Of a DNA stretch of 64,000 bases, positions 1 to 64,000 are shown one piece after another. The notes under the pieces are model-generated. The model saw nothing but the letters and a program-made list of their open reading frames with translations, was not told the DNA's origin and ran no database searches. Both the position numbers and the translations under genes were made by a program. Every line of letters starts with the position of its first letter. Position 1 is the first letter of the stretch. The stretch is from Gammaproteobacteria bacterium Ga0074134 (GTDB lineage: Bacteria > Pseudomonadota > Gammaproteobacteria > Ga0077554 > Ga007554): assembly GCA_001464965.1 (NCBI GenBank), contig LNEJ01000030.1, positions 1 through 64,000 of the forward strand, written 5' to 3'.

Positions 1-114
1 CGTGTCACGGTCAGCCTGATCGCCCCGATTGCGATGGACGAGGGGTTGCGTTTTGCGATTCGTGAGGGCGGCCGTACTGTCGGCGCCGGTGTTGTAAGTA
101 AGGTGATCGAGTAA
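1..114 (+). CDS. tuf: Elongation factor Tu, C-terminal end (partial)
   Basis: The window opens inside a reading frame that gives the last 37 residues of EF-Tu (domain III, ending [10 protein letters not shown]) before TAA at 112-114. EF-Tu carries aminoacyl-tRNA to the ribosome as a GTP complex. Position directly upstream of tRNA-Trp, secE and nusG is the standard bacterial arrangement. The N-terminal GTPase domain lies outside the window, so whether this copy is tufA or tufB cannot be read from sequence; the neighbourhood matches tufB of Escherichia coli. Confidence 0.95.
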
Positions 115-198
115 GACAGTTTCGGCTTCCATGCTGCCGTGAGCGCCCGTTGTTGGGCTCGGCAGCCCGGAGGCCGCAACCAGAAAACGTAAGGTTCT

Positions 199-274
199 AG
201 GCCAGTAGCTCAATTGGCAGAGCGGCGGTCTCCAAAACCGCAGGTTGGGGGTTCGATTCCCTCCTGGCCTGCCA
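199..274 (+). tRNA. tRNA-Trp (anticodon CCA)
   Basis: A 76-nt cloverleaf with acceptor stem AGGCCAG/CTGGCCT, D-arm AGCTCAATTGGCAGAGC, anticodon CCA at 232-234, T-loop GGTTCGATTCC and an encoded GCCA 3' end. CCA reads UGG, so this is tRNA-Trp. It lies between tuf and secE, where a tRNA-Trp is commonly found in proteobacteria, and is probably processed from the tuf transcript. Confidence 0.97.
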
Positions 275-308
275 CAATCCGGCGGTTACCGGAATTATAG
301 AAGCAGGC

Positions 309-656
309 ATGGCAGATAAAATAAAGTTAACATTGGCGGTTCTGGTGGTGAGTGGGGCAATAGGCGCCTTTTATTACTACGCAGATCACTCCATGCTGTT
401 GCGTGTCATCGGTATCTTGGTGGCGATGGGCATTTCCACTGCCATTGCGCTACAAACCGCCGTCGGCCAGAAGACGCTAGGTTTTATTCGTGAGTCTCAG
501 GTTGAGGTGCGCAAGGTCGTCTGGCCGACACGTAAAGAAACGCTGCAAACGACGCTGGTCGTAATGGTCATGGTTGTCGTGGTTGCCATTTTTCTGTGGC
601 TGGTTGATATGTTTTTGTTGTGGGCGGTTCGATTTTTGACCGGTCAGGGAGGCTGA
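309..656 (+). CDS. secE: Preprotein translocase subunit SecE
   Basis: SecE is the small essential subunit of the SecYEG inner-membrane protein channel. The 115 residues contain two N-terminal hydrophobic segments (about 8-26 and 32-50), the conserved cytosolic amphipathic stretch [20 protein letters not shown] and a C-terminal membrane helix, giving the three-helix gammaproteobacterial form. The VVWPTRKE motif is diagnostic. It is followed 4 nt later by nusG, the usual secE-nusG operon. Confidence 0.97.
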
Positions 657-660
657 ACGC

Positions 661-1194
661 ATGGCGATGCGCTGGTACGTGGTTCACGCCTATTCCAATT
701 TTGAGAATCAAGTGGTGCGCTCCCTCAAGGAACGCATTGCCCGTAGTGGCTTGCAGGATCAGTTCGGTGAGGTCCTGGTGCCGACGGAAGAAGTGGTAGA
801 GATGCGTTCTGGCCAGAAGCGCAAAAGTGATCGCAAGTTCTTCCCCGGTTATGTCCTTGTGCAGATGGAGATGAATGATGCGACTTGGCATCTGGTAAAG
901 GAAGTGCCCAAGGTGCTGGGTTTCGTCGGCGGCACGACCGAACGTCCCGCCCCTATTACTGATCGTGAGGCTGAGAGAATTCTGCAGCGCGTTCAGGAGG
1001 GGGTCGAGAAACCCAGGCCGAAAGTGTTGTTTGAGCCGGGCGAAGTAGTGCGTGTTACCGAAGGGCCATTTGCCGATTTCAACGGTGTGGTTGAAGAGGT
1101 TAATTACGAGAAGAGCCGCTTGCGCGTGGCGGTTTTGATTTTTGGACGTTCGACCCCGGTGGAGCTGGAGTTCGGGCAAGTCGAGAAGGGATAG
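661..1194 (+). CDS. nusG: Transcription termination/antitermination factor NusG
   Basis: NusG binds RNA polymerase through its N-terminal NGN domain and contacts Rho or ribosomal protein S10 through its C-terminal KOW domain. The protein has 177 residues, the usual length. It starts [15 protein letters not shown], contains [10 protein letters not shown] in the NGN domain and [20 protein letters not shown] in the KOW domain, and ends [10 protein letters not shown]. The ATG is 4 nt after the secE stop, so the pair is translationally close. Confidence 0.98.
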
Positions 1195-1300
1195 TCTCGG
1201 GAAGTTCCGGGTTGTAACTAACGGCCCGGGGCGTGTTGTGGCAACAGCCAATAAATTTTTTATGGGGAGCCGCAAGGCGTTTGAACCCGCGGAGTAGAAA

Positions 1301-1732
1301 ATGGCAAAGAAAATTACGGCCTACATTAAGTTGCAGGTCAAGGCCACCCAGGCCAATCCAAGTCCTCCCGTTGGCCCGGCACTGGGTCAGCGCGGTGTAA
1401 ATATCATGGAATTCTGCAAGGCATTCAATGCCCAGACGCAGGGCATAGAGCCGGGCACCCCGATTCCCGTGATCATTACGGTATATAGTGACCGCAGCTT
1501 TACTTTTATTACCAAGACCCCGCCGGCGTCAATTCTCTTAAAGAGAGCGGCTGGTATTTCAAGCGGCAGCAAAACCCCTCACACCAACAAGGTTGGCAAG
1601 GTCACCCGCGCGCAACTGGAAGATATCGCCAAGGTCAAAATGTCTGATCTGACGGCATCTGATATGGACGCGGCAGTGCGCACTATCGCTGGTAGCGCGC
1701 GCAGCATGGGCATTGAGACGGAGGGCGTATAA
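1301..1732 (+). CDS. rplK: 50S ribosomal protein L11
   Basis: L11 binds the GTPase-associated region of 23S rRNA and is needed for RelA activation. The 143 residues include the N-terminal motif [19 protein letters not shown], the central KTPPAS segment and the rRNA-binding C-terminal domain ending SMGIETEGV. The 106-nt spacer from nusG could carry a promoter and the L1-regulated leader, but I could not recognise a convincing L1 site by eye. It ends 1 nt before the ATG of rplA, consistent with translational coupling. Confidence 0.98.
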
Positions 1733-1733
1733 C

Positions 1734-2435
1734 ATGACTAAACTTGCGAAACGTTTTAAGCCCATCAGGGAAAAATTGCAGTCGGGCAAGCAATATTCGA
1801 TTGATGAGGCGTTGGGTTTGCTCAAGCAGTTTTCATCGGTGAAGTTTAATGAATCGATCGATGTCGCAGTGAATCTTGGCGTTGACCCCCGCAAATCTGA
1901 TCAGGTAGTCCGCGGCTCCACTGTGTTGCCTAACGGCACCGGCAAGGTAGTGCGTGTTGCTGTTTTCGCGCAGGGTTCGAATGCCGACGCAGCCAAGGCT
2001 GCGGGTGCGGACATCGTAGGGTTTGATGATCTTGCGGAATCGGTGAAGGCAGGCAGCATGGATTTTGATGTGGTCATCGCGACCCCCGATGCCATGCGCG
2101 TTGTTGGTCAGTTGGGCCAGATTCTTGGTCCCCGTGGGTTGATGCCTAACCCGAAGGTTGGCACCGTAACGGCCGATGTCGCTACAGCGGTGAGAAATGC
2201 CAAAGGCGGCCAGGTGCGTTACCGCACTGATAAAGCCGGCATTATCCAGTGCACGATCGGCAAGGTCAGCTTTGATGTTGATGCTTTGCGCGGCAATCTT
2301 CAGGCATTACTTGCTGATTTGAATAAAGCGAAGCCGAGCACTGCAAAAGGTATCTATTTGAAGAAGATTTCCGTGTCCAGCACCATGGGTCCGGGGATTA
2401 TTGTGGATCAGGCGTCACTGGCTGCTACAGCCTAA
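1734..2435 (+). CDS. rplA: 50S ribosomal protein L1
   Basis: L1 forms the mobile stalk at the ribosomal E site and represses translation of its own rplKA mRNA. I chose the ATG at 1734 (MTKLAKRFK) rather than the upstream in-frame start inside rplK, because the family begins MAKLTKR and this ATG lies just after the rplK stop. Diagnostic segments are [30 protein letters not shown] and [17 protein letters not shown]. Length is 233 residues, normal for bacteria. Confidence 0.97.
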
Positions 2436-2476
2436 ACAGAAATGTAAGACTTTGGGTTGGCGGCGGCAACGCCGCT

Positions 2477-2548
2477 GGCCGTCAAAGACCGTAGGTGTTT
2501 CGCTTAATGGGGCTGGTTTGAACTGGCCCCGCCTACGCAGATGGCGTA
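2477..2548 (+). promoter_or_regulatory. L10 leader RNA (autoregulatory site for L10-L12)
   Basis: In the 292-nt rplA-rplJ spacer, GCCGTC (2478-2483) can pair with GATGGC (2540-2545) and GTAGG (2491-2495) with CCTAC (2532-2536), separated by AAGACC on one side and GCA on the other. An inner hairpin GGGGC...GCCCC caps the structure. This matches the arrangement of the known L10 leader, where L10(L12)4 binds and blocks translation of rplJL. The call is from recognised sequence and pairing; no covariance search was run. Confidence 0.8.
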
Positions 2549-2727
2549 CCCGAGACAGGATTTTCCCTGGCGACGGTTGCCGTAAGGGTGGGGTACCTTT
2601 GTTGGTTGGCCGCTTTAGCGATCTGCTGATGGGTGCCCTGTGGTTTACGTGTTAAGCGTGAAGGTTGCTGATTGGCTTGTTAAGGAGCTGGCAGTGGCCG
2701 CTCGCGTTTACATACAGGGGAGCTCTC

Positions 2728-3252
2728 TTGTTAACACTAGAAGATAAAAAGGCCATTGTTGCTGAAATGGCCGGAGTTGCGAGCACCGCTCAAGCTGCGA
2801 TTGCGGCCGAGTACCGTGGCTTGACAGCAGAGCAGATGACCAAGTTGCGTGCCAATGCGCGCACGTCGGGTGTTTATCTGCGCGTTGTCAAGAACACGCT
2901 TGCCCGGCGTGCATTCGAGGGGACGGGCTTTGCTTGCATGTCGGCCTCGATGGTGGGCCCGCTGGTTCTGGCCTTCTCGACAGAGGAGCCTGCTGCCGCT
3001 GCCCGTCTGATGCGTGACTTCATGAAGGGTAATGACAAGCTGGTCGTCAAGGTTGTTGCGCTTGGTGGCAAGCTGTTGACTCCGGGTGATGTCGAGGCAT
3101 TGGCCAATATGCCGACACGCGATCAGGCGATCAGTCTGCTGATGGCGGTTATGAAGGCGCCTGTGGAGAAATTTGTCCGCACTTTGGCAGAGCCTACCAG
3201 CAAAATGGTCCGTACCGTGGCGGCTATCCGCGATCAGAAGCAGGCGGCTTGA
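2728..3252 (+). CDS. rplJ: 50S ribosomal protein L10
   Basis: L10 anchors L7/L12 dimers to the ribosome. The family N-terminus (LxLEDKKAIVAE) points to the TTG at 2728 as start, giving 174 residues, with a purine-rich site (CAGGGGAG) about 6 nt upstream; the longer in-frame version starting at 2665 would add 21 residues foreign to the family. Recognisable segments are VAAEYRGLT-like AAEYRGLTAEQMTKLR, GVYLRVVKNTLARRA and the acidic-hydrophobic C-terminus that binds L12. It is preceded by the L10 leader and followed by rplL. Confidence 0.95.
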   Translation: MLTLEDKKAIVAEMAGVASTAQAAIAAEYRGLTAEQMTKLRANARTSGVYLRVVKNTLARRAFEGTGFACMSASMVGPLVLAFSTEEPAAAARLMRDFMKGNDKLVVKVVALGGKLLTPGDVEALANMPTRDQAISLLMAVMKAPVEKFVRTLAEPTSKMVRTVAAIRDQKQAA

Positions 3253-3315
3253 TTCCCATTTATTTTTTATCCGCGTCATAAACCGCGGTCATACATTTTT
3301 ATTTAGGAGCGTAAC

Positions 3316-3693
<378 letters not shown>

Positions 3694-4332
3694 GTGTAGT
3701 TTTTCCTGGCCTGTAGGCCGGGGAGGTTCGCCTTTAGACCAGAAAGTTATGGGCGGGTCTCAAGCACACTGATGTGAAATGGCATAAGACGGCGGCTCTC
3801 AAGGGTTGCCGTCTGGCCACGGAGAGTGACGTTGATGGCGCGCTTTCTTATGGCGAGTGGATCTGCGTATCTTGATCTCGCCACTTGTCTGAGTTGATTC
3901 TTGATAAATATGGGATCTTTTTTGACTAGCCGATCTGAATTACTTAGGGTTGAAGTTTTTCAGGCGCGCTTGAGGGGAAGGTTTGTAAAGTATTCAGGCG
4001 AATCGCATCTGACACTGAACGAGTTATCAATAGATGGGTGCCCGGCAGACCCATACAATGTTATGCCGGGATAAGTTGCTTTTTGGCTGGTGGCCGGCGC
4101 CACCGGCCTTTTTCTGTTCCAACCATGCCCAGTCAGTCGATGGTTTGTTGCATGGCGTAGTGAAGTGTGGCCATGTTTAAACGTATTGCACGTTTGAGCA
4201 TGGATTAAAGCAAAACATGCCTTTTGTTTTTCGATCTGAAAAGGCCTGTGAACGGACTTTTCAGCGAATTATTTAGTTTGCCGTATGTTTATGGCTTCTG
4301 CCCGATTTGGTGATTGAATCTGAGGAACTCTG
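3694..4332 (+). other. rplL-rpoB intergenic leader (639 nt)
   Basis: No supportable protein-coding frame is present. The spacer contains a long-range hairpin with CCCGGCA at 4041-4047 and TGCCGGG at 4064-4070, followed closely by the terminator-like hairpin at 4092-4113. In Escherichia coli the equivalent, shorter spacer holds an attenuator that sets the ratio of stalk proteins to polymerase and an RNase III site; a similar role is inferred here from position and structure only. Confidence 0.55.
4092..4113 (+). terminator. Hairpin plus T-run between rplL and rpoB (attenuator)
   Basis: GGCCGG (4092-4097) pairs with CCGGCC (4103-4108) around a 5-nt loop and is followed by TTTTT. This has the form of an intrinsic terminator. 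Because rpoBC lies downstream on the same strand without another obvious promoter, it is more likely a partial terminator (attenuator) than an operon end. Confidence 0.7.
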
Positions 4333-7300
4333 ATGTCCTACTCCTTTACTGAGAAAAAAAGAATTCGCAAGGATTTTGGTAAGCGGCCCAGCATCTTGGA
4401 GACGCCATATCTGCTGGCGATTCAAGTGGAATCTTATCGCGATTTTCTGCAAGAGGGCGTTAGCCTGGAAAGTCGCCTGGATAAGGGGTTGCATCTCGCG
4501 TTCAAATCAGTATTTCCGATTGTCAGCTACACCGGCTATGCTGCGCTTGAGTATGTGAGCTATCGCTTGGGTACCCCGGTTTTCGATGTCAAAGAGTGCC
4601 AGTCGCGCGGCATGACGTACGCGGCCCCGCTGCGTGTCAAAGTGCGTCTGGTGATTTATGACAAGGAAGCACCTGCTGGCGCCAAGGCGATCAAGGATGT
4701 CAAGGAGCAGGAAGTCTACATGGGCGAACTGCCGTTGATGACGGGTAACGGCACCTTTGTGATAAATGGCACCGAGCGCGTTGTGGTGTCCCAGTTGCAT
4801 CGTTCGCCCGGCGTGTTTTTTGAGCATGACAAGGGTAAGACCCATTCTTCCGGGAAATTGCTGTTCTCGGCGAGGATCATTCCTTACCGCGGCTCCTGGC
4901 TGGATTTTGAATTCGATCCCAATGACTGCGTGTTCGTGCGTATCGATCGCCGCCGCAAATTGCCGGCGACAATGATTCTCCGCGCGCTGGGCTATAACAC
5001 CCAGCAAATGCTTGGCCTGTTCTTTGAGATGAACACCTTTAAGTTCGACCAGGATGGTATCCATCTGGAGCTGGTGGCCGACAGGCTGCGTGGCGAGAGT
5101 GCAGGGTTTGATATTAAAGATGCCAAGGGCAAGGTGATAGTGGAAGCGGGTCGCCGCATCATGGCCCGTCATATCAATGAGCTGAAGAAGGCCAATATCA
5201 CGCAGCTCACCGTGCCGCCTGAGTATGTGATAGGCAAGGTGGTTGCGCATGATGTAATCGATCAGGCCACAGGCGAAATCCTGGCAAATGCCAACGATGA
5301 ACTCACTGCCGAATTGCTGAACAAGTTGATCAAGTCAGGTGTTCGGGAAATCCAGGCGCTTTATACCAACGATCTGGATCGCGGCCCTTATATGTCGGAT
5401 ACCTTGCGCATTGACCATACGCGCAGCGATCTGGATGCTCAGGTTGAAATCTATCGCATGATGCGCCCAGGCGAGCCGCCGACCAAGGATGCGGCGCAAG
5501 CCTTGTTCAATAACCTGTTCTTTAGCTTCGAGCGTTACGATCTTTCGACTGTTGGGCGCATGAAATTTAACCGGCGCGTGGGCCGTACCGAGATTACCGG
5601 TCCTGGCGTGCTGTCCAACGAAGACATTATCGATGTCATGAAGGTCTTGATTGATATCAAGAACGGTAATGGCACAGTGGATGACATCGATCATCTTGGT
5701 AATCGCCGTATCCGCAGCGTCGGTGAAATGGTGGAGAATCAGTTCCGTGCGGGCCTGGTGCGCGTCGAGCGTGCCGTCAAGGAGCGTCTCAGCCTGGCTG
5801 AATCAGAAGGCTTGATGCCGCAGGAGCTGATTAACGCCAAACCTGTATCCGCCGTGATCAAGGAGTTCTTTGGTTCCAGCCAGTTGTCGCAGTTTATGGA
5901 TCAGAACAATCCGCTGTCCGAAATAACGCACAAGCGGCGTATATCGGCGCTTGGGCCGGGCGGTTTGACGCGCGAGCGGGCCGGATTTGAAGTGCGAGAT
6001 GTGCATCCCACCCATTATGGCCGGGTATGCCCGATTGAAACGCCTGAAGGTCCTAACATTGGATTGATCAATTCGTTGGCGGCGTATGCCCGCACCAATA
6101 GTTATGGCTTTCTGGAAACGCCCTATCGCAAGGTGCAAAATGGCAAGGTGACCGATCAGATTGAGTATCTGTCGGCCATTGAAGAAGGCCAATACATGAT
6201 CGCTCAGGCGAGCGCGACGCTGGATGCGGAAGGTCGTCTGATCGATGAGTTGGTGTCCTGCCGCCACCAGAATGAGTTTACGCTCGCAACCCCTGACCGG
6301 GCCGAGTACATGGACGTTTCGCCGAAGCAGATTGTGTCGGTGGCGGCATCGCTGATTCCGTTCCTGGAACACGATGATGCCAACCGTGCCTTGATGGGAT
6401 CCAACATGCAGCGCCAGGCGGTGCCGACCTTGCGTGCCGAGAAGCCGCTGGTGGGTACCGGCATGGAGCGGATCGTGGCCATTGACTCGGGTGTGACAGT
6501 GGTTGCGCTGCGTGGCGGCGTGATCAATTCTGTCGATGCGGGCCGAGTCGTGGTGCGCGTCAATGATGATGAGACGGTGCCGGGCGAGCCAGGTGTGGAT
6601 ATTTACAATCTGACCAAGTACACCCGCTCGAACCAGAACACCTGTATCAACCAGCGTCCGCTGGTGAATGTGGGTGATGTGGTGGCGCGCGGTGATGTGC
6701 TGGCGGATGGACCTTCGACCGATATGGGCGAGTTGGCGCTGGGGCAGAATATGCTGGTCGCCTTCATGCCATGGAACGGTTACAACTACGAGGATTCGAT
6801 CCTGATTTCGGAGCGGGTGGTGCAGGAGGATCGCTTCACCACCATCCACATCGAAGAGCTGACCTGTGTGTCGCGCGACACCAAGCTGGGGCCAGAGGAA
6901 GTCACTGCGGATATTCCGAACGTGAGTGAATCGGCGCTGGCCAAGCTGGATGAATCCGGGATTATCTATATCGGTGCGGAAGTGGTGCCGGGCGATATCA
7001 TGGTGGGCAAGGTAACCCCGAAGGGCGAAACCCAGTTGACACCGGAAGAGAAGCTGCTGCGGGCCATATTTGGCGAGAAAGCCTCCGATGTGAAGGACAC
7101 CTCGCTGCGAGTTCCCTCCGGTATGAACGGCACGGTGATCGATGTTCAGGTATTTACCCGTGATGGCGTGCAGAAAGATAAGCGTGCTCAGGATATCGAG
7201 CGCAGCGCTCTGGAGGGCGTCAAGAAGGATCTGCATGACCAATACCGCATCCTGGAAGATGATACTTATCAGCGTGTCGAGCAGCTCTTGCTGGACAAGG

Positions 7301-8412
7301 TCGCGGAAGGTGGCCCCAAGGGCTTGAAGGCGGGCGGCAAGGTTGCCGCCGAGTACCTGTCGGGCATGACGCGTGAAAAATGGTTTGAGATCCGCTTGCG
7401 CGATGAAGATGCCAACCAGCAATTGGAGCTGCTCGGCGAACAGCTTAAGCAGCAGCGCAAGGACTTTGAAGCCAAGCTCGAAGAAAAGCGTCTCAAACTG
7501 ATAGCGGGCGACGATCTGGCTCCCGGCGTGCTGAAAATGGTCAAGGTGTATTTGGCCGTGAAGCGCCGCATTCAGCCGGGTGACAAGATGGCCGGGCGCC
7601 ACGGTAACAAGGGTGTGGTGTCAATGATTGTGCCAGCCGAGGATATGCCGTACATGGCCGATGGCACGCCGGTTGATATTGTGCTGAATCCGCTGGGTGT
7701 GCCGTCGCGTATGAATGTCGGCCAGGTACTCGAAACGCATCTTGGCTGGGCGGCGAAGGGCCTGGGGCTGAAGATCGGACGCATGCTGGAGGCCAGAAGC
7801 AAAGTGTCCGAGGTGCGCGCCTTCCTGGGCCGTATCTATGACAGCAGCGGTAAAAAGGAAGATCTGGGTTCTCTGAACGATGACGAGATAATCGTGCTTA
7901 GCCAAAATCTCTCTAAAGGTGTTCCGACGGCGACACCGGTGTTTGATGGTGCGACCGAAGCGGAGATCAAGGCGATGCTGATGTTGGCGGATCTGCCGCC
8001 CAGCGGGCAGACGACGCTGTTTGATGGGCGTACTGGCGATGCCTTCGAGCGCCCGGTGACGGTGGGTTACATGTATATGCTCAAGCTGAACCACTTGGTG
8101 GATGACAAGATGCACGCGCGCTCCACGGGTCCCTACAGCTTGGTGACCCAGCAACCCTTGGGTGGCAAGGCGCAGTTCGGCGGACAGCGCTTCGGTGAAA
8201 TGGAGGTATGGGCGCTGGAGGCCTATGGCGCTGCTTATACCCTGCAGGAAATGCTCACCGTCAAGTCGGACGATGTCATGGGACGCACCAAGATGTACAA
8301 GAACATCGTGGATGGCGACCACCGTATGGAGGCAGCGATGCCGGAGTCCTTTAACGTGTTGATTAAAGAGATCCGGTCGTTGGGCATCGACATCGAGTTG
8401 GAGCAAAATTAA
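4333..8412 (+). CDS. rpoB: DNA-directed RNA polymerase subunit beta
   Basis: The beta subunit forms half of the RNA polymerase active-site cleft and binds rifampicin. The 1359 residues are full length for gammaproteobacteria. Landmarks are the start [18 protein letters not shown], the rifampicin region with [20 protein letters not shown] and [35 protein letters not shown], the beta flap, and the catalytic-region motif [15 protein letters not shown] near residue 1080. An SD-like GAGGAACTCTG precedes the ATG. It is followed 89 nt later by rpoC. Confidence 0.98.
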
Positions 8413-8501
8413 GCGGGCGGCGTAATGCATAGGCAGGGAGAGGCCGCACGCCATGCGTGCGAGCTTCCTGCCCCATCCCTTATGAGTTAGGAGATACGGC
8501 A

Positions 8502-12716
<4,215 letters not shown>

Positions 12717-12784
12717 GTGTCTTGGGGGATCTCCGGGGAAGCCCGTGGGTCTCTCCATTGTTGAGATGTTCCAATATGACTCGA

Positions 12785-12814
12785 GGGGGGATGTGAACCA
12801 TCCCCCCTTTTTTT
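12785..12814 (+). terminator. Strong intrinsic terminator after rpoC
   Basis: A perfect 9-bp stem, GGGGGGATG (12785-12793) with CATCCCCCC (12799-12807), closes a 5-nt TGAAC loop and is followed by seven T residues. It lies 68 nt after the rpoC stop and ends the ribosomal protein-polymerase operon. Confidence 0.93.
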
Positions 12815-12866
12815 GTGGTGCGTCCGAAGGTCTCCCCGCTCATTTATCTGATAAGCTTCAGATATC

Positions 12867-14682
12867 ATGGCCAGCGATTATTTCACTACCGCCATTGGGC
12901 GGCATATCTGGGACACCAAGTACCGTTACCGGGAGGGTGGTGTCATCCACGATCATGCCGTCACGGACAGTTGGCGGCGGGTTGCGCGTGCGTTGGCAAG
13001 GGTGGAGGGGCTATCCCAGAGGGAGTGGGAGCAGCGTTTTTATGGCGTACTTGAGGGTTTCAAGTTTCTGCCCGGCGGCCGCATCCTGGCTGGGGCGGGT
13101 ACTGGCCATCGCGTGACGCTGTTCAACTGCTTTGTGATGGGGACAGTCGAAGATTCCATGGACGGCATTTTCGATGCGCTCAAGGAAGGGGCGTTGACCA
13201 TGCAGCAGGGTGGTGGCGTGGGCTATGATTTTTCCACGCTGCGGCCTCGGGGCGCGGCGGCGCGCAGCGTCGGGGCGGTGGCCTCCGGGCCGCTGTCGTT
13301 CATGCAAATATGGGACAGCATGTGCGCGACCATCCTCTCCACGGGTGCGCGGCGCGGGGCGATGATGGCTGCGCTGCGATCACCCTGATATTGAAGAGTT
13401 CATCGAGGCCAAACGTGACGCGCGGCGGCTACGCCATTTCAATCTCTCTGTGCTGGTGAGCGATGCCTTCATGGAGGCGGTGCGGCGCGATGAGGAATGG
13501 TTGCTGGTATTTCCTGTGCGCGAGCCGGGAGAGGCAGGTGAGATCGTTCAGCGTGTCTGGCCGGGCAGGCCCGATCCTGTCCCCTGCCGGGTCGCGCGCC
13601 GGGTGTCCGCCCGCGCCCTGTGGGCCAAGTTGATGCGCGCCACTTTTGATGCCGCCGAACCGGGGGTGTTGTTTGTTGACCGCATCAACCGCCTGAATAA
13701 CCTCTGGTATTGTGAGCAGATCAGCGCTACCAACCCGTGCGGCGAGATTCCGTTGCCGCCCTATGGGGCGTGTGATCTGGGGTCGATCAATCTGACGCGC
13801 TTTGTGCGCGAGCCGTTTTCCACCAATGCGCGGGTTGATATGGAAGGCATCGCTGCTACCGCTGTCATCGCCACGCGCATGCTGGATAATGTGATCGATC
13901 TGTCGCAGTTTCCTCTGCCGCGCCAGCAACAGCAGGCGCGGGGTTCGCGGCGCATTGGGCTTGGTATCACGGGACTTGCCGATGCGATGATCATGCTGGG
14001 CCTCACCTATGGCAGCGACGAGGCGCGCCGCTTTGCCGCGTCAGTGATGGAAACGGTTTGTCATGCCGCTTATCGTGCTTCGATCGAGCTGGCGAAGGAA
14101 AAGGGGAGTTTCCCGTTTTTCGAGAAGGTGGGATATTTGCAAGGCGAGTTCGTGCGCGCCTTGCCGCAGGATATCCGTGACAGTATCGCCGCGCATGGCA
14201 TCCGCAACAGCCATCTCACCGCCATAGCACCGACCGGCACGATCAGCCTGCTGGCCGATAATGTCTCCAGTGGACTTGAGCCGGCATTCGATTTTTATTA
14301 CACGCGCCGTGTGCTGGAGCTGGACGGTTCTTATACGGAATACCCGCTGACGGACTATGCCCTACGTGCGTGGCGTGACCTGCATAAGGATGCGCCCCTG
14401 CCTGCCGCATTTATCGACGCGCGCAGCCTGCCGCCGCAGACCCATCTGGACATGCAGGCGGCGCTGCAACCCTATGTGGATAATGCCATCTCCAAGACCA
14501 TCAACATTCCCCAAGACTATGATTTCGTTGCATTCCAGAATATCTATGAACTTGCCTATGATAAGGGGCTGAAGGGCTGCACCACGTTTCGTCCCAATCC
14601 GGTAACGGGGGAGGTGTTGCATGCCGTGGAGAATGCGGAGCGCGGCGTGCATTGTTGCACCGTGGAGCGGGAGGCGGATTAA
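12867..14682 (+). pseudogene. nrdJ: Adenosylcobalamin-dependent ribonucleotide reductase, frameshifted
   Basis: Class II ribonucleotide reductases make deoxyribonucleotides with B12 and need no oxygen. The first frame (12867-13388) gives FLPGGRILAGAGTG, NCFVMGTVEDSMDGIFDALKE and QQGGGVGYDFSTLRPRG, ending prematurely after RRGAMMAALRSP. A second frame resumes at about 13375 as CDHPDIEEFIEAKRDARR and runs to 14682 through NPCGEIPLPPYGACDLGS, APTGTISLLADNVSSGLEP and the C-terminal thiol tail HCCTVEREAD. The family reads RRGAMMAxLRCDHPDIE, so the join is unambiguous. The defect fits loss of one 5-nt unit from a GCTGC-type tandem at 13368-13377. All visible motifs downstream are intact, so this is a recent mutation, a sequencing error or, less likely, recoding. 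Confidence 0.85.
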
Positions 14683-14839
14683 GGAACCTCTGATTTAATC
14701 AGAGGTTCCTCGGCACATGGAGGTGCCGGCATTTTTTCGATCACGGAAAGTGATTGAAAAATGAAGAAAAGCAAAAATCACATTTTTTGCTTTTCGTACT
14801 CTGAGAATTCCAGGATGGAATTATTCAGAGCTTCCTTAA
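14679..14839. repeat. Hairpin repeat element, full copy (family A)
   Basis: The element is bounded by imperfect inverted ends: TTAAGGAACCTCTGATTTAA on the left and the complement of TTATTCAGAGCTTCCTTAA on the right. Its left end is a perfect palindrome with 12-nt arms (GGAACCTCTGAT at 14683-14694) and a 3-nt loop. Inside are CGGCAC/GTGCCG followed by GCATTTTTT, which can terminate nrdJ, and a GAAAAGCAAAAA hairpin. The stop codon of nrdJ (14680-14682) is the TAA of the repeat end. Related copies occur at 21457, 58268 and 60535. Confidence 0.75.
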
Positions 14840-14965
14840 TACAATATCGCAGGTGGTGTGTTCGCAAGCGCTAACAATTTTTGCCGTGCGCCTTGCATGG
14901 CGGACGATTCTGGTTTAATCTTCCGCGTCTTGTGTCTGGCTGCCCGTACGGTGCGGCCATGCCCT

Positions 14966-15058
<93 letters not shown>

Positions 15059-15328
15059 TTATGTTGAACCCAATACTATTTGGTTAGAGTAGCATCCTCA
15101 CCACAGGCACGCATGGCATGTTGAGCGGTGCGTCGCGATTGCGGATTTGGCAGCCCCCCCTTTATTGCTACGATCACCCAGAGTCCCGGTATTGCCTGGA
15201 CAAAGGCCGTTGGTTTTCATATTCTTAAAACACGTGAGACTCTTGAAAAATACGCCATTGTGCGCGATTTTCGGTTTTACCAATGGCAAGAGCTTGTATA
15301 TTCACATGATGTGGTTTGAGGTAAAGAA

Positions 15329-16357
15329 ATGATCAGGGTCGGCATTGTAGGCGGCACGGGATACACCGGTGTTGAGCTGCTGCGCTTGCTGGCGGCGCAC
15401 ACTGCTGTGGAATTGTGCGCCATTACCTCGCGTGCGGAAGCGGGCATCGCCGTGGCCGACGTATTTCCCAATCTGCGCGGACATATCGACTTGGCGTTCA
15501 CGGTGCCCGATATGGCGGCGCTGAAGGCATGTGACGTGGTGTTCTTCGCCACCCCCAATGGTATTGCCATGGGTATGGCGCGGGAGCTGCTTGAGGCGGG
15601 AGTCCGTCTAATTGACCTGGCTGCTGATTTCCGCATCAAGGATGTCGCCGAGTGGGAAAAATGGTATGGCATGTCCCACGCCTGCCCGGATCTGGTGGCC
15701 GAGGCGGTTTATGGGTTGCCCGAAGTCAACCGCGACAAGATCAAAAGCGCGCGGCTGGTAGCCAATCCCGGCTGTTATCCCACGGCGGTGCAACTGGGCT
15801 TTCTGCCGCTGGTTGAGGCCGGCATCGTTGACCTGACACATTTGATCGCCGATGCAAAATCCGGCGTCTCTGGCGCCGGGCGCAAGGCCGAAGTGCATAC
15901 CCTGTATGCGGAAGCCGGAGACAACTTCAAGTCCTACGCCGTGCCTGGCCACCGCCATTTGCCGGAAATCAGGCAGGGGCTCGCCGCCCGCGCGGGCAAG
16001 CCGGTCGGGCTGACCTTTGTGCCTCATCTGACGCCGATGATCCGCGGTATTCAGGCGACGCTTTACGCCCGCATCACCCAGGAGACGGACGTGCAGGCCT
16101 TGTTTGAAAGCCGCTATGCCAATGAATATTTTGTGGATGTGTTGCCCGCGGGCGGCCATCCAGAGACGCGCTCGGTGCGTGGCTCGAACTTCTGCCGCAT
16201 TGCCGTACATCGTCCGCAGGGTGGCGACATGATCGTCGTGCTGTCCGTCATCGACAACCTGGTAAAGGGCGCCGCCGGGCAAGCGGTACAGAATATGAAT
16301 ATCATGTTTGGCTTGGCGGAAGCCGAGGGATTGGGAGGCGTCGCGCTGCTGCCTTAG
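15329..16357 (+). CDS. argC: N-acetyl-gamma-glutamyl-phosphate reductase
   Basis: ArgC reduces N-acetylglutamyl phosphate to the semialdehyde with NADPH, the third step of arginine synthesis, in the cytoplasm. The 342 residues start with the Rossmann motif [18 protein letters not shown], contain the catalytic cysteine in [13 protein letters not shown] and the conserved VSGAGRK and PGHRHLPEI segments. The SD GAGGT lies 6 nt before the ATG. No other arginine gene is adjacent, so it is scattered from the rest of the pathway. Confidence 0.97.
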
Positions 16358-16441
16358 CGCTGACACCTTGTGCTGGGAACCCTTCGCTGCGCTCTTCCCT
16401 TGATCGAGATCTCGAACAGGTTCTGAGAACCATCGAGGGCG

Positions 16442-16786
16442 TCACCCCGGCGGCCAGCCCATGCGCCGACCACCCAATACATGCAGATGGATGTGCCATA
16501 CAGACTGTCCTGCGTCCGCATTGCAGTTCACCACCGCGCGATAACCCGAATCCGCGATGCCTGTTTGCTGCGCCACCTCCTGAGCGGCCAGGAGCATCTC
16601 TCCCACAAGAGCGGTGTGGCTACCATCCAGGTCATTAAGTGTGGTGATATGCTGCTTGGGCACTATCAGCACATGCACCGGGGCTTGCGGATTAATATCG
16701 TGGAAGGCCAGTACTTGCGAATTTTCATAAACAATATCCGGCTTGATGTGTCCTGACACCATTTTGCAAAAAAGACAATCTTGCAT
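16442..16786 (-). CDS. HIT family purine nucleoside phosphoramidase (HinT-like)
   Basis: Histidine-triad proteins hydrolyse AMP phosphoramidates and similar nucleotidyl bonds in the cytoplasm. The protein begins MQDCLFCKMVSGHIKPDIVYE with the usual CxxC-type N-terminus, has HVLIVPKQHITTL and the catalytic triad WHIHLHVLGGR. I use the ATG at 16786 because GGAGGAG is 5 nt upstream; an upstream in-frame ATG lacks this. The length of 114 residues is typical. It is convergent with argC and divergent from the MipA gene. Confidence 0.93.
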   Translation of the reverse strand: MQDCLFCKMVSGHIKPDIVYENSQVLAFHDINPQAPVHVLIVPKQHITTLNDLDGSHTALVGEMLLAAQEVAQQTGIADSGYRAVVNCNADAGQSVWHIHLHVLGGRRMGWPPG

Positions 16787-16899
16787 AATCTCCTCCATTT
16801 TTAAAGCGTTTATCAATGCCCACTAATATCCCAGACCCGCGCGAAAAAATCCATCCCGATCTGGTAGCATGTCTTTTTTAGAAATATCACAGGCATGCC

Positions 16900-17763
16900 A
16901 TGAGATTGAGATTTCTCGCAGCGTTCATGCCAGGTTTGGGCTTGCCTGTCTCCGTGGATGCGAAAGGAGTCCCTCTGTGGGAGTTCGGCATGGGTGTTGC
17001 CGGGTTGAGCGTACCGTATTATCGAGGCTCCGATCAGGGGAAAAGCTACTTTATCCCATTGCCTTATCTTATTTATCGGGGCGAGCGTTTCAAGGTTGAT
17101 GATGCCGGTATGCGCGGCAATATTTTCAGGTCAAACCGCATGAAGCTCGATATCAGTCTGGCCGCCGGTGTTCCTGTGCCCAAGGATACGAACGGCATCC
17201 GCGCCGGTATGCCGAGCCTTGCTCCAACCATAGAGCTGGGGCCATCGCTGGAGCTCAGGCTGTGGGATGATGAAAGCACGCATCATTCTTTTTGGTTGCG
17301 TTTTCCGCTACGGGCGGCGCTGTCAGTTGGCCGGTCTGGTATGGAGCATCAGGGCTGGGCTTTTGCCCCTTACATGGAATATGTGTTTACCGATGGCGTT
17401 CAAAGCAACCCTTGGAGGGCAAGCGCGTCGCTTGGCCCGCTGTATGCCGACAAGAACTATCATGCTTATTTTTACGATGTTCCATCGGCTTACGCCACAA
17501 ACGCGCGGCCCGAATATCACGCGGGGGCCGGTTATAGCGGTAGCCGTATCACCGTGGCGTTGCGCAAGCGTTTCGGAGATGTCTGGGCCGGGGTGTTTGC
17601 GCGTTACGACGTGCTTTCCGGAGCGGTTTTCGAAAACTCACCACTGGTCAGCTCCAAAGGATATCATGCAGTGGGGTTTGGCGTAGTCTGGATCTTCGCC
17701 AAATCCAGCCGCATGGTCGATAAAGATAGCCGTATACTGGAAGCGGAGTATGGGCGTGAATAA
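16900..17763 (+). CDS. MipA/OmpV family outer-membrane protein
   Basis: MipA/OmpV proteins are outer-membrane beta-barrels; some scaffold murein enzymes, and others influence antibiotic uptake. The 287 residues have a short hydrophobic N-terminus (about 1-21) consistent with a signal peptide, then WEFGMGVAGLSVPYYRGSDQ, PLPYLIYRGERFKVDD and alternating amphipathic strands through HAGAGYSGSRITVALRKRFGDVWAGVFARYDVL, the family pattern. The extreme C-terminal tail (KDSRILEAEYGRE) extends past the last barrel strand. The substrate or partner cannot be inferred. Confidence 0.82.
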   Translation: MRLRFLAAFMPGLGLPVSVDAKGVPLWEFGMGVAGLSVPYYRGSDQGKSYFIPLPYLIYRGERFKVDDAGMRGNIFRSNRMKLDISLAAGVPVPKDTNGIRAGMPSLAPTIELGPSLELRLWDDESTHHSFWLRFPLRAALSVGRSGMEHQGWAFAPYMEYVFTDGVQSNPWRASASLGPLYADKNYHAYFYDVPSAYATNARPEYHAGAGYSGSRITVALRKRFGDVWAGVFARYDVLSGAVFENSPLVSSKGYHAVGFGVVWIFAKSSRMVDKDSRILEAEYGRE

Positions 17764-17901
17764 TGGCTTAGAACTCTCCGAGACAGGCTTGTATCAGAGT
17801 CCATGCATCTGCGGTTTTTAGGTTTATTGTTTTGCTTTGCAGCAGGCGAGTTGCGTAAAATGGCGTTATTGTTTCTAGTGACAGAGTGGGGCAGCTAAAG
17901 A

Positions 17902-18717
17902 GTGCAGAGATCACAGCAGGATGTGCGGCAAGCAGGCGGCAAGGAGAAGGACGCTCTGGACATAAAGGGTTCGGTGTTCACCTTGTCCGTATTGTGCCTG
18001 AAAAGCAATGATATTGATGCGATGGCACGGGCCTTGGGCGCGCGCCTGGCGCAGGCGCCACGATTTTTCCAGAATGCGCCAGTGGTGATCGACGTCAAAG
18101 CGGTGTGCGATGCTGGGCTGGATTTTCATGCCTTAGCCCGTTTGCTGCGTGCCCATCAGTTGGTGCCAGTGGGCGTGCGTCACGCCACGCCGGAACAACT
18201 GGAGGCAGCGATTTCTGCCGGGCTGGCGGTATTGCAAGGCGGTTCCAAGCCAGAGGCCGTGGATGTGGCATCGGCTAGCCATTCCCCCCAGCCGCAATCA
18301 TCTGCTCAGCAGACCCCCGTGCCGGAGGTCGCCGCTACGGACGTCAGTCCCGCTGCTGAGCCTATCGCCCGTTCACCTCAAGCCGGGGCGGCGAGAATCG
18401 TGCGCCAGCCGGTGCGTTCGGGGCAGCAGATTTACGCGCGCGGTGGCGACCTGGTACTGCTCGCGCCAGTCAATGCCGGGGCGGAGGTGCTGGCTGACGG
18501 CAATATTCATGTGTACGCGCCACTACGAGGCCGTGCCCTTGCGGGCGTGAATGGCGACACGAATGCGCGTGTGTTTACACAGTCGCTGGAGGCGGAGTTG
18601 GTGTCTGTGGCGGGGCATTACCGCATTTTTGAACAGCAGCCTGCCGCCGACGTGTTCGGCAAGCCCGTCCAGGTGTATCTGGACGGCGAGCGGCTAATCA
18701 TCACACCTTTAATTTAA
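17902..18717 (+). CDS. minC: Septum site-determining protein MinC
   Basis: MinC inhibits FtsZ polymerisation near the cell poles. The 271 residues comprise an N-terminal FtsZ-binding domain (about 18-105, with KGSVFTLSVLCL and VVIDVKAV), a Pro/Ser/Ala-rich linker (about 118-160) and a C-terminal beta-helix domain (VRSGQQIYARGGDLVLL, GAEVLADGNIHVYAPLRGRALAG) that binds MinD. The start is GTG at 17902. It leads the minCDE operon, with minD 19 nt downstream. Confidence 0.95.
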   Translation: MQRSQQDVRQAGGKEKDALDIKGSVFTLSVLCLKSNDIDAMARALGARLAQAPRFFQNAPVVIDVKAVCDAGLDFHALARLLRAHQLVPVGVRHATPEQLEAAISAGLAVLQGGSKPEAVDVASASHSPQPQSSAQQTPVPEVAATDVSPAAEPIARSPQAGAARIVRQPVRSGQQIYARGGDLVLLAPVNAGAEVLADGNIHVYAPLRGRALAGVNGDTNARVFTQSLEAELVSVAGHYRIFEQQPAADVFGKPVQVYLDGERLIITPLI

Positions 18718-18736
18718 GTCGTTCAAGGAGACAACA

Positions 18737-19546
18737 TTGGCAAAGATTATCGTCGTTACATCTGGTAAGGGTGGCGTGGGCAAAACCACTACCAGTTCCA
18801 GTTTTGCCAGCGGACTGGCGTTGCGCGGCCACAAGACGGCTGTCATTGACTTTGATGTGGGGTTGCGTAACCTTGATTTGATCATGGGCTGCGAGCGCCG
18901 TGTGGTGTATGACTTTGTTAATGTCATTAACGGCGAGGCCACATTAAAGCAGGCACTTATCAAGGACAAAAACTGCGACAACCTGTTCGTGCTTCCCGCC
19001 TCCCAGACACGGGACAAGGATGCGCTCACCAAGGAAGGGGTCGGCAAGATTCTGGATGAGCTGCGTGAAAGCTATGATTACATAGTCTGTGACTCCCCGG
19101 CGGGCATCGAAAAGGGCGCGTTGATGGCGCTGTACTTTGCCGACGAGGCGCTTATCGTGACCAATCCCGAGGTGTCATCGGTGCGCGACTCCGATCGTAT
19201 TCTGGGCATCCTGTCGGCCAAATCCAAACGCGCCGAGGAAGGGCAGGATCCAATCAGGGAGCATTTGCTGATTACCCGCTATTCCGCCAAGCGAGCGGAT
19301 GCGGGTGAAATGCTGAGCGTAAGCGATGTGCAGGAGATCCTGAGTATTCCCTTGCTGGGCGTTATTCCCGAGGCGGAGGCCGTGCTGCAATCCTCCAATG
19401 CCGGTGTCCCGGTGATCCACGATGCGGAAAGCACTGCGGGCCAGGCCTACCGCGATGTAGTAGCGCGCTTTTTGGGTGAAGACCTGCCGATGCGTTTTCT
19501 GCAGGCCGAGAGAAAAGGCTTTTTCCACCGCTTGTTTGGAGCCTAG
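18737..19546 (+). CDS. minD: Septum site-determining ATPase MinD
   Basis: MinD is a membrane-associated ATPase that recruits MinC and oscillates under MinE control. It starts at TTG 18737 (AKIIVVTSGKGGVGKTTTS) with SD CAAGGAG 6 nt upstream. The deviant Walker A KGGVGKTT is near residue 11, followed by DFDVGLRNLDLIMGCERRVVYD. The amphipathic membrane-targeting C-terminus (ERKGFFHRLFGA) is intact. Length 269 residues is standard. Confidence 0.98.
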   Translation: MAKIIVVTSGKGGVGKTTTSSSFASGLALRGHKTAVIDFDVGLRNLDLIMGCERRVVYDFVNVINGEATLKQALIKDKNCDNLFVLPASQTRDKDALTKEGVGKILDELRESYDYIVCDSPAGIEKGALMALYFADEALIVTNPEVSSVRDSDRILGILSAKSKRAEEGQDPIREHLLITRYSAKRADAGEMLSVSDVQEILSIPLLGVIPEAEAVLQSSNAGVPVIHDAESTAGQAYRDVVARFLGEDLPMRFLQAERKGFFHRLFGA

Positions 19547-19549
19547 GCC

Positions 19550-19828
19550 ATGTCATTCCTCGATTATCTGCTGGGAACACGCAAAAAAACGGCGCACGTG
19601 GCCAAGGACCGTCTGCAAATCATCCTTGCCCGCGAGCGTGTCGACCGCAAAGGCCCCGACTTCCTGCCTGAACTGCGCCAGGAGCTGCTCCAGGTGATTT
19701 CAAAATATGTCCAGATCGACCTGGATCAGGTGAAGGTCAATCTGGAGCACGACGGCAACTTTGAAGTGCTGGAGCTGAACGTGGTACTGCCCGATTCGAT
19801 TCATGGTGTGAGGAAGGCGGCGCAATAG
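19550..19828 (+). CDS. minE: Cell division topological specificity factor MinE
   Basis: MinE stimulates MinD ATP hydrolysis and confines MinC-MinD to the poles. The 92 residues start MSFLDYLLGTRKKTAHVAKDRLQIILARER, the membrane- and MinD-interacting half, and end with the dimerisation domain (VNLEHDGNFEVLELNVVLP). Only 3 nt separate it from minD. It is the last gene of the operon. Confidence 0.97.
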   Translation: MSFLDYLLGTRKKTAHVAKDRLQIILARERVDRKGPDFLPELRQELLQVISKYVQIDLDQVKVNLEHDGNFEVLELNVVLPDSIHGVRKAAQ

Positions 19829-19913
19829 GAGCGTGTGGTCGGTCGGTTTGCAGTCATAAGGGACTTTAAGGCCGCCATTCGCCTTCAAAGGCACAGGTTA
19901 GCCCAGCCGACGG

Positions 19914-19936
19914 AGGGGGAGGCGTTCCCCCGTTTT
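19914..19936 (+). terminator. Intrinsic terminator after minE
   Basis: GGGGGA (19915-19920) pairs with TCCCCC (19926-19931) across a short loop, followed by GTTTT. It lies in the convergent minE-rtcB gap, 86 nt after the minE stop, and best serves minCDE. Confidence 0.7.
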
Positions 19937-19992
19937 ATGCAGACCTCTCATCACTCTCCTTGCGAATAGGGCTGGTAAGCGCGCCCTTCATT

Positions 19993-21423
19993 TTATCCTT
20001 TGATACAAATTAGCGGGACAAGCTTCGCTACTTTGCGGGCAAGCTTTCCCTGATCTGCGGCATCTACTACTGCACTTACATCCTTGTATGCGCCGGGAGC
20101 TTCTTCCGCTATGCCGCGAAGAGATGGGCTGCGGATTAAAATGCCTTGGTGTGCCAGCTCATCGACGAGGGTGTGTCCCCACCACTGGCGGGTGGCTTGG
20201 TGGCGGCTCATGCTGCGGCCCGCGCCGTGGCAGGCGGAGCCGAAGGAACGAGCCATGCCTTCACTCGTGCCGACAAGGATATAGGAAGAGGTTCCCATGG
20301 TGCCGCCGATGAGCACCGGCTGTCCTATGGCGCGGAATGCTTGAGGAATATCAGGGTGGCCTGGCCCAAAGGCGCGGGTGGCGCCTTTGCGGTGGATGTA
20401 GAGCCGCTTCGGCGCGCCATTGATAATGTGTTCCTCAACCTTGCAAGTGTTATGTGAAACATCATATAGCAGCTTTAATTCGGCCTGAGGGAAGAGCGCG
20501 GCGAATACCTGTCGAACCAGGTGAGTAATAATCTGGCGGTTTGCCAAGGCGCAGTTGATGGCGGCGCGCATTGCGCCCAGATAATCTTGTCCAAGGGATG
20601 AATGGATGGGTGCGCAGGCCAATTCACGATCGGGAAGGTCAATGCCGTATTCGGCAGCGGCGATGGCCATGGTTCTTAAGAACTCGGTGCCTATTTGATG
20701 GCCGAGTCCTCGCGATCCGCAGTGAATGCTGACTACAATATTATCCATGTGAACGCCAAAAGCGTTGGCGGTGTTTTCATCAAAGATTTCCGCTACACGC
20801 TGTATCTCTAGGTAATGATTACCGGAACCCAATGTGCCCATTTCGTCGCGCTGGCGTTTTTTGGCATGATCGGAGACCTGTGCAGGTTGTGCGCCCGCCA
20901 TGCAGCCGTGTTCCTCGGTATGCTCCAGGTCTTCGGTTGTGCCATAGCCGCGCTCAACGGCCCAGCGGGCGCCTCCGCTTAGCATAGCGTCCATTTCTGT
21001 TGAGTTGAGGCTCAAATATCCGGTGCTGCCCACCCCAGCGGGGATTTTGTCATACAGGGCATCGGCCAGCTTTTTTTGTACCGGGATGATATCCGCCACG
21101 GTGAGGCCGGTAAGCAGATTGCGCACGCCGCAGGAGATGTCGAACCCGACGCCGCCAGCGGAGATTACTCCGCCACGGTCTGCGTCGAAGGCGGCGACCC
21201 CGCCAATTGGGAAGCCATAACCCCAATGGGCATCAGGCATGGCGTAGGCCGCCTTTTCAATGCCGGGAAGTGTGGCTACATTGGTGATCTGTTCGTAGAC
21301 TTTGTGATCCATTTCGCGCAGGAGTGCTTCGCTTGCATAGATGATGGCGGGTACGCGCATCTTTCCGGTGGGATCGATGCGCCATTCGTATTCGGATTGC
21401 CGGATAAATAGTGATGTGTCCAT
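19993..21423 (-). CDS. rtcB: RNA-splicing ligase RtcB
   Basis: RtcB joins RNA 2',3'-cyclic-phosphate or 3'-phosphate ends to 5'-OH ends using GTP and Mn2+, in tRNA or RNA repair. The sequence shows MPDAHWGYGFPIGGVAAFD, GGVGFDISCGVRNL, GSGNHYLEIQ, VSIHCGSRGLGHQIG and VSHNTCKVEEH, which carry the metal-binding Cys/His residues, and RKGATRAFGPG with the catalytic-loop residues. I use the ATG at 21423 (MDTSLFIRQ), with GGAAGGAC upstream, over an in-frame ATG 8 codons earlier. It follows the archease gene on the same strand, separated by a short repeat. Confidence 0.95.
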   Translation of the reverse strand: MDTSLFIRQSEYEWRIDPTGKMRVPAIIYASEALLREMDHKVYEQITNVATLPGIEKAAYAMPDAHWGYGFPIGGVAAFDADRGGVISAGGVGFDISCGVRNLLTGLTVADIIPVQKKLADALYDKIPAGVGSTGYLSLNSTEMDAMLSGGARWAVERGYGTTEDLEHTEEHGCMAGAQPAQVSDHAKKRQRDEMGTLGSGNHYLEIQRVAEIFDENTANAFGVHMDNIVVSIHCGSRGLGHQIGTEFLRTMAIAAAEYGIDLPDRELACAPIHSSLGQDYLGAMRAAINCALANRQIITHLVRQVFAALFPQAELKLLYDVSHNTCKVEEHIINGAPKRLYIHRKGATRAFGPGHPDIPQAFRAIGQPVLIGGTMGTSSYILVGTSEGMARSFGSACHGAGRSMSRHQATRQWWGHTLVDELAHQGILIRSPSLRGIAEEAPGAYKDVSAVVDAADQGKLARKVAKLVPLICIKG

Positions 21424-21456
21424 GGTGTCCTTCCGTGTTTCGTCCAATGATATTGT

Positions 21457-21494
21457 TTAGGAACCCCCGATTTATTAAGAGCTTCCTTCTTTAA
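21457..21494. repeat. Short copy of hairpin repeat family A
   Basis: The sequence carries TTTAGGAACCCCCGATTTAT next to TTAAGAGCTTCCTTCTTTAA, matching the two outer ends of the 14679 element with nearly all of the interior missing. GGAAC and GCTTCC can still form a hairpin. It sits between archease and rtcB, on their transcript, where it could affect RNA stability. Confidence 0.55.
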
Positions 21495-21506
21495 TAGAGA
21501 ATGCCG

Positions 21507-21935
21507 CTATACATCCACGACACACTGCGCAATCCATGTGCCATTCTCCTCCTGCCGGACGTGAAGATCCGTATACGTTGCCCCTTTCACCTCGACGGCA
21601 GGTTTGTGCTTTGAGACTTGTATTTTTTCACCCCATGCCATTGCGTCGATGTGTGAGTTTTTGATGATGACTTCAAAACGGCTAAAGAGCATTTTGCGTG
21701 TTGATATTTCGTAGATCAGTGCGTTGAGCCAGTCCACGAATAATAACTCGCCGTCCGGCGCCTGGCAGGAAATTGTTACAGCGATTTCAGGGGATATAAG
21801 TTGTGGGTCGGTTATCACCGCAGTCAATGCAAGCGCGGCTTGTTCAAATGCTTTTTCTTTCGAGCCACCAATCCCGCGCACGCCAATGTCGGCCTGATGA
21901 GGAAAGTGTTCCCAACGGTTTATGGTGGTTTGCAT
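21507..21935 (-). CDS. Archease, RtcB-activating protein
   Basis: Archease accelerates guanylylation and turnover of RtcB. The 142 residues match the family: FPHQADIGVRGIGGSKEKAFEQAALAL at the N-terminus, with the metal-binding Asp in HxADIG, then LLFVDWLNALIYEISTRKMLFSRFEV and the terminal LHVRQEENGTWIAQCVVDV. Its position just upstream of rtcB on the same strand supports the call and implies co-expression. The start ATG at 21935 has no strong SD. Confidence 0.92.
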   Translation of the reverse strand: MQTTINRWEHFPHQADIGVRGIGGSKEKAFEQAALALTAVITDPQLISPEIAVTISCQAPDGELLFVDWLNALIYEISTRKMLFSRFEVIIKNSHIDAMAWGEKIQVSKHKPAVEVKGATYTDLHVRQEENGTWIAQCVVDV

Positions 21936-22270
21936 ATGACTTTGTTTCCGGTCGTGCGATATGGATTTCTTCCTGTTTTATCAGTAATTTCTGACTTAAT
22001 TATGTGTCGATAAATTTCAAAATATAATATTTTTGTGCAAGGCTACATTTCAAATTGTGCGCCCAATAATAAAGCTCTGGCAAGTTTGATTTTTATGATT
22101 GGTATTAGAGGTCTAATGGCTTTTCTCTTTGGCATGGTGTTTGCCTTGAAAAGCAGATATATATAAATGTGGAAATGTATGTAACCACAAGTCATTTATG
22201 TATAATAATATTTTTCTATCGGTTGGAATGATTTTTTTACTTTAAATGCTGGTGTTAAGGAGTTCGTTGT
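21936..22270. other. A+T-rich divergent intergenic region
   Basis: This 335-nt spacer separates archease (minus) from the AT-hook gene (plus). It is distinctly A+T-rich compared with neighbours and contains runs such as AGATATATATAAATG near 22156. It presumably holds both promoters. I see no RNA gene, convincing operator or coding frame in it. Confidence 0.5.
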
Positions 22271-22744
22271 ATGCCAAGAGCCAAGAAAGAAATATCCCAA
22301 GATGGAGCAGAGAAACGACGCAGGGGTAGGCCGCCACTGGGTGAGAATCCATCTAGGGCTGTAGTCAAGAAAAAGAGTGCCGTTAGAGGAAAAGCTATGC
22401 TGGCTGAAGTAAAAGCCGCGGTTGGAAGGCCACCGGAGAAGACCAGAGCGGTAGTCGCAAAAGAAAGAGCCATGCGGCAAAAGATGATTCATAAAGAGAA
22501 ACAGAAGGCCCTGAAGAAGAGAATTAAAGAGCTTGCTGCCCAAGTGGCCGCAATGGCAAAGGCAGTAAAGAAGGAGGCCAGGTCTTCGGTGGCGCGCGAG
22601 CGGGTTTTGGCCAGGATGATTGCCGCGAAGGACGAGGCTTTTAAGAAATTTGAGACCAAATGGGCGCGCCGTTATTTGTCTCAGGCGGCTGTAGACAAAA
22701 AAGTTGTCACAAAAAAGAAAGTCGCACGAAGAAAGGCAGCTTAG
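22271..22744 (+). CDS. Basic AT-hook/histone H1-like DNA-binding protein
   Basis: No enzymatic function is visible. The 157 residues are very rich in Lys, Arg and Ala. RRRGRPPLG at about 22-30 is a canonical AT-hook core (RGRP), which binds the minor groove of A/T-rich DNA, and a second RPP-containing site, VGRPPEKTR, follows at about 56-64. A central predicted coiled coil (about 75-130) rich in KK and RR leads to a KKVVTKKKVARRKAA tail like that of bacterial histone H1-like proteins. SD TAAGGAG lies 8 nt before the ATG. A nucleoid-binding or regulatory role is inference. Confidence 0.65.
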   Translation: MPRAKKEISQDGAEKRRRGRPPLGENPSRAVVKKKSAVRGKAMLAEVKAAVGRPPEKTRAVVAKERAMRQKMIHKEKQKALKKRIKELAAQVAAMAKAVKKEARSSVARERVLARMIAAKDEAFKKFETKWARRYLSQAAVDKKVVTKKKVARRKAA

Positions 22745-22792
22745 TCTTACCTTTTGCCTTCTTGCGTTTTCTGGGCGCGAAGATGTCTGCAT

Positions 22793-22833
22793 AAAGCCGG
22801 TGTCCTTATTTATTGTAAGGCGCCGGCTTTTTT
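22793..22833 (+). terminator. Intrinsic terminator after the AT-hook gene
   Basis: AAAGCCGG (22793-22800) pairs with CCGGCTTT (22823-22830), with the inner CCTTA/TAAGG extending the stem, followed by a T-run. It ends the AT-hook transcript before nudF. Confidence 0.85.
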
Positions 22834-22904
22834 GCATGAGTGAATGTATGGCATTTTTTCTGGCGTGATGCCGATTGGGTGGGGCGGATTTTCAGGAGGG
22901 ATAG

Positions 22905-23516
22905 ATGGAAAAGGATGTGGAAATACTCGAAAAAACGGTGTGCTACGCCGGATTTTTTCGCATGGAACATTATCGCTTGCGTCATCGGTTGTTTGATGGC
23001 GGCTGGAGTCCGGTGTTGTCGAGAGAGCTGTTCGAACGTGGTGATGCCGCTGCTGTGTTGCCGTATGATCCTGATCTGGATCAAGTAGTGTTGATCGAGC
23101 AGTTTCGTGTCGGTGCGCTGTCAGCGCTGGATGGGCCATGGTTGCTGGAGATTGTGGCCGGGGTTGTTGACCATGACGAGACGGCGGAGCAGGTGGTGCA
23201 GCGCGAGGCGCTGGAGGAGGCGAACTGTCCGGTTCATGCGTTGATCCCTGTTTGTGAGTATTGGGTAAGCCCTGGTGGGACATCGGAGCGCATCAGTTTG
23301 TTTTGCGGTAAAGTGGATGCATCTTGTGCCGACGGTATCCATGGGCTGGCAGATGAGGGGGAGGATATCCGGGTCTTCACCATGCCGTTTGTAGATGCCA
23401 TGCACGGTGTTCAAACAGGGAAAATAAATTCCGCAAGCGCGATCATCGCCTTACAGTGGCTGGCGCTGAATCGCGATGATATGCGCAGCCGCTGGGGGCA
23501 TCCAGCCGATCCATGA
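22905..23516 (+). CDS. nudF: ADP-ribose pyrophosphatase (Nudix)
   Basis: NudF hydrolyses ADP-ribose to AMP and ribose 5-phosphate. The Nudix box is GVVDHDETAEQVVQREALEE, in which the catalytic REALEE is intact but the final conserved Gly is Asn (EEANC). Upstream VLPYDPDLDQVVLIEQFRVGAL and downstream YWVSPGGTSERISLFCGKVDA match the NudF subfamily. Length is 203 residues. SD GGAGGGA precedes the ATG. A DUF1249 gene, normally next to nudF, lies 1.5 kb downstream past two minus-strand genes. Confidence 0.92.
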   Translation: MEKDVEILEKTVCYAGFFRMEHYRLRHRLFDGGWSPVLSRELFERGDAAAVLPYDPDLDQVVLIEQFRVGALSALDGPWLLEIVAGVVDHDETAEQVVQREALEEANCPVHALIPVCEYWVSPGGTSERISLFCGKVDASCADGIHGLADEGEDIRVFTMPFVDAMHGVQTGKINSASAIIALQWLALNRDDMRSRWGHPADP

Positions 23517-23517
23517 A

Positions 23518-23567
23518 GCCCGATATATATCGGGCAAGCCGGCCGGGCAGTTGTGCCGCCCGGCTTG
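23518..23567. repeat. Tandem inverted repeats between convergent genes
   Basis: A perfect 18-bp palindrome GCCCGATATATATCGGGC (23518-23535) is followed immediately by a second hairpin, CAAGCCGG (23535-23542) with CCGGCTTG (23560-23567). They lie between the 3' ends of nudF and the DsbG-like gene. There is no T-run, so a bidirectional transcript-end stabilising role is more likely than classic termination. Confidence 0.6.
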
Positions 23568-23585
23568 TCTCTATATCAACAGGAC

Positions 23586-24428
23586 CTAACGCATTTGAGT
23601 GTTAGGTGGAGGCAAGACTTTGAAGCCAGGTGCATTCTCTTGCCCCATAACCATTATCATCGTATAGATCATCGCGGGTACAGGGGTCGCTTTGCGGTTG
23701 TTGATGACTACCAGCGGTGTGCCTTCCAGCTTGTGTTGTATCGCGTAATCGAGGTCTTCCTTTAACATTGCGGTGGTTTGAGGTGACTTGATGCAGGTTT
23801 CGAGTTTATTGCGTTGAGCGGCGGAGGGTGCGGCAATTTCCCATATCCGGTTGCGGTTAAGCCGGGTTTGTTCCTTGAATAGTGTGGAACGCACGCGGTT
23901 GAAATCGGTTGATCCCGCCAGGCAGATTTGTATCTTGGCCGCCAGGCAGCTGATCCCGCTACCATCGGAGCGTTGCACGTAAGGGTTGCATTCCGCATCA
24001 AGAGGGAAGTGGCGAGCTTCTTCACTCCAGGAGCCAGGTGGGGCTTCCTGACGGATTTCCATGAGCGCTTCTTCCAGGTGTTTGCAATGAGGGCAGCGGA
24101 TGTCGGTCCATTCTATAAGGTGGACGGGAGCATTGGCTGTGCCGAAGACCAAGCGTTTTGGATCAACTCCTTTGGCAATGGGCGGCGAATTGCGATAGAT
24201 CAACATGGAATCGCTGACGGATTGTTGGACGGGGGGAGGGAGGGATTTCAGGAATTCCGCAAGTGGATCCTTGGCTGTGGCTGTGTTGCCAGCCTTTGTG
24301 GCGGGTTCGGCGGCCATCAGGTATGGAGAGGCTAAAAGGGTGGCCGCGAACAAAAGAGCCGCAAGCACTGCTTTCACCGGGGTGGTGGCTGAGGTGGTCG
24401 CTCCAGGGTGGGCTGAATAGGGTTTCAT
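23586..24428 (-). CDS. Periplasmic DsbG/DsbA-like thioredoxin-fold protein
   Basis: The 280-residue protein has an N-terminal signal peptide (about 20-39, cleavage near MAA/EP) and a thioredoxin-fold segment APVHLIEWTDIRCPHCKHLEEAL with active-site cysteines C112 and C115 (CPHC, as in DsbA). A cis-proline candidate sits in LEGTPLVVINNRK. Four further cysteines (CNPY, SCLA, QICLAG, ETCIK) could form structural disulfides. A periplasmic thiol oxidase or isomerase role is likely, but the substrate is unknown. I start at ATG 24428 (MKPYSAHPG) because the upstream in-frame extension lacks signal-like character. Confidence 0.75.
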   Translation of the reverse strand: MKPYSAHPGATTSATTPVKAVLAALLFAATLLASPYLMAAEPATKAGNTATAKDPLAEFLKSLPPPVQQSVSDSMLIYRNSPPIAKGVDPKRLVFGTANAPVHLIEWTDIRCPHCKHLEEALMEIRQEAPPGSWSEEARHFPLDAECNPYVQRSDGSGISCLAAKIQICLAGSTDFNRVRSTLFKEQTRLNRNRIWEIAAPSAAQRNKLETCIKSPQTTAMLKEDLDYAIQHKLEGTPLVVINNRKATPVPAMIYTMIMVMGQENAPGFKVLPPPNTQMR

Positions 24429-24601
24429 AGCGATATTATCCTTCGTTCGGTGGCGGCTTTTTTCACTGTAGCAAATTTTTTGCCGCCAGAACAATATCGC
24501 AATCGATCATTTTTAGGTTTCACATCGTCTATGGCGCAAATAGCGAGAGAATCCCGAAAATGGTGGTCGCCTGTTTTTGGCTGACCAGATTTTTCAGGCA
24601 G

Positions 24602-24736
24602 CTATGGCTGCAATGAATCTTCTGTTCCCCTCGCTGCCGCGCTCTCTTTGCTCTTTAAATTGAGGGCAATAATGGCGCCTGCGAGGCCGCCCATTGCGAA
24701 TGACACTATGATTGCTTCTGCAAGTAACTCTATCAT
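24602..24736 (-). CDS. Small membrane protein, 44 residues
   Basis: This unlisted short frame begins at ATG 24736 with CCAGGAAA about 6 nt upstream as a ribosome site. It encodes MIELLAEAIIVSFAMGGLAG, then AIIALNLKS and a hydrophilic tail ending DSLQP before TAG. Residues 4-27 form one membrane helix with a glycine-zipper motif (GGLAGA), flanked by an acidic N-terminus and a KSKES tail. It sits alone in a 561-nt gap between the DsbG-like gene and DUF1249. Function is unknown; helix packing or membrane-complex stabilisation would be typical for such peptides. Confidence 0.5.
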   Translation of the reverse strand: MIELLAEAIIVSFAMGGLAGAIIALNLKSKESAAARGTEDSLQP

Positions 24737-24989
24737 TGCCGTATTTCCTGGATAAAAGACTTGTGTTCACGCGGAATTTTTCAAAAAACCGCTTCTATTG
24801 ATAATAGCGGCTGTCTGATATGGAATTTTTAGCGGGCAAGAAAAAATATTTTGGAGATTGAAATGATTTGACTGGAGCGGTGATTTTTTAATCAGGTTGT
24901 AAATTATTTGTCCGTGCTGGACGATATAATATATAAATAAGGAGGTCGCCCTATAACAGGGAAGGGGGCAGCAGAGTGACTGATAATCT

Positions 24990-25421
24990 ATGAAATACAG
25001 TATGGTTATGCAAATGAGTTGCTACGAGGCCAATTTCGAACGCCTGATGTGGCTTATTCCAGATATCCAAAGCATGGAAGGCTTGGCCTTGTCCGAGGGG
25101 CGGGACTTGATGGATCTGCAATTAGAAGTTGTGGAGCGTTGCAGGTACACGCTGACCATAGCGCTGACCCATTATTTTCGTTCTGACGGGGCATTGGTGT
25201 CTGATCCATATATGAAAATCCGTATTTACCTCGATGCGAGGGTGGCGGAGGTATTAAATTATCAAAATCACCGGTTCCAGCTCTTTCGCCCTTCATCCAT
25301 CCTTGATGAGTTGAATTTGCACGAAAAGCGGCAAATCAATAAATTTCTTGGGGAATGGCTGGATTACTGCATATCTCAGGGGCATAACTTCCTCCCGGAA
25401 GCGCGATACACCAATGTGTAA
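24990..25421 (+). CDS. DUF1249 family protein (YqiB-like)
   Basis: The 143 residues match the DUF1249 pattern: CYEANFERLMWLIPDI at the N-terminus, LEVVERCRYTLTIALTHYF, PYMKIRIYLDARVAEVLNYQ and the C-terminal EKRQINKFLGEWLDYCISQGH. The function of this family is not established. In Escherichia coli the homologue yqiB directly follows nudF; here nudF lies 1.5 kb upstream, suggesting the pair was split by the two intervening minus-strand genes. No good SD precedes ATG 24990, so a start at one of the next internal ATGs is possible. Confidence 0.85.
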   Translation: MKYSMVMQMSCYEANFERLMWLIPDIQSMEGLALSEGRDLMDLQLEVVERCRYTLTIALTHYFRSDGALVSDPYMKIRIYLDARVAEVLNYQNHRFQLFRPSSILDELNLHEKRQINKFLGEWLDYCISQGHNFLPEARYTNV

Positions 25422-25597
25422 TATCAAGATTTATCCATTTTTCGCCCATCCACATTTTATTCGTTCCTGGCAACCCCTCCGATCGTCGTTTTTAGGTTAA
25501 AATAAAGAGCTTTTTTGCCTGTTTTTTAGGTTAGATCTGGTTGCGCGCGTAAAGCGAAGATGACGTGCTTTTTTGTGTAATGGGGTTGAGGGTTTCC

Positions 25598-26392
25598 ATG
25601 GATAGTGCACTGCTGCTAAAGGCGTTGATCCTTGGCATTATTGAGGGGTTGACCGAGTTTCTTCCGGTATCGTCAACAGGCCATCTGATTATTATGAATG
25701 ACCTGCTCGATTTCACGGGGGAGCGCGCCAAGACGTTTGATATTTTTATCCAGCTCGGTGCTGTATTGGGCGTGGTATGGTGTTACCGGCGCAAGGTGTT
25801 CAGCGTGTTGGGGGGGTTGAATCAGCCGCCGGCGCAGCGCTTTGTTTTGAATCTCGCTATCGCTTTCCTTCCGGCAGCATGCGTGGGGTTTTTATTTCAT
25901 AATGCGATTAAAGCCTATTTGTTTAATCCGGTGAGCGTTGCTATAGCCCTGATTGCGGGTGGCGTCATTATTTTGCTGATCGAGCGTCGCCAGTTTCAGC
26001 CACGGGTAATGAGTGTTGATGATTTACGTCCTATGGATGCGTTAAAGGTTGGCTTTGCACAGATGCTGGCGCTCTTTCCGGGGGTGTCGCGATCTGGGTC
26101 AACCATTATGGGAGGACTGCTGAGTGGTTTGTCGCGTACCGCCGCTACTGAGTTTTCATTTTTCCTTGCCATGCCTACCATGTTCGCGGCAACGCTCTAT
26201 GAGCTATACAAAAGCCGGGAGCTTTTGCACGCAGAGGATGGGGCAATTTTTGCTACCGGTTTCATCGCTGCTTTTCTGACCGCTCTGGTGGTGGTGAAGT
26301 TGTTTCTGGCCTATGTGGCGCGCCATGATTTCACGGTATTCGCCTACTACCGCATCGTTTTCGGGGTGCTGGTATTGCTCTATTTCTGGTAA
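25598..26392 (+). CDS. uppP: Undecaprenyl-diphosphatase UppP (BacA)
   Basis: UppP dephosphorylates undecaprenyl diphosphate to recycle the lipid carrier of peptidoglycan and O-antigen synthesis, and confers bacitracin resistance. The diagnostic motifs are [18 protein letters not shown] and [18 protein letters not shown], both in a polytopic membrane protein. I start at ATG 25598 ([13 protein letters not shown]), giving 264 residues; an upstream in-frame start would add 11 residues without family support. DedA follows after 6 nt. Confidence 0.96.
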
Positions 26393-26398
26393 AGCCCT

Positions 26399-27016
26399 GT
26401 GATTGAAAAGATCATTACCCTGCTTGCAGGTTTTATCATAGCCACCATTTCCCGTTTGGGTTATGGCGGCATTGTATTGCTTATGGCAATCGAGAGCGCA
26501 TGCATCCCTTTGCCCTCGGAAATCATCATGCCATTTGCAGGTTACCTGGTATTTACAGGTGAAATGCAGTTATGGCTGGTAGCGCTAGCGGGCGCGGTGG
26601 GCTGTGTGCTGGGTTCGCTGGTGGCCTATTATGCCGGCGCATGGGGTGGGCGGCCACTGGTGGAGAAATATGGCAAATATATACTCGTGTCGCATCACGA
26701 TCTGGCTTTGGCGGATCGCTGGTTTCAGCGCTACGGTGATATCACCATTTTTGCAGGCCGTTTGCTGCCGGTGATACGAACTTTTATCGCCTTTCCCGCT
26801 GGCATAAGCCGCATGTCTATGGGGCGTTTTGCTGTTTATACATTTGTTGGTTCCTATATTTGGTGCTGGGGATTGGCCTGGGTTGGCATGAAGCTCGGTC
26901 AGAGCTGGAATACACTAGGTGTATATTTTCATCGTTTCGATGCGATCATCGGCGTTATCCTGGTGATTGCTCTTGTCTGGTATGTGCGCCGCCACCTCAA
27001 TCACCGCAAGCTCTGA
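26399..27016 (+). CDS. DedA family membrane protein
   Basis: DedA/VTT-domain proteins are inner-membrane proteins; several flip undecaprenyl phosphate or support the proton-motive force. The 205 residues contain the conserved ESACIPLPSEIIMPFAGYL, LGSLVAYYAGAWGGRPLVEKYG and FAGRLLPVIRTFIAFPAGISRM segments, with the two key arginines in the last. Start is GTG 26399, 6 nt after uppP. Co-occurrence with UppP fits a shared role in undecaprenyl-phosphate recycling, which is inference. Confidence 0.9.
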   Translation: MIEKIITLLAGFIIATISRLGYGGIVLLMAIESACIPLPSEIIMPFAGYLVFTGEMQLWLVALAGAVGCVLGSLVAYYAGAWGGRPLVEKYGKYILVSHHDLALADRWFQRYGDITIFAGRLLPVIRTFIAFPAGISRMSMGRFAVYTFVGSYIWCWGLAWVGMKLGQSWNTLGVYFHRFDAIIGVILVIALVWYVRRHLNHRKL

Positions 27017-27232
27017 TCCATTTTTATTTTCTAATATTTAACTCTTTGATTCTCCTGCCGTAAAAAATCCGATAGCGATTTGTGCGCACAAGGTGTGCGC
27101 AGATTGCGCTTCTCCCCGCCTTTCTTGGCAAGATCCCCCGTTAAAGTTTTGTAACCTTCTGCCGCTGATTAGCGGGGTAGGTTTCAATTGCTGCTTCGTT
27201 GTGTTTCCGTCTGGGAAAAGGACACTCTACAT

Positions 27233-29230
27233 ATGTTATCTCTGATCAACCGCATTCCTGTGCTTAATCGTCTTCCTGTTCTGGCCAAGGTGAATTTGAC
27301 CATCGCCATGATTTTTCTGCTGGTGGTGGGTTCGGTGACGTTTTATTCCGCTAAGAGTGAAAAAGCGCGCATCCTGGATCTGGCGACGAACCACACCAAG
27401 GATATGACAAATTCTTACTTTGATGCCCTGAATACCCTTATGTTGACGGGCACCATGTCACAACGCGATATCTTGCGCAAGAAGGCGTTAAGGCGGCATG
27501 GTGTTTTGGATGCGCGTGTCGTGCGCGGTGAACCCGTTAATAATCAGTTTGGGCCAGGGCGCGCCGAGGAAAAGCCAATTGATGATCTTGACTTTAAAGC
27601 GCTGCGCGGTGAGCAGGTTGTCCAGGTGGATAAACATCAGGAAGGCCGTGCATTGACAGTGGTTACTCCCTTCCGTGCTACGGAAAATACCAATGATGTG
27701 AATTGCCTTGCCTGTCATAACGTACCGGCTGGCAGTGTGAATGGCGCGGTACGGGTGACCTATTCGCTGGCGGATATGGACTCTAATGTTGAGCGTGGCT
27801 TGTGGATTGGTGCAGGCGCGAATCTGGTGTTAATGACGCTGGGATTGATCCTGGCCAGCTTCCTGTTGCGCAGCTGGATTACCCGCCCCCTGGCGGGATT
27901 GATTGATGTTGTGGAACGGCGTGCCAGCGGTGATATCGGAGCTCGAGTTAGTGTCTCCAGTGCTGATGAAATAGGCCACCTGGGACAGGCATTTAATGCC
28001 ATGGCTGACAAGATGGATGAAGCAGATGCGCGCGAGCGAGAAACCACGCAGGATTTAAGAAATAAAGTAAATATCTTGCTTGAAGTGGTGAATAAGGCGG
28101 CTAAGGGTGATTTGACGGGAAAGATCACCTTTTCTGGTGACGACGCAATAGGCGAACTCGCAGCCGGATTGCAGGGCATGGTCGATAATTTGAGGTTATC
28201 CATCGAAGAGAAACGTGTGGCGATGGATGATCTCAAGACTAAAGTGGATAGTATTTCCTCCGTGGTGGCTAAGGCTGCCGAAGGCGATTTGACAGGAAAA
28301 ATACAGGTACGCGGTGAAGACGCCATTGGGCAATTGGCTGGTGGTGTGCAACGTATGATGGATAACCTGAACGTTCTGGTGGCCCAGGTACAGCGATCAG
28401 GAATTCAGGTGACATCATCCAGCACGGAGATCGCAGCCACCGCAAGGCAGCAGGAGGCGACGATGACTGAGCAGGTCGCGACGGTGAATGAGATCGTGGC
28501 AACATCGACAGAGATTTCCGCAACCACGAAAGAGCTGACAAATACCATGGATGCAGTTTCAAGGGTGGCGGAAAGTACCGCCGAGTCTGCGGCCAGCGGC
28601 CAGAATGCGCTTGTGAAAATGGAAGATACCATGCGCAAGATGGTCGAGGCATCGGCTTCCATTGCATCCAAGCTCGAAGTGCTCAGCGAAAAGGCCAGCA
28701 ACATCAATACAGTGGTGACGACCATTTCCAAGGTGGCCGATCAGACAAATCTGCTTTCGCTGAATGCGGCCATCGAGGCGGAGAAAGCCGGTGAATATGG
28801 CCTTGGATTCTCGGTTGTTGCAACAGAAATCCGCCGCCTTGCCGATCAGACTGCTGTTGCCACATGGGATATCGAGCAAATGATCAAGGAGATGCAATCC
28901 GCGGTTAACGCGGGTGTGATGAGTGTCGATAAATTCTCCGATGAGGTACGCCGTAGTGTTGAGGATGTGCGCCAGGTTGGATCCCAATTGACGCATATTA
29001 TCGATCAAGTGCAAGCGTTAACGCCACGTTTTGAGATGGTTAATGACAGCATGCATCAACAATCGCAGGGTGCCGATCAGATTAAGCAGGCGATTGTACA
29101 GTTGAGTGAGTCTGCACAGCAGACGGTGGAATCGCTACGTCAGTCAAATGTTGTCATAGACAGGCTGAATGATGCGGCTCATGGTTTGCAGAGTGGTGTT
29201 TCACGTTTCAAGGTTTTAAGTGCCCCCTGA
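27233..29230 (+). CDS. wspA: Haem-c-containing WspA-like chemoreceptor
   Basis: The receptor of the Wsp system senses an input and controls WspE. The 665 residues run: membrane helix 1 (about 17-40), a periplasmic domain to about 187 containing the c-type haem motif C158-L-A-C161-H162 followed by GSVNGAVRVTYSLADM, membrane helix 2 (about 188-214), HAMP at about 216-265, two further HAMP-like segments (GDLTGKITFSGDDAIGEL near 287 and GDLTGKIQVRGEDAIGQL near 345), and a signalling domain. The tip EKAGEYGLGFSVVATEIRRL and following SAVNAGVMSVDKFSDEVR are Wsp-specific. I start at ATG 27233 (MLSLINRIPVL), with AAGGA 11 nt upstream. It resembles Tll0287-like haem sensors rather than the 4-helix-bundle of Pseudomonas WspA. 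Confidence 0.88.
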   Translation: MLSLINRIPVLNRLPVLAKVNLTIAMIFLLVVGSVTFYSAKSEKARILDLATNHTKDMTNSYFDALNTLMLTGTMSQRDILRKKALRRHGVLDARVVRGEPVNNQFGPGRAEEKPIDDLDFKALRGEQVVQVDKHQEGRALTVVTPFRATENTNDVNCLACHNVPAGSVNGAVRVTYSLADMDSNVERGLWIGAGANLVLMTLGLILASFLLRSWITRPLAGLIDVVERRASGDIGARVSVSSADEIGHLGQAFNAMADKMDEADARERETTQDLRNKVNILLEVVNKAAKGDLTGKITFSGDDAIGELAAGLQGMVDNLRLSIEEKRVAMDDLKTKVDSISSVVAKAAEGDLTGKIQVRGEDAIGQLAGGVQRMMDNLNVLVAQVQRSGIQVTSSSTEIAATARQQEATMTEQVATVNEIVATSTEISATTKELTNTMDAVSRVAESTAESAASGQNALVKMEDTMRKMVEASASIASKLEVLSEKASNINTVVTTISKVADQTNLLSLNAAIEAEKAGEYGLGFSVVATEIRRLADQTAVATWDIEQMIKEMQSAVNAGVMSVDKFSDEVRRSVEDVRQVGSQLTHIIDQVQALTPRFEMVNDSMHQQSQGADQIKQAIVQLSESAQQTVESLRQSNVVIDRLNDAAHGLQSGVSRFKVLSAP

Positions 29231-29255
29231 TTATCCGAAAAACGGAACTGCGAAT

Positions 29256-29777
29256 ATGATGTTTCTGCATTTTGTGGTTGGTAAGGATAGCTACGTACTT
29301 GACGTGGCTCAGATCGTTGAGGTTGTACCTTATGTTACGTTAAAGAATATTCCGCGTGCACCAGGTTATGTGGCAGGGTTGCTCAACTACCGGGGAAAGA
29401 GTGTCCCGGTCATTGATCTGACCGCTTTGATGACAGGAAGAGTTTCGCGTTCTTGGTTGAGCAGCCGGATTATTTTGGTAAATTTTCATGGAGAGAATGA
29501 GGGACCGCCTATTTTTGCACTATTGGCGGAAAGGGTTTCCACGACTATCAAATTTCCTGAGTCAGACTTTTATCCGGCGGGAGTGGATGCGGGTGATACG
29601 GAATTCCTTGGGGATGTAGCAATTTATCAGGGGAATATTATTCAGCGTATTAATATAGGTAAGTTATTGCCCGTGCAGGTGTATAGGGCGTTATTCCCTT
29701 CCGGGGATGAGATCGGTAGCGTTGCAAGTGATAGCGAGGGATACGTCAGTGATGGCGGCGATAGAAGCCCTGCTTGA
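29256..29777 (+). CDS. wspB: CheW-like adaptor WspB
   Basis: CheW-type adaptors connect receptors to the CheA-type kinase. The protein begins MMFLHFVVGKDSYVLDVAQIVEVVP and has the core APGYVAGLLNYRGKSVPVIDL, both standard CheW motifs. I prefer ATG 29256; a GTG at 29220 overlapping the wspA stop would add 12 residues without CheW character. The 3' end overlaps wspC by 26 nt, as in tightly coupled operons. Confidence 0.9.
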   Translation: MMFLHFVVGKDSYVLDVAQIVEVVPYVTLKNIPRAPGYVAGLLNYRGKSVPVIDLTALMTGRVSRSWLSSRIILVNFHGENEGPPIFALLAERVSTTIKFPESDFYPAGVDAGDTEFLGDVAIYQGNIIQRINIGKLLPVQVYRALFPSGDEIGSVASDSEGYVSDGGDRSPA

Positions 29778-31035
29778 AAAGACCATAGGGCTGGATAGCA
29801 CATCCGTAGGCTCCGCTACTGTTATGAGAGCAGTGCGCCGGCGCATGGAATCGTGCCAGATAGATAATGATGATGCTTACCTTGAGTTGTTGAATAACTC
29901 TGCGAACGAATTGCAGGAACTGATTGACGAGGTCACCGTCCCTGAAACCTGGTTCTTTCGCGATCTTGAACCTTTTCGTTTACTTGCAGAGCATGTTTCA
30001 CAGGAGTGGTTGACCGCCAATGATGGAAGGGTTTTGCGTGTATTAAGTGTTCCCTGTTCAAGCGGTGAAGAGCCCTATTCAATCGCAATGATATTGTCTG
30101 ACATAGGTCTGGAGCGAGGAAAGTTTCGTATTGATGCGGTGGATATTAGTGCGCGCATAGTGAATCGGGCGAAGCGTGGCGCCTATGGACGAAACTCATT
30201 CCGTGGAGATGAAGGAGATGCACGCGACCGCCATTTTAAAAAAGTTGATGACAGCTATGAATTGAACGAGATTATTCGCGGATCGGTCAATTTTAGGTGT
30301 GGAAATGTGCTTGATGATGGATTTCTGTTCGGTAGTGAAATATATGATGTCATTTTTTGCCGTAATCTGCTCATTTATTTTGACCGTTCAACCCAGAGTA
30401 AAGTATTAAAAAAATTACATGGTTTATTGACGCCAACAGGATTACTTTTTTTGGGCCATGCTGAAGGTGGTTGCGTTGATAATACGATGTTCAAATTTGT
30501 GCGTCGTAGCGGTGCATTCGCCTATCATAAAACTATGCCGTCCAAAGAGTATTCTTCTTCCTATGACTCCCCGCTTCCGGTAAAGGCGCGTGACGTTTTA
30601 AACGCGCAGATTAAATCACCTTCACGGCAGGCGGCTATCCCCAGGTCAAATAATGTTGGCGCCTTGTTTACATCCGATATAACAACGGTGCGAACTGAGG
30701 AAGATCTGATAGAGGAAGCCAAGCGACATGCCGATCATGGAAATTTTGCATTGGCCGGAGCTCTGTGTGAGGACTGTCTAAAGAACTATTCCTACTCGGC
30801 CTCCGCTTATTATCTTTTGGGTGTGATACGCGAGGCGGAAGGGAATTCAATTTTGGCGAATGAGCTTTTTCACAAGGCAGTTTATCTTGATCCAAAACAC
30901 CATCAGGCGCTGATTCATCTTGCCGTGCATGCCGAAAAACAAGGTGATATGAAATCTGGCGCGGGTTATCGCGCCCGTGTCCAGAGAATCATGACGGTTG
31001 ATAAAAAACAAATATCCGTCTCTTCTAAGAGTTAA
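29752..31035 (+). CDS. wspC: CheR-type methyltransferase with TPR tail, WspC
   Basis: WspC methylates WspA, tuning receptor activity. The N-terminal CheR alpha domain (residues about 1-80; VPETWFFRDLEPFRLLAEH) precedes the SAM-binding fold (VLSVPCSSGEEPYSIAMIL, AVDISARIVNRAKRGAYGRNSFRG, FCRNLLIYFD). Residues about 330-410 form TPR repeats (ASAYYLLGVIREAEGNSILANELFHKAVYLDPKHHQALIHLA), the feature that separates WspC from a simple CheR. Start is ATG 29752 with SD GAGGGA about 10 nt upstream, giving 427 residues. Confidence 0.93.
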   Translation: MAAIEALLEKTIGLDSTSVGSATVMRAVRRRMESCQIDNDDAYLELLNNSANELQELIDEVTVPETWFFRDLEPFRLLAEHVSQEWLTANDGRVLRVLSVPCSSGEEPYSIAMILSDIGLERGKFRIDAVDISARIVNRAKRGAYGRNSFRGDEGDARDRHFKKVDDSYELNEIIRGSVNFRCGNVLDDGFLFGSEIYDVIFCRNLLIYFDRSTQSKVLKKLHGLLTPTGLLFLGHAEGGCVDNTMFKFVRRSGAFAYHKTMPSKEYSSSYDSPLPVKARDVLNAQIKSPSRQAAIPRSNNVGALFTSDITTVRTEEDLIEEAKRHADHGNFALAGALCEDCLKNYSYSASAYYLLGVIREAEGNSILANELFHKAVYLDPKHHQALIHLAVHAEKQGDMKSGAGYRARVQRIMTVDKKQISVSSKS

Positions 31036-31040
31036 TTATC

Positions 31041-31733
31041 ATGGATCATAATTTCGACATCAATGATTGCTGGAACAAGATCGGAGTGTGGGGGCGCGAG
31101 ATGCCACGATGCCCTGAGCTGGAGAGTGTTGTTCATTGCATTAACTGTAAAGTTTATGCCGATGCAGGGCGAAGATTGTTGGATCGTAATGCGCCTGCTG
31201 AATATATAGACGAAAGAACAGCGGAGGTGATCAAGGAGGGGAAAAAAAACCAGAATCGCAATACCTTGTCGGTAGTTGTTTTTAGGGTGGGGGATGAGTG
31301 GCTTGGATTGCCGACAAATATATTTCAAGAGGTTGTCGAATTCCGCAAGATACACAGTATTCCACACCGGCGTGGCAAGATATTGCGTGGTTTGGTGAAC
31401 ATACGCGGCGAGTTGCAGTTGTGCGTTTCTCTGGGGAAATTGCTCGGCATCCGGTGCGGAGAGGTGCATGGCAATAATGTTATCAACGGTGTCTATGAAC
31501 GTATGATGCTGATCTCCAAAGGCGATGCCCGTTACGTGTTTCCGGTGGGGGAGGTGAGGGGCATTTTGCGGTATGCCCAGATGGAATTATTGAGCCAGCC
31601 CGCTACGGCGCTACATAATGCCAATAATTATTTATGCGGCATGCTGCACTGGAACGAGAAAGGCCAGGAGAGGCACATTGGTTGCCTGGATGAAAACCTG
31701 CTGTTTACTTCCCTTGAACGGGGGGTTGCATGA
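31041..31733 (+). CDS. wspD: CheW-like adaptor WspD
   Basis: WspD is the second CheW-type adaptor of Wsp systems. The N-terminus DCWNKIGVWGREMPRCPELE and HCINCKVYADAGRRLLDR, with three conserved cysteines, is characteristic of WspD; it is followed by a CheW domain (VVVFRVGDEWLGLPTNIFQEVVEFRKIHSIPHR, RGLVNIRGELQLCVSLGKLLG). Length is 230 residues. The stop overlaps the wspE start by 4 nt (ATGA). Confidence 0.92.
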   Translation: MDHNFDINDCWNKIGVWGREMPRCPELESVVHCINCKVYADAGRRLLDRNAPAEYIDERTAEVIKEGKKNQNRNTLSVVVFRVGDEWLGLPTNIFQEVVEFRKIHSIPHRRGKILRGLVNIRGELQLCVSLGKLLGIRCGEVHGNNVINGVYERMMLISKGDARYVFPVGEVRGILRYAQMELLSQPATALHNANNYLCGMLHWNEKGQERHIGCLDENLLFTSLERGVA

Positions 31734-34477
31734 CGGATCTTGGCAGTTTTTCCATGATGGATCTGTTTCGCGTAGAGGCCGAACAGCAGACGGCAGTGTT
31801 GATTGAAGGGTTGTTATTGCTTGAAAAGGCGCCTGCTGCACCAGATCATCTTGAGTCATTAATGCGTGCGGCGCATTCCATCAAGGGTGCTGCTCGTCTT
31901 GTTGGCGTGCCGGCGGTGGTCAGCATTGCACATCTGATGGAAGATGGTTTGGTGGCCTCCCAGCAGGGAAAGATTGTGTTCACTGCTGATCATGTCGACG
32001 CATTGCTGAAGGGCGTTGATATGATATCCCGTATTGCCGCTCTGAATGATTCAGCCGATGCTTGGGTTAGCGAGAATCAGGGTGAGTTTGATGCCCTGCT
32101 TAACGCGTTGGGTGGGATATTGAGTTCGCCGCCCGTGGCGACGAGCGGCAGCCATATTGCATCTTCTCCAAATATCGCATTTGTTGATACCCCGGTTTCT
32201 GCCGGAATTGCCGGGACGGCTGGAGATCATGGTGGTGGTTGGAGCGATTTATCGATGTTGTCGTTGTTCCGTACGGAGGTGGAACAGCAGGCGATGGTAT
32301 TGACGGATGGTTTATTGGCGCTGGAGCAAGATCCTGCATCAGTAAAACATTTTGAACCGTTAATGCGCGCGGCGCATTCGATTAAAGGTGCTGCGCGTTT
32401 GGTAGGCGTGCAGGCAGCGGTTAAGGTTGCGCATCGCATGGAAGATGTTTTTGTCGCCGCGCAGGAAGGAAAAATCGTGCTAGATGCTGACCATGTTGAC
32501 GCACTCCTGAAAGGTGTGGACATGATCTCGCGCATTGCGATGCTGGAAGGTCCGGCTGATGCGTGGGTGAGCCAGCATCAGGTGGAATACGATGGTTTGC
32601 TGGTATTTTTTGATGCCATTCTTCAATGCGAAAAACATCCTGCGAAGCCGGTACAGACACCCGTTGCTCAGCCCGCTGCGCCAACCCCTTTTGTTTCTTC
32701 CGTGAAGGAGGCGGATGCGCCCGCCAAGGGCAAGGTGTTACGGATCAGTTCTGAACAGTTGAATCGCTTGATGGGTCTGGCGGGCGAGTCGATGGTGGAG
32801 TCGCGTTGGGTGCGTCCTTATACGGAATCAATGTTAAGGCTTAAGCGCAGGCAATCCGAGCTGATTTCTCTGCTCGATGGTTTGCGGGATTTATTGGATA
32901 CAGGGCAGCGCGATGAGCAGGTGCAAGTGAAGTTGCGTGAGGCGCAACGAAAAATTGCCGGCAGCCGTGAGTTTCTTGCGGAGCGTTTGGCTGAGTTGGA
33001 GGCATTCGATAACCGCTTGAATAATCTTTCCTGGCGCCTGCGCCGTGAAGTGATCGCCAGCCGCATGCGTCCCTTCGCTGACGGTATTCATGGTTTTTCA
33101 CGCATGGTACGTGATGTGGCACGTTCGTTGGGTAAGGATGTGCAGTTGGATATTGCCGGGCAAGAGACCATGGTGGACAGGGAAATTCTGGAAAAGCTTG
33201 AGGCGCCTCTTAACCACTTGTTGCGCAATGCCGTTGATCATGGTGTTGAGATGCCCGATGAACGTATCAAGGCAGGTAAACCGGCAAAAGGTACACTGCG
33301 TTTATCTGCCTATCACCAGGCGGGCATGTTGTCCATTGTTCTGGATGATGATGGACGGGGTGTGGATCTTGATAGACTCCGGAAAAAGGTGCTTGATCGT
33401 GGCTTGGTGAGCCCTGAAATGGCAGCTAAACTCAGCGAGGCGGAGCTGCTCGAATTTTTGTTCCTGCCGGGATTTACAACGAGGGACGTTGTCAGTGAAA
33501 TTTCCGGACGTGGCGTAGGGCTTGATGTGGTGCATGATACCGTCCAGGAGATGCGCGGCACGGTAAGAGTTATTTCACAGATGGGCAATGGCACGCGTTT
33601 TCATATGCAATTACCATTGACCTTGTCGGTGATTCCAGCGTTGCTAGTGGAAATCGCAGGGGAGCCGTATGCCTTTCCCTTGACCCGCATTGAGCGTATT
33701 TTCCGGCCTGAAAATACAGAGATAGAGTCTGTTGAAGGGCACCAATTCACAAGCATTGGTGGGCAACGTGTCGGTCTGGTATCAGCTTCGCAGATCCTGG
33801 GAGCAGAGAGTGTTGCGGAGTCGCCGAGCGCGCTCTCCGTGGTGGTTTTGGCGGACCGTGATGACAAATATGGCCTCGTGGTGGAACGTTTTATTGGTGA
33901 ACGCGATCTGGTGGTGCACGTGTTGCCACCGCGCCTGGGCAAGGTGACGGACATCAGCGCCGCTGCTCTGATGGAAGATGGTTCGCCGGTGCTCATTATC
34001 GATGTGGATGACATACTGCATTCGATTAAAGAGATGGCACAGGAGGGGCGACTGAGCCGCATCGGGGATGATACGGGTGGCGCACAAGACCAGGCGCACG
34101 GTAAGCGCATTCTTGTGGTGGACGACTCAATCACAGTGCGTGAAGTAGAGCGCAACCTGCTGGAGTCGATTGGTTATGAAGTTGATGTTGCGGTGGATGG
34201 CATGGATGGCTGGAATACCGTGCGTGGTGGTGATTATAACTTGGTGATTACCGATGTGGATATGCCGCGTATGGATGGTATAGAGCTGGTGCGCATGATC
34301 AAGCAGGATGCTAATTTGCGGCGCATGCCAGTGATGATTGTGTCTTATAAAGACCGCGAAGAAGATCGCCGCCGCGGCCTGAATGCCGGCGCGGATTATT
34401 ATTTGACAAAAGGCAGTTTTCACGACGATACCTTACGGCAAGCGGTACATGATTTGATTGGGGAACCTTTGAGATGA
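31730..34477 (+). CDS. wspE: Hybrid CheA-type kinase WspE with two Hpt domains
   Basis: WspE autophosphorylates and passes phosphate to WspR and WspF. The 915 residues have two tandem Hpt domains, with phosphorylatable H49 and H216 each in MRAAHSIKGAARLVGV; an Ala/Pro linker; a dimerisation helix region starting at about 335; the HATPase (LNHLLRNAVDHGVEMPDERI near 495, DDGRGVDLDRL, GRGVGLDVVHDTVQ); a CheW-like domain (about 625-760); and a C-terminal receiver (about 788-910) with D842 in ITDVDMPRMDG. Pseudomonas WspE has one Hpt; the second copy here is a clear internal duplication spaced 167 codons apart, and both histidines are intact. It is coupled by 4-nt overlaps to wspD and wspF. Confidence 0.94.
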   Translation: MTDLGSFSMMDLFRVEAEQQTAVLIEGLLLLEKAPAAPDHLESLMRAAHSIKGAARLVGVPAVVSIAHLMEDGLVASQQGKIVFTADHVDALLKGVDMISRIAALNDSADAWVSENQGEFDALLNALGGILSSPPVATSGSHIASSPNIAFVDTPVSAGIAGTAGDHGGGWSDLSMLSLFRTEVEQQAMVLTDGLLALEQDPASVKHFEPLMRAAHSIKGAARLVGVQAAVKVAHRMEDVFVAAQEGKIVLDADHVDALLKGVDMISRIAMLEGPADAWVSQHQVEYDGLLVFFDAILQCEKHPAKPVQTPVAQPAAPTPFVSSVKEADAPAKGKVLRISSEQLNRLMGLAGESMVESRWVRPYTESMLRLKRRQSELISLLDGLRDLLDTGQRDEQVQVKLREAQRKIAGSREFLAERLAELEAFDNRLNNLSWRLRREVIASRMRPFADGIHGFSRMVRDVARSLGKDVQLDIAGQETMVDREILEKLEAPLNHLLRNAVDHGVEMPDERIKAGKPAKGTLRLSAYHQAGMLSIVLDDDGRGVDLDRLRKKVLDRGLVSPEMAAKLSEAELLEFLFLPGFTTRDVVSEISGRGVGLDVVHDTVQEMRGTVRVISQMGNGTRFHMQLPLTLSVIPALLVEIAGEPYAFPLTRIERIFRPENTEIESVEGHQFTSIGGQRVGLVSASQILGAESVAESPSALSVVVLADRDDKYGLVVERFIGERDLVVHVLPPRLGKVTDISAAALMEDGSPVLIIDVDDILHSIKEMAQEGRLSRIGDDTGGAQDQAHGKRILVVDDSITVREVERNLLESIGYEVDVAVDGMDGWNTVRGGDYNLVITDVDMPRMDGIELVRMIKQDANLRRMPVMIVSYKDREEDRRRGLNAGADYYLTKGSFHDDTLRQAVHDLIGEPLR

Positions 34478-35538
34478 GAATTGCGATTGTTAATGACATG
34501 CCTCTGGCTGTAGAAAGCTTGCGTCGCGGCGTGCTGGCAACCGGCGTCCACCAGATAGCCTGGGTGGCACACGATGGCGCCGAGGCGGTGCAACGATGCG
34601 CGTCGGATACCCCGGACCTGGTGCTCATGGATTTGATGATGCCGGTGATGGATGGGGTAGAGGCAACCCGGCACATCATGGCGGCGACACCATGCCCTAT
34701 TCTGATCGTAACCGGCTCAGTGGATGGTCAGTCTGCCCGCGTTTTTGAGGCGATGGGTGCGGGAGCCTTGGATGCCGTGAATACGCCGGTGCTCGGTATG
34801 CAGGGCGTTGTGCATGGCTGTGATACCTGCGAGACCTTCCAGTCAAAGATAATGACGATTGAAAAATTGACCCGTCGTGCTGTAGCTGCGCGCTGCGTTC
34901 CATTCGAGACACAGGTCAATCATGTGATTGGCGGTGATGAACGTTTGGCGGTGATTGGGTCGAGCACCGGTGGCCCGCAGGCTCTGGCAAAAATACTGTC
35001 TCATCTGCCAGCGGATTATCCCGTGCCTATTGTTATTGTCCAGCATGTTGATGCCCAGTTTGTTGGAGAGTTGAGCCGGTGGCTGGACAAGCAAACACCG
35101 TTGCACGTGCGTCTGGCGCACGAGGGTGACCACCCGGAGGTGGGTACAGTATTGATAGCGGGCACTAACGACCATTTGGTGATGTATCCCAATCAGTCGC
35201 TTGGATACACGCCGCTGCCGCGCGATCAAGTGTACCGGCCTTCGGCGGATGTGTTTTTTTGCAGTGTCGCGGAAAACTGGCGAGGGATAGCAGTGGGTGT
35301 TTTACTGACTGGCATGGGCAGGGATGGTGCGCAGGGGTTGCTGAAATTGAGGAATAAAGGCTCTCATACCATCGCCCAGGATCAGGCCAGTTGTGCCGTC
35401 TACGGTATGCCAAAGGCGGCAGCCGACCTGAATGCGGCAGTGGAGGTGCTGTCTATAGAGCTTGTCGCGCCTGCGCTTATAAAGTGTTTTCCAGAAGCGC
35501 CGATACAAGGAAAAGAGGTGTATCGTCACTATGAGTGA
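34474..35538 (+). CDS. wspF: CheB-type methylesterase WspF
   Basis: WspF demethylates WspA; loss of WspF locks the Pseudomonas Wsp system on. The 354 residues comprise a receiver with D53 in LVLMDLMMPVMDG and a methylesterase domain with the catalytic Ser in IGSSTGGPQAL, His in VIVQHVDAQFV and Asp in LTGMGRDGAQGL. All three are present, so the enzyme should be active. The start overlaps wspE by 4 nt and the end overlaps wspR by 8 nt. Confidence 0.94.
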   Translation: MRIAIVNDMPLAVESLRRGVLATGVHQIAWVAHDGAEAVQRCASDTPDLVLMDLMMPVMDGVEATRHIMAATPCPILIVTGSVDGQSARVFEAMGAGALDAVNTPVLGMQGVVHGCDTCETFQSKIMTIEKLTRRAVAARCVPFETQVNHVIGGDERLAVIGSSTGGPQALAKILSHLPADYPVPIVIVQHVDAQFVGELSRWLDKQTPLHVRLAHEGDHPEVGTVLIAGTNDHLVMYPNQSLGYTPLPRDQVYRPSADVFFCSVAENWRGIAVGVLLTGMGRDGAQGLLKLRNKGSHTIAQDQASCAVYGMPKAAADLNAAVEVLSIELVAPALIKCFPEAPIQGKEVYRHYE

Positions 35539-36631
35539 GAAAAATAATACAGCCACGGATATTGCGTCGACCGGATCTTCGGTGTTTGCCCGGGTATTGT
35601 TGATTGATGATCAAGCCATTGTGGGTGAGGCGCTGCGGCGCATGGTGGAAAGCGAACAGGATATTGAGTGGCAATATTGCGCGGATCCGACAAAAGCGAT
35701 GGGTGTAGCCATCGAATTTCAGCCTACCGTCATCCTGCAGGATCTGGTAATGCCGGAAGTTGACGGACTGGTGTTGCTGCGATTTTTTCGTGCCAATCCG
35801 GTAACCAAGACGACGCCGATCATCGTCTTGTCGAGCAAAGAGGACCCCAAGATCAAGAGCGAGGCGTTCAAGCTGGGGGCAACCGATTACTTGGTCAAAT
35901 TTCCTGATCAGATTGAAGTGATCGCCCGTATCCGCGCGCACACGCGTACTTATCTTGCCCAACAGCAGCGCGATGAGGCTTACCGTGCGTTACGCGACAT
36001 GCAAGTTGAGCTGGAAAAGAAAAATGCCGAACTGCAGCGACTCTCCAGTCTGGATGGCTTAACAGGCATCGCCAACCGGCGCCGTTTCGATGAATATCTT
36101 GACCAGGAATGGCTGCGTGCCGCGCGGGATGGCAATATTTTGTCTCTGATATTAATCGATATCGATCACTTCAAGGCCTACAATGATAATTACGGTCATC
36201 AGGGAGGGGATGAGTGTCTGCGCAAAGTGGCGCGGACCCTCGATGCCACGCTAAAACGTGCCAGCGATGTGGCGGCGCGTTACGGGGGGGAGGAGTTCGC
36301 AGTGGTGTTGCCCGATACCGATCCCAGCGGCGCTGCGTTGATCGCCGAGAAACTGCGCGCCAGTGTGGATGCGTTGGGTCTGGCGCATGCGCATTCCAAA
36401 ACGACTGATCACGTTACCATTAGCTTGGGGGTGGCGGGCATCGTACCCAGGGATGGCGGAAATCCTGCGGATGTGGTGAAAATGGCTGATGAGGCGCTTT
36501 ATGAGGCGAAAGAATCGGGCCGCAACAGGTTCCGCATCGCCACCGCCTCGGATTCTGGTCCGGTGGATCCGGCATCTGCCGAACAAGCGGCATACTCTTA
36601 TGCTATTTTAAATCAAGCAGTAGAGTCGTAG
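35531..36631 (+). CDS. wspR: Response-regulator diguanylate cyclase WspR
   Basis: WspR makes cyclic-di-GMP from two GTP when phosphorylated by WspE. The receiver occupies about residues 20-140 with D71 in ILQDLVMPEVDG; a coiled-coil stalk (about 143-171) links to the GGDEF domain with active site G252-GEEF and inhibitory I-site R243-ASD five residues upstream. The GGEEF signature and I-site are both intact. This is the output end of the operon; no phosphodiesterase or effector (PilZ, Pel) is in the window. Confidence 0.95.
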   Translation: MSEKNNTATDIASTGSSVFARVLLIDDQAIVGEALRRMVESEQDIEWQYCADPTKAMGVAIEFQPTVILQDLVMPEVDGLVLLRFFRANPVTKTTPIIVLSSKEDPKIKSEAFKLGATDYLVKFPDQIEVIARIRAHTRTYLAQQQRDEAYRALRDMQVELEKKNAELQRLSSLDGLTGIANRRRFDEYLDQEWLRAARDGNILSLILIDIDHFKAYNDNYGHQGGDECLRKVARTLDATLKRASDVAARYGGEEFAVVLPDTDPSGAALIAEKLRASVDALGLAHAHSKTTDHVTISLGVAGIVPRDGGNPADVVKMADEALYEAKESGRNRFRIATASDSGPVDPASAEQAAYSYAILNQAVES

Positions 36632-36650
36632 GGCGGATCCCACGCATCGA

Positions 36651-37940
36651 TCAGGCCTCTTCGGCAACGCTGGGCTTTTTCAGCTCCGGATTGATTTTGA
36701 CCGTTTTTACGGCATTACCTGTGGTTTGAATGATCTCGACAGGATAGCCCGCCAACATCAGGCTGGTGCCGGGTTCCGGTATGGTTTCCAAATATTCCAG
36801 AATCAGGCCATTGAGGGTTTTCGGGCCGTTCGTGGGAAGGTCCCAGTGCATGATTCTGTTCAATGTCCGGATATTGGCGCTGCCGTCCACCAGGTAGGTG
36901 CCGTCTTTTAATGGACGTACTTCCTTGCCGATGGCAGAAATATCGGTAGTGAATTCGCCGACGATTTCTTCAAGTATATCTTCCAGCGTCACCAATCCCT
37001 GAATGTCGCCATATTCGTCCACCACCAATGCGACGCGGCGTTTTTGTTGCTGAAAGTTCAGGAGTTGCTTGTTCAGCGGCGTGCCTTCGGGGATAAAGTA
37101 GGGTTCCTTTATCACTTGCAGCAAAGCCAGTTCGTCAAATTCGCCTTTGGCCAGCAGTGGCAGTGCATTGCGCACATGCAGAAAGCCGATGATCTGGTCG
37201 ATATGGTCACGGTATACCGGGAGGCGCGTGTGCTGGCTGGTGGTTAACTGCCGGACGATGTCATCCCATTCTCCGTTAAGATCCATGCCTACTATGTCAT
37301 TACGTGGGACCATGATGTCTTCCACTGTGGCTTTTTCCAGATCCATGATGCTGAGCAGCATCTTCTGGTGGCTGCGCGGCATCATGGCGCCTGCTTCGTT
37401 AATCACAGTGCGTATTTCTTCGCTTCCCAGCGTCCGGGTTGCGGTGTCCTTGGGCGAGATGCCGAACAGTTTCAACAGGCCGTTGGCCATGCCATTGACC
37501 ATCCAGACCAAGGGGTAGATTAACTTCAGTAAGGGTCCCAGCACGAAGGCGCTGGGGAAGGCAATGCGCTCGGGGTGCAGCGCGGCCAGCGTCTTGGGTG
37601 CAAGGTCAGTAAAAATCAGCACCACCAGCGCAATCACAACCGTCGCTATGACAATAGTGCTCTCCTGTTCGCCAAGCAGCCGTATGGCTGTCACCGTGGT
37701 CAGGGTGGAAAGGAGCGCATTGATGAAATTACTGCCGAGCAGAATAACGCCAATCAGCCGGTCCGGCCGTTTCAGCAGAAATTGCGCACGTCTTGCGCCT
37801 GGATTGCCGGTTTTGGCTAAATGCCGCAGGCGGTAACGGTCCAGCGTCATCAGGGATATTTCGGCGGCGGAAAAAAACGCCGATAATACAATCAAAAATG
37901 CCAGTGCGCCGAATAAGACGCTTAACGGGATATCTTCCAT
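36651..37940 (-). CDS. CorC/HlyC family membrane protein with CBS domains (YfjD-like)
   Basis: The protein has four N-terminal membrane segments of the DUF21/CNNM type (about 4-150), including SAFFSAAEISLMTLDRYRLRHL, then two CBS domains (VEDIMVPRNDIVGMDLN, RLPVYRDHIDQIIGFLHVRN, VALVVDEYGDIQGLVTLEDILEE) and a CorC_HlyC domain. The family is linked to Mg2+/Co2+ efflux or resistance. Start is ATG 37940 (MEDIPLSV), whose A and TG overlap the ypjD stop as TGATG, so the two are translationally coupled. Confidence 0.9.
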   Translation of the reverse strand: MEDIPLSVLFGALAFLIVLSAFFSAAEISLMTLDRYRLRHLAKTGNPGARRAQFLLKRPDRLIGVILLGSNFINALLSTLTTVTAIRLLGEQESTIVIATVVIALVVLIFTDLAPKTLAALHPERIAFPSAFVLGPLLKLIYPLVWMVNGMANGLLKLFGISPKDTATRTLGSEEIRTVINEAGAMMPRSHQKMLLSIMDLEKATVEDIMVPRNDIVGMDLNGEWDDIVRQLTTSQHTRLPVYRDHIDQIIGFLHVRNALPLLAKGEFDELALLQVIKEPYFIPEGTPLNKQLLNFQQQKRRVALVVDEYGDIQGLVTLEDILEEIVGEFTTDISAIGKEVRPLKDGTYLVDGSANIRTLNRIMHWDLPTNGPKTLNGLILEYLETIPEPGTSLMLAGYPVEIIQTTGNAVKTVKINPELKKPSVAEEA

Positions 37941-38746
37941 CAGCGGTGCAGCACGAGTTCCAGCACCAACTTGCTGCCGAAGTAGGCCAGCATCAATGCC
38001 ACCGCGCCGCTGATCGTCCAGCGGATCGCCGTGCGCCCGCGCCAGCCGAAACGCCAGCGCCCCCACAACAGCACGGCAAAGACCAGCCACGCGATGATGG
38101 AGAGTACAGTCTTATGCACTAGATGCTGAGCGAACAGGTTTTCCAGAAAAAACATGCCCGTGATCAAGGACAGGCTTTGCAGTATGAATCCCGCCCCGAT
38201 CATCTGGAACAGTAGTGTTTCCATGGTTTGCAGCGGCGGCAGCGCACGTATGAACCCGCCAGGCTGCCGGGCGCGCAGGTATTTATCCTGAATGGCGAGG
38301 AGAACGGCCTGCATTGCGGCAATGCTGAGCAGGCTATACGCGAGTATCGAAATCAGAATGTGTGCCTGAATGCCTGGGGTGGTTTTTTCCAAGAACAGAT
38401 GTTGGGATGGGAAAGTGATCTCCAGCGCGATGGCCAAACCGGCCAGCGGGAAGATGGCGATGCCCAGGTTTTCGACCGGTTTTGTAACAGAGGCCAGCAG
38501 CACCAGTAGCGCAATCAGCCAGGAGAGAAGTGAAAACGCATTAAAGAAGCCGAGGTTTAGCCCCAATGCGGTAAACAGGCCTTGATACAAGGCAATGGCG
38601 TGCATCACAACGGCGACCATGCCCATGGTGATCAATCCCCCTCTGGAGACCGGCGCATTTTCCCTCTTGTAGAGTGAGAATGCGAGCAGGAAGCCTGTCA
38701 AGCAATACAAAATAACGGCGGCAAAGCTGATTACAATAGTACTCAT
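37940..38746 (-). CDS. YpjD/CcsA-like cytochrome c assembly-type membrane protein
   Basis: The 268 residues are polytopic, with about eight hydrophobic segments, and match the inner-membrane YpjD group of the CcmC/CcsA superfamily: MHAIALYQGLFTALGLNLGFFNAFSLLSWL, AHILISILAYSLLSIAAMQAVLLA and LVHKTVLSIIAWLVFAVLLWGRWRFGWRGRTAI. Histidines in HILIS and HKTVLS are candidate haem ligands. The substrate is not established for this group. In other gammaproteobacteria it is divergent from ffh; here ffh is 20 kb away. Confidence 0.88.
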   Translation of the reverse strand: MSTIVISFAAVILYCLTGFLLAFSLYKRENAPVSRGGLITMGMVAVVMHAIALYQGLFTALGLNLGFFNAFSLLSWLIALLVLLASVTKPVENLGIAIFPLAGLAIALEITFPSQHLFLEKTTPGIQAHILISILAYSLLSIAAMQAVLLAIQDKYLRARQPGGFIRALPPLQTMETLLFQMIGAGFILQSLSLITGMFFLENLFAQHLVHKTVLSIIAWLVFAVLLWGRWRFGWRGRTAIRWTISGAVALMLAYFGSKLVLELVLHR

Positions 38747-38949
38747 GTTTCCGTGGCTCGATCTACAATTTGAGATAATCTCATATCTGCATCTGTCATT
38801 GAAGGGGTAGTCTCATGTTTCGGGATAAATCGGCCGATGTAATGGAGTGTGGGCTTTAGAGATCCGCCAAAGAGGCATATCTCTTTGGCTCAAGCCTCAT
38901 GTATAGTCAGGAGCAGTGGAGAAATGATGGGAAAACGGGACGGTGACAC

Positions 38950-39714
38950 ATGAATGTGCGCGTGTTGGGGGCGAGCGGGGGAGTTGGAACTGGGCTTAGA
39001 ACCACGTCCCTGTTGATCGACGGGGATATCCTTATCGACGCGGGGAGCGGTGTGGGGGAGTTAAGCCTTGACGAAATGGCTGCCATCCGCCACATATTCA
39101 TAACACATTCCCATCTTGATCACGTTGCCTTTCTGCCGCTGCTGCTGGACAGTATCTTCGACTGCATACACGATCCTATCGTAGTTCATGGTCAGGGCGC
39201 TACCCTGCGGGCGTTGCAAGAGCATATTTTCAACTGGGTGATTTGGCCCGATTTTGCCAGATTGCCCAGCCTCGAAAAGCCTGTGCTGCGCTATGAAGTC
39301 ATGGCCCCCGGCGAAGTTTGCGCAATAGCGGGGCGAACGCTGGAAATGATTTCTGTCAATCACACGGTTCCGGGCGTCGGCTATTATGTTGAATGTCCCA
39401 CCGGCGCCTTCGCCTTCACTGGGGATACCACCAGCAACGACAGTTTGTGGAGCGCGCTGAATGCCCATCAACGCCTGGATGTGCTCATTGTCGAAGCGGC
39501 ATTCGCCAATCACAATCTGGAGCTTAGCCGCCTGGCTCATCATTATTGTCCAGTATTGCTGGCGGAAGACATGGTAAAGCTGCGCCATGACCCCGTAGTG
39601 TATATCACTCACAACAAACCCGGTGACGAAGAGATCATCTTTGCCGAATGCCAGGCCGCCATGGCTGGGCGCAATCTGCGGCGGTTGCAGGGCGGGGAGA
39701 TGATTCGTTTATAA
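38950..39714 (+). CDS. MBL-fold metallohydrolase
   Basis: The 254 residues have a metallo-beta-lactamase fold: VRVLGASGGVGTGLRTTSLLIDGDILIDAG, then the metal site H53-SHLDH, a second ligand region VNHTVPGVGYYVE, FAFTGDTTSNDSLW with a conserved Asp, and HNKPGDE with a final His. Similar architecture is seen in class II cyclic-nucleotide phosphodiesterases and RNase Z-like proteins, so the substrate is open. SD-like GGGACGG lies 6 nt before the ATG. It lies 2.3 kb from the Wsp operon, separated by two minus-strand genes. Confidence 0.78.
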   Translation: MNVRVLGASGGVGTGLRTTSLLIDGDILIDAGSGVGELSLDEMAAIRHIFITHSHLDHVAFLPLLLDSIFDCIHDPIVVHGQGATLRALQEHIFNWVIWPDFARLPSLEKPVLRYEVMAPGEVCAIAGRTLEMISVNHTVPGVGYYVECPTGAFAFTGDTTSNDSLWSALNAHQRLDVLIVEAAFANHNLELSRLAHHYCPVLLAEDMVKLRHDPVVYITHNKPGDEEIIFAECQAAMAGRNLRRLQGGEMIRL

Positions 39715-39859
39715 CGGACGTGATGCACGGACCTGTGCCTGACAACCCTCTTCATCTATGTCAATAACCCCATCTGTTTTTCGTGCCTTTCGTGTTTTTC
39801 GTGGACGCTACGCACATCAGAGCTAGGCGAAACTTCCAGAACATTGCTATGATCCAGTC

Positions 39860-41341
39860 ATGAAATATCATGACCTGCGTGACTTCATCGCCAAACTGGA
39901 GAAAGAGGGGGAGCTCAAGCGCATCACCCTCGAAGTTGATCCCATTCTTGAGATGACCGAGATCTGCGACCGCACCCTGCGGGCGGGCGGGCCGGCGTTG
40001 TTGTTTGAAAATCCCAAGGGTTACGCCATCCCTGTGCTCGGCAATCTGTTTGGCACGCCGCGCCGTGTTGCATTGGGAATGGGGGAGGACTCGGTCGAGG
40101 CGCTGCGCGAGGTGGGCAAGCTGCTGGCCTTTTTGAAGGAGCCAGAACCGCCCAAAGGGATGCGGGATGCCTGGGATAAATTGCCGATCTTCAAGCAGGT
40201 GTTGAACATGGCACCCAAGGTAGTAAGCCGCGCCGCTTGCCAGGAAAATGTCATTGAGGCGGCGGACGTCGATCTGTCCACGCTGCCCATTCAGACCTGC
40301 TGGCCGGGGGACGCAGGGCCGCTCATCACCTGGGCGCTGGTGGTGACTAAGGGGCCGCATAAGGAGCGGCAGAATCTGGGGATCTATCGCCAGCAGGTGA
40401 TCGGGCGCAACAAGGTCATCATGCGCTGGCTATCGCACCGCGGCGGGGCTTTGGATTTTCGCGAGTGGCAGCTTGCCCATCCCGGCGAGCGTTTTCCGGT
40501 GGCGGTAGCGCTGGGCGCAGATCCGGCGACGATACTCGGCGCGGTAACGCCGGTGCCGGATACGCTGTCCGAATACGCCTTTGCCGGGCTGCTGCGCGGT
40601 GCCAAGACCGAGTTGGTGAAGTGCCAGACCAATGATTTGCAGGTGCCCGCCAGTGCCGAGTTCGTGCTGGAAGGATACATTGAGCCGGGTGAAGAGGCCC
40701 CCGAAGGACCGTTTGGCGACCACACTGGTTACTACAATGAAGTGGACACTTTCCCGGTGTTTACTGTCGAGCGTATTACCCACCGCGACAATCCCATTTA
40801 TCACAGCACTTATACCGGCAGGCCGCCGGACGAACCCGCAGTGCTGGGCGTGGCGCTCAATGAAGTGTTCGTGCCAATTCTGCAAAAGCAGTTCCCGGAG
40901 ATCGTCGATTTCTATCTGCCGCCCGAGGGTTGCTCCTACCGCCTGGCGGTGGTCAGCATGCGCAAACAATACCCTGGCCACGCCAAGCGCGTGATGCTGG
41001 GTGTATGGTCGTTCCTGCGCCAATTTATGTACACCAAGTTCGTCATTGTCACGGATGAGGATGTGAACGTGCGCGACTGGAAGGACGTGATCTGGGCGAT
41101 GACCACGCGCATGGATCCCGGGCGTGACACCACCATTATCGAGAACACGCCCATTGATTATCTGGACTTTGCATCGCCGGTGTCGGGCCTGGGTTCCAAG
41201 ATCGGTTTCGATGCCACCAACAAATGGAGGGGTGAAACCAGCCGCGAGTGGGGTCAGCCGATCAGCATGAGCGAGGAAGTGAAGCATCGTGTGGACGCAA
41301 TGTGGCAAACTTTGGGGATTTTCGATGATAATAATCAATAA
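39860..41341 (+). CDS. ubiD: 4-hydroxy-3-polyprenylbenzoate decarboxylase UbiD
   Basis: UbiD uses prenylated FMN to decarboxylate the ubiquinone precursor 3-polyprenyl-4-hydroxybenzoate. The 493 residues start [22 protein letters not shown] and contain [41 protein letters not shown] with the catalytic-site glutamate, [12 protein letters not shown] and GGG-free C-terminal [21 protein letters not shown], all UbiD-specific. The prenyltransferase UbiX is not in the window. Length is normal. Confidence 0.97.
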
Positions 41342-41557
41342 TTGGGTATTGCTATCCGTTCGTTCCTGTGTAATATGAGACAGTCAGCGTTTAGGCCATG
41401 TTGTTCGTCTTTGTGGTTTTTCAAGGCACATTCACAACGGCGGTGATGGGGGAAGATGATGTCCGTGCCGGACGAAATCATCTCGAGGCGCCGATGAGTG
41501 GAAGGTTTTAGAAATAAAATCTTGTTCAATTTTATAAAAGTGTGGAGAATATGAGAG

Positions 41558-42301
41558 ATGTATAAAGTAGCAAAAGCCAGTTTCGCTGCATTGTCATTGC
41601 CGGCTTTCCTTTTTGCGGGACAAGCCATGGCAGCAAACACTCATGATGCTCACTCGGCTGCCGCCGCAGGGAACGAAAAGGAGCAAATCAGGGCGATCGT
41701 CAAGAACATCGTGGTTGATAACCAAAGTTTCGTCAACGCAAACAAGGCATCTCACTTTGCCGAGCACATCAAAGGGCAGAAGCCCCGCGCCACGGTTGTG
41801 ACCTGCTCCGACTCGCGCGTCCATACCCATGCGCTGGACAAAGACCCCGAGGGCGATTTGTTCATGGTGCGTGATATCGGCAACCAGATAACGACAGCCG
41901 AGGGCTCCGTCGAATACGGCGTGCGTCATTTGCACACGCCATTGTTGCTGGTGATCGGCCATTCCGCTTGCGGCGCGGTGAAGGCGGCGATGGGTGATTA
42001 CTCCAGCATAGAGGCGCCTATCAAACGTGAGCTCGACACGATCAAAGTGCCCGGTAAGAACGCAGGTGACAATAAAGAGGTAATGACCAGCGTGGAGGCA
42101 AACGTCAACAACCAGATTGCTTTCGCCCTTCAGAAATTCGCCGCCGAAGTCAAGGAAGGCAAGCTGGCGGTCATGGGTGGTGTTTACGACTTCCGCAATG
42201 ATTACAACCTGGGACATGGCAAGCTGGTAATCACCAATGTCAACGGTGACACGGACCCGACCAAGATCAAGGCCGCAGGTATCTTGCCTACTACTAAGTA
42301 A
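41558..42301 (+). CDS. Periplasmic beta-carbonic anhydrase
   Basis: Beta-carbonic anhydrases interconvert CO2 and bicarbonate with Zn2+. The 247 residues have a clear signal peptide (about 1-25, cleavage at AMA/ANT), so it is exported. Zinc ligands and the Asp-Arg dyad are in C83-SDSR, and H135-SAC138 supplies the other two ligands. Conserved GDLFMVRDIGNQ and SVEYGVRHLHTPLLLVIGH are present. SD-like GAGAATATGAGAG precedes the ATG. Export suggests conversion of bicarbonate outside the cytoplasm, for CO2 supply or pH control. Confidence 0.92.
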   Translation: MYKVAKASFAALSLPAFLFAGQAMAANTHDAHSAAAAGNEKEQIRAIVKNIVVDNQSFVNANKASHFAEHIKGQKPRATVVTCSDSRVHTHALDKDPEGDLFMVRDIGNQITTAEGSVEYGVRHLHTPLLLVIGHSACGAVKAAMGDYSSIEAPIKRELDTIKVPGKNAGDNKEVMTSVEANVNNQIAFALQKFAAEVKEGKLAVMGGVYDFRNDYNLGHGKLVITNVNGDTDPTKIKAAGILPTTK

Positions 42302-42325
42302 TCCGCGTCTGTAGTTGCTGTATCA

Positions 42326-42363
42326 CGCCCGGCACTGGTTCTACACTGGTGCCGGGCGTTTTT
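42326..42363 (+). terminator. Intrinsic terminator after carbonic anhydrase
   Basis: A perfect 10-bp stem, CGCCCGGCAC (42326-42335) with GTGCCGGGCG (42349-42358), is followed by TTTTT. It lies 25 nt after the stop codon. Confidence 0.93.
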
Positions 42364-42521
42364 GATTTACACTGCGATGTTACGCGCCATCCACGAAAGT
42401 CACGAAAAATAGTGGGAAAACTTGGCGCATGAATGCGATTGGTTTTTCCGGCAGCATCGCTTGCTATCCAAAAGAGGGGCGCGAGCATATTGTGCTGCGA
42501 GACTTGTTCGTGTTTTTAGGC

Positions 42522-43400
42522 TTAAGGTTTATCAGGCAAACAAGCCGCTAAGCCGGATTCCAGGCCGGGATAAAGCAATTCCACCCCCAACTCCTCGCGC
42601 ATCTTGCGGTTGTCGATACGCCGCGATTCTTCGATAAACGACAGCATGCCCGGTGTCAGGCGTTGACGTGCCTCTGCCATGCTCACGGCGGGGGGGCGCG
42701 GCAGGTCAAGCAGGTCTGCAACACGGTAAAAATAATCAGTCATTGAAGTCGGGTGACCGTCACTGACGTTGTAGATTGCGTCAGCCCGTCCTTTCCCGGC
42801 TGCGGCGATGCAGACGCGTGCCAGGTCATCGGCGTGGATGCGGTTGCTGTAGGGTGCTTCTTCCTCGCGCACCACTGGGGCACCTTGTCTGATGCGTTCC
42901 ACCGGCAGGCGGCCTGGCCCGTAAATTCCCGGTACGCGCAGGATCACCACGGGCACTCCCGTGGCGCGGTGCCAGTCGTGCAGCGCGTCTTCGGCGTCGA
43001 GGCGCCGCGCGCCGCGCGCGCTGCGTGGATTCGCTGGTGTCTCTTCCGTGACCCATGTCCCCTGGCAGTCGCCATACACGCCAGTGGTGCTGATATACAC
43101 AACGCGGGTTGGCCCATTTGATGGGGATAGCGCAGAGAGCGTGGCACGCATGCGTGGATCGCCCTGCCCGTCGCCGGGCGGCGGGGCGAAATAGAACAGT
43201 ACCGAGTCTTTGACCGGAAGATCACGCAGCGTATCGGGTCGATCCAGGTCGCCACTAACGGGAGTAATACCGATTTCAGCCAGCGATTGCGCGCGCTCCG
43301 CAGAACGGGCCAGCGCGCTCACCGAGCCGCCTGCTGCTCGCCAGAGCTTTGCTACTCGTTGGCCGATGTCGCCGCAGCCGATGATAAATGCATGATTCAC
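42522..43400 (-). CDS. NAD(P)-dependent epimerase/SDR protein (YeeZ-like)
   Basis: An extended short-chain dehydrogenase with N-terminal AFIIGCGDIGQRVAKLWRAAG Rossmann motif, VVYISTTGVYGDCQGTWVTEET, and the SDR-type DWHRATGVPVVILRVPGIYGPGRLP where Y-x3-K is not conserved in the usual place. It resembles YeeZ-type proteins of unknown substrate. I start at GTG 43400 because GGAG lies 6 nt upstream; the upstream in-frame ATG would add 12 residues. Length is 292 residues. It is divergent from the flavin reductase gene, 50 nt away. Confidence 0.82.
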   Translation of the reverse strand: MNHAFIIGCGDIGQRVAKLWRAAGGSVSALARSAERAQSLAEIGITPVSGDLDRPDTLRDLPVKDSVLFYFAPPPGDGQGDPRMRATLSALSPSNGPTRVVYISTTGVYGDCQGTWVTEETPANPRSARGARRLDAEDALHDWHRATGVPVVILRVPGIYGPGRLPVERIRQGAPVVREEEAPYSNRIHADDLARVCIAAAGKGRADAIYNVSDGHPTSMTDYFYRVADLLDLPRPPAVSMAEARQRLTPGMLSFIEESRRIDNRKMREELGVELLYPGLESGLAACLPDKP

Positions 43401-43450
43401 GAGATGCTCCAGTGTAAAATTAGGCAACAACAGCATACCAAGGTTAGCCC

Positions 43451-44464
43451 ATGCGTTTCAAAGTCCATATCCATCCCGGAGACCGTGATTTCATCGTTGA
43501 CCCAGGCGAGACACTCATCGACGCCGCTGTGCGTCAGGGCGTGCCGCTGCCTTACGGTTGCCGCAATGGCCAGTGCGGGGCGTGCAAGGGAAAGATTCTG
43601 GAGGGCCGCGTCGATTACGGAGATTTTTCCCCGCACGCCTTGAGCGAACAGGAAATTAATGCGGGCATGGCGCTGTTCTGCAAAGCAAAGCCACTGACCG
43701 ATATAGCAATTGAGCCGCGTAGCGGCCATGCTTCGCAGGATGTCGTGGTGAAGAAGCTGCCATGCCGGGTGGAAAAAATGGAGCTTCTCTCGCCCGAGGT
43801 GATGCGCCTGCATCTCAAGCTGCCCAACACCGAGCGTTTGCAGTATGCCGCGGGGCAATACATCAATATCATTCTGCGCGATGGGCGCAGGCGCAGCTTC
43901 TCGATTGCCAACCCTCCGCATGAGCCGGGGTTCATTGAGCTGCATATTGGCCTGGTCGAGGGCGGGGAGTTCACCGGGCACGTGTTCAACGGTATGAAGG
44001 AAAAAGATATCCTGCGTATCGAGGGGCCGCTGGGTGACTTCACTCTACGCAAGGAGTCGGTGCGGCCCATTATTCTCATGGCGGCAGGCACGGGCTTTGC
44101 GCCCATCAAAGGCATTGTTGAGGACGCGCTGACGCAGGGTGTGCATCGTCCCCTATACCTTTACCGGGGCGCATCCACGAAACAGGATCTTTATCTGGAC
44201 AGGATTGTGCGCGGCTGGGTGAGCGAGGTCGAAAATCTCGAATACGCGCCGGTGCTGTCCCGGCCCGAAGCGGATGATAGCTGGCGTGGCAGGCGCGGCT
44301 ACGTGCAGGATGCGGTGGCTGGGGATTTTTCTGACCTGAGCGCTTTTGAAGTCTATGCCAGCGGCTCGCCAGCCATGGTCAACGCCGCGCGGGAAACCTG
44401 CCTTGCACGCGGCTTGCCGCGCGAACATTTTTATTTTGATGCCTTTGAGTTTGGGGAGCGTTGA
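43451..44464 (+). CDS. Ferredoxin-NAD(P)H flavin oxidoreductase (CDP-6-deoxy-glucoseen reductase-like)
   Basis: The 337 residues fuse a plant-type 2Fe-2S ferredoxin domain (C37, C42, C45 and C77, in GCRNGQCGACKGKI and LFCKAKPL) to FAD-binding and NAD-binding reductase domains (RRRSFSIANPP, MAAGTGFAPIKGIVEDAL, CLARGLPREHFYFDAFEFG). This is the architecture of phenol/toluate reductase subunits and CDP-6-deoxy-delta-3,4-glucoseen reductase. Near ubiD it may serve ubiquinone or aromatic chemistry, which is inference. AAGG lies 8 nt upstream of ATG. Confidence 0.9.
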   Translation: MRFKVHIHPGDRDFIVDPGETLIDAAVRQGVPLPYGCRNGQCGACKGKILEGRVDYGDFSPHALSEQEINAGMALFCKAKPLTDIAIEPRSGHASQDVVVKKLPCRVEKMELLSPEVMRLHLKLPNTERLQYAAGQYINIILRDGRRRSFSIANPPHEPGFIELHIGLVEGGEFTGHVFNGMKEKDILRIEGPLGDFTLRKESVRPIILMAAGTGFAPIKGIVEDALTQGVHRPLYLYRGASTKQDLYLDRIVRGWVSEVENLEYAPVLSRPEADDSWRGRRGYVQDAVAGDFSDLSAFEVYASGSPAMVNAARETCLARGLPREHFYFDAFEFGER

Positions 44465-44494
44465 CAGGTTTAACCCGCCATTTCTAAATCAATC

Positions 44495-44545
44495 GTAGGG
44501 TGCGTCATACGCACCAATGATTGTGGTGCGTATGACGCACCCTAC
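44495..44545. repeat. Perfect 22-nt inverted repeat with 7-nt loop
   Basis: The left arm at 44495-44516 (beginning GTAGGGTGCGTCATACGC) is the exact complement of the right arm at 44524-44545. It lies between the flavin reductase and the S8 protease, 30 nt after the former. The arms lack a T-run. It resembles dispersed GTAGGGTGCG repeats that I recall from other proteobacterial genomes; as a hairpin it may shield the reductase mRNA. Confidence 0.85.
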
Positions 44546-44641
44546 ATATAGCTATAAGCCCGGCAGGCTGTCAGCTAAAGAACATCCTCTCATCAACCGA
44601 TAACAGAAGCATGTCTCTCCTGGATAGGCGCTTCTGTTGTC

Positions 44642-46651
44642 ATGGTCGACAAAACTCTCACTCATCCTGAACACAGGCAAACGCGCCGTGGCGTGCGTTC
44701 CACGGCGATCACCGCACTATTTGTTCTGCTAGGCGCCTGCCTGTCTCATGACAGCATGGAGAGCATGTCATTGAGCCGGGGATATGCGGGTTCTCCAGTG
44801 CGCGCGGCAACATGGACTCAAGGCCGCGAACCGGACAAGATTCCCAGCAATGTCGAGGCGGCAACCGCCTCCAAGGTGGATCGTCTCTGGACCGTGCCGT
44901 ATAGCCTGTCAGGCAGTGGCGTGGTGATGGGCGCCTGGGACGAAGGGGTGGCGCAGGCATCCCATCCCGATTTGGCGGGCCGTGTCACCGTGGCCGAAGG
45001 AGGCACCGTCTCTGGCCATGCCACCCACGTTGCCGGTACGCTGACCGGCTCGGGTCTTGCCTCTCCCATGGCGCGGGGCATGGCGCCAGGCGCCTCCCTG
45101 CTGTCCTATGACTATTATGGAGACATCCTGGGGCAGCAGGTTGAGGCGCAGGCATTGAAGGGGATGGCGCTGAGCAATCACTCCTGGGACTATGCCATCG
45201 GCTGGCAATACAACCGCTACGGGGGAGGCAAGTGGGTATGGTACGGCGGGGCTAACAATCTCAAGGATCCGGACTTCGGCGCCTATGGCCATGTTACGCG
45301 CCTGTGGGATCAGCTTGTCGCCGATCATGCGCTGATTGTTGTCAAATCGGCGGGTAACGACCGTAGCGACACTGGTGCGGGTAACGCCGCCCACTACCAC
45401 ATCGGCGACTCATCCACTCTGTATGCCGATGAACACGCGCCGGATGGCGACTATAATAGCATCGGGCTGGTGGGCACCGCCAAGAATATCATCACCGTCG
45501 GCGCGGTGGACCAGGCCGGAGGGATGACCTCTTTCAGCTCCTGGGGACCCACTGATGATGGCCGCATCAAGCCCGATATCGTCGCCAATGGGGTGGGAGT
45601 GTACTCAACTTACCTGAATAACGGCTACACCCGCCTGAGCGGCACGTCGATGGCCACGCCCACGGTGAGCGGGGCCGTGGCGCTGGTCATCGAGCGCTAT
45701 CGCGCCAAAGCCAATGGCCAGACGCCATCTCCGCATATGATCAAGGCCCTGCTCGCCCACACCGCCCAGGATCTGGGCAATAAAGGCCCTGACTATGCCT
45801 ATGGGTGGGGGCTGCTGGATGCCCAGGCCGCTACAGGCATCGTCAGCGCCGGTGTTGGCGACGGGCGGCGCATGGACACCGGCAGCGTGACGGACGGCAC
45901 CGAACAGGTGCTCCCCCTCACGGTGCCGGAATCGGCGCCCAGGCTAAAGGTCACCATCGCATGGACGGATCTTCCCGCTGCGCCGGATGCCGCCAAGGCG
46001 CTGGTCAATGACCTCGATCTTGAACTCATCGCACCCAATGGCGCGATCTACTATCCCTATAGCCTCGCAGGCCTTGCGAACCCCGCCGCCCCGGCCATCG
46101 CCAGTGGTCCCAACCGGGTGGATAATATAGAACAGGTCGAGGTCGACACCCCAATGGCCGGCGCCTGGCAATTGAAGGTCAAAGGCGCTACGGTGCGGGG
46201 CGGCCAGGCCTATGCGCTGGTGAGCAGCCTCCCCATCAACGGCAGCGCATCCCTGGCCCAGGTTTCAATAAACATCAACCAAGGTGCAACCGAGGTATCT
46301 TCAAGAAATGTCACCGTATCCCTGAATGGCAGCAGTGATGTGGGTGTCAGCGGCTACTACCTCACCGAACACCCCACCCCGCCCTCTGATGCTGATTTCA
46401 CTCCGACACCCATTACCACCAACTATCAGGCGAGCCTTCCCTATACCTTGAGCGCGGGCGGCGGCAACAAGACCGTTTACGCCTGGCTGCGGGATGCCAC
46501 CGGCAATGTCAGCCCGGCGGCCTCCGATACGGTTAATTTGGCCGCTACGGAGACCACTGGAGGAGGCGGTGCATTTGATATGGCCGCATTGATTTGCATG
46601 GGGATGGCGTGGTGGCTCAGTCGTGCGCGCAAAAGAAAACCGGGCGGGTAG
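44642..46651 (+). CDS. Subtilisin-like (S8) serine protease, probable lipoprotein
   Basis: The S8 catalytic triad is visible as D100 (VVMGAWDEG), H126 (SGHATHVAGTL) and S336 (LSGTSMATP). The N-terminus has a basic stretch (RQTRRGVR), a hydrophobic segment and a lipobox LGAC ending at C33, so it should be exported and lipidated. A P-domain-like region (DLELIAPNGAIYYPY) follows the catalytic domain. The C-terminus is Gly-rich, then a hydrophobic helix (FDMAALICMGMAWWLS) and RARKRK, like a GlyGly-CTERM sorting tail. It is full length with no frameshift; the stop is inside its own terminator. Confidence 0.88.
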   Translation: MVDKTLTHPEHRQTRRGVRSTAITALFVLLGACLSHDSMESMSLSRGYAGSPVRAATWTQGREPDKIPSNVEAATASKVDRLWTVPYSLSGSGVVMGAWDEGVAQASHPDLAGRVTVAEGGTVSGHATHVAGTLTGSGLASPMARGMAPGASLLSYDYYGDILGQQVEAQALKGMALSNHSWDYAIGWQYNRYGGGKWVWYGGANNLKDPDFGAYGHVTRLWDQLVADHALIVVKSAGNDRSDTGAGNAAHYHIGDSSTLYADEHAPDGDYNSIGLVGTAKNIITVGAVDQAGGMTSFSSWGPTDDGRIKPDIVANGVGVYSTYLNNGYTRLSGTSMATPTVSGAVALVIERYRAKANGQTPSPHMIKALLAHTAQDLGNKGPDYAYGWGLLDAQAATGIVSAGVGDGRRMDTGSVTDGTEQVLPLTVPESAPRLKVTIAWTDLPAAPDAAKALVNDLDLELIAPNGAIYYPYSLAGLANPAAPAIASGPNRVDNIEQVEVDTPMAGAWQLKVKGATVRGGQAYALVSSLPINGSASLAQVSININQGATEVSSRNVTVSLNGSSDVGVSGYYLTEHPTPPSDADFTPTPITTNYQASLPYTLSAGGGNKTVYAWLRDATGNVSPAASDTVNLAATETTGGGGAFDMAALICMGMAWWLSRARKRKPGG

Positions 46652-46660
46652 CCCGGTTTT
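46636..46660. terminator. Bidirectional terminator overlapping the S8 protease stop
   Basis: AAAACCGGGC (46636-46645) pairs perfectly with GCCCGGTTTT (46651-46660) around the loop GGGTA, with T-runs on both strands. The TAG stop codon (46649-46651) sits at the loop-stem junction. It can serve the protease and the convergent dynamin-like gene, 31 nt away. Confidence 0.85.
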
Positions 46661-46691
46661 CTTCTTCTGCAGTCAGTGCGTATATTATTCC

Positions 46692-48680
46692 CTACGCCAC
46701 GCTTGAAAGACGTTCCGGTATGGCGGGGGGGCTATCGCCAGGGAGGGGTGCGCGTATGGTTTGATCCATTTCGGCTAGAGCGACGAGCTGTGCCTCAAGT
46801 GCCGTGTTTTGTATCTCAAGTTCCTTGAGTTTTTCCTGAAGATTGTCCTTGGAATCATTCACCTTGTTCAAGGTTTCCATCTGCTGTTCCAGTTGCAGCT
46901 TGCTCTCATTGATCTGCTTTACCAGCGGGTGCATGATTTCCTTAAGCCAGGTGTCTGCTTCCTGGCTGGCCTTGGAGATAATGTAGCGGGCGTGGCTTCC
47001 CAGTGAGATGAAGAATTTTTTGACGACAAAGCTCTGCTCCGTCATGGTGGTGACAGGGCTGTTGCGGAATTTTTCGGCTTCCCAATAAAGCTTTTCGAAA
47101 TCTTCGGAATATTTCTTCACGGAAAACATTTTTGGCATGACGTGAGAGGGGCCGCCGTCCTCATGAAATTTGTTGTAAATCGTCTGAATTACGGCATAGG
47201 TTTGATCGGCTTGCCTGGATACGATTTGCATGGTGTCGCGCATGTTGTCGAAAAATGTCTGCATGCCTTTTTTCAATCCGCCGGTGCTCCAGCTGCCTTC
47301 CATATCCTTGCGCGCAGCCGCCATCATATTGTCGAAGACGGGGAGGCTGAGCGCATCCATAATGATTTTAGCCTGCTGTGCCAGGACGCGGCGGCTGGAC
47401 TGAAAATGCTCCATTTTTTTGTTGAACGAGGCCTGTTTTTCACGCGTTTTGCGCACTAAATGTTGCAGCACATCCGCGTTGGTGTTTTCCAGTCCCCGTA
47501 ATCCATCGATTTGCTGTTTGGTGCTGTGCATCCGTGATTCGAGGGTGTTGCGAACATCGCCGAGCAGGGCGCTGGCAATGCCTACAATATTGTCGCGTAT
47601 AATGGATTGTTTGGCGGGCACAATATTGTCGGAGAGGAAGGATTCGAGCTTTGGAAGCCGGCTGCGCTCCAGCAAATCATGGTCCTGGCGGATCTTCGCC
47701 AGCAGCGCCTTTTGCGCCGATACGGGGAATACATTGCCAGAATCGATGCCGAGCATGCGCGCGGTTTCCCGCAACTGCGACTCAATGGTGGCGTCGACTT
47801 CCGCCGGATTTTTTATTTCATCCCACAGGGTGTCGATCTTGTTGAGCGCAGCCACCAGCCCATTGTTCCCCTCGCCGCGGCAGCCTTTAATGTGGTTTTG
47901 CCACATATCGAGATCACTGCGCGTGACGCCGGTATCCGCCGCCAGCACAAACAGCACCGCTTGGGCGCTGGGCAGCATGTTCAGGGTAAGTTCCGGTTCG
48001 TTGCCCAGTGCGTTAAGTCCCGGTGTATCCAATATCACTAGGCCTTGCTGAAGGAGGGGGTGAGGAAAACTAATGAGCGCGTGGCGCCATTGCGGGATTT
48101 CCGCTGTGTCCGGGGCCTTATCGCCCGCGTTCATGCTGGCATTCATGTCTTCGTTGTATAGCCCCAGGCGCTGTGCCTCGGCGATGGGCACATGCTTAAC
48201 CTTGACTACCTGCTGCAATGTCTCCGCCATACTCTCCGGCGAATTCACATTTAGAGGGAAGGTGGTCCAGCGCGAAAGATCGCGTTTCAGATCAGCGATG
48301 CTGATATCCTCCTGCCGCGTTTCGATGGGCAGCAGGCGAATATAGGCCTCATCCTCCAGAGTGTCGTAAAACAGCTCGGTGGGGCACATCGTCGTTCTGC
48401 CGGCATCGGATGGCAGCAGGCGGCGCTTGTAATCAGCGAAGAAAATGGCGTTGATCAGCTCGGTCTTGCCGCGCGAAAACTCCGCCACGAAGGCGATGGT
48501 CAAGCGGTCGGAACGCAGCGTTTCAATCGCATTATAAAGGCGCAAACCCATCTCGGGGGTGCCCAGTTGCTGGCTGTCGAGCCAGTCCATGAAGTTCTGA
48601 ATAGTTCGCGCGGTATCCGCCTTCCAATGATCGAAGGCACGCATTTGTTGCTTAAAACGATCTTCTTCCATGCCCCTCAC
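46692..48680 (-). CDS. Dynamin-like GTPase
   Basis: The 662 residues have a large GTPase domain with P-loop AEFSRGKTE (K72), TTMC as a switch region, DTPGLNALG (G3) and LNKIDTLWDEI (G4), then a helical region of about 300 residues and a predicted C-terminal coiled coil (about 585-640, ESKLQLEQQMETLNKVNDSKDN). The P-loop begins with Ala-Glu rather than Gly, as in many bacterial dynamin-like proteins of the CrfC type. These bind membranes or nucleoids. Start is GTG 48680 with AGG 6 nt upstream; ATG 48671 is an alternative. Confidence 0.85.
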   Translation of the reverse strand: MRGMEEDRFKQQMRAFDHWKADTARTIQNFMDWLDSQQLGTPEMGLRLYNAIETLRSDRLTIAFVAEFSRGKTELINAIFFADYKRRLLPSDAGRTTMCPTELFYDTLEDEAYIRLLPIETRQEDISIADLKRDLSRWTTFPLNVNSPESMAETLQQVVKVKHVPIAEAQRLGLYNEDMNASMNAGDKAPDTAEIPQWRHALISFPHPLLQQGLVILDTPGLNALGNEPELTLNMLPSAQAVLFVLAADTGVTRSDLDMWQNHIKGCRGEGNNGLVAALNKIDTLWDEIKNPAEVDATIESQLRETARMLGIDSGNVFPVSAQKALLAKIRQDHDLLERSRLPKLESFLSDNIVPAKQSIIRDNIVGIASALLGDVRNTLESRMHSTKQQIDGLRGLENTNADVLQHLVRKTREKQASFNKKMEHFQSSRRVLAQQAKIIMDALSLPVFDNMMAAARKDMEGSWSTGGLKKGMQTFFDNMRDTMQIVSRQADQTYAVIQTIYNKFHEDGGPSHVMPKMFSVKKYSEDFEKLYWEAEKFRNSPVTTMTEQSFVVKKFFISLGSHARYIISKASQEADTWLKEIMHPLVKQINESKLQLEQQMETLNKVNDSKDNLQEKLKELEIQNTALEAQLVALAEMDQTIRAPLPGDSPPAIPERLSSVA

Positions 48681-48835
48681 TCACTGCCTGTGAACATAAC
48701 TATCACCTGCCTGCTCCAGCCCAAAGGCCCAACCTTGTTTTCACTACCTCTGTTATCGGTCATTTTCCGGCAGGCTTTAGCGGGGGGGTGATAAAGGGCG
48801 GAAGCCGACGTGGTGTCTGCATTCGCGATATCATT

Positions 48836-49411
48836 TCAACCCAGCCCGCGCCCTATATCAGTCAGCGGCGCAACCACCAGAATCTTGAGGAGCTGGAAGA
48901 TTATCAACGCCACGATGGGCGACAAATCAAGGCCGGCTATCGTCGGCATCACGCGGCGTATGGGTGACAGGAGAGGATTGTTTAGGGCATGCAGTGGCCC
49001 GGAGAGGGGGTTGCGGGTCTGTGGTCCCACCCAGCTTAGAATAACTTCGAGTATGAGGGTGATCGTGTAGAGGCCGAGCAGCAGTTCGATAAAGTCGGCG
49101 AGGGACAGCACCAGCAGCCCTGCAACCGACATGGTTTGGGCAGCAATCACGTGGAGCAGCAGCATCTTAATAATTTGCAGCGCGGCGATCACAATCACGG
49201 CGGAAATATCGACACCGCCCACGCCGGGAATGACCCGGCGCAGCGGGATCAACACTGGATTTGTTACTTTCATGAGAAACTGGCTGACCGGATTGCGGAA
49301 GTCGGCGCGCACCCATTGCAGCAAAAAGCGCAGCAGCACTGCCCCGATGAACAGGTCAAATGCCGTTTTGATCAAAAATACCGCGGAGGCTGACAGGTAA
49401 GGATTATCCAC
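48836..49411 (-). CDS. YggT family membrane protein
   Basis: The 191 residues contain two tandem YggT units, each with a LLxWVxxxxRNPxxxFLxxxxxPxLxPxRR pattern: LRFLLQWVRADFRNPVSQFL with PVLIPLRRVIPGVGGVD, and VILSWVGPQTRNPLSGPLH with PLLSPIRRVMPTIAGLD. I start at GTG 49411, with GGGGGA 5 nt upstream and 8 nt of overlap with proC; the longer in-frame version would read back through proC. The family is linked to proC and cell division, but its role is not established. Confidence 0.9.
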   Translation of the reverse strand: MDNPYLSASAVFLIKTAFDLFIGAVLLRFLLQWVRADFRNPVSQFLMKVTNPVLIPLRRVIPGVGGVDISAVIVIAALQIIKMLLLHVIAAQTMSVAGLLVLSLADFIELLLGLYTITLILEVILSWVGPQTRNPLSGPLHALNNPLLSPIRRVMPTIAGLDLSPIVALIIFQLLKILVVAPLTDIGRGLG

Positions 49412-50243
49412 GTGTGTCCCCCAGCCGTTCAGCCAGCTCGATGGAGCGTCCATGAGCCGCAGCGAGGGCCTTGGAGAACAGATTATTGATCTTCCCCTCT
49501 TGTAACACCTTGATTGCCTGCTCGGTGGTGCCGCCGGGGGAGGTGACGCGCGCGCGCAGCGTAGCGCTGTCTTCGGTGCTTTCCAGCGCCATCTTGGCCG
49601 CGCCAAAGGCAGTCTGCAAGGTCAGCAGCCGCGCGGTTTCCCGTGGCAGGCCAAGCTCGCGTCCGGCATTTTCCAGCGCTTCCATTATCAGGAAGAAGTA
49701 GGCCGGGCCGCTTCCCGACAGCGCCGTAACGGCATCCATCTGTGTCTCATGGTCCAGCCACAATGTCAGCCCAACAGCGCGCATGATCGACTCCGCCAGA
49801 TCATGCTGGTGCTTTGATACCCGTGTGTTGGCATACAGCGCGGTGGCGCCGCTGCCCACCAGCGCCGGGGTGTTGGGCATGGCGCGCACGACGGGAAGGC
49901 CGCCGCCCAGCCAGGTATTCAGCGCGGGTTCGCGGATGCCCGCTGCTATGGAGATGATCAGGGGTTTTGTTTTTTGCGCAGCTTTTGCCAAATCCTCGGC
50001 TACCGCCTGCAAAACCTGCGGCTTCACGGCGAGAATCACGGCATCGGCGTGTTTGATGGCGTCGTGATTTGATGCGATGGCATGCACCCCAAAATTTTTC
50101 TTTATCGCGTCGCGCTGACCCTGATCAGGATCGGAGACCCAGATGTTTTGTGCGTTATAGCCATCGGCAAGTAATCCGCCTATCAGGCTACGCGCCATGT
50201 TTCCTCCGCCGATAAAGGCGATAGTGCTGGTTTTTGTGGTCAT
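49404..50243 (-). CDS. proC: Pyrroline-5-carboxylate reductase
   Basis: ProC reduces pyrroline-5-carboxylate to proline with NAD(P)H. The 279 residues start with the Rossmann motif IAFIGGGNMARSLIGGLL, and contain VVRAMPNTPALVGSG and the diagnostic ALSGSGPAYFFLIMEAL and TSPGGTTEQAIKVL. It overlaps yggT by 8 nt. The order yggS-proC-yggT with pilT next door is a conserved gammaproteobacterial cluster. Confidence 0.97.
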   Translation of the reverse strand: MTTKTSTIAFIGGGNMARSLIGGLLADGYNAQNIWVSDPDQGQRDAIKKNFGVHAIASNHDAIKHADAVILAVKPQVLQAVAEDLAKAAQKTKPLIISIAAGIREPALNTWLGGGLPVVRAMPNTPALVGSGATALYANTRVSKHQHDLAESIMRAVGLTLWLDHETQMDAVTALSGSGPAYFFLIMEALENAGRELGLPRETARLLTLQTAFGAAKMALESTEDSATLRARVTSPGGTTEQAIKVLQEGKINNLFSKALAAAHGRSIELAERLGDTRG

Positions 50244-50277
50244 GATGTTGTCTCTTGATTGCCCTATGTAAAAGCAT

Positions 50278-50337
50278 TAGCCACAGAGAACACAGAGAAA
50301 AAACATCCCTCTGTGCTCTGTATACCCTGTGGCTTGC
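50278..50337. repeat. CCACAGAG-type inverted repeat
   Basis: GCCACAGAGAACACAGAG near 50279 is complementary, with mismatches, to CTCTGTG...CTGTGGC near 50310-50335. It lies between yggS and proC. A related GCCACAGAG/CTCTGTGGC pair lies inside the repeat at 58268-58380, so the motif recurs in the window. Confidence 0.65.
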
Positions 50338-50382
50338 ATCTGAAGTTTTTAGGATTATACATGGCGTTTTATGCTATGCCTT

Positions 50383-51087
50383 TTACGTGATTCGTTCCCC
50401 AAAAATCGCACTGCCGATGCGTACCAGGGTGGCGCCTTCGGCAATGGCAGCCTCCATGTCGCCGGACATGCCCATCGACAAGGTATCAAGCGCCAACCCG
50501 CTGCCATTGAGTCTCTCCAGCGCCTCGCGCACAATCCGGAATGCGCGGCGCTGCTCCTCAATATTATCCGCCTGAGGAGGGATCGCCATCAATCCGCGCA
50601 ATTTAAGGTGCGGCAGTGCCGCCACGGCGTTTGCAAGAACAGGCAATTCCTTTACGCTAACCCCCGCCTTTTGCGGCTCGTTGCCGACATTGACCTGCAA
50701 GCAGACATTCAGCGGCGGCATGTGCGGCGGGCGTTGCGCGCTCAGCCGCTCGGCAATGCTCAACCTGTCAACACCATGCACCCAATCAAAGTGCAGGGCA
50801 ATATTTTTTGTTTTGTTGGATTGAATAGGGCCGATGAAGTGCCACTCCAGGCCTTTGTCCGGTAGCGCTGCGATCTTTGGCAGTGCCTCTTGCAGATAGC
50901 TTTCGCCAAAGCGGGTCTGGCCTGCCTCGACAGCGGCGAGAATATCCGCCGCCGGCCAGGCCTTGCTCACCGCTAATAGTGTCACTGCGCCGGGCGGCCT
51001 GCCATGCCGCCGTTCCGCCTCGGCAATGTGCTGCCGCACCGCGTCGAGACGCGCCTGTATCGAATCCGTGGGTGAATTGTTTCTCAT
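50383..51087 (-). CDS. PLP homeostasis protein YggS
   Basis: YggS/PLPBP-family proteins bind pyridoxal phosphate and help maintain vitamin B6 and amino-acid homeostasis. The 234 residues contain LLAVSKAWPAADILAAVEAG with the PLP lysine in AVSK, FGESYLQEALPKI, WHFIGPIQSNKTKNIA, CLQVNVGNEPQKAG and SMGMSGDMEAAIAEGATLVRIGSAIFG. It is the first gene of the yggS-proC-yggT set, divergent from pilT. Confidence 0.95.
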   Translation of the reverse strand: MRNNSPTDSIQARLDAVRQHIAEAERRHGRPPGAVTLLAVSKAWPAADILAAVEAGQTRFGESYLQEALPKIAALPDKGLEWHFIGPIQSNKTKNIALHFDWVHGVDRLSIAERLSAQRPPHMPPLNVCLQVNVGNEPQKAGVSVKELPVLANAVAALPHLKLRGLMAIPPQADNIEEQRRAFRIVREALERLNGSGLALDTLSMGMSGDMEAAIAEGATLVRIGSAIFGERIT

Positions 51088-51167
51088 AAATATTCAAAAG
51101 CTCGCGCAACGTGCCGCTAATATCTTCATCACAGTCCCCGATCAGCGTTATTTTAGAGGTGCACAGG

Positions 51168-52205
51168 ATGGATGTAGCAGAATTACTCGCGTTCAGCGTC
51201 AAAAATAAGGCTTCAGATCTCCATCTCTCGGCGGGGTTGCCGCCCATGATACGCGTGGATGGCGACGTGCGGCGCATCAATGTCCCGCCGCTGGATCACA
51301 AGGCCGTGCAGGGCATGCTCTACGACATCATGAATGACAGGCAGCGCAAGGACTTCGAAGAGCTTTTCGAAACCGACTTTTCCTTCGAGATACCTGATCT
51401 GGCACGCTTCCGCGTCAACGTATTTAACCATAATCGCGGCGCGGGCGGGGTATTCCGCACCATTCCCTCGACCATCCTGTCGCTTGAGGATTTGGGTTGC
51501 CCGGCCGTGTTCAAGGAGATTGCCGACAACCCGCGTGGCCTGGTGCTGGTGACTGGACCGACCGGTTCGGGTAAATCCACCACCCTTGCTGCCATGGTCG
51601 ACTACAAGAATAATAACGAGTTCGGCCATATCCTCACTATCGAAGACCCCATCGAATTCGTCCATACCAGCAAAAAGTGCCTGGTCAACCAGCGCGAGGT
51701 GCACCGCGACACCTTGGGATTCAGCGAGTCCCTGCGCTCCGCGCTGCGTGAAGACCCCGACATTATTCTGGTCGGTGAAATGCGCGACCCTGAAACCATC
51801 CGCCTGGCGTTGACGGCGGCGGAAACCGGCCACCTGGTGTTCGGCACCCTGCACACCAACTCCGCGGCCAAGACTATCGACCGTATCATCGACGTGTTCC
51901 CTGCGGCGGAGAAGGACATGGTGCGTTCCATGCTCTCGGAATCGCTGCGTGCGGTTATCTCTCAGGCGTTGTTGAAGAAAGTGGGTGGAGGGCGTGTCGC
52001 GGCCCACGAGATCATGATCGGTACCCCCGCAATCCGCAACCTGATCCGCGAAAACAAGATACCGCAGATGTACTCCGCCATCCAGACTGGCCAGGCCATC
52101 GGCATGCAAACGCTCGACCAGACGCTGATCGAGCTGGTGCGCAAGGGTGTCGTCAGCCGTATTGATGCGCGGTCAAGGGCGGTGAATAAAGAGTCGTTTA
52201 AGTAA
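51168..52205 (+). CDS. pilT: Type IV pilus retraction ATPase PilT
   Basis: PilT is the hexameric ATPase that retracts type IV pili for twitching. The 345 residues start MDVAELLAFSVKNKASDLHL at ATG 51168, chosen because GAGGTG lies 6 nt upstream; an earlier in-frame ATG would add 19 unrelated residues. Walker A is G130-PTGSGKST, the Asp box and AIRNLIRENK segment are intact. It is divergent from yggS, the common arrangement. No pilU follows; instead a minus-strand importer does. Confidence 0.96.
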   Translation: MDVAELLAFSVKNKASDLHLSAGLPPMIRVDGDVRRINVPPLDHKAVQGMLYDIMNDRQRKDFEELFETDFSFEIPDLARFRVNVFNHNRGAGGVFRTIPSTILSLEDLGCPAVFKEIADNPRGLVLVTGPTGSGKSTTLAAMVDYKNNNEFGHILTIEDPIEFVHTSKKCLVNQREVHRDTLGFSESLRSALREDPDIILVGEMRDPETIRLALTAAETGHLVFGTLHTNSAAKTIDRIIDVFPAAEKDMVRSMLSESLRAVISQALLKKVGGGRVAAHEIMIGTPAIRNLIRENKIPQMYSAIQTGQAIGMQTLDQTLIELVRKGVVSRIDARSRAVNKESFK

Positions 52206-52224
52206 GCTTTTAGGTTTAATCATA

Positions 52225-52995
52225 TCATTCCGGCACAAAGACTCGTTTTCCGCCTACTGCAAAGCACTGAATGGGATGTCCATAAAGCCGCGTCAGATTC
52301 TCTTCTGTAAGGATCTGGGACAGCTTTCCCTGCATAGTTTCCCCATCCCCAAACAACATAAGGACGTGATCGCAATAGCGTGCCGTCAGGTTCAGGTCGT
52401 GGCCGATCATGAGCAGCGCCTTGCCGCGTTCGCGGGTTTGGCGGACGAGCAGGTCGAGGAGGGTGATCTGGTGATGCAGGTCGAGGTGGTTGGCGGGTTC
52501 GTCGAGCAGCAGCAGTTGTGGATCCTGGGTGAGTAGGGTGGCGATAGCGAGCCGCTGCCGTTCACCGCCGGAAAGTGTGCCGGTCTGTCGAAATGCCATG
52601 CCGTCCATGCGCACCGCGGCGAGAGCCTGCCGCGCCAGTGTTCGATCTTCTTCGCTTTCCCAGTCCCACGCCTTCAGATAAGGGTGCCGCCCGATCAATG
52701 CGGTTTCCAGTACCGTGCTGGGGAACGGGTCTTCGCTATGCTGAAAGAGCACGCCGATGGATTGAGCGATATGGCGGCGTGGCAGATGGTTTAGCGGCTG
52801 TTCCTCCAGATGGATTGCTCCGGCATCGGGTGCGTGCAGGCCGGCCAGGGTATGGAGCAGGGTGGTCTTGCCGATGCCGTTGCGACCCAGTATCCCCCAG
52901 CACTGGCCGCGCTCGATGGCGAGATTTAGTCCGCGGCAGACGCGCTTGCCCGCGATGGAGACGGCCAGGTCGTTAGTTGTAAGTGGCGTGGGCAT
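52225..52995 (-). CDS. ABC transporter ATP-binding protein (BtuD/FecE-like)
   Basis: The ATPase of a BtuCD/FecDE-type importer. Residues show Walker A GRNGIGKTTLLHTL, signature LSGGERQRLAIATLL, and Walker B LLLLDEPANHLD, in 256 residues. Its start overlaps the permease stop (TGATG), so it is co-translated. The substrate is iron-siderophore, haem or cobalamin by family; without a binding protein in the window this cannot be settled. Confidence 0.93.
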   Translation of the reverse strand: MPTPLTTNDLAVSIAGKRVCRGLNLAIERGQCWGILGRNGIGKTTLLHTLAGLHAPDAGAIHLEEQPLNHLPRRHIAQSIGVLFQHSEDPFPSTVLETALIGRHPYLKAWDWESEEDRTLARQALAAVRMDGMAFRQTGTLSGGERQRLAIATLLTQDPQLLLLDEPANHLDLHHQITLLDLLVRQTRERGKALLMIGHDLNLTARYCDHVLMLFGDGETMQGKLSQILTEENLTRLYGHPIQCFAVGGKRVFVPE

Positions 52996-53960
52996 CAGCG
53001 GTGGCTGCGTTGGAGAAGATAGAGAAACACTGGCACACCGAGCAGTGCCGTAATCACGCCCACTGGCAGTTGCTGCGGGGCTGCCACGGTGCGTGCCAGG
53101 GTGTCGGCGACCGTCAACAGGCTGCCGCCGAGCAGCACGGCAGCGGGGAGCAGCAGGCGCTGGTCATTGCCGATGGCCAGGCGTAGCAGATGTGGCACGA
53201 TCAAACCGATAAACCCGACGCTGCCTGCCAACGTCACCGCCACGGCGGTGAGCAGCGAGGCGATCAGATAGACTTGCCAGCGCAGCGGCGCAATCGCCAC
53301 CCCCAAGGCGCTGGCCTGCAGCTCGCCGCGAGCAAGCACGTTGAGATTGCGCGCCAGGGGCAGGCATGCCACCACACCCAGCGCCAGCACCATCAGTCCC
53401 GGCCAAGGGTCATCGGCATGGCTGAGGTCGCCCATCAGCCAGAACAGCATGCCGCGTAGCTGGGCATCGGGGCTGATGGCGAGGATAAAGCTGATCACCG
53501 CGCCCCAGCCTGCCGCGCAGACTACGCCTGTCAAAAGCAGGCGGGATGGAGTCCAGCTGCCGTGGCCATGTGCCAGCGTGAATACCAGCAGCATGGACAG
53601 CAGGGCGCCGCCAAAGGCGCTGCCGGTGAGCCATGCGCCACCCGCGCCCGCCAGCATGGAGAGCAGGGCGCCCACGGCCGCACCGCCTGAAATGCCCAGG
53701 ATATAAGGATCGGCCAGCGGGTTGCGCAACAGCACTTGCATCAATGCGCCAGCCAGTGCCAGCAGGCCGCCGGTGGCAAACGCGGAAGCCGCGCGCGGCA
53801 GACGCAGGTTCAGCACCAGGCTGCGGTTTAAACCGCCTGCGCCATTGATCACTGCCCACAACTCCGGCCAGCGTATAGTTACGCTGCCGAATGCCAGCGC
53901 GAGGACCACGCTCGCCACGGACAGCAGGAGCAGGCAGGGCAGGAGGAAGCGTTTTCGCAT
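52995..53960 (-). CDS. ABC transporter permease (BtuC/FecD-like)
   Basis: A FecCD-family permease of 321 residues with about ten membrane segments. Family motifs are LRLPRAASAFATGGLLALAGALMQ, RNPLADPYILGISGGAAVGALL and VGFIGLIVPHLLRLAIGNDQRLLLP. I start at ATG 53960 (MRKRFLLPCLLLL), with GGGG about 6 nt upstream. The HAD phosphatase gene ends 23 nt before it, on the same strand. B12 import would fit the B12-dependent reductase in the window, but this is inference. Confidence 0.9.
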   Translation of the reverse strand: MRKRFLLPCLLLLSVASVVLALAFGSVTIRWPELWAVINGAGGLNRSLVLNLRLPRAASAFATGGLLALAGALMQVLLRNPLADPYILGISGGAAVGALLSMLAGAGGAWLTGSAFGGALLSMLLVFTLAHGHGSWTPSRLLLTGVVCAAGWGAVISFILAISPDAQLRGMLFWLMGDLSHADDPWPGLMVLALGVVACLPLARNLNVLARGELQASALGVAIAPLRWQVYLIASLLTAVAVTLAGSVGFIGLIVPHLLRLAIGNDQRLLLPAAVLLGGSLLTVADTLARTVAAPQQLPVGVITALLGVPVFLYLLQRSHR

Positions 53961-53983
53961 CAAAACCCCGCATCCGCCCTTGT

Positions 53984-54667
53984 TCAAAGGGGAGATGATT
54001 CTGCTTTGCCTGCGGATCTGAGGCTGATGATCGGCCATCCCCTCATCCGGGCGTGGCCGGCCAGTGTGTCATCCGGGTCCACCGCCACGGGGTGGGTGAC
54101 CATCTCCAGCAGCGGCAGGTCATTCAATGAATCACTGTAAAACCAGCTCGAAGATAAATTTATGCCATTGATTTTAAGCCAGTTTTCCAGGCATTTTACT
54201 TTGCCTTCGCGAAAGCTGGGAACGCCTGCCACGTTGCCGGTATATCGCCCATTCATCATCTCTGGTTCCGTGGCGATAAGATGATCCACGTTAAGCGCAG
54301 CGGCGATAGGTTCTGTGACAAAGCGATTCGTGGCGGTAATGATCAACAGCAAGTGGCCCTGTGCACGGTGTTTTTCCAGCAGATCACGCGCCGCCGGGAG
54401 CATGATGGGCTCTATTTTCTCCTGCATGAAGGTGTCGCGCCAGGTGCGCAGGGTTTCAACGTCGTGCTCCGCCAGAGGGCGTAATGAAAAGCGCAGAAAT
54501 TCGTGGATGTCCAGCGTGCCTACTTTGTATTCCTCGTAGAAGCGCCGATTTTCACGCTCGTAGTATTCGCCGTCGACGATATTCTGTTCCACCAGAAAAC
54601 GCCCCCACAGGTAATCGCTATCGCCGCCCAGCAGGGTATTATCCAGGTCAAAAATCGCAAGATTCAA
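53984..54667 (-). CDS. HAD-IB family hydrolase (SerB-like)
   Basis: The 227 residues show the HAD motif I DLDNTLLGGDSDYLWG (D7, D9), motif II as IITATN, and motif III/IV K...DSLNDLPLLE. The family includes phosphoserine phosphatase-like enzymes acting on small phosphate esters; the substrate is not clear. It heads a likely operon with the permease and ATPase genes, and is divergent from rppH. Confidence 0.88.
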   Translation of the reverse strand: MNLAIFDLDNTLLGGDSDYLWGRFLVEQNIVDGEYYERENRRFYEEYKVGTLDIHEFLRFSLRPLAEHDVETLRTWRDTFMQEKIEPIMLPAARDLLEKHRAQGHLLLIITATNRFVTEPIAAALNVDHLIATEPEMMNGRYTGNVAGVPSFREGKVKCLENWLKINGINLSSSWFYSDSLNDLPLLEMVTHPVAVDPDDTLAGHARMRGWPIISLRSAGKAESSPL

Positions 54668-54871
54668 AACAGGTGCTCCAAATAGTTGGGGAATTTTGAA
54701 ACGAAAGCATAGAGGGGAAAGTCCAACAGGTAAAGCATGCGGTGAACTCGCGGCAAGCGGTGTTCGCCGCCGTTCTCAACCGCAGGGATGCAGGCCGTAC
54801 AACGCATTTGCGAAAGAGCATGGATTTGTGGAACAATGCGGTTAAGTTACTTATTTTAAAGCGGCGCGCAA

Positions 54872-55414
54872 GTGATTGATGCAGATGGTTACAGACCCAA
54901 TGTAGGGATCATCGTGAGCAACCTGTCCGGCCGGGTATTCTGGGCTAGGCGCATCGGGCAGGATGCTTGGCAATTCCCTCAAGGCGGCATCCGGGAACAC
55001 GAGTCCCCGGAGGAGGCGATGTATCGCGAATTGTACGAGGAAATCGGACTGCACGCCACCGATGTGGCGATCATTGGCCATACACGTGGCTGGCTGCGTT
55101 ACCGCCTGCCTCACAAGCTGGTGCGCCATGGCTGCAAGCCATTGTGCATCGGCCAAAAGCAGGTATGGTATATGTTGCGCCTGGTCAGTGACGAGAGCTG
55201 TGTCAGGCTGGACCGCAGCGACAAGCCGGAGTTTGATTGCTGGCGCTGGGTAAACTACTGGTATCCGCTGCGTGAGATTGTGTCATTCAAGCGCCGCGTC
55301 TATCAACGTGCCCTGTGCGAACTGGCGCCGTTGCTCAAGCAGCAGAATCAGCGCAAAGCTCCGTACCGGCCACTGATACTGGAAAGCAGCATGCAGCACA
55401 AAGCGGGGCGTTGA
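54872..55414 (+). CDS. rppH: RNA pyrophosphohydrolase RppH
   Basis: RppH removes pyrophosphate from 5'-triphosphate mRNA, starting decay. The 180 residues begin at GTG 54872 ([17 protein letters not shown]) and contain the full Nudix box [20 protein letters not shown], and downstream [12 protein letters not shown]. ptsP follows 48 nt later, the conserved rppH-ptsP pair. Confidence 0.95.
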
Positions 55415-55462
55415 CCAGCCCCGTTGTTACAACCCTAAAAGGCGCTCACAGCTCAACCAACT

Positions 55463-57778
55463 ATGCTCGACATCCTGCGCCGCATTATCCAAGAGGTCAA
55501 CGCCGCCCAGAATCTGGGGCAGGCGCTCGCCATTATCGTCAAACGCGTCAAGCAAGAGATGGCTGTCGAGGTTTGTTCGGTATATCTGGCAGACCCTGAC
55601 ACGGAGCACTATGTGCTGATGGCCAGCGACGGGCTTAACCCGGCCGCCATCGGCGTGGTGCGTCTGGCGCCGGGCGAGGGGATCATCAGCGTGGTCGCCG
55701 AGACCGCCGAACCGCTCAATCTTGACAGTGCCACCGGCCATCCGCGCTATCGTTTCATCGCCGAGACCGGGGAAGAACACTATCATGCCTTCCTCGGTGT
55801 GCCGATCATTCATCATCGCAGGGTGCTGGGCGTGCTCGTGGTGCGTCAGTTTGCCCGCCGCCGCTTCGGGGAAGACGAGGTTGCCTTTTTGGTGACCGTT
55901 GCGGCCCAGCTTTCGGGGGCCATCGCTCATGCCCAGGCGAGTGGCGGGATCGACGGCCTGAATGGCAGCAATGCGCATGATGCGCGTCCCATTCTTGGCC
56001 TGCCGGGCGCGCCAGGCGTAGCCATAGGCACGGCGATGGTCGTCTATCCCGCCGCGGATCTGGATGCCGTGCCAGATCGAAAAATCACCAATATTGACGC
56101 CGAGGTGACCGCCTTCATGGCGGCGGTTGAGGCCGTGCAGGCCGACATCCAGACGCTCAGTGAACGTCTCAGCCCGATGCTGCAGGCCGAAGACCGCGCG
56201 TTGTTCGATGCCTACCGGCTCATGCTGGGCAGCGACAGCCTGGTGGACAACACGGTGCAGCGCATCCACGCGGGGAGCTGGGCTTCCGGCGCCTTGCGTG
56301 AAACGGTCAACGAACACGCGCGCATCTTCGATGAAATGGATGACCCCTACATCCGCGAGCGCGCCGAAGATATCCGTGACCTGGGGCGGCGTATCCTGGT
56401 GTGTCTGCAAAGTGGCAAGCGCAGCCAGCCGCCTTATCCGCCCAGGACCATCCTGGTGGGCGAAGAGATTACCGCCACACTGCTTGCCGAAGTGCCCCAC
56501 GAGCGGCTGGTCGGCGTGATATCGGCGCGGGGTTCCAGTTCCTCGCATGTCGCCATCCTCGCGCGCGCGCTTGGCATCCCCGCCGTGGTGGGCGCGGACG
56601 ACCTGCCCGTGGCACGCATGGATGGGCAGGAAATGATCGTCGACGGTCATTTGGGCAGGGTGTATATAAAGCCCACGGCCGGTCTGCGCGTTGAATACGC
56701 CCGCCTGGAGCGCGAAGAGGCGGAAATCGCCGCCGGTCTTGCGGAATTGCGCGACCTTCCCGCCGTCACATTGGACGGCGTTCATGTTCCTTTGTATGCC
56801 AATACCGGATTGTTGTCTGATGTCACCTCGTCGCTCAACAGTGGCGCGGAGGGTATCGGCCTGTACCGCACCGAAATTCCCTTCATGATCCGCCAGCGTT
56901 TTCCCAGCGAGGAGGAGCAGAGCCGGGTCTATCGCCAGGTGCTGGAGGCCTATGCGCCCCGTCCGGTGACGCTGCGCACATTGGATGTGGGCGGTGACAA
57001 GGATTTGCCGTACTTTCCCATCACCGAAGACAATCCCTTCCTTGGCTGGCGCGGCATCCGCATCACCCTGGACCATCCCGAAATTTTTATCGTGCAACTG
57101 CGCGCCATGCTCCGCGCCAGTTCGGGGCTGAACAACCTGCATGTGCTGCTGCCCATGGTCAGTGGTGTTACTGAAATCGATGAGGCGCAGAGACTGCTGG
57201 ACCGTGCTTACCGGGAATTGGTCGAAGCTGGGGAAACCATCGTGCGGCCCCGCGTCGGCGCGATGGTGGAGGTGCCCTCCGCGGTGTACCAGACGGAGGC
57301 GCTGGCGCGGCGCGTGGATTTTCTCTCGGTTGGCACCAACGACCTCACCCAGTATCTGCTTGCTGTGGACCGCAACAACGCCCGCGTCGCAAACCTTTAC
57401 GATTCGCTACACCCCGCCGTGCTGCGCGCCCTTATGCAAGTGATCGAGGGCGCACATCGGCAAGGCAAACCTGTCAGCGTATGCGGAGAAATGGCGGGTG
57501 ATCCGGCGGCGGCGTTGCTGCTGCTGGGCATGGGTATCGACAGCCTGAGCATGAGCGCCGCCAGCCTGCCGCGCATCAAATGGGCAGTACGCAATATCAG
57601 CCGTGCCCATGCCCGCGAGATGCTTGAAGATGTGCTTACCCTGGAAGACCCTGTCTCCATCCGCGCTTGTCTCAATGCCCGGCTGGAAAAGGCTGGGCTT
57701 GGCAGCCTGATAAGAGGAGGCGCACCGTCCGCTAAACATGTCTTGCCTTGCCAGGCGAAGGTTGCGGGTGGTGGTTGA
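55463..57778 (+). CDS. ptsP: Phosphoenolpyruvate-protein phosphotransferase PtsP (enzyme I-Ntr)
   Basis: PtsP starts the nitrogen PTS, passing phosphate from PEP to NPr. The 771 residues have an N-terminal GAF domain (about 1-160, VCSVYLADPDTEHYVLMASDGLNP), the enzyme I N-domain, the phosphohistidine swivel SSSSHVAILARALGIPAVVG with the active His in SSH, and a PEP-binding TIM barrel (LYRTEIPFMIR, LGWRGIRI, VGTNDLTQYLLAVDRNN, VCGEMAGDPAAA). It is full length with no frameshift. Confidence 0.96.
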   Translation: MLDILRRIIQEVNAAQNLGQALAIIVKRVKQEMAVEVCSVYLADPDTEHYVLMASDGLNPAAIGVVRLAPGEGIISVVAETAEPLNLDSATGHPRYRFIAETGEEHYHAFLGVPIIHHRRVLGVLVVRQFARRRFGEDEVAFLVTVAAQLSGAIAHAQASGGIDGLNGSNAHDARPILGLPGAPGVAIGTAMVVYPAADLDAVPDRKITNIDAEVTAFMAAVEAVQADIQTLSERLSPMLQAEDRALFDAYRLMLGSDSLVDNTVQRIHAGSWASGALRETVNEHARIFDEMDDPYIRERAEDIRDLGRRILVCLQSGKRSQPPYPPRTILVGEEITATLLAEVPHERLVGVISARGSSSSHVAILARALGIPAVVGADDLPVARMDGQEMIVDGHLGRVYIKPTAGLRVEYARLEREEAEIAAGLAELRDLPAVTLDGVHVPLYANTGLLSDVTSSLNSGAEGIGLYRTEIPFMIRQRFPSEEEQSRVYRQVLEAYAPRPVTLRTLDVGGDKDLPYFPITEDNPFLGWRGIRITLDHPEIFIVQLRAMLRASSGLNNLHVLLPMVSGVTEIDEAQRLLDRAYRELVEAGETIVRPRVGAMVEVPSAVYQTEALARRVDFLSVGTNDLTQYLLAVDRNNARVANLYDSLHPAVLRALMQVIEGAHRQGKPVSVCGEMAGDPAAALLLLGMGIDSLSMSAASLPRIKWAVRNISRAHAREMLEDVLTLEDPVSIRACLNARLEKAGLGSLIRGGAPSAKHVLPCQAKVAGGG

Positions 57779-57822
57779 TACAAGAGTAGAGGCCGTAGGA
57801 TAAAACCAGAGAGGGAGTGAAT

Positions 57823-58272
57823 ATGATGACACATCGAATACTGCCATTCGTGATGATGGCAACATTATCAGTGCCGTTTGTGGCGTCCGCGGAACCCGAT
57901 AAGCCGCCTGCTCACGCTGATGCGCATAATGAAGCGGCTCATAAGTCTGCCCACCATTTCACTGACCATTGGGCAAAAACATTGAGCGACGATCAAAAAG
58001 CGCGTGTGGATATGATGCATCTCAAACTCGACCGCGAACTGGTTGTGTTGAAGGCGCAAGAGGAGTTAGTGCAAAAAGAGGTTAATGCGCTGGCGGCGCG
58101 CGATAATGCAGACACGAGCGCGATCAACACAAAAATCGATGAACTGGCGGGCATAAAAAAACAGATCATGCGTGCCCGTTATGCACACATTCTGGAAATG
58201 CGCGCGATACTGACGCCAGCGCAACGCATCTCATACGATATGGGGATACTTGAACGCAGTGGTGTCAAGTAA
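57823..58272 (+). CDS. Spy/CpxP-like periplasmic protein
   Basis: The 149 residues have a signal peptide (about 1-23, ending VASA/EP), a His-rich N-terminal stretch (PPAHADAHNEAAHKSAHHFTDH) and a long helical region with LSDDQKARVDMMHLKLDRELVVLKAQ and LTPAQRISYDMG, the LTxxQ motif of Spy, CpxP and related chaperones or metal-response proteins. The His cluster suggests metal binding. Start is ATG 57823 with SD GAGGGAG 5 nt upstream. The TAA stop lies in the adjacent repeat. Confidence 0.75.
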   Translation: MMTHRILPFVMMATLSVPFVASAEPDKPPAHADAHNEAAHKSAHHFTDHWAKTLSDDQKARVDMMHLKLDRELVVLKAQEELVQKEVNALAARDNADTSAINTKIDELAGIKKQIMRARYAHILEMRAILTPAQRISYDMGILERSGVK

Positions 58273-58380
58273 CCTCTGATTTATCCTGAAAACCGCAGAT
58301 GCAAGCCACAGAGCCACAGAGGTGATACGGGTTCTCTGTGGCTAACTGCTTTTTATAAGTTTATTCAGAGCTTTCTTTAA
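58268..58380. repeat. Hairpin repeat element, second full copy (family A)
   Basis: The left end is AGTAACCTCTGATTTAT and the right end TTATTCAGAGCTTTCTTTAA, the same inverted ends as at 14679. The interior differs and contains the GCCACAGAG/CTCTGTGGC pair also seen at 50278. It fills the convergent gap between the Spy-like gene and the Sel1 gene and supplies the TAA stop codon of both (58270-58272 and 58361-58363). Confidence 0.7.
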
Positions 58381-59059
58381 GCGACTTCCGGGTGGTCAGC
58401 CATTCCCACGTCAATCGCTGCCCCTGCGCAATCTGGCCCGGATTCATATGGGCTATCAGCGCGTGGCGGGAAGCTGCCGCCTTTATGGCAACCGTAGCGT
58501 TGTCAAACAACTCTGGAAGGCTGTTGCTGAAGTAGGCTGCCAGGGTATACCACTTGAGGGCCTCTACAGGGTCAGGCGCTACGCCGTTGCCATGCTCGAA
58601 AAAGCCACCAAGCGCATAATGCGCCGCTGCCATGCCTTGCTCCGCCGCACTACGCATCAAGCGCATTGAATGGGCGTAGTTTTGTGGCACACCCTCGCCC
58701 TTGTGATACATCCAGCCAAGGTGGTACATAGATGGCCCATAGCCTCGCTGAGCGGCCTGAGTAAACCATTGCACGGCTTGGGCCTCATTCTTCGTAACGC
58801 CCCAGCCATGGGCATACAGGGTGCCAAGGGTGTACTGTGCCCTCGGGTGGCCGTGCCCGGCCGCTTTCTGCAGCCATTGTGCCGCCTTCGCGGGGTTCCG
58901 GGTAATACTTATGCCGTGGAAGTTGCCGGAATAGTAGGCATAACCCAGCTCGAACTGCGCCTTGTCATACCCTATCCCTGGCGCAGCGGCGGCCAGTATG
59001 AACACAGCACCAAAAGCCAGCGCCAGCGCTCTGATACGAAATGAGCTGTATGTGCCCAC
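58361..59059 (-). CDS. Sel1-repeat (TPR-like) exported protein
   Basis: The 232 residues have an N-terminal hydrophobic signal-like segment (about 10-30) and at least four Sel1 repeats (HPRAQYTLGTLYAHGWGV, GPSMYHLGWMYHKGEGV, AAHYALGGFFEHGNGV). These repeats mediate protein interaction. The last residues KSLKESSE and the stop fall in repeat DNA. It starts at GTG 59059, 2 nt after ffh, so it is likely co-transcribed. Function is unknown. Confidence 0.78.
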   Translation of the reverse strand: MGTYSSFRIRALALAFGAVFILAAAAPGIGYDKAQFELGYAYYSGNFHGISITRNPAKAAQWLQKAAGHGHPRAQYTLGTLYAHGWGVTKNEAQAVQWFTQAAQRGYGPSMYHLGWMYHKGEGVPQNYAHSMRLMRSAAEQGMAAAHYALGGFFEHGNGVAPDPVEALKWYTLAAYFSNSLPELFDNATVAIKAAASRHALIAHMNPGQIAQGQRLTWEWLTTRKSLKESSE

Positions 59060-59060
59060 T

Positions 59061-60407
59061 TCAAAAAGGCAAACGACCCTTCATTCCGCGCATCATGCGT
59101 GCGATGCCACCGCCCTTGGACATTTGCTTCATCATCCGCTGCATTTGATCGAACTGCTTGAGCAGGCGGTTGACATCCTGCACCTGGACGCCAGACCCGG
59201 CGGCGATGCGGCGTTTGCGTGAGCCTTTGATGACCTCGGGGAAGTGGCGCTCCTGGCGGGTCATCGAGTTGATGATGGCTTCCATGCGCACCACCTCTTT
59301 GTCGTTGACCTGGTCCTTGACCTTCTGTGGCACATTGGACATACCCGGCAGCTTGTCCATCAGGCTCGCCATGCCGCCCATTTTGCGCATTTGCTGCATC
59401 TGATCGCGGAAATCCTCCAGATCAAAGCCCTTGCCCTTTTTGAGTTTGCCCGCGAGTTTTTCCGCCTGCTCGCGGTCGATACTGCGCTCGACCTCTTCCA
59501 CCAGGCTCAGCACATCGCCCATGCCGAGTATGCGTGAGGCGACGCGGTCAGGGTGGAAGGGCTCCAGTGCCGCGGTCTTTTCGCCGACGCCGAGGAATTT
59601 GATGGGCTTGCCGGTGACGTGCCGGATGGACAAAGCCGCGCCGCCGCGTGCATCACCGTCGGTCTTGGTGAGCACCACGCCGGTCAGCGGCAGGGCCTCA
59701 TTGAAGGCCTTGGCGGTGTTGATCGCATCCTGGCCGGTCATGCTGTCAACCACGAACAGCGTCTCGATGGGCTGCAACGCGCCGTGCAGGCGCTTGATCT
59801 CGTCCATCATCTCCGCGTCGATGTGCAAACGGCCCGCCGTGTCGATGATCACTACGTCGATGAAACGCTTGCGGGCCTCCTCCACGGCCCCTTGGGCGAT
59901 GTTGACCGGATCCTGGGAGGGGTCGCTCGGATAAAACACCGCGCCGACCTCCTTGGCCAGTGTTTCGAGCTGATCGATAGCCGCAGGGCGGTAGATGTCG
60001 CAGCTTGCCACCAGCACGGTCTTCTTGCGGCGCTCCTTGAGAAGGCGCGAGAGCTTGGCGACGGTGGTGGTCTTGCCGGAACCCTGCAAACCGGCCATCA
60101 GGATAATCGCGGGCGGCTGTACATTCAGATTGATGTCCGCTGCCTCGCCGATGACGGCGACCAGCTCATCATGTACCACCTTGACCAGCGCCTGGCCAGG
60201 AGTCAGGCTTTGCAAAACCTCATGGCCGACGGCGCGCTCCCGCACATGCTCGATAAAATCGCGCACCACTGGCAGCGCGACATCCGCCTCCAGCAGCGCC
60301 ATGCGCACCTCGCGCAGCGTTTCCTTGATATTGTCCTCGGTCAGTCGCCCCTGCCCACGCAAGCGCTGCAAGACACCATTTAGCCGTTCTGTCAGATTGT
60401 TAAACAT
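59061..60407 (-). CDS. ffh: Signal recognition particle protein Ffh
   Basis: Ffh binds 4.5S RNA and signal sequences of nascent membrane proteins. The 448 residues contain the GTPase motifs GLQGSGKTTTVAKL, DTAGRLHIDAEMMDEIK and TKTDGDARGGAALSI, and a methionine-rich M domain ending KQMSKGGGIARMMRGMKGRLPF. Length is typical. It is normally next to rpsP-rimM; that side is not visible here. Confidence 0.97.
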   Translation of the reverse strand: MFNNLTERLNGVLQRLRGQGRLTEDNIKETLREVRMALLEADVALPVVRDFIEHVRERAVGHEVLQSLTPGQALVKVVHDELVAVIGEAADINLNVQPPAIILMAGLQGSGKTTTVAKLSRLLKERRKKTVLVASCDIYRPAAIDQLETLAKEVGAVFYPSDPSQDPVNIAQGAVEEARKRFIDVVIIDTAGRLHIDAEMMDEIKRLHGALQPIETLFVVDSMTGQDAINTAKAFNEALPLTGVVLTKTDGDARGGAALSIRHVTGKPIKFLGVGEKTAALEPFHPDRVASRILGMGDVLSLVEEVERSIDREQAEKLAGKLKKGKGFDLEDFRDQMQQMRKMGGMASLMDKLPGMSNVPQKVKDQVNDKEVVRMEAIINSMTRQERHFPEVIKGSRKRRIAAGSGVQVQDVNRLLKQFDQMQRMMKQMSKGGGIARMMRGMKGRLPF

Positions 60408-60534
60408 GATTTACCCATTGAGGTTTTTCAAAAATACCGAAAGCTATGTTAGCAGAGGTGGAGAAATCATTGGCGATTAAGGAGTGGGATTTTGGTAAAG
60501 GGTGACGTATGGTTGATCAAACTCCGGTAGGCTT

Positions 60535-60583
60535 GGGAATCTCTGATTTATTCAGAGATTCGAGTGGTACATGGATGTGCCTC
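60535..60583. repeat. Half copy of hairpin repeat family A
   Basis: GAATCTCTGA (60537-60546) and TCAGAGATTC (60552-60561) form a perfect hairpin, followed by GAGTGGTACATGGATGTGCC, which matches CTCGGCACATGGAGGTGCC at the 14679 copy. It corresponds to the left half of that element, truncated before its right end. It lies between ffh and hipA. Confidence 0.65.
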
Positions 60584-60594
60584 CGCCCGGTGGC

Positions 60595-61902
60595 TCAGAC
60601 AGAGGGTTCGGTGGCCGCTTCATTTTCGGCAGTGGGGTCGGTGAGCCGCTGAATCGTCAGCGCGCAGCGTTGTTCAATCAAGGCAATGATTCGTTCAACC
60701 ACTGCGTTTCCGGTAAAGCCGAGTCCAGGGGCAGATCGGAGTTCGCGCGCCTTGGGTGGCAGTGACTTTGCCAACTCCAGAACGCGTCTTTTAGTCTGTG
60801 CCTTGGCAAGGCCTACGCTCTCTGCAAACTGATCCCAGTGTCGCGCCTGGACTTCGCTGAACTTGTATTTGCTGCCGATTTTCATCGCCATCTTCAGCGT
60901 CAGTGTTGGATATATCGCAGTCGATAGCGTGTCGTATAACGGCGCCAGAACAGGCGTCTTGCCTGACTTTCCACCCATATACAGCAGCGAGAAATTCTTG
61001 GCATGCGCATCATGATTGCCGATCAGCGCATTGAAGATCACGTAATCGAGCAGACGCAGGATCTGCGGCGCACTGGGGCGCGTGGCACGGCGTACCAGGT
61101 CGAAGCATTGCGCCAGATCTGGCCCACCTTCATTTTGGTATTTCATTTCTGGTACCACGCCTAGCGCCTGGCAGAAATCCTCTTGATGAAGGCGTTGCCG
61201 ATGCTCCTGAGCATCAACAACTCGGTCGTAGCGCTCAACCAGCATGAACGAGCGATTCAATACGGAGTGAATTTTTGACTTCGCCGGCTTGAGCTGCATG
61301 GCCTCAGCCAACGCCATACAGAAGCCTTCGTTGATCACATTGTCTTCAACAGCGTGAATGGCGGGCTTCAAGATGTGGGAACTGGGCGTGCCGTTGAGGG
61401 GCAGACCAATGCGGGCACCATCGAAAACCACCGGTAGTTTGTCTTGGGCGCCAGCCAAAGAAAGCCGCAAGCCGTCTTTGCCGGCCAGCATGGGGCGATG
61501 CGGCAATTCATCCAGGATGGCAGCGACCTCCTCGTCGCTCAGCCATTGAACGTCATCGTTGCGGGTAGGCATAGGCAACGCCTGTCCGGGCTCCAGGAAC
61601 GTCACGGCCCCGGCGCATTCGCCACCGATGTGGTCAAGCAGCGCAAAGTCGTTCTGGTCGGAAACCTGGAATTGTTGTGCAATCAGGCGGCGCATCTGCC
61701 CCTCTGGCAACAGACCGGCAAAGAAGGGGCGAGTCTTGCGATCATCGAACGGCTCCGCTTGCTGGGGTAGCGAGGTGGATAAGGCAACGGCGTCTGGCCG
61801 CAATAGCCAGTCGGGCGCATAGCAAAAACTCAGTCGGCCATCGACCAGCGCCAAGGTGCCGACGCGGTCGGTGAACAACCAGACTTCCAGTTCATGCGCC
61901 AT
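60595..61902 (-). CDS. hipA: HipA-type serine/threonine kinase toxin
   Basis: HipA toxins are kinases that phosphorylate targets such as glutamyl-tRNA synthetase and induce persistence. The 435 residues show the HipA N-terminal domain, the SLAGAQDKLPVVF segment (S148), the catalytic motif NALIGNHDAHAKNFSLLY with D298, and PLYDTLST with D324. I start at ATG 61902 (MAHELEVWLFTD), which overlaps hipB by 11 nt. The start upstream of it would lie inside hipB. All catalytic residues are present. Confidence 0.92.
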   Translation of the reverse strand: MAHELEVWLFTDRVGTLALVDGRLSFCYAPDWLLRPDAVALSTSLPQQAEPFDDRKTRPFFAGLLPEGQMRRLIAQQFQVSDQNDFALLDHIGGECAGAVTFLEPGQALPMPTRNDDVQWLSDEEVAAILDELPHRPMLAGKDGLRLSLAGAQDKLPVVFDGARIGLPLNGTPSSHILKPAIHAVEDNVINEGFCMALAEAMQLKPAKSKIHSVLNRSFMLVERYDRVVDAQEHRQRLHQEDFCQALGVVPEMKYQNEGGPDLAQCFDLVRRATRPSAPQILRLLDYVIFNALIGNHDAHAKNFSLLYMGGKSGKTPVLAPLYDTLSTAIYPTLTLKMAMKIGSKYKFSEVQARHWDQFAESVGLAKAQTKRRVLELAKSLPPKARELRSAPGLGFTGNAVVERIIALIEQRCALTIQRLTDPTAENEAATEPSV

Positions 61903-62152
61903 GGTCGTTGCCCTTGTGTTGGTCTTCGGTAGCAACGGATGGCAATCCGCTCAACTGGATCTCTCCACCCAGGGCGTCAATGACCCGCAGCACGTTTTCA
62001 AGTCGCAAGGTGGGCTTGCCTGCTTCAAGGTCGACGATGAAGCGCACACCAACTCCTGCTGCCAGCGCCAACTGAGGCTGTGTCAGTCCGAGTTGCTTAC
62101 GAGCAGCGCGAAGGGTATCGCCGAGTTGTTGAGGTGATCGAATGGATGTCAT
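61892..62152 (-). CDS. hipB: HipB-type antitoxin, XRE family
   Basis: HipB neutralises HipA and represses the operon. The 86 residues contain a Cro/C1-type helix-turn-helix (LGDTLRAARKQLGLTQPQLALAAGVGVRFIVDLEAGKP) and the C-terminal ENVLRVIDALGGEIQLSGL strand typical of HipB. The three palindromic operators upstream support autoregulation. hipA overlaps its end. Confidence 0.93.
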   Translation of the reverse strand: MTSIRSPQQLGDTLRAARKQLGLTQPQLALAAGVGVRFIVDLEAGKPTLRLENVLRVIDALGGEIQLSGLPSVATEDQHKGNDHGA

Positions 62153-62163
62153 GGCTTGCTCAG

Positions 62164-62279
62164 TTTCCCGTTCGGGAAATTATCAGCCAGAATCTGCCTA
62201 TGTGCAAGTTGTATTTACCGATCGGGAATGTTGCGCTCTGTTAGGGCATAGTTCAGTCATATATTTCCCGATCGGGAAA
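62164..62279. promoter_or_regulatory. Three phased operators upstream of hipBA
   Basis: TTTCCCGTTCGGGAAA (62164-62179), TTTACCGATCGGGAAT (62214-62229) and TTTCCCGATCGGGAAA (62264-62279) are copies of one 16-bp palindrome, the last perfect. Their centres are exactly 50 bp apart. The nearest is 11 bp upstream of the hipB start. They fit the role of HipB/HipBA operators, as known for hipBA, where several operators are bound cooperatively. Confidence 0.85.
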
Positions 62280-62314
62280 TAAAAGTTGTGCAGCGCATAC
62301 CAAATAGGCACCCA

Positions 62315-62500
62315 TTTACACCCAATATGGCGCGGATCAGGAAGAGTTGCGCCAGCTTTTGGCGCAGTTTGCTAGGGCACTACGAAACGGCGTCACAGAG
62401 TGCAGATGATCTGGAGCTCTTCAATCTTTTAGCGGTCGGGAATTCCGCTCGTTTACGGAGAAAGGTGGCCGCAATCTCCGCAAAAAATGCGGCGAATTGA
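62315..62500 (+). pseudogene. Degenerate small gene, possible element remnant
   Basis: Reading from about 62315 gives QYGADQEELRQLLAQFARAL, RNGVTE and then a premature stop. Shifting frame by one base near 62395 continues as SADDLELFNLLAVGNSARL and RRKVAAISAKNAAN to the stop at 62498-62500. The composite looks like a real small soluble protein that has suffered a single-base frameshift. I do not recognise the family. Confidence 0.35.
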
Positions 62501-62581
62501 TTGGCGCAGTGATATCGCTTGGCTGGCGGGCCGAACAGCGCCTTCATGGACTCCTGCCAGCTCATTCGGAAGGAGACCAAA

Positions 62582-62845
62582 ATGGAAGTCATTTATCTCA
62601 AGCAAAAGCAACGGGCCGTGCGCTGGCATCTCAACGAGGCCACCCTGGAACGCTGGCGAAGCGAAGGTATCGGGCCGAAATTTATGAAGCTGAACCCGCG
62701 CGAGTACGCGGGAGTTGGCGTGATCAGGCAAGAAAAAACCCCAGCCGAGAACGGTTGGGGTTTCAATATTGGTGGGGCGGCGGAAACGCCACAGGATGCG
62801 CAAGGGGAACCCCCAGGGGGGCGGGTAAATCTCTACAGCCCATGA
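62582..62845 (+). CDS. Truncated excisionase/AlpA-like helix-turn-helix protein
   Basis: ATG 62582 has an excellent SD (AAGGAG) 6 nt upstream. Residues 1-38 read MEVIYLKQKQRAVRWHLNEA and TLERWRSEGIGPKFMKL, the helix-turn-helix of excisionase-family proteins in islands and prophages. The expected wing (GxRVxYxxxDxxxF) is missing; after residue 38 the sequence becomes unrelated and ends RVNLYSP, and a terminator-like hairpin lies within the frame. I read this as a gene truncated by a deletion or insertion, so a functional product is doubtful. Confidence 0.55.
   Translation: MEVIYLKQKQRAVRWHLNEATLERWRSEGIGPKFMKLNPREYAGVGVIRQEKTPAENGWGFNIGGAAETPQDAQGEPPGGRVNLYSP
62736..62763 (+). terminator. Terminator-like hairpin in the island region
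   Basis: AAACCCCAGCC (62736-62746) pairs with GGTTGGGGTTT (62753-62763) with one G-T pair, with TTT following. It falls inside the truncated excisionase-like frame, so if functional it ends that transcript and supports the view that the extended frame is not a real C-terminus. Confidence 0.55.
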
Positions 62846-62922
62846 ACAAAGAGCATGCGTGTAGTCAGATTTTTGCATTGTCAGGTTTCTGAAACTTAGC
62901 CTTACACATTGGGAGTAAATAT

Positions 62923-63435
62923 ATGGGCATTAAAGGTACAGGAAGACGCGGGCCACCCGGAAAATCGCCGCATTTGAAACTTATATCCGGCACAGACAGG
63001 GTAGACAGGGTATCGCCCGAAGTTATCAAGCTGGCAGACGGCGAAGACCCTGAGCGTCCGAGCTTCTTGAGCGCGGATGCTATCATCGAATGGGATAAGG
63101 CTATTGCGATCCTCAAACGCTTGGGTATTTTGTCAATGGCAGATTCGGCGATCATTGCGGCGTATTGCGTGGCAAAATGTACTTTTCAAAATTCATCCAT
63201 CATGATCAATAGCAGCGGCGAGTTTGGCGGCCTGCTTATCCAGGGGACTGCTGGCGCAAAAATCGCTAACCCGCTGGTGAGCATCCGTAGCCGCGCCATG
63301 AATGACATGGTGAGTTATGCGATACAGATGGGCATGACACCGGCCGCGAGATTGAGGCTTAACGCGGAAGTATCGTCAAAGAAGAAAGAAAATCCCTTTA
63401 CCGCATTGAAGGATGAAGCTGACATAATCCAGTAG
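62923..63435 (+). CDS. Phage terminase small subunit, P27 family
   Basis: P27-family small terminases recognise phage DNA for packaging. The 170 residues begin MGIKGTGRRGPPGKSPHLKL, and contain RPSFLSADAIIEWDKAIAIL, the P27 pattern of a Trp in a helix after a short leader, and a C-terminal SIRSRAMNDMVSYAIQMGMTPAARLRL. No large terminase is adjacent within the window; small islands often keep the small subunit alone. SD-like TTGGGAG lies about 10 nt upstream. Confidence 0.82.
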   Translation: MGIKGTGRRGPPGKSPHLKLISGTDRVDRVSPEVIKLADGEDPERPSFLSADAIIEWDKAIAILKRLGILSMADSAIIAAYCVAKCTFQNSSIMINSSGEFGGLLIQGTAGAKIANPLVSIRSRAMNDMVSYAIQMGMTPAARLRLNAEVSSKKKENPFTALKDEADIIQ

Positions 63436-63458
63436 CATCCGGCTTTATTTTGGGGTAA

Positions 63459-63863
63459 CTATGGGGGTAACTCAAGAAAGTCTGTTTTATAATAATTAAT
63501 AATATCAATATGTTGTAAGATGTATTCGGTAGACGCCGCCACGATGAAGTAGCCCCGCGCACCCTCATCTTGCTGGCACTGGTCCAGCACGTCGTCGATG
63601 ATCTCTTGATCGGCCTCACCGATATGTGCCAGCCATGCCCGGATTGCCTTTTCGTCTCCGGAGGTCAGGGAAGCGGTCACTGTGTCGCCGGGACTGACTT
63701 TTGCCGGGGGTGCGGTTTTTTCTTCCTTGGGGTTTGCTACTGCTACAGTTGCTATTCTTGCTACTGTTGCCGCTTCCCACTTGGGTTGAGTAGCAGAAAT
63801 AGCAGGAATAGCAGTAGCAAGGTTCCCGGTGTCGCGTTTCCGTATCAGGGTGGATAGGGTCAT
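63459..63863 (-). CDS. Hypothetical island protein
   Basis: The 134 residues start MTLSTLIRKRDTGNLATAIP, have an Ala/Val-rich, low-complexity middle (about 28-52), and end in a more structured acidic segment (DEKAIRAWLAHIGEADQEII, DDVLDQCQQDEGARGYF). I recognise this pattern from genes beside primase or DUF3987 genes in integrative elements, but no function is known. Its ATG overlaps the upstream gene's TGA stop. Confidence 0.6.
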   Translation of the reverse strand: MTLSTLIRKRDTGNLATAIPAISATQPKWEAATVARIATVAVANPKEEKTAPPAKVSPGDTVTASLTSGDEKAIRAWLAHIGEADQEIIDDVLDQCQQDEGARGYFIVAASTEYILQHIDIINYYKTDFLELPP

Positions 63864-64000
63864 GGTGCCACCCCCACCAGCGCCGGGTTCACTTGGATGG
63901 TCAGCCGCTTGCCATCCTTCACCAGTTGCAGGTGGTCAAGCTCGGCAAGCTCGCGGATCGCCGCATCAAGCCGCGCACCGTCCCGCAATGGCCCATGCTG
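63860..64000 (-). CDS. C-terminal end of a probable primase/DUF3987-type protein (partial)
   Basis: The frame runs off the window edge and ends QHGPLRDGARLDAAIRELAE, LDHLQLVKDGKRLTIQVNPA, LVGVAP before TGA at 63860-63862. The alternation of an alpha-helical LRDGARLDAAIRELAEL with a winged-helix-like strand is what I expect at the C-terminus of island replication proteins with DUF3987 or primase domains. The call is based on context and a short tail only. It overlaps the next gene as ATGA. Confidence 0.45.
   Translation of the reverse strand, partial: QHGPLRDGARLDAAIRELAELDHLQLVKDGKRLTIQVNPALVGVAP

Follow-up and report, generated by a model that had tools for sequence, protein, structure and literature searches.

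Excerpts of PMC3376134 describe four TATCC-N8-GGATA sites in the hipBA operon of Escherichia coli. Evenly spaced arrays of HipB operators are already published as well, for example for Legionella HipBST, for which portions of PMC10653801 report, with EMSA, three evenly spaced HipB sites separated by 53-bp gaps, the proximal one lying over the promoter. The Caulobacter crescentus operons hipBA1 and hipBA2 have three sites each, with a spacing described in excerpts of PMC8545095 and PMC7029023 as consistent with E. coli complexes. As for the shape of the proteins on such sites, passages of an eLife article about HipBST of E. coli (PMC10627512) call the HipBA complex of E. coli K-12 compact and head-to-tail, whereas in Shewanella oneidensis HipBA and in HipBST the two toxin halves are kept apart by the HipB dimer. 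In the literature searched we found no publication that surveys the spacing of HipB operators in different families or divides HipBA into pitch classes; Schumacher 2015 and Wen 2014 may carry remarks on the subject.

The window (the whole stretch of 64,000 nucleotides analysed here) carries three near-palindromes of 16 bp, O1–O3, which precede an intact minus-strand hipB-hipA operon (Table 1). As in E. coli K-12, palindromic sites attributable to HipB lie in the promoter of an overlapping hipB-hipA operon and the proteins are homologous. The two systems differ, however, in the number of sites (three versus four), in half-site and recognition helix and in pitch, since E. coli K-12, the positive control of our survey, gives 28/39/28 bp and the window 50/50 bp; the window sites are thus of the TTTCCC-N4-GGGAAA type at 50 bp and not of the E. 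coli type, TATCC-N8-GGATA at about 28 bp, which goes with a complex that the excerpted account describes as compact. With Legionella HipBST, as far as the published excerpts describe it, the locus shares three evenly spaced sites with the proximal one at the promoter, and among solved structures the window HipB is closest in sequence to that of L. pneumophila (2e-9). According to the same excerpts the Legionella operators have another sequence, stand about 71 bp apart from centre to centre if a site is 18 nt long, and serve a toxin split into HipS and HipT, whereas the window has a single 435-aa HipA frame with both domains. One surveyed locus (L105) does have three sites with both gaps at 71 bp and a HipB recognition helix resembling that of Legionella; this distance equals the 53-bp gap given in those excerpts plus an 18-nt site and served as a further positive control.

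The hipBA locus of the window

The hipB gene lies upstream of hipA and overlaps it by 11 nt. The alignment of the window HipA with E. coli HipA spans residues 5-401 (1e-38). The kinase motifs of HipA proteins, the SxAGAQ loop, DxHAKN and YD, appear in it as rlslagaqdk, nhdahaknfs and plydt. An Xre-type HTH gene thus directly precedes and overlaps the gene of a HipA kinase that has both N-domain and C-domain, the arrangement of a HipBA type II toxin-antitoxin system. Homology and the match between operators and recognition helix suggest that HipB binds the operators and represses the operon, and that HipA is toxic and neutralised by HipB. The operon is situated between ffh and a gene for a P27-family phage small terminase (window 62923-63435), whose start lies some 640 bp beyond O3 on the upstream side.

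Table 1. Genes, candidate operators and predicted promoter elements of the hipBA locus, in window coordinates
Feature	Position	Strand	Sequence	Remarks
hipB, 86 aa, Xre-type HTH antitoxin/repressor	61892..62152	-		NCBIfam TIGR03070 above cut-off; HTH_3
hipA, 435 aa, HipA-family Ser/Thr kinase toxin	60595..61902	-		Couple_hipA and HipA_C above cut-off
Operator O1, most hipB-proximal	62164..62179	-	TTTCCCGTTCGGGAAA (+ strand)	centre 62171.5; kept in 85 distinct relatives
Operator O2, just upstream of -35	62214..62229	-	TTTACCGATCGGGAAT	centre 62221.5
Operator O3, outermost	62264..62279	-	TTTCCCGATCGGGAAA	centre 62271.5
-10 element	62179..62184	-	GATAAT	one base common with O1; conserved column block in 83 aligned spacers; consensus match
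-35 element	62202..62207	-	TTGCAC	17 bp from -10; consensus match
O2-O1 interval, 34 bp	62180..62213	-		core promoter inside; mean pairwise identity 0.66 (83 spacers); CTTGC and TGATAA blocks kept
O3-O2 interval, 34 bp	62230..62263	-		length 33-34, once 32, in relatives; sequence turned over

The three palindromes and their centres had been predicted from the letters of this DNA, and both are confirmed, with the two gaps at exactly 50 bp. Counted from the hipB start codon the centres lie 19-20, 69-70 and 119-120 bp upstream, the outermost copy being well upstream of the gene, as had also been noted. The centre of O1 is non-palindromic and O2 is imperfect, one of its arms reading TTTACC. When up to three mismatches are allowed, the pattern has four matches in the whole window, namely O1–O3 and one at 20622, where 100 shuffles of the window gave 0.34 on average and never more than 2. 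A fourth weak resemblance at 62428-62444 falls outside the 50-bp lattice.

Operator spacing in relatives and across HipBA

To define close relatives we required a HipB at least 78% identical and at least 140 bases of upstream sequence, and 88 such rows, drawn from 80 genome-contig loci, one plasmid and further genomes, were reduced to 85 distinct upstream stretches. The distance from O1 to O2 is 50 bp in every one of the 83 relatives with a scorable O2 (the remaining two have none), and that from O2 to O3, searched between 40 and 60 bp, is 50, 49 and 48 bp in 49, 21 and 1 of 71 scorable cases. Sequence between O3 and O2 is poorly kept: mean pairwise identity is 0.52 for the 34-bp spacers (49 in number) and 0.38 for the 33-bp ones (21). 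O3 appears to be dispensable, because it is not recognisable in 14 of the 85 relatives. Across the same 85 loci O1 and the ATG are anything from 11 to 24 bp apart (19 in 73 of them), and length is therefore not kept everywhere.

The window-type hipB is present in three of eight genomes of the order to which the window genome belongs, and relatives 81-94% identical to it are found in many records named Beta- or Gammaproteobacteria and also on Acidovorax plasmids. This distribution suggests frequent transfer of the gene. Two loci (L072, 2501-2749; L045, 2501-2761) have a window-family hipB and two sites 50 bp apart with no hipA found behind it; at L072 hipB is followed by a VapBC-like pair, identified by eye.

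It could be argued that O1–O3 are owned by another regulator, or by the neighbouring phage-like genes, and the nearby start of the terminase gene lends this some colour. Yet the sites accompany hipB from one genome to another, a plasmid included, and their sequences differ jointly with the HipB recognition helix from family to family (see below). Nor does the genome hold a wider set of such sites: a search of it for TTCCCG-NN-CGGGAA with up to one mismatch returned nine places, three of them O1–O3, against 12 for the reversed-pattern control, which also means no excess of sites for a HipB regulon elsewhere in this genome. We find ownership by another regulator hardly credible.

For a wider view, 130 hipA loci were taken from the matches listed for the HipA N-domain (PF13657) in 398 genomes from the phylum. 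They comprise all rows with a new locus and 100 of the further listed places, the matches in total being more than 130, and the window is among them as L165. (TIGR03070 had been tried as the family search and was too unspecific below its cut-off, with matches in 381 of 398 genomes.) A HipB-like frame stands directly upstream in 125 of the 130 and the other five were dropped. These 125, 24 additional HipB loci and E. coli K-12 were passed to a pair finder that looks for similar palindromes 16-120 bp apart and assumes neither sequence nor spacing; the window occurs twice among the 150 loci, as L165 and as xWIN.

In 83 of the 150 the best pair was reached by none of 60 shuffles, and the other 67 gave no signal. 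Considering the hipA loci only, 71 of 125 were significant, and in 55 of these the best distance was 26-28, 49-51, 53-56 or 98-102 bp. Control stretches from hipA coding sequence and from further upstream were significant in 2/125 and 2/117 cases, none of them in the expected bins. When one locus is taken per 70%-identity HipB cluster (61 with signal), gaps of 26-28 bp are counted 34 times, 49-51 bp 25 times and 31 bp four times, while the rest are scattered. Of the 117 loci in which a pair was significant, 45 have a gap of 48-51 bp and 49 one of 25-28 bp. The dominant pitches of hipBA operators in the loci sampled across the phylum are thus 26-28 and 49-51 bp, and the 50-bp spacing is not special to the window locus but common to many related operons.

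Helical phase does not unify these distances. At 10.5 bp per turn 50 bp makes 4.76 turns, hence not a whole number, and the idea that all pitches share one phase was rejected: 28, 38.5 and 49 bp all correspond to 240 degrees and 50 and 71 bp to 274, while 27 bp (206) and 31 bp (343) do not fit.

While pitch is kept, operator sequence is not. The loci with 50-bp pitch use at least six half-site types, TTTCCCG, ATCACC, TCCTCA, ACGAAAC and TTTATC among them; seven were counted, one of which comes from L285, whose 48-bp pair is no credible array. Recognition helices and half-sites go together as GVRFIVDLE with CCCG, SHVFVRDVE with GAAAC, SENFLGKVE with CCTCA and GVGINTLSRIE with TCACC. Each half-site type has a recognition helix of its own, so that the recognised sequence varies at a constant pitch, and this pairing provides the best indirect evidence of HipB binding to the sites. 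Concerning the altered recognition code proposed for the window, it holds that both core and recognition helix differ from those of E. coli, although the shift is modest when half-sites are compared (TTTCCC versus TTATCCC).

These replacements also bear on the idea that the spacing is inherited and functionless, left by a 50-bp unit that was duplicated in tandem in an ancestor and still visible as little time has passed. Strong clustering of pitch on the protein tree, described below, is what it would predict. However, spacers and even operator sequences have been replaced, the leader outside the array varies in length, and a comparison by eye shows no resemblance between the two spacers of the window array. 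We hold this explanation to be highly improbable.

Position of the operators on the promoter

The predicted -10 and -35 elements lie between O1 and O2, and a transcription start is expected near the centre of O1. All 45 significant loci with a 48-51-bp gap, pooled from both locus sets with the window counted once, were scored for the best sigma-70 match. In 29 of them the end of its -10 is 2-12 bp upstream of the O1 centre (shuffles: mean 2.2, maximum 5); four others have their best match displaced upstream by one pitch, at -55 to -58. From this register it follows that the operators bracket the core promoter.

Such bracketing might be the whole story, a distance of 50 bp simply placing one site on the start and one before -35, with HipB dimers binding independently and free of contact. 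The strict O1-O2 register of the core promoter accords with this, as does the fact that O1-O2 is the most invariant gap. It does not explain, however, the tight gap between O2 and O3, which holds no conserved promoter and still measures 48-50 bp in 71 of 71 relatives in spite of its low spacer identity. It also sits badly with 31 three-site lattice loci in which both gaps are 47-51 bp (selected from 46-53 bp). We therefore regard bracketing alone as rather unlikely, though deserving of some weight.

We think it probable that O1–O3 form an autoregulatory array of HipB operators whose pitch is set by the geometry of the bound complex. The reading draws on the positions of the sites, their conservation, the promoter register and the pitch across families, from which binding and repression are deduced. 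HipB, alone or as a HipB-HipA complex, would repress its own operon through the three sites. O1 would lie on the expected transcription start with its edge sharing a base with the -10, O2 near -50, just before the -35, and O3 near -100. HipB at O1 and O2 would bracket the 34-bp core promoter, and O3 would reinforce repression. The pitch would be held at 49-51 bp because adjacent complexes can meet in one geometry only, and other HipBA lineages, E. coli K-12 included, would perform the same task at a pitch of 26-28 bp. That the palindromes are hipBA operators, as originally proposed, thus finds support in their conservation with the gene, the promoter register and the joint differences of operator and helix across families. 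The original interpretation is supported in this part; cooperative HipB-HipA binding with looping or wrapping of the DNA, which it also proposed for the exact periodicity, would be a further step and is a conjecture.

Pitch, phylogeny and the shape of the complex

A tree of HipB joined to the HipA N-domain (141 rows, 177 columns, quick method) separates the two main pitches. A clade of 52 rows (support 96), with E. coli K-12 inside, holds 38 loci of the 27-bp class, none of the 50-bp class, two others and 12 without signal. Another of 47 rows (SH-aLRT support 82) holds 25 of the 50-bp class, one other, 20 without signal and one doubtful 27-bp call (L209, gaps 55/36/14). Only three changes between the classes are needed on the tree, and pitch follows the HipA/HipB phylogeny. 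We define the 50-bp-pitch group by membership of the 47-row clade and a pitch of 49-51 bp in the promoter register; the window falls within it. Five loci (L203, L204, L229, L215 and L268) make up a third, separate HipBA group with 31-bp gaps, three of them in the arrangement 31/44-47/31.

The rule was then applied to 87 new hold-out loci from another class, taken among the matches listed (27 given by the search and 60 further listed places), and was fixed after these loci had been fetched and before their spacing was computed. Fourteen had no HipB-like frame upstream of hipA and were dropped. Of the 73 left, 35 gave a signal and 38 none, and 32 could be assigned to the 27-bp or the 50-bp clade. 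The predicted bins received 23 of the 32 (9/12 and 14/20), one of these matches (L329) having a doubtful motif. Three showed the opposite pitch (L305, L309 and L332, all with low classification margins). Six fitted neither bin: L300 (27/25), L314 (47/48) and L338 (50/48/50) were off by a mere one or two bp; L285, L307 and L352 belong to neither class. At L352 six similar palindromes stand upstream of hipB with gaps of 14/14/46/14/14. The prediction rule is strong, not perfect. Spacing in homologous hipBA loci had been named in the original prediction as a point to check, random spacing being the alternative, and it proves non-random in close relatives, in the de novo survey, on the tree and in the hold-out set.

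It should be noted that the division into 27 and 50 bp is largely a single phylogenetic split, so the cause could be anything else that distinguishes the clades. The difference in pitch most likely arises from the shape of the HipB2HipA2 complex, which the excerpted structural accounts describe as compact for E. coli and as extended for Shewanella HipBA and for HipBST. Profiles were built from 22 HipA N-domains of each pitch group. S. oneidensis HipA (4pu3) scores 73.6 bits with the 50-bp profile and 27.4 with the 27-bp one, and HipS proteins 56-59 versus 32-44 bits, while E. coli HipA gives 78 and 141 bits. The c31 profile gave 27.8 bits for S. oneidensis HipA, and this protein was not among the matches of a profile of 21 of the remaining deep branches. 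The likeness of S. oneidensis HipBA to the 50-bp group is one of N-domain score; from such scores extended complexes seem to go with long pitch, a correlation that involves very few solved structures. At positions 86 and 88 of E. coli HipA, which we take to be tied to HipA dimerisation, the clades differ (P/A and D/S versus D/A/V and A/G); as a cause of pitch these interface residues are a weak candidate and were set aside, since the clades differ at many columns.

A bolder proposal, which we put forward tentatively, is that operator pitch is near-fixed within a lineage and reads out the shape of the assembly: compact E. coli-like complexes would be marked by a pitch of about 27 bp, extended Shewanella-like ones by about 50 bp and some HipBST-like ones by about 71 bp. 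The toxin of the 50-bp lineage would then bridge HipB dimers across the core promoter, sequestration of the toxin and closure of the promoter being one assembly. The model of how DNA-bound HipA is kept inactive derives from E. coli, whose sites have a pitch of 28 bp, and about one half of the hipBA loci that could be classified in this sample have 50-bp sites, too distant for an unchanged E. coli geometry. Pitch would thereby offer a simple sequence-level predictor of assembly type.

At L194 nine called HipB-type sites and two weaker ones follow each other at a 27-bp pitch and form an array of about 270 bp before one hipBA operon, extending from 13 to 283 bp before the approximate start of the HipB HTH.
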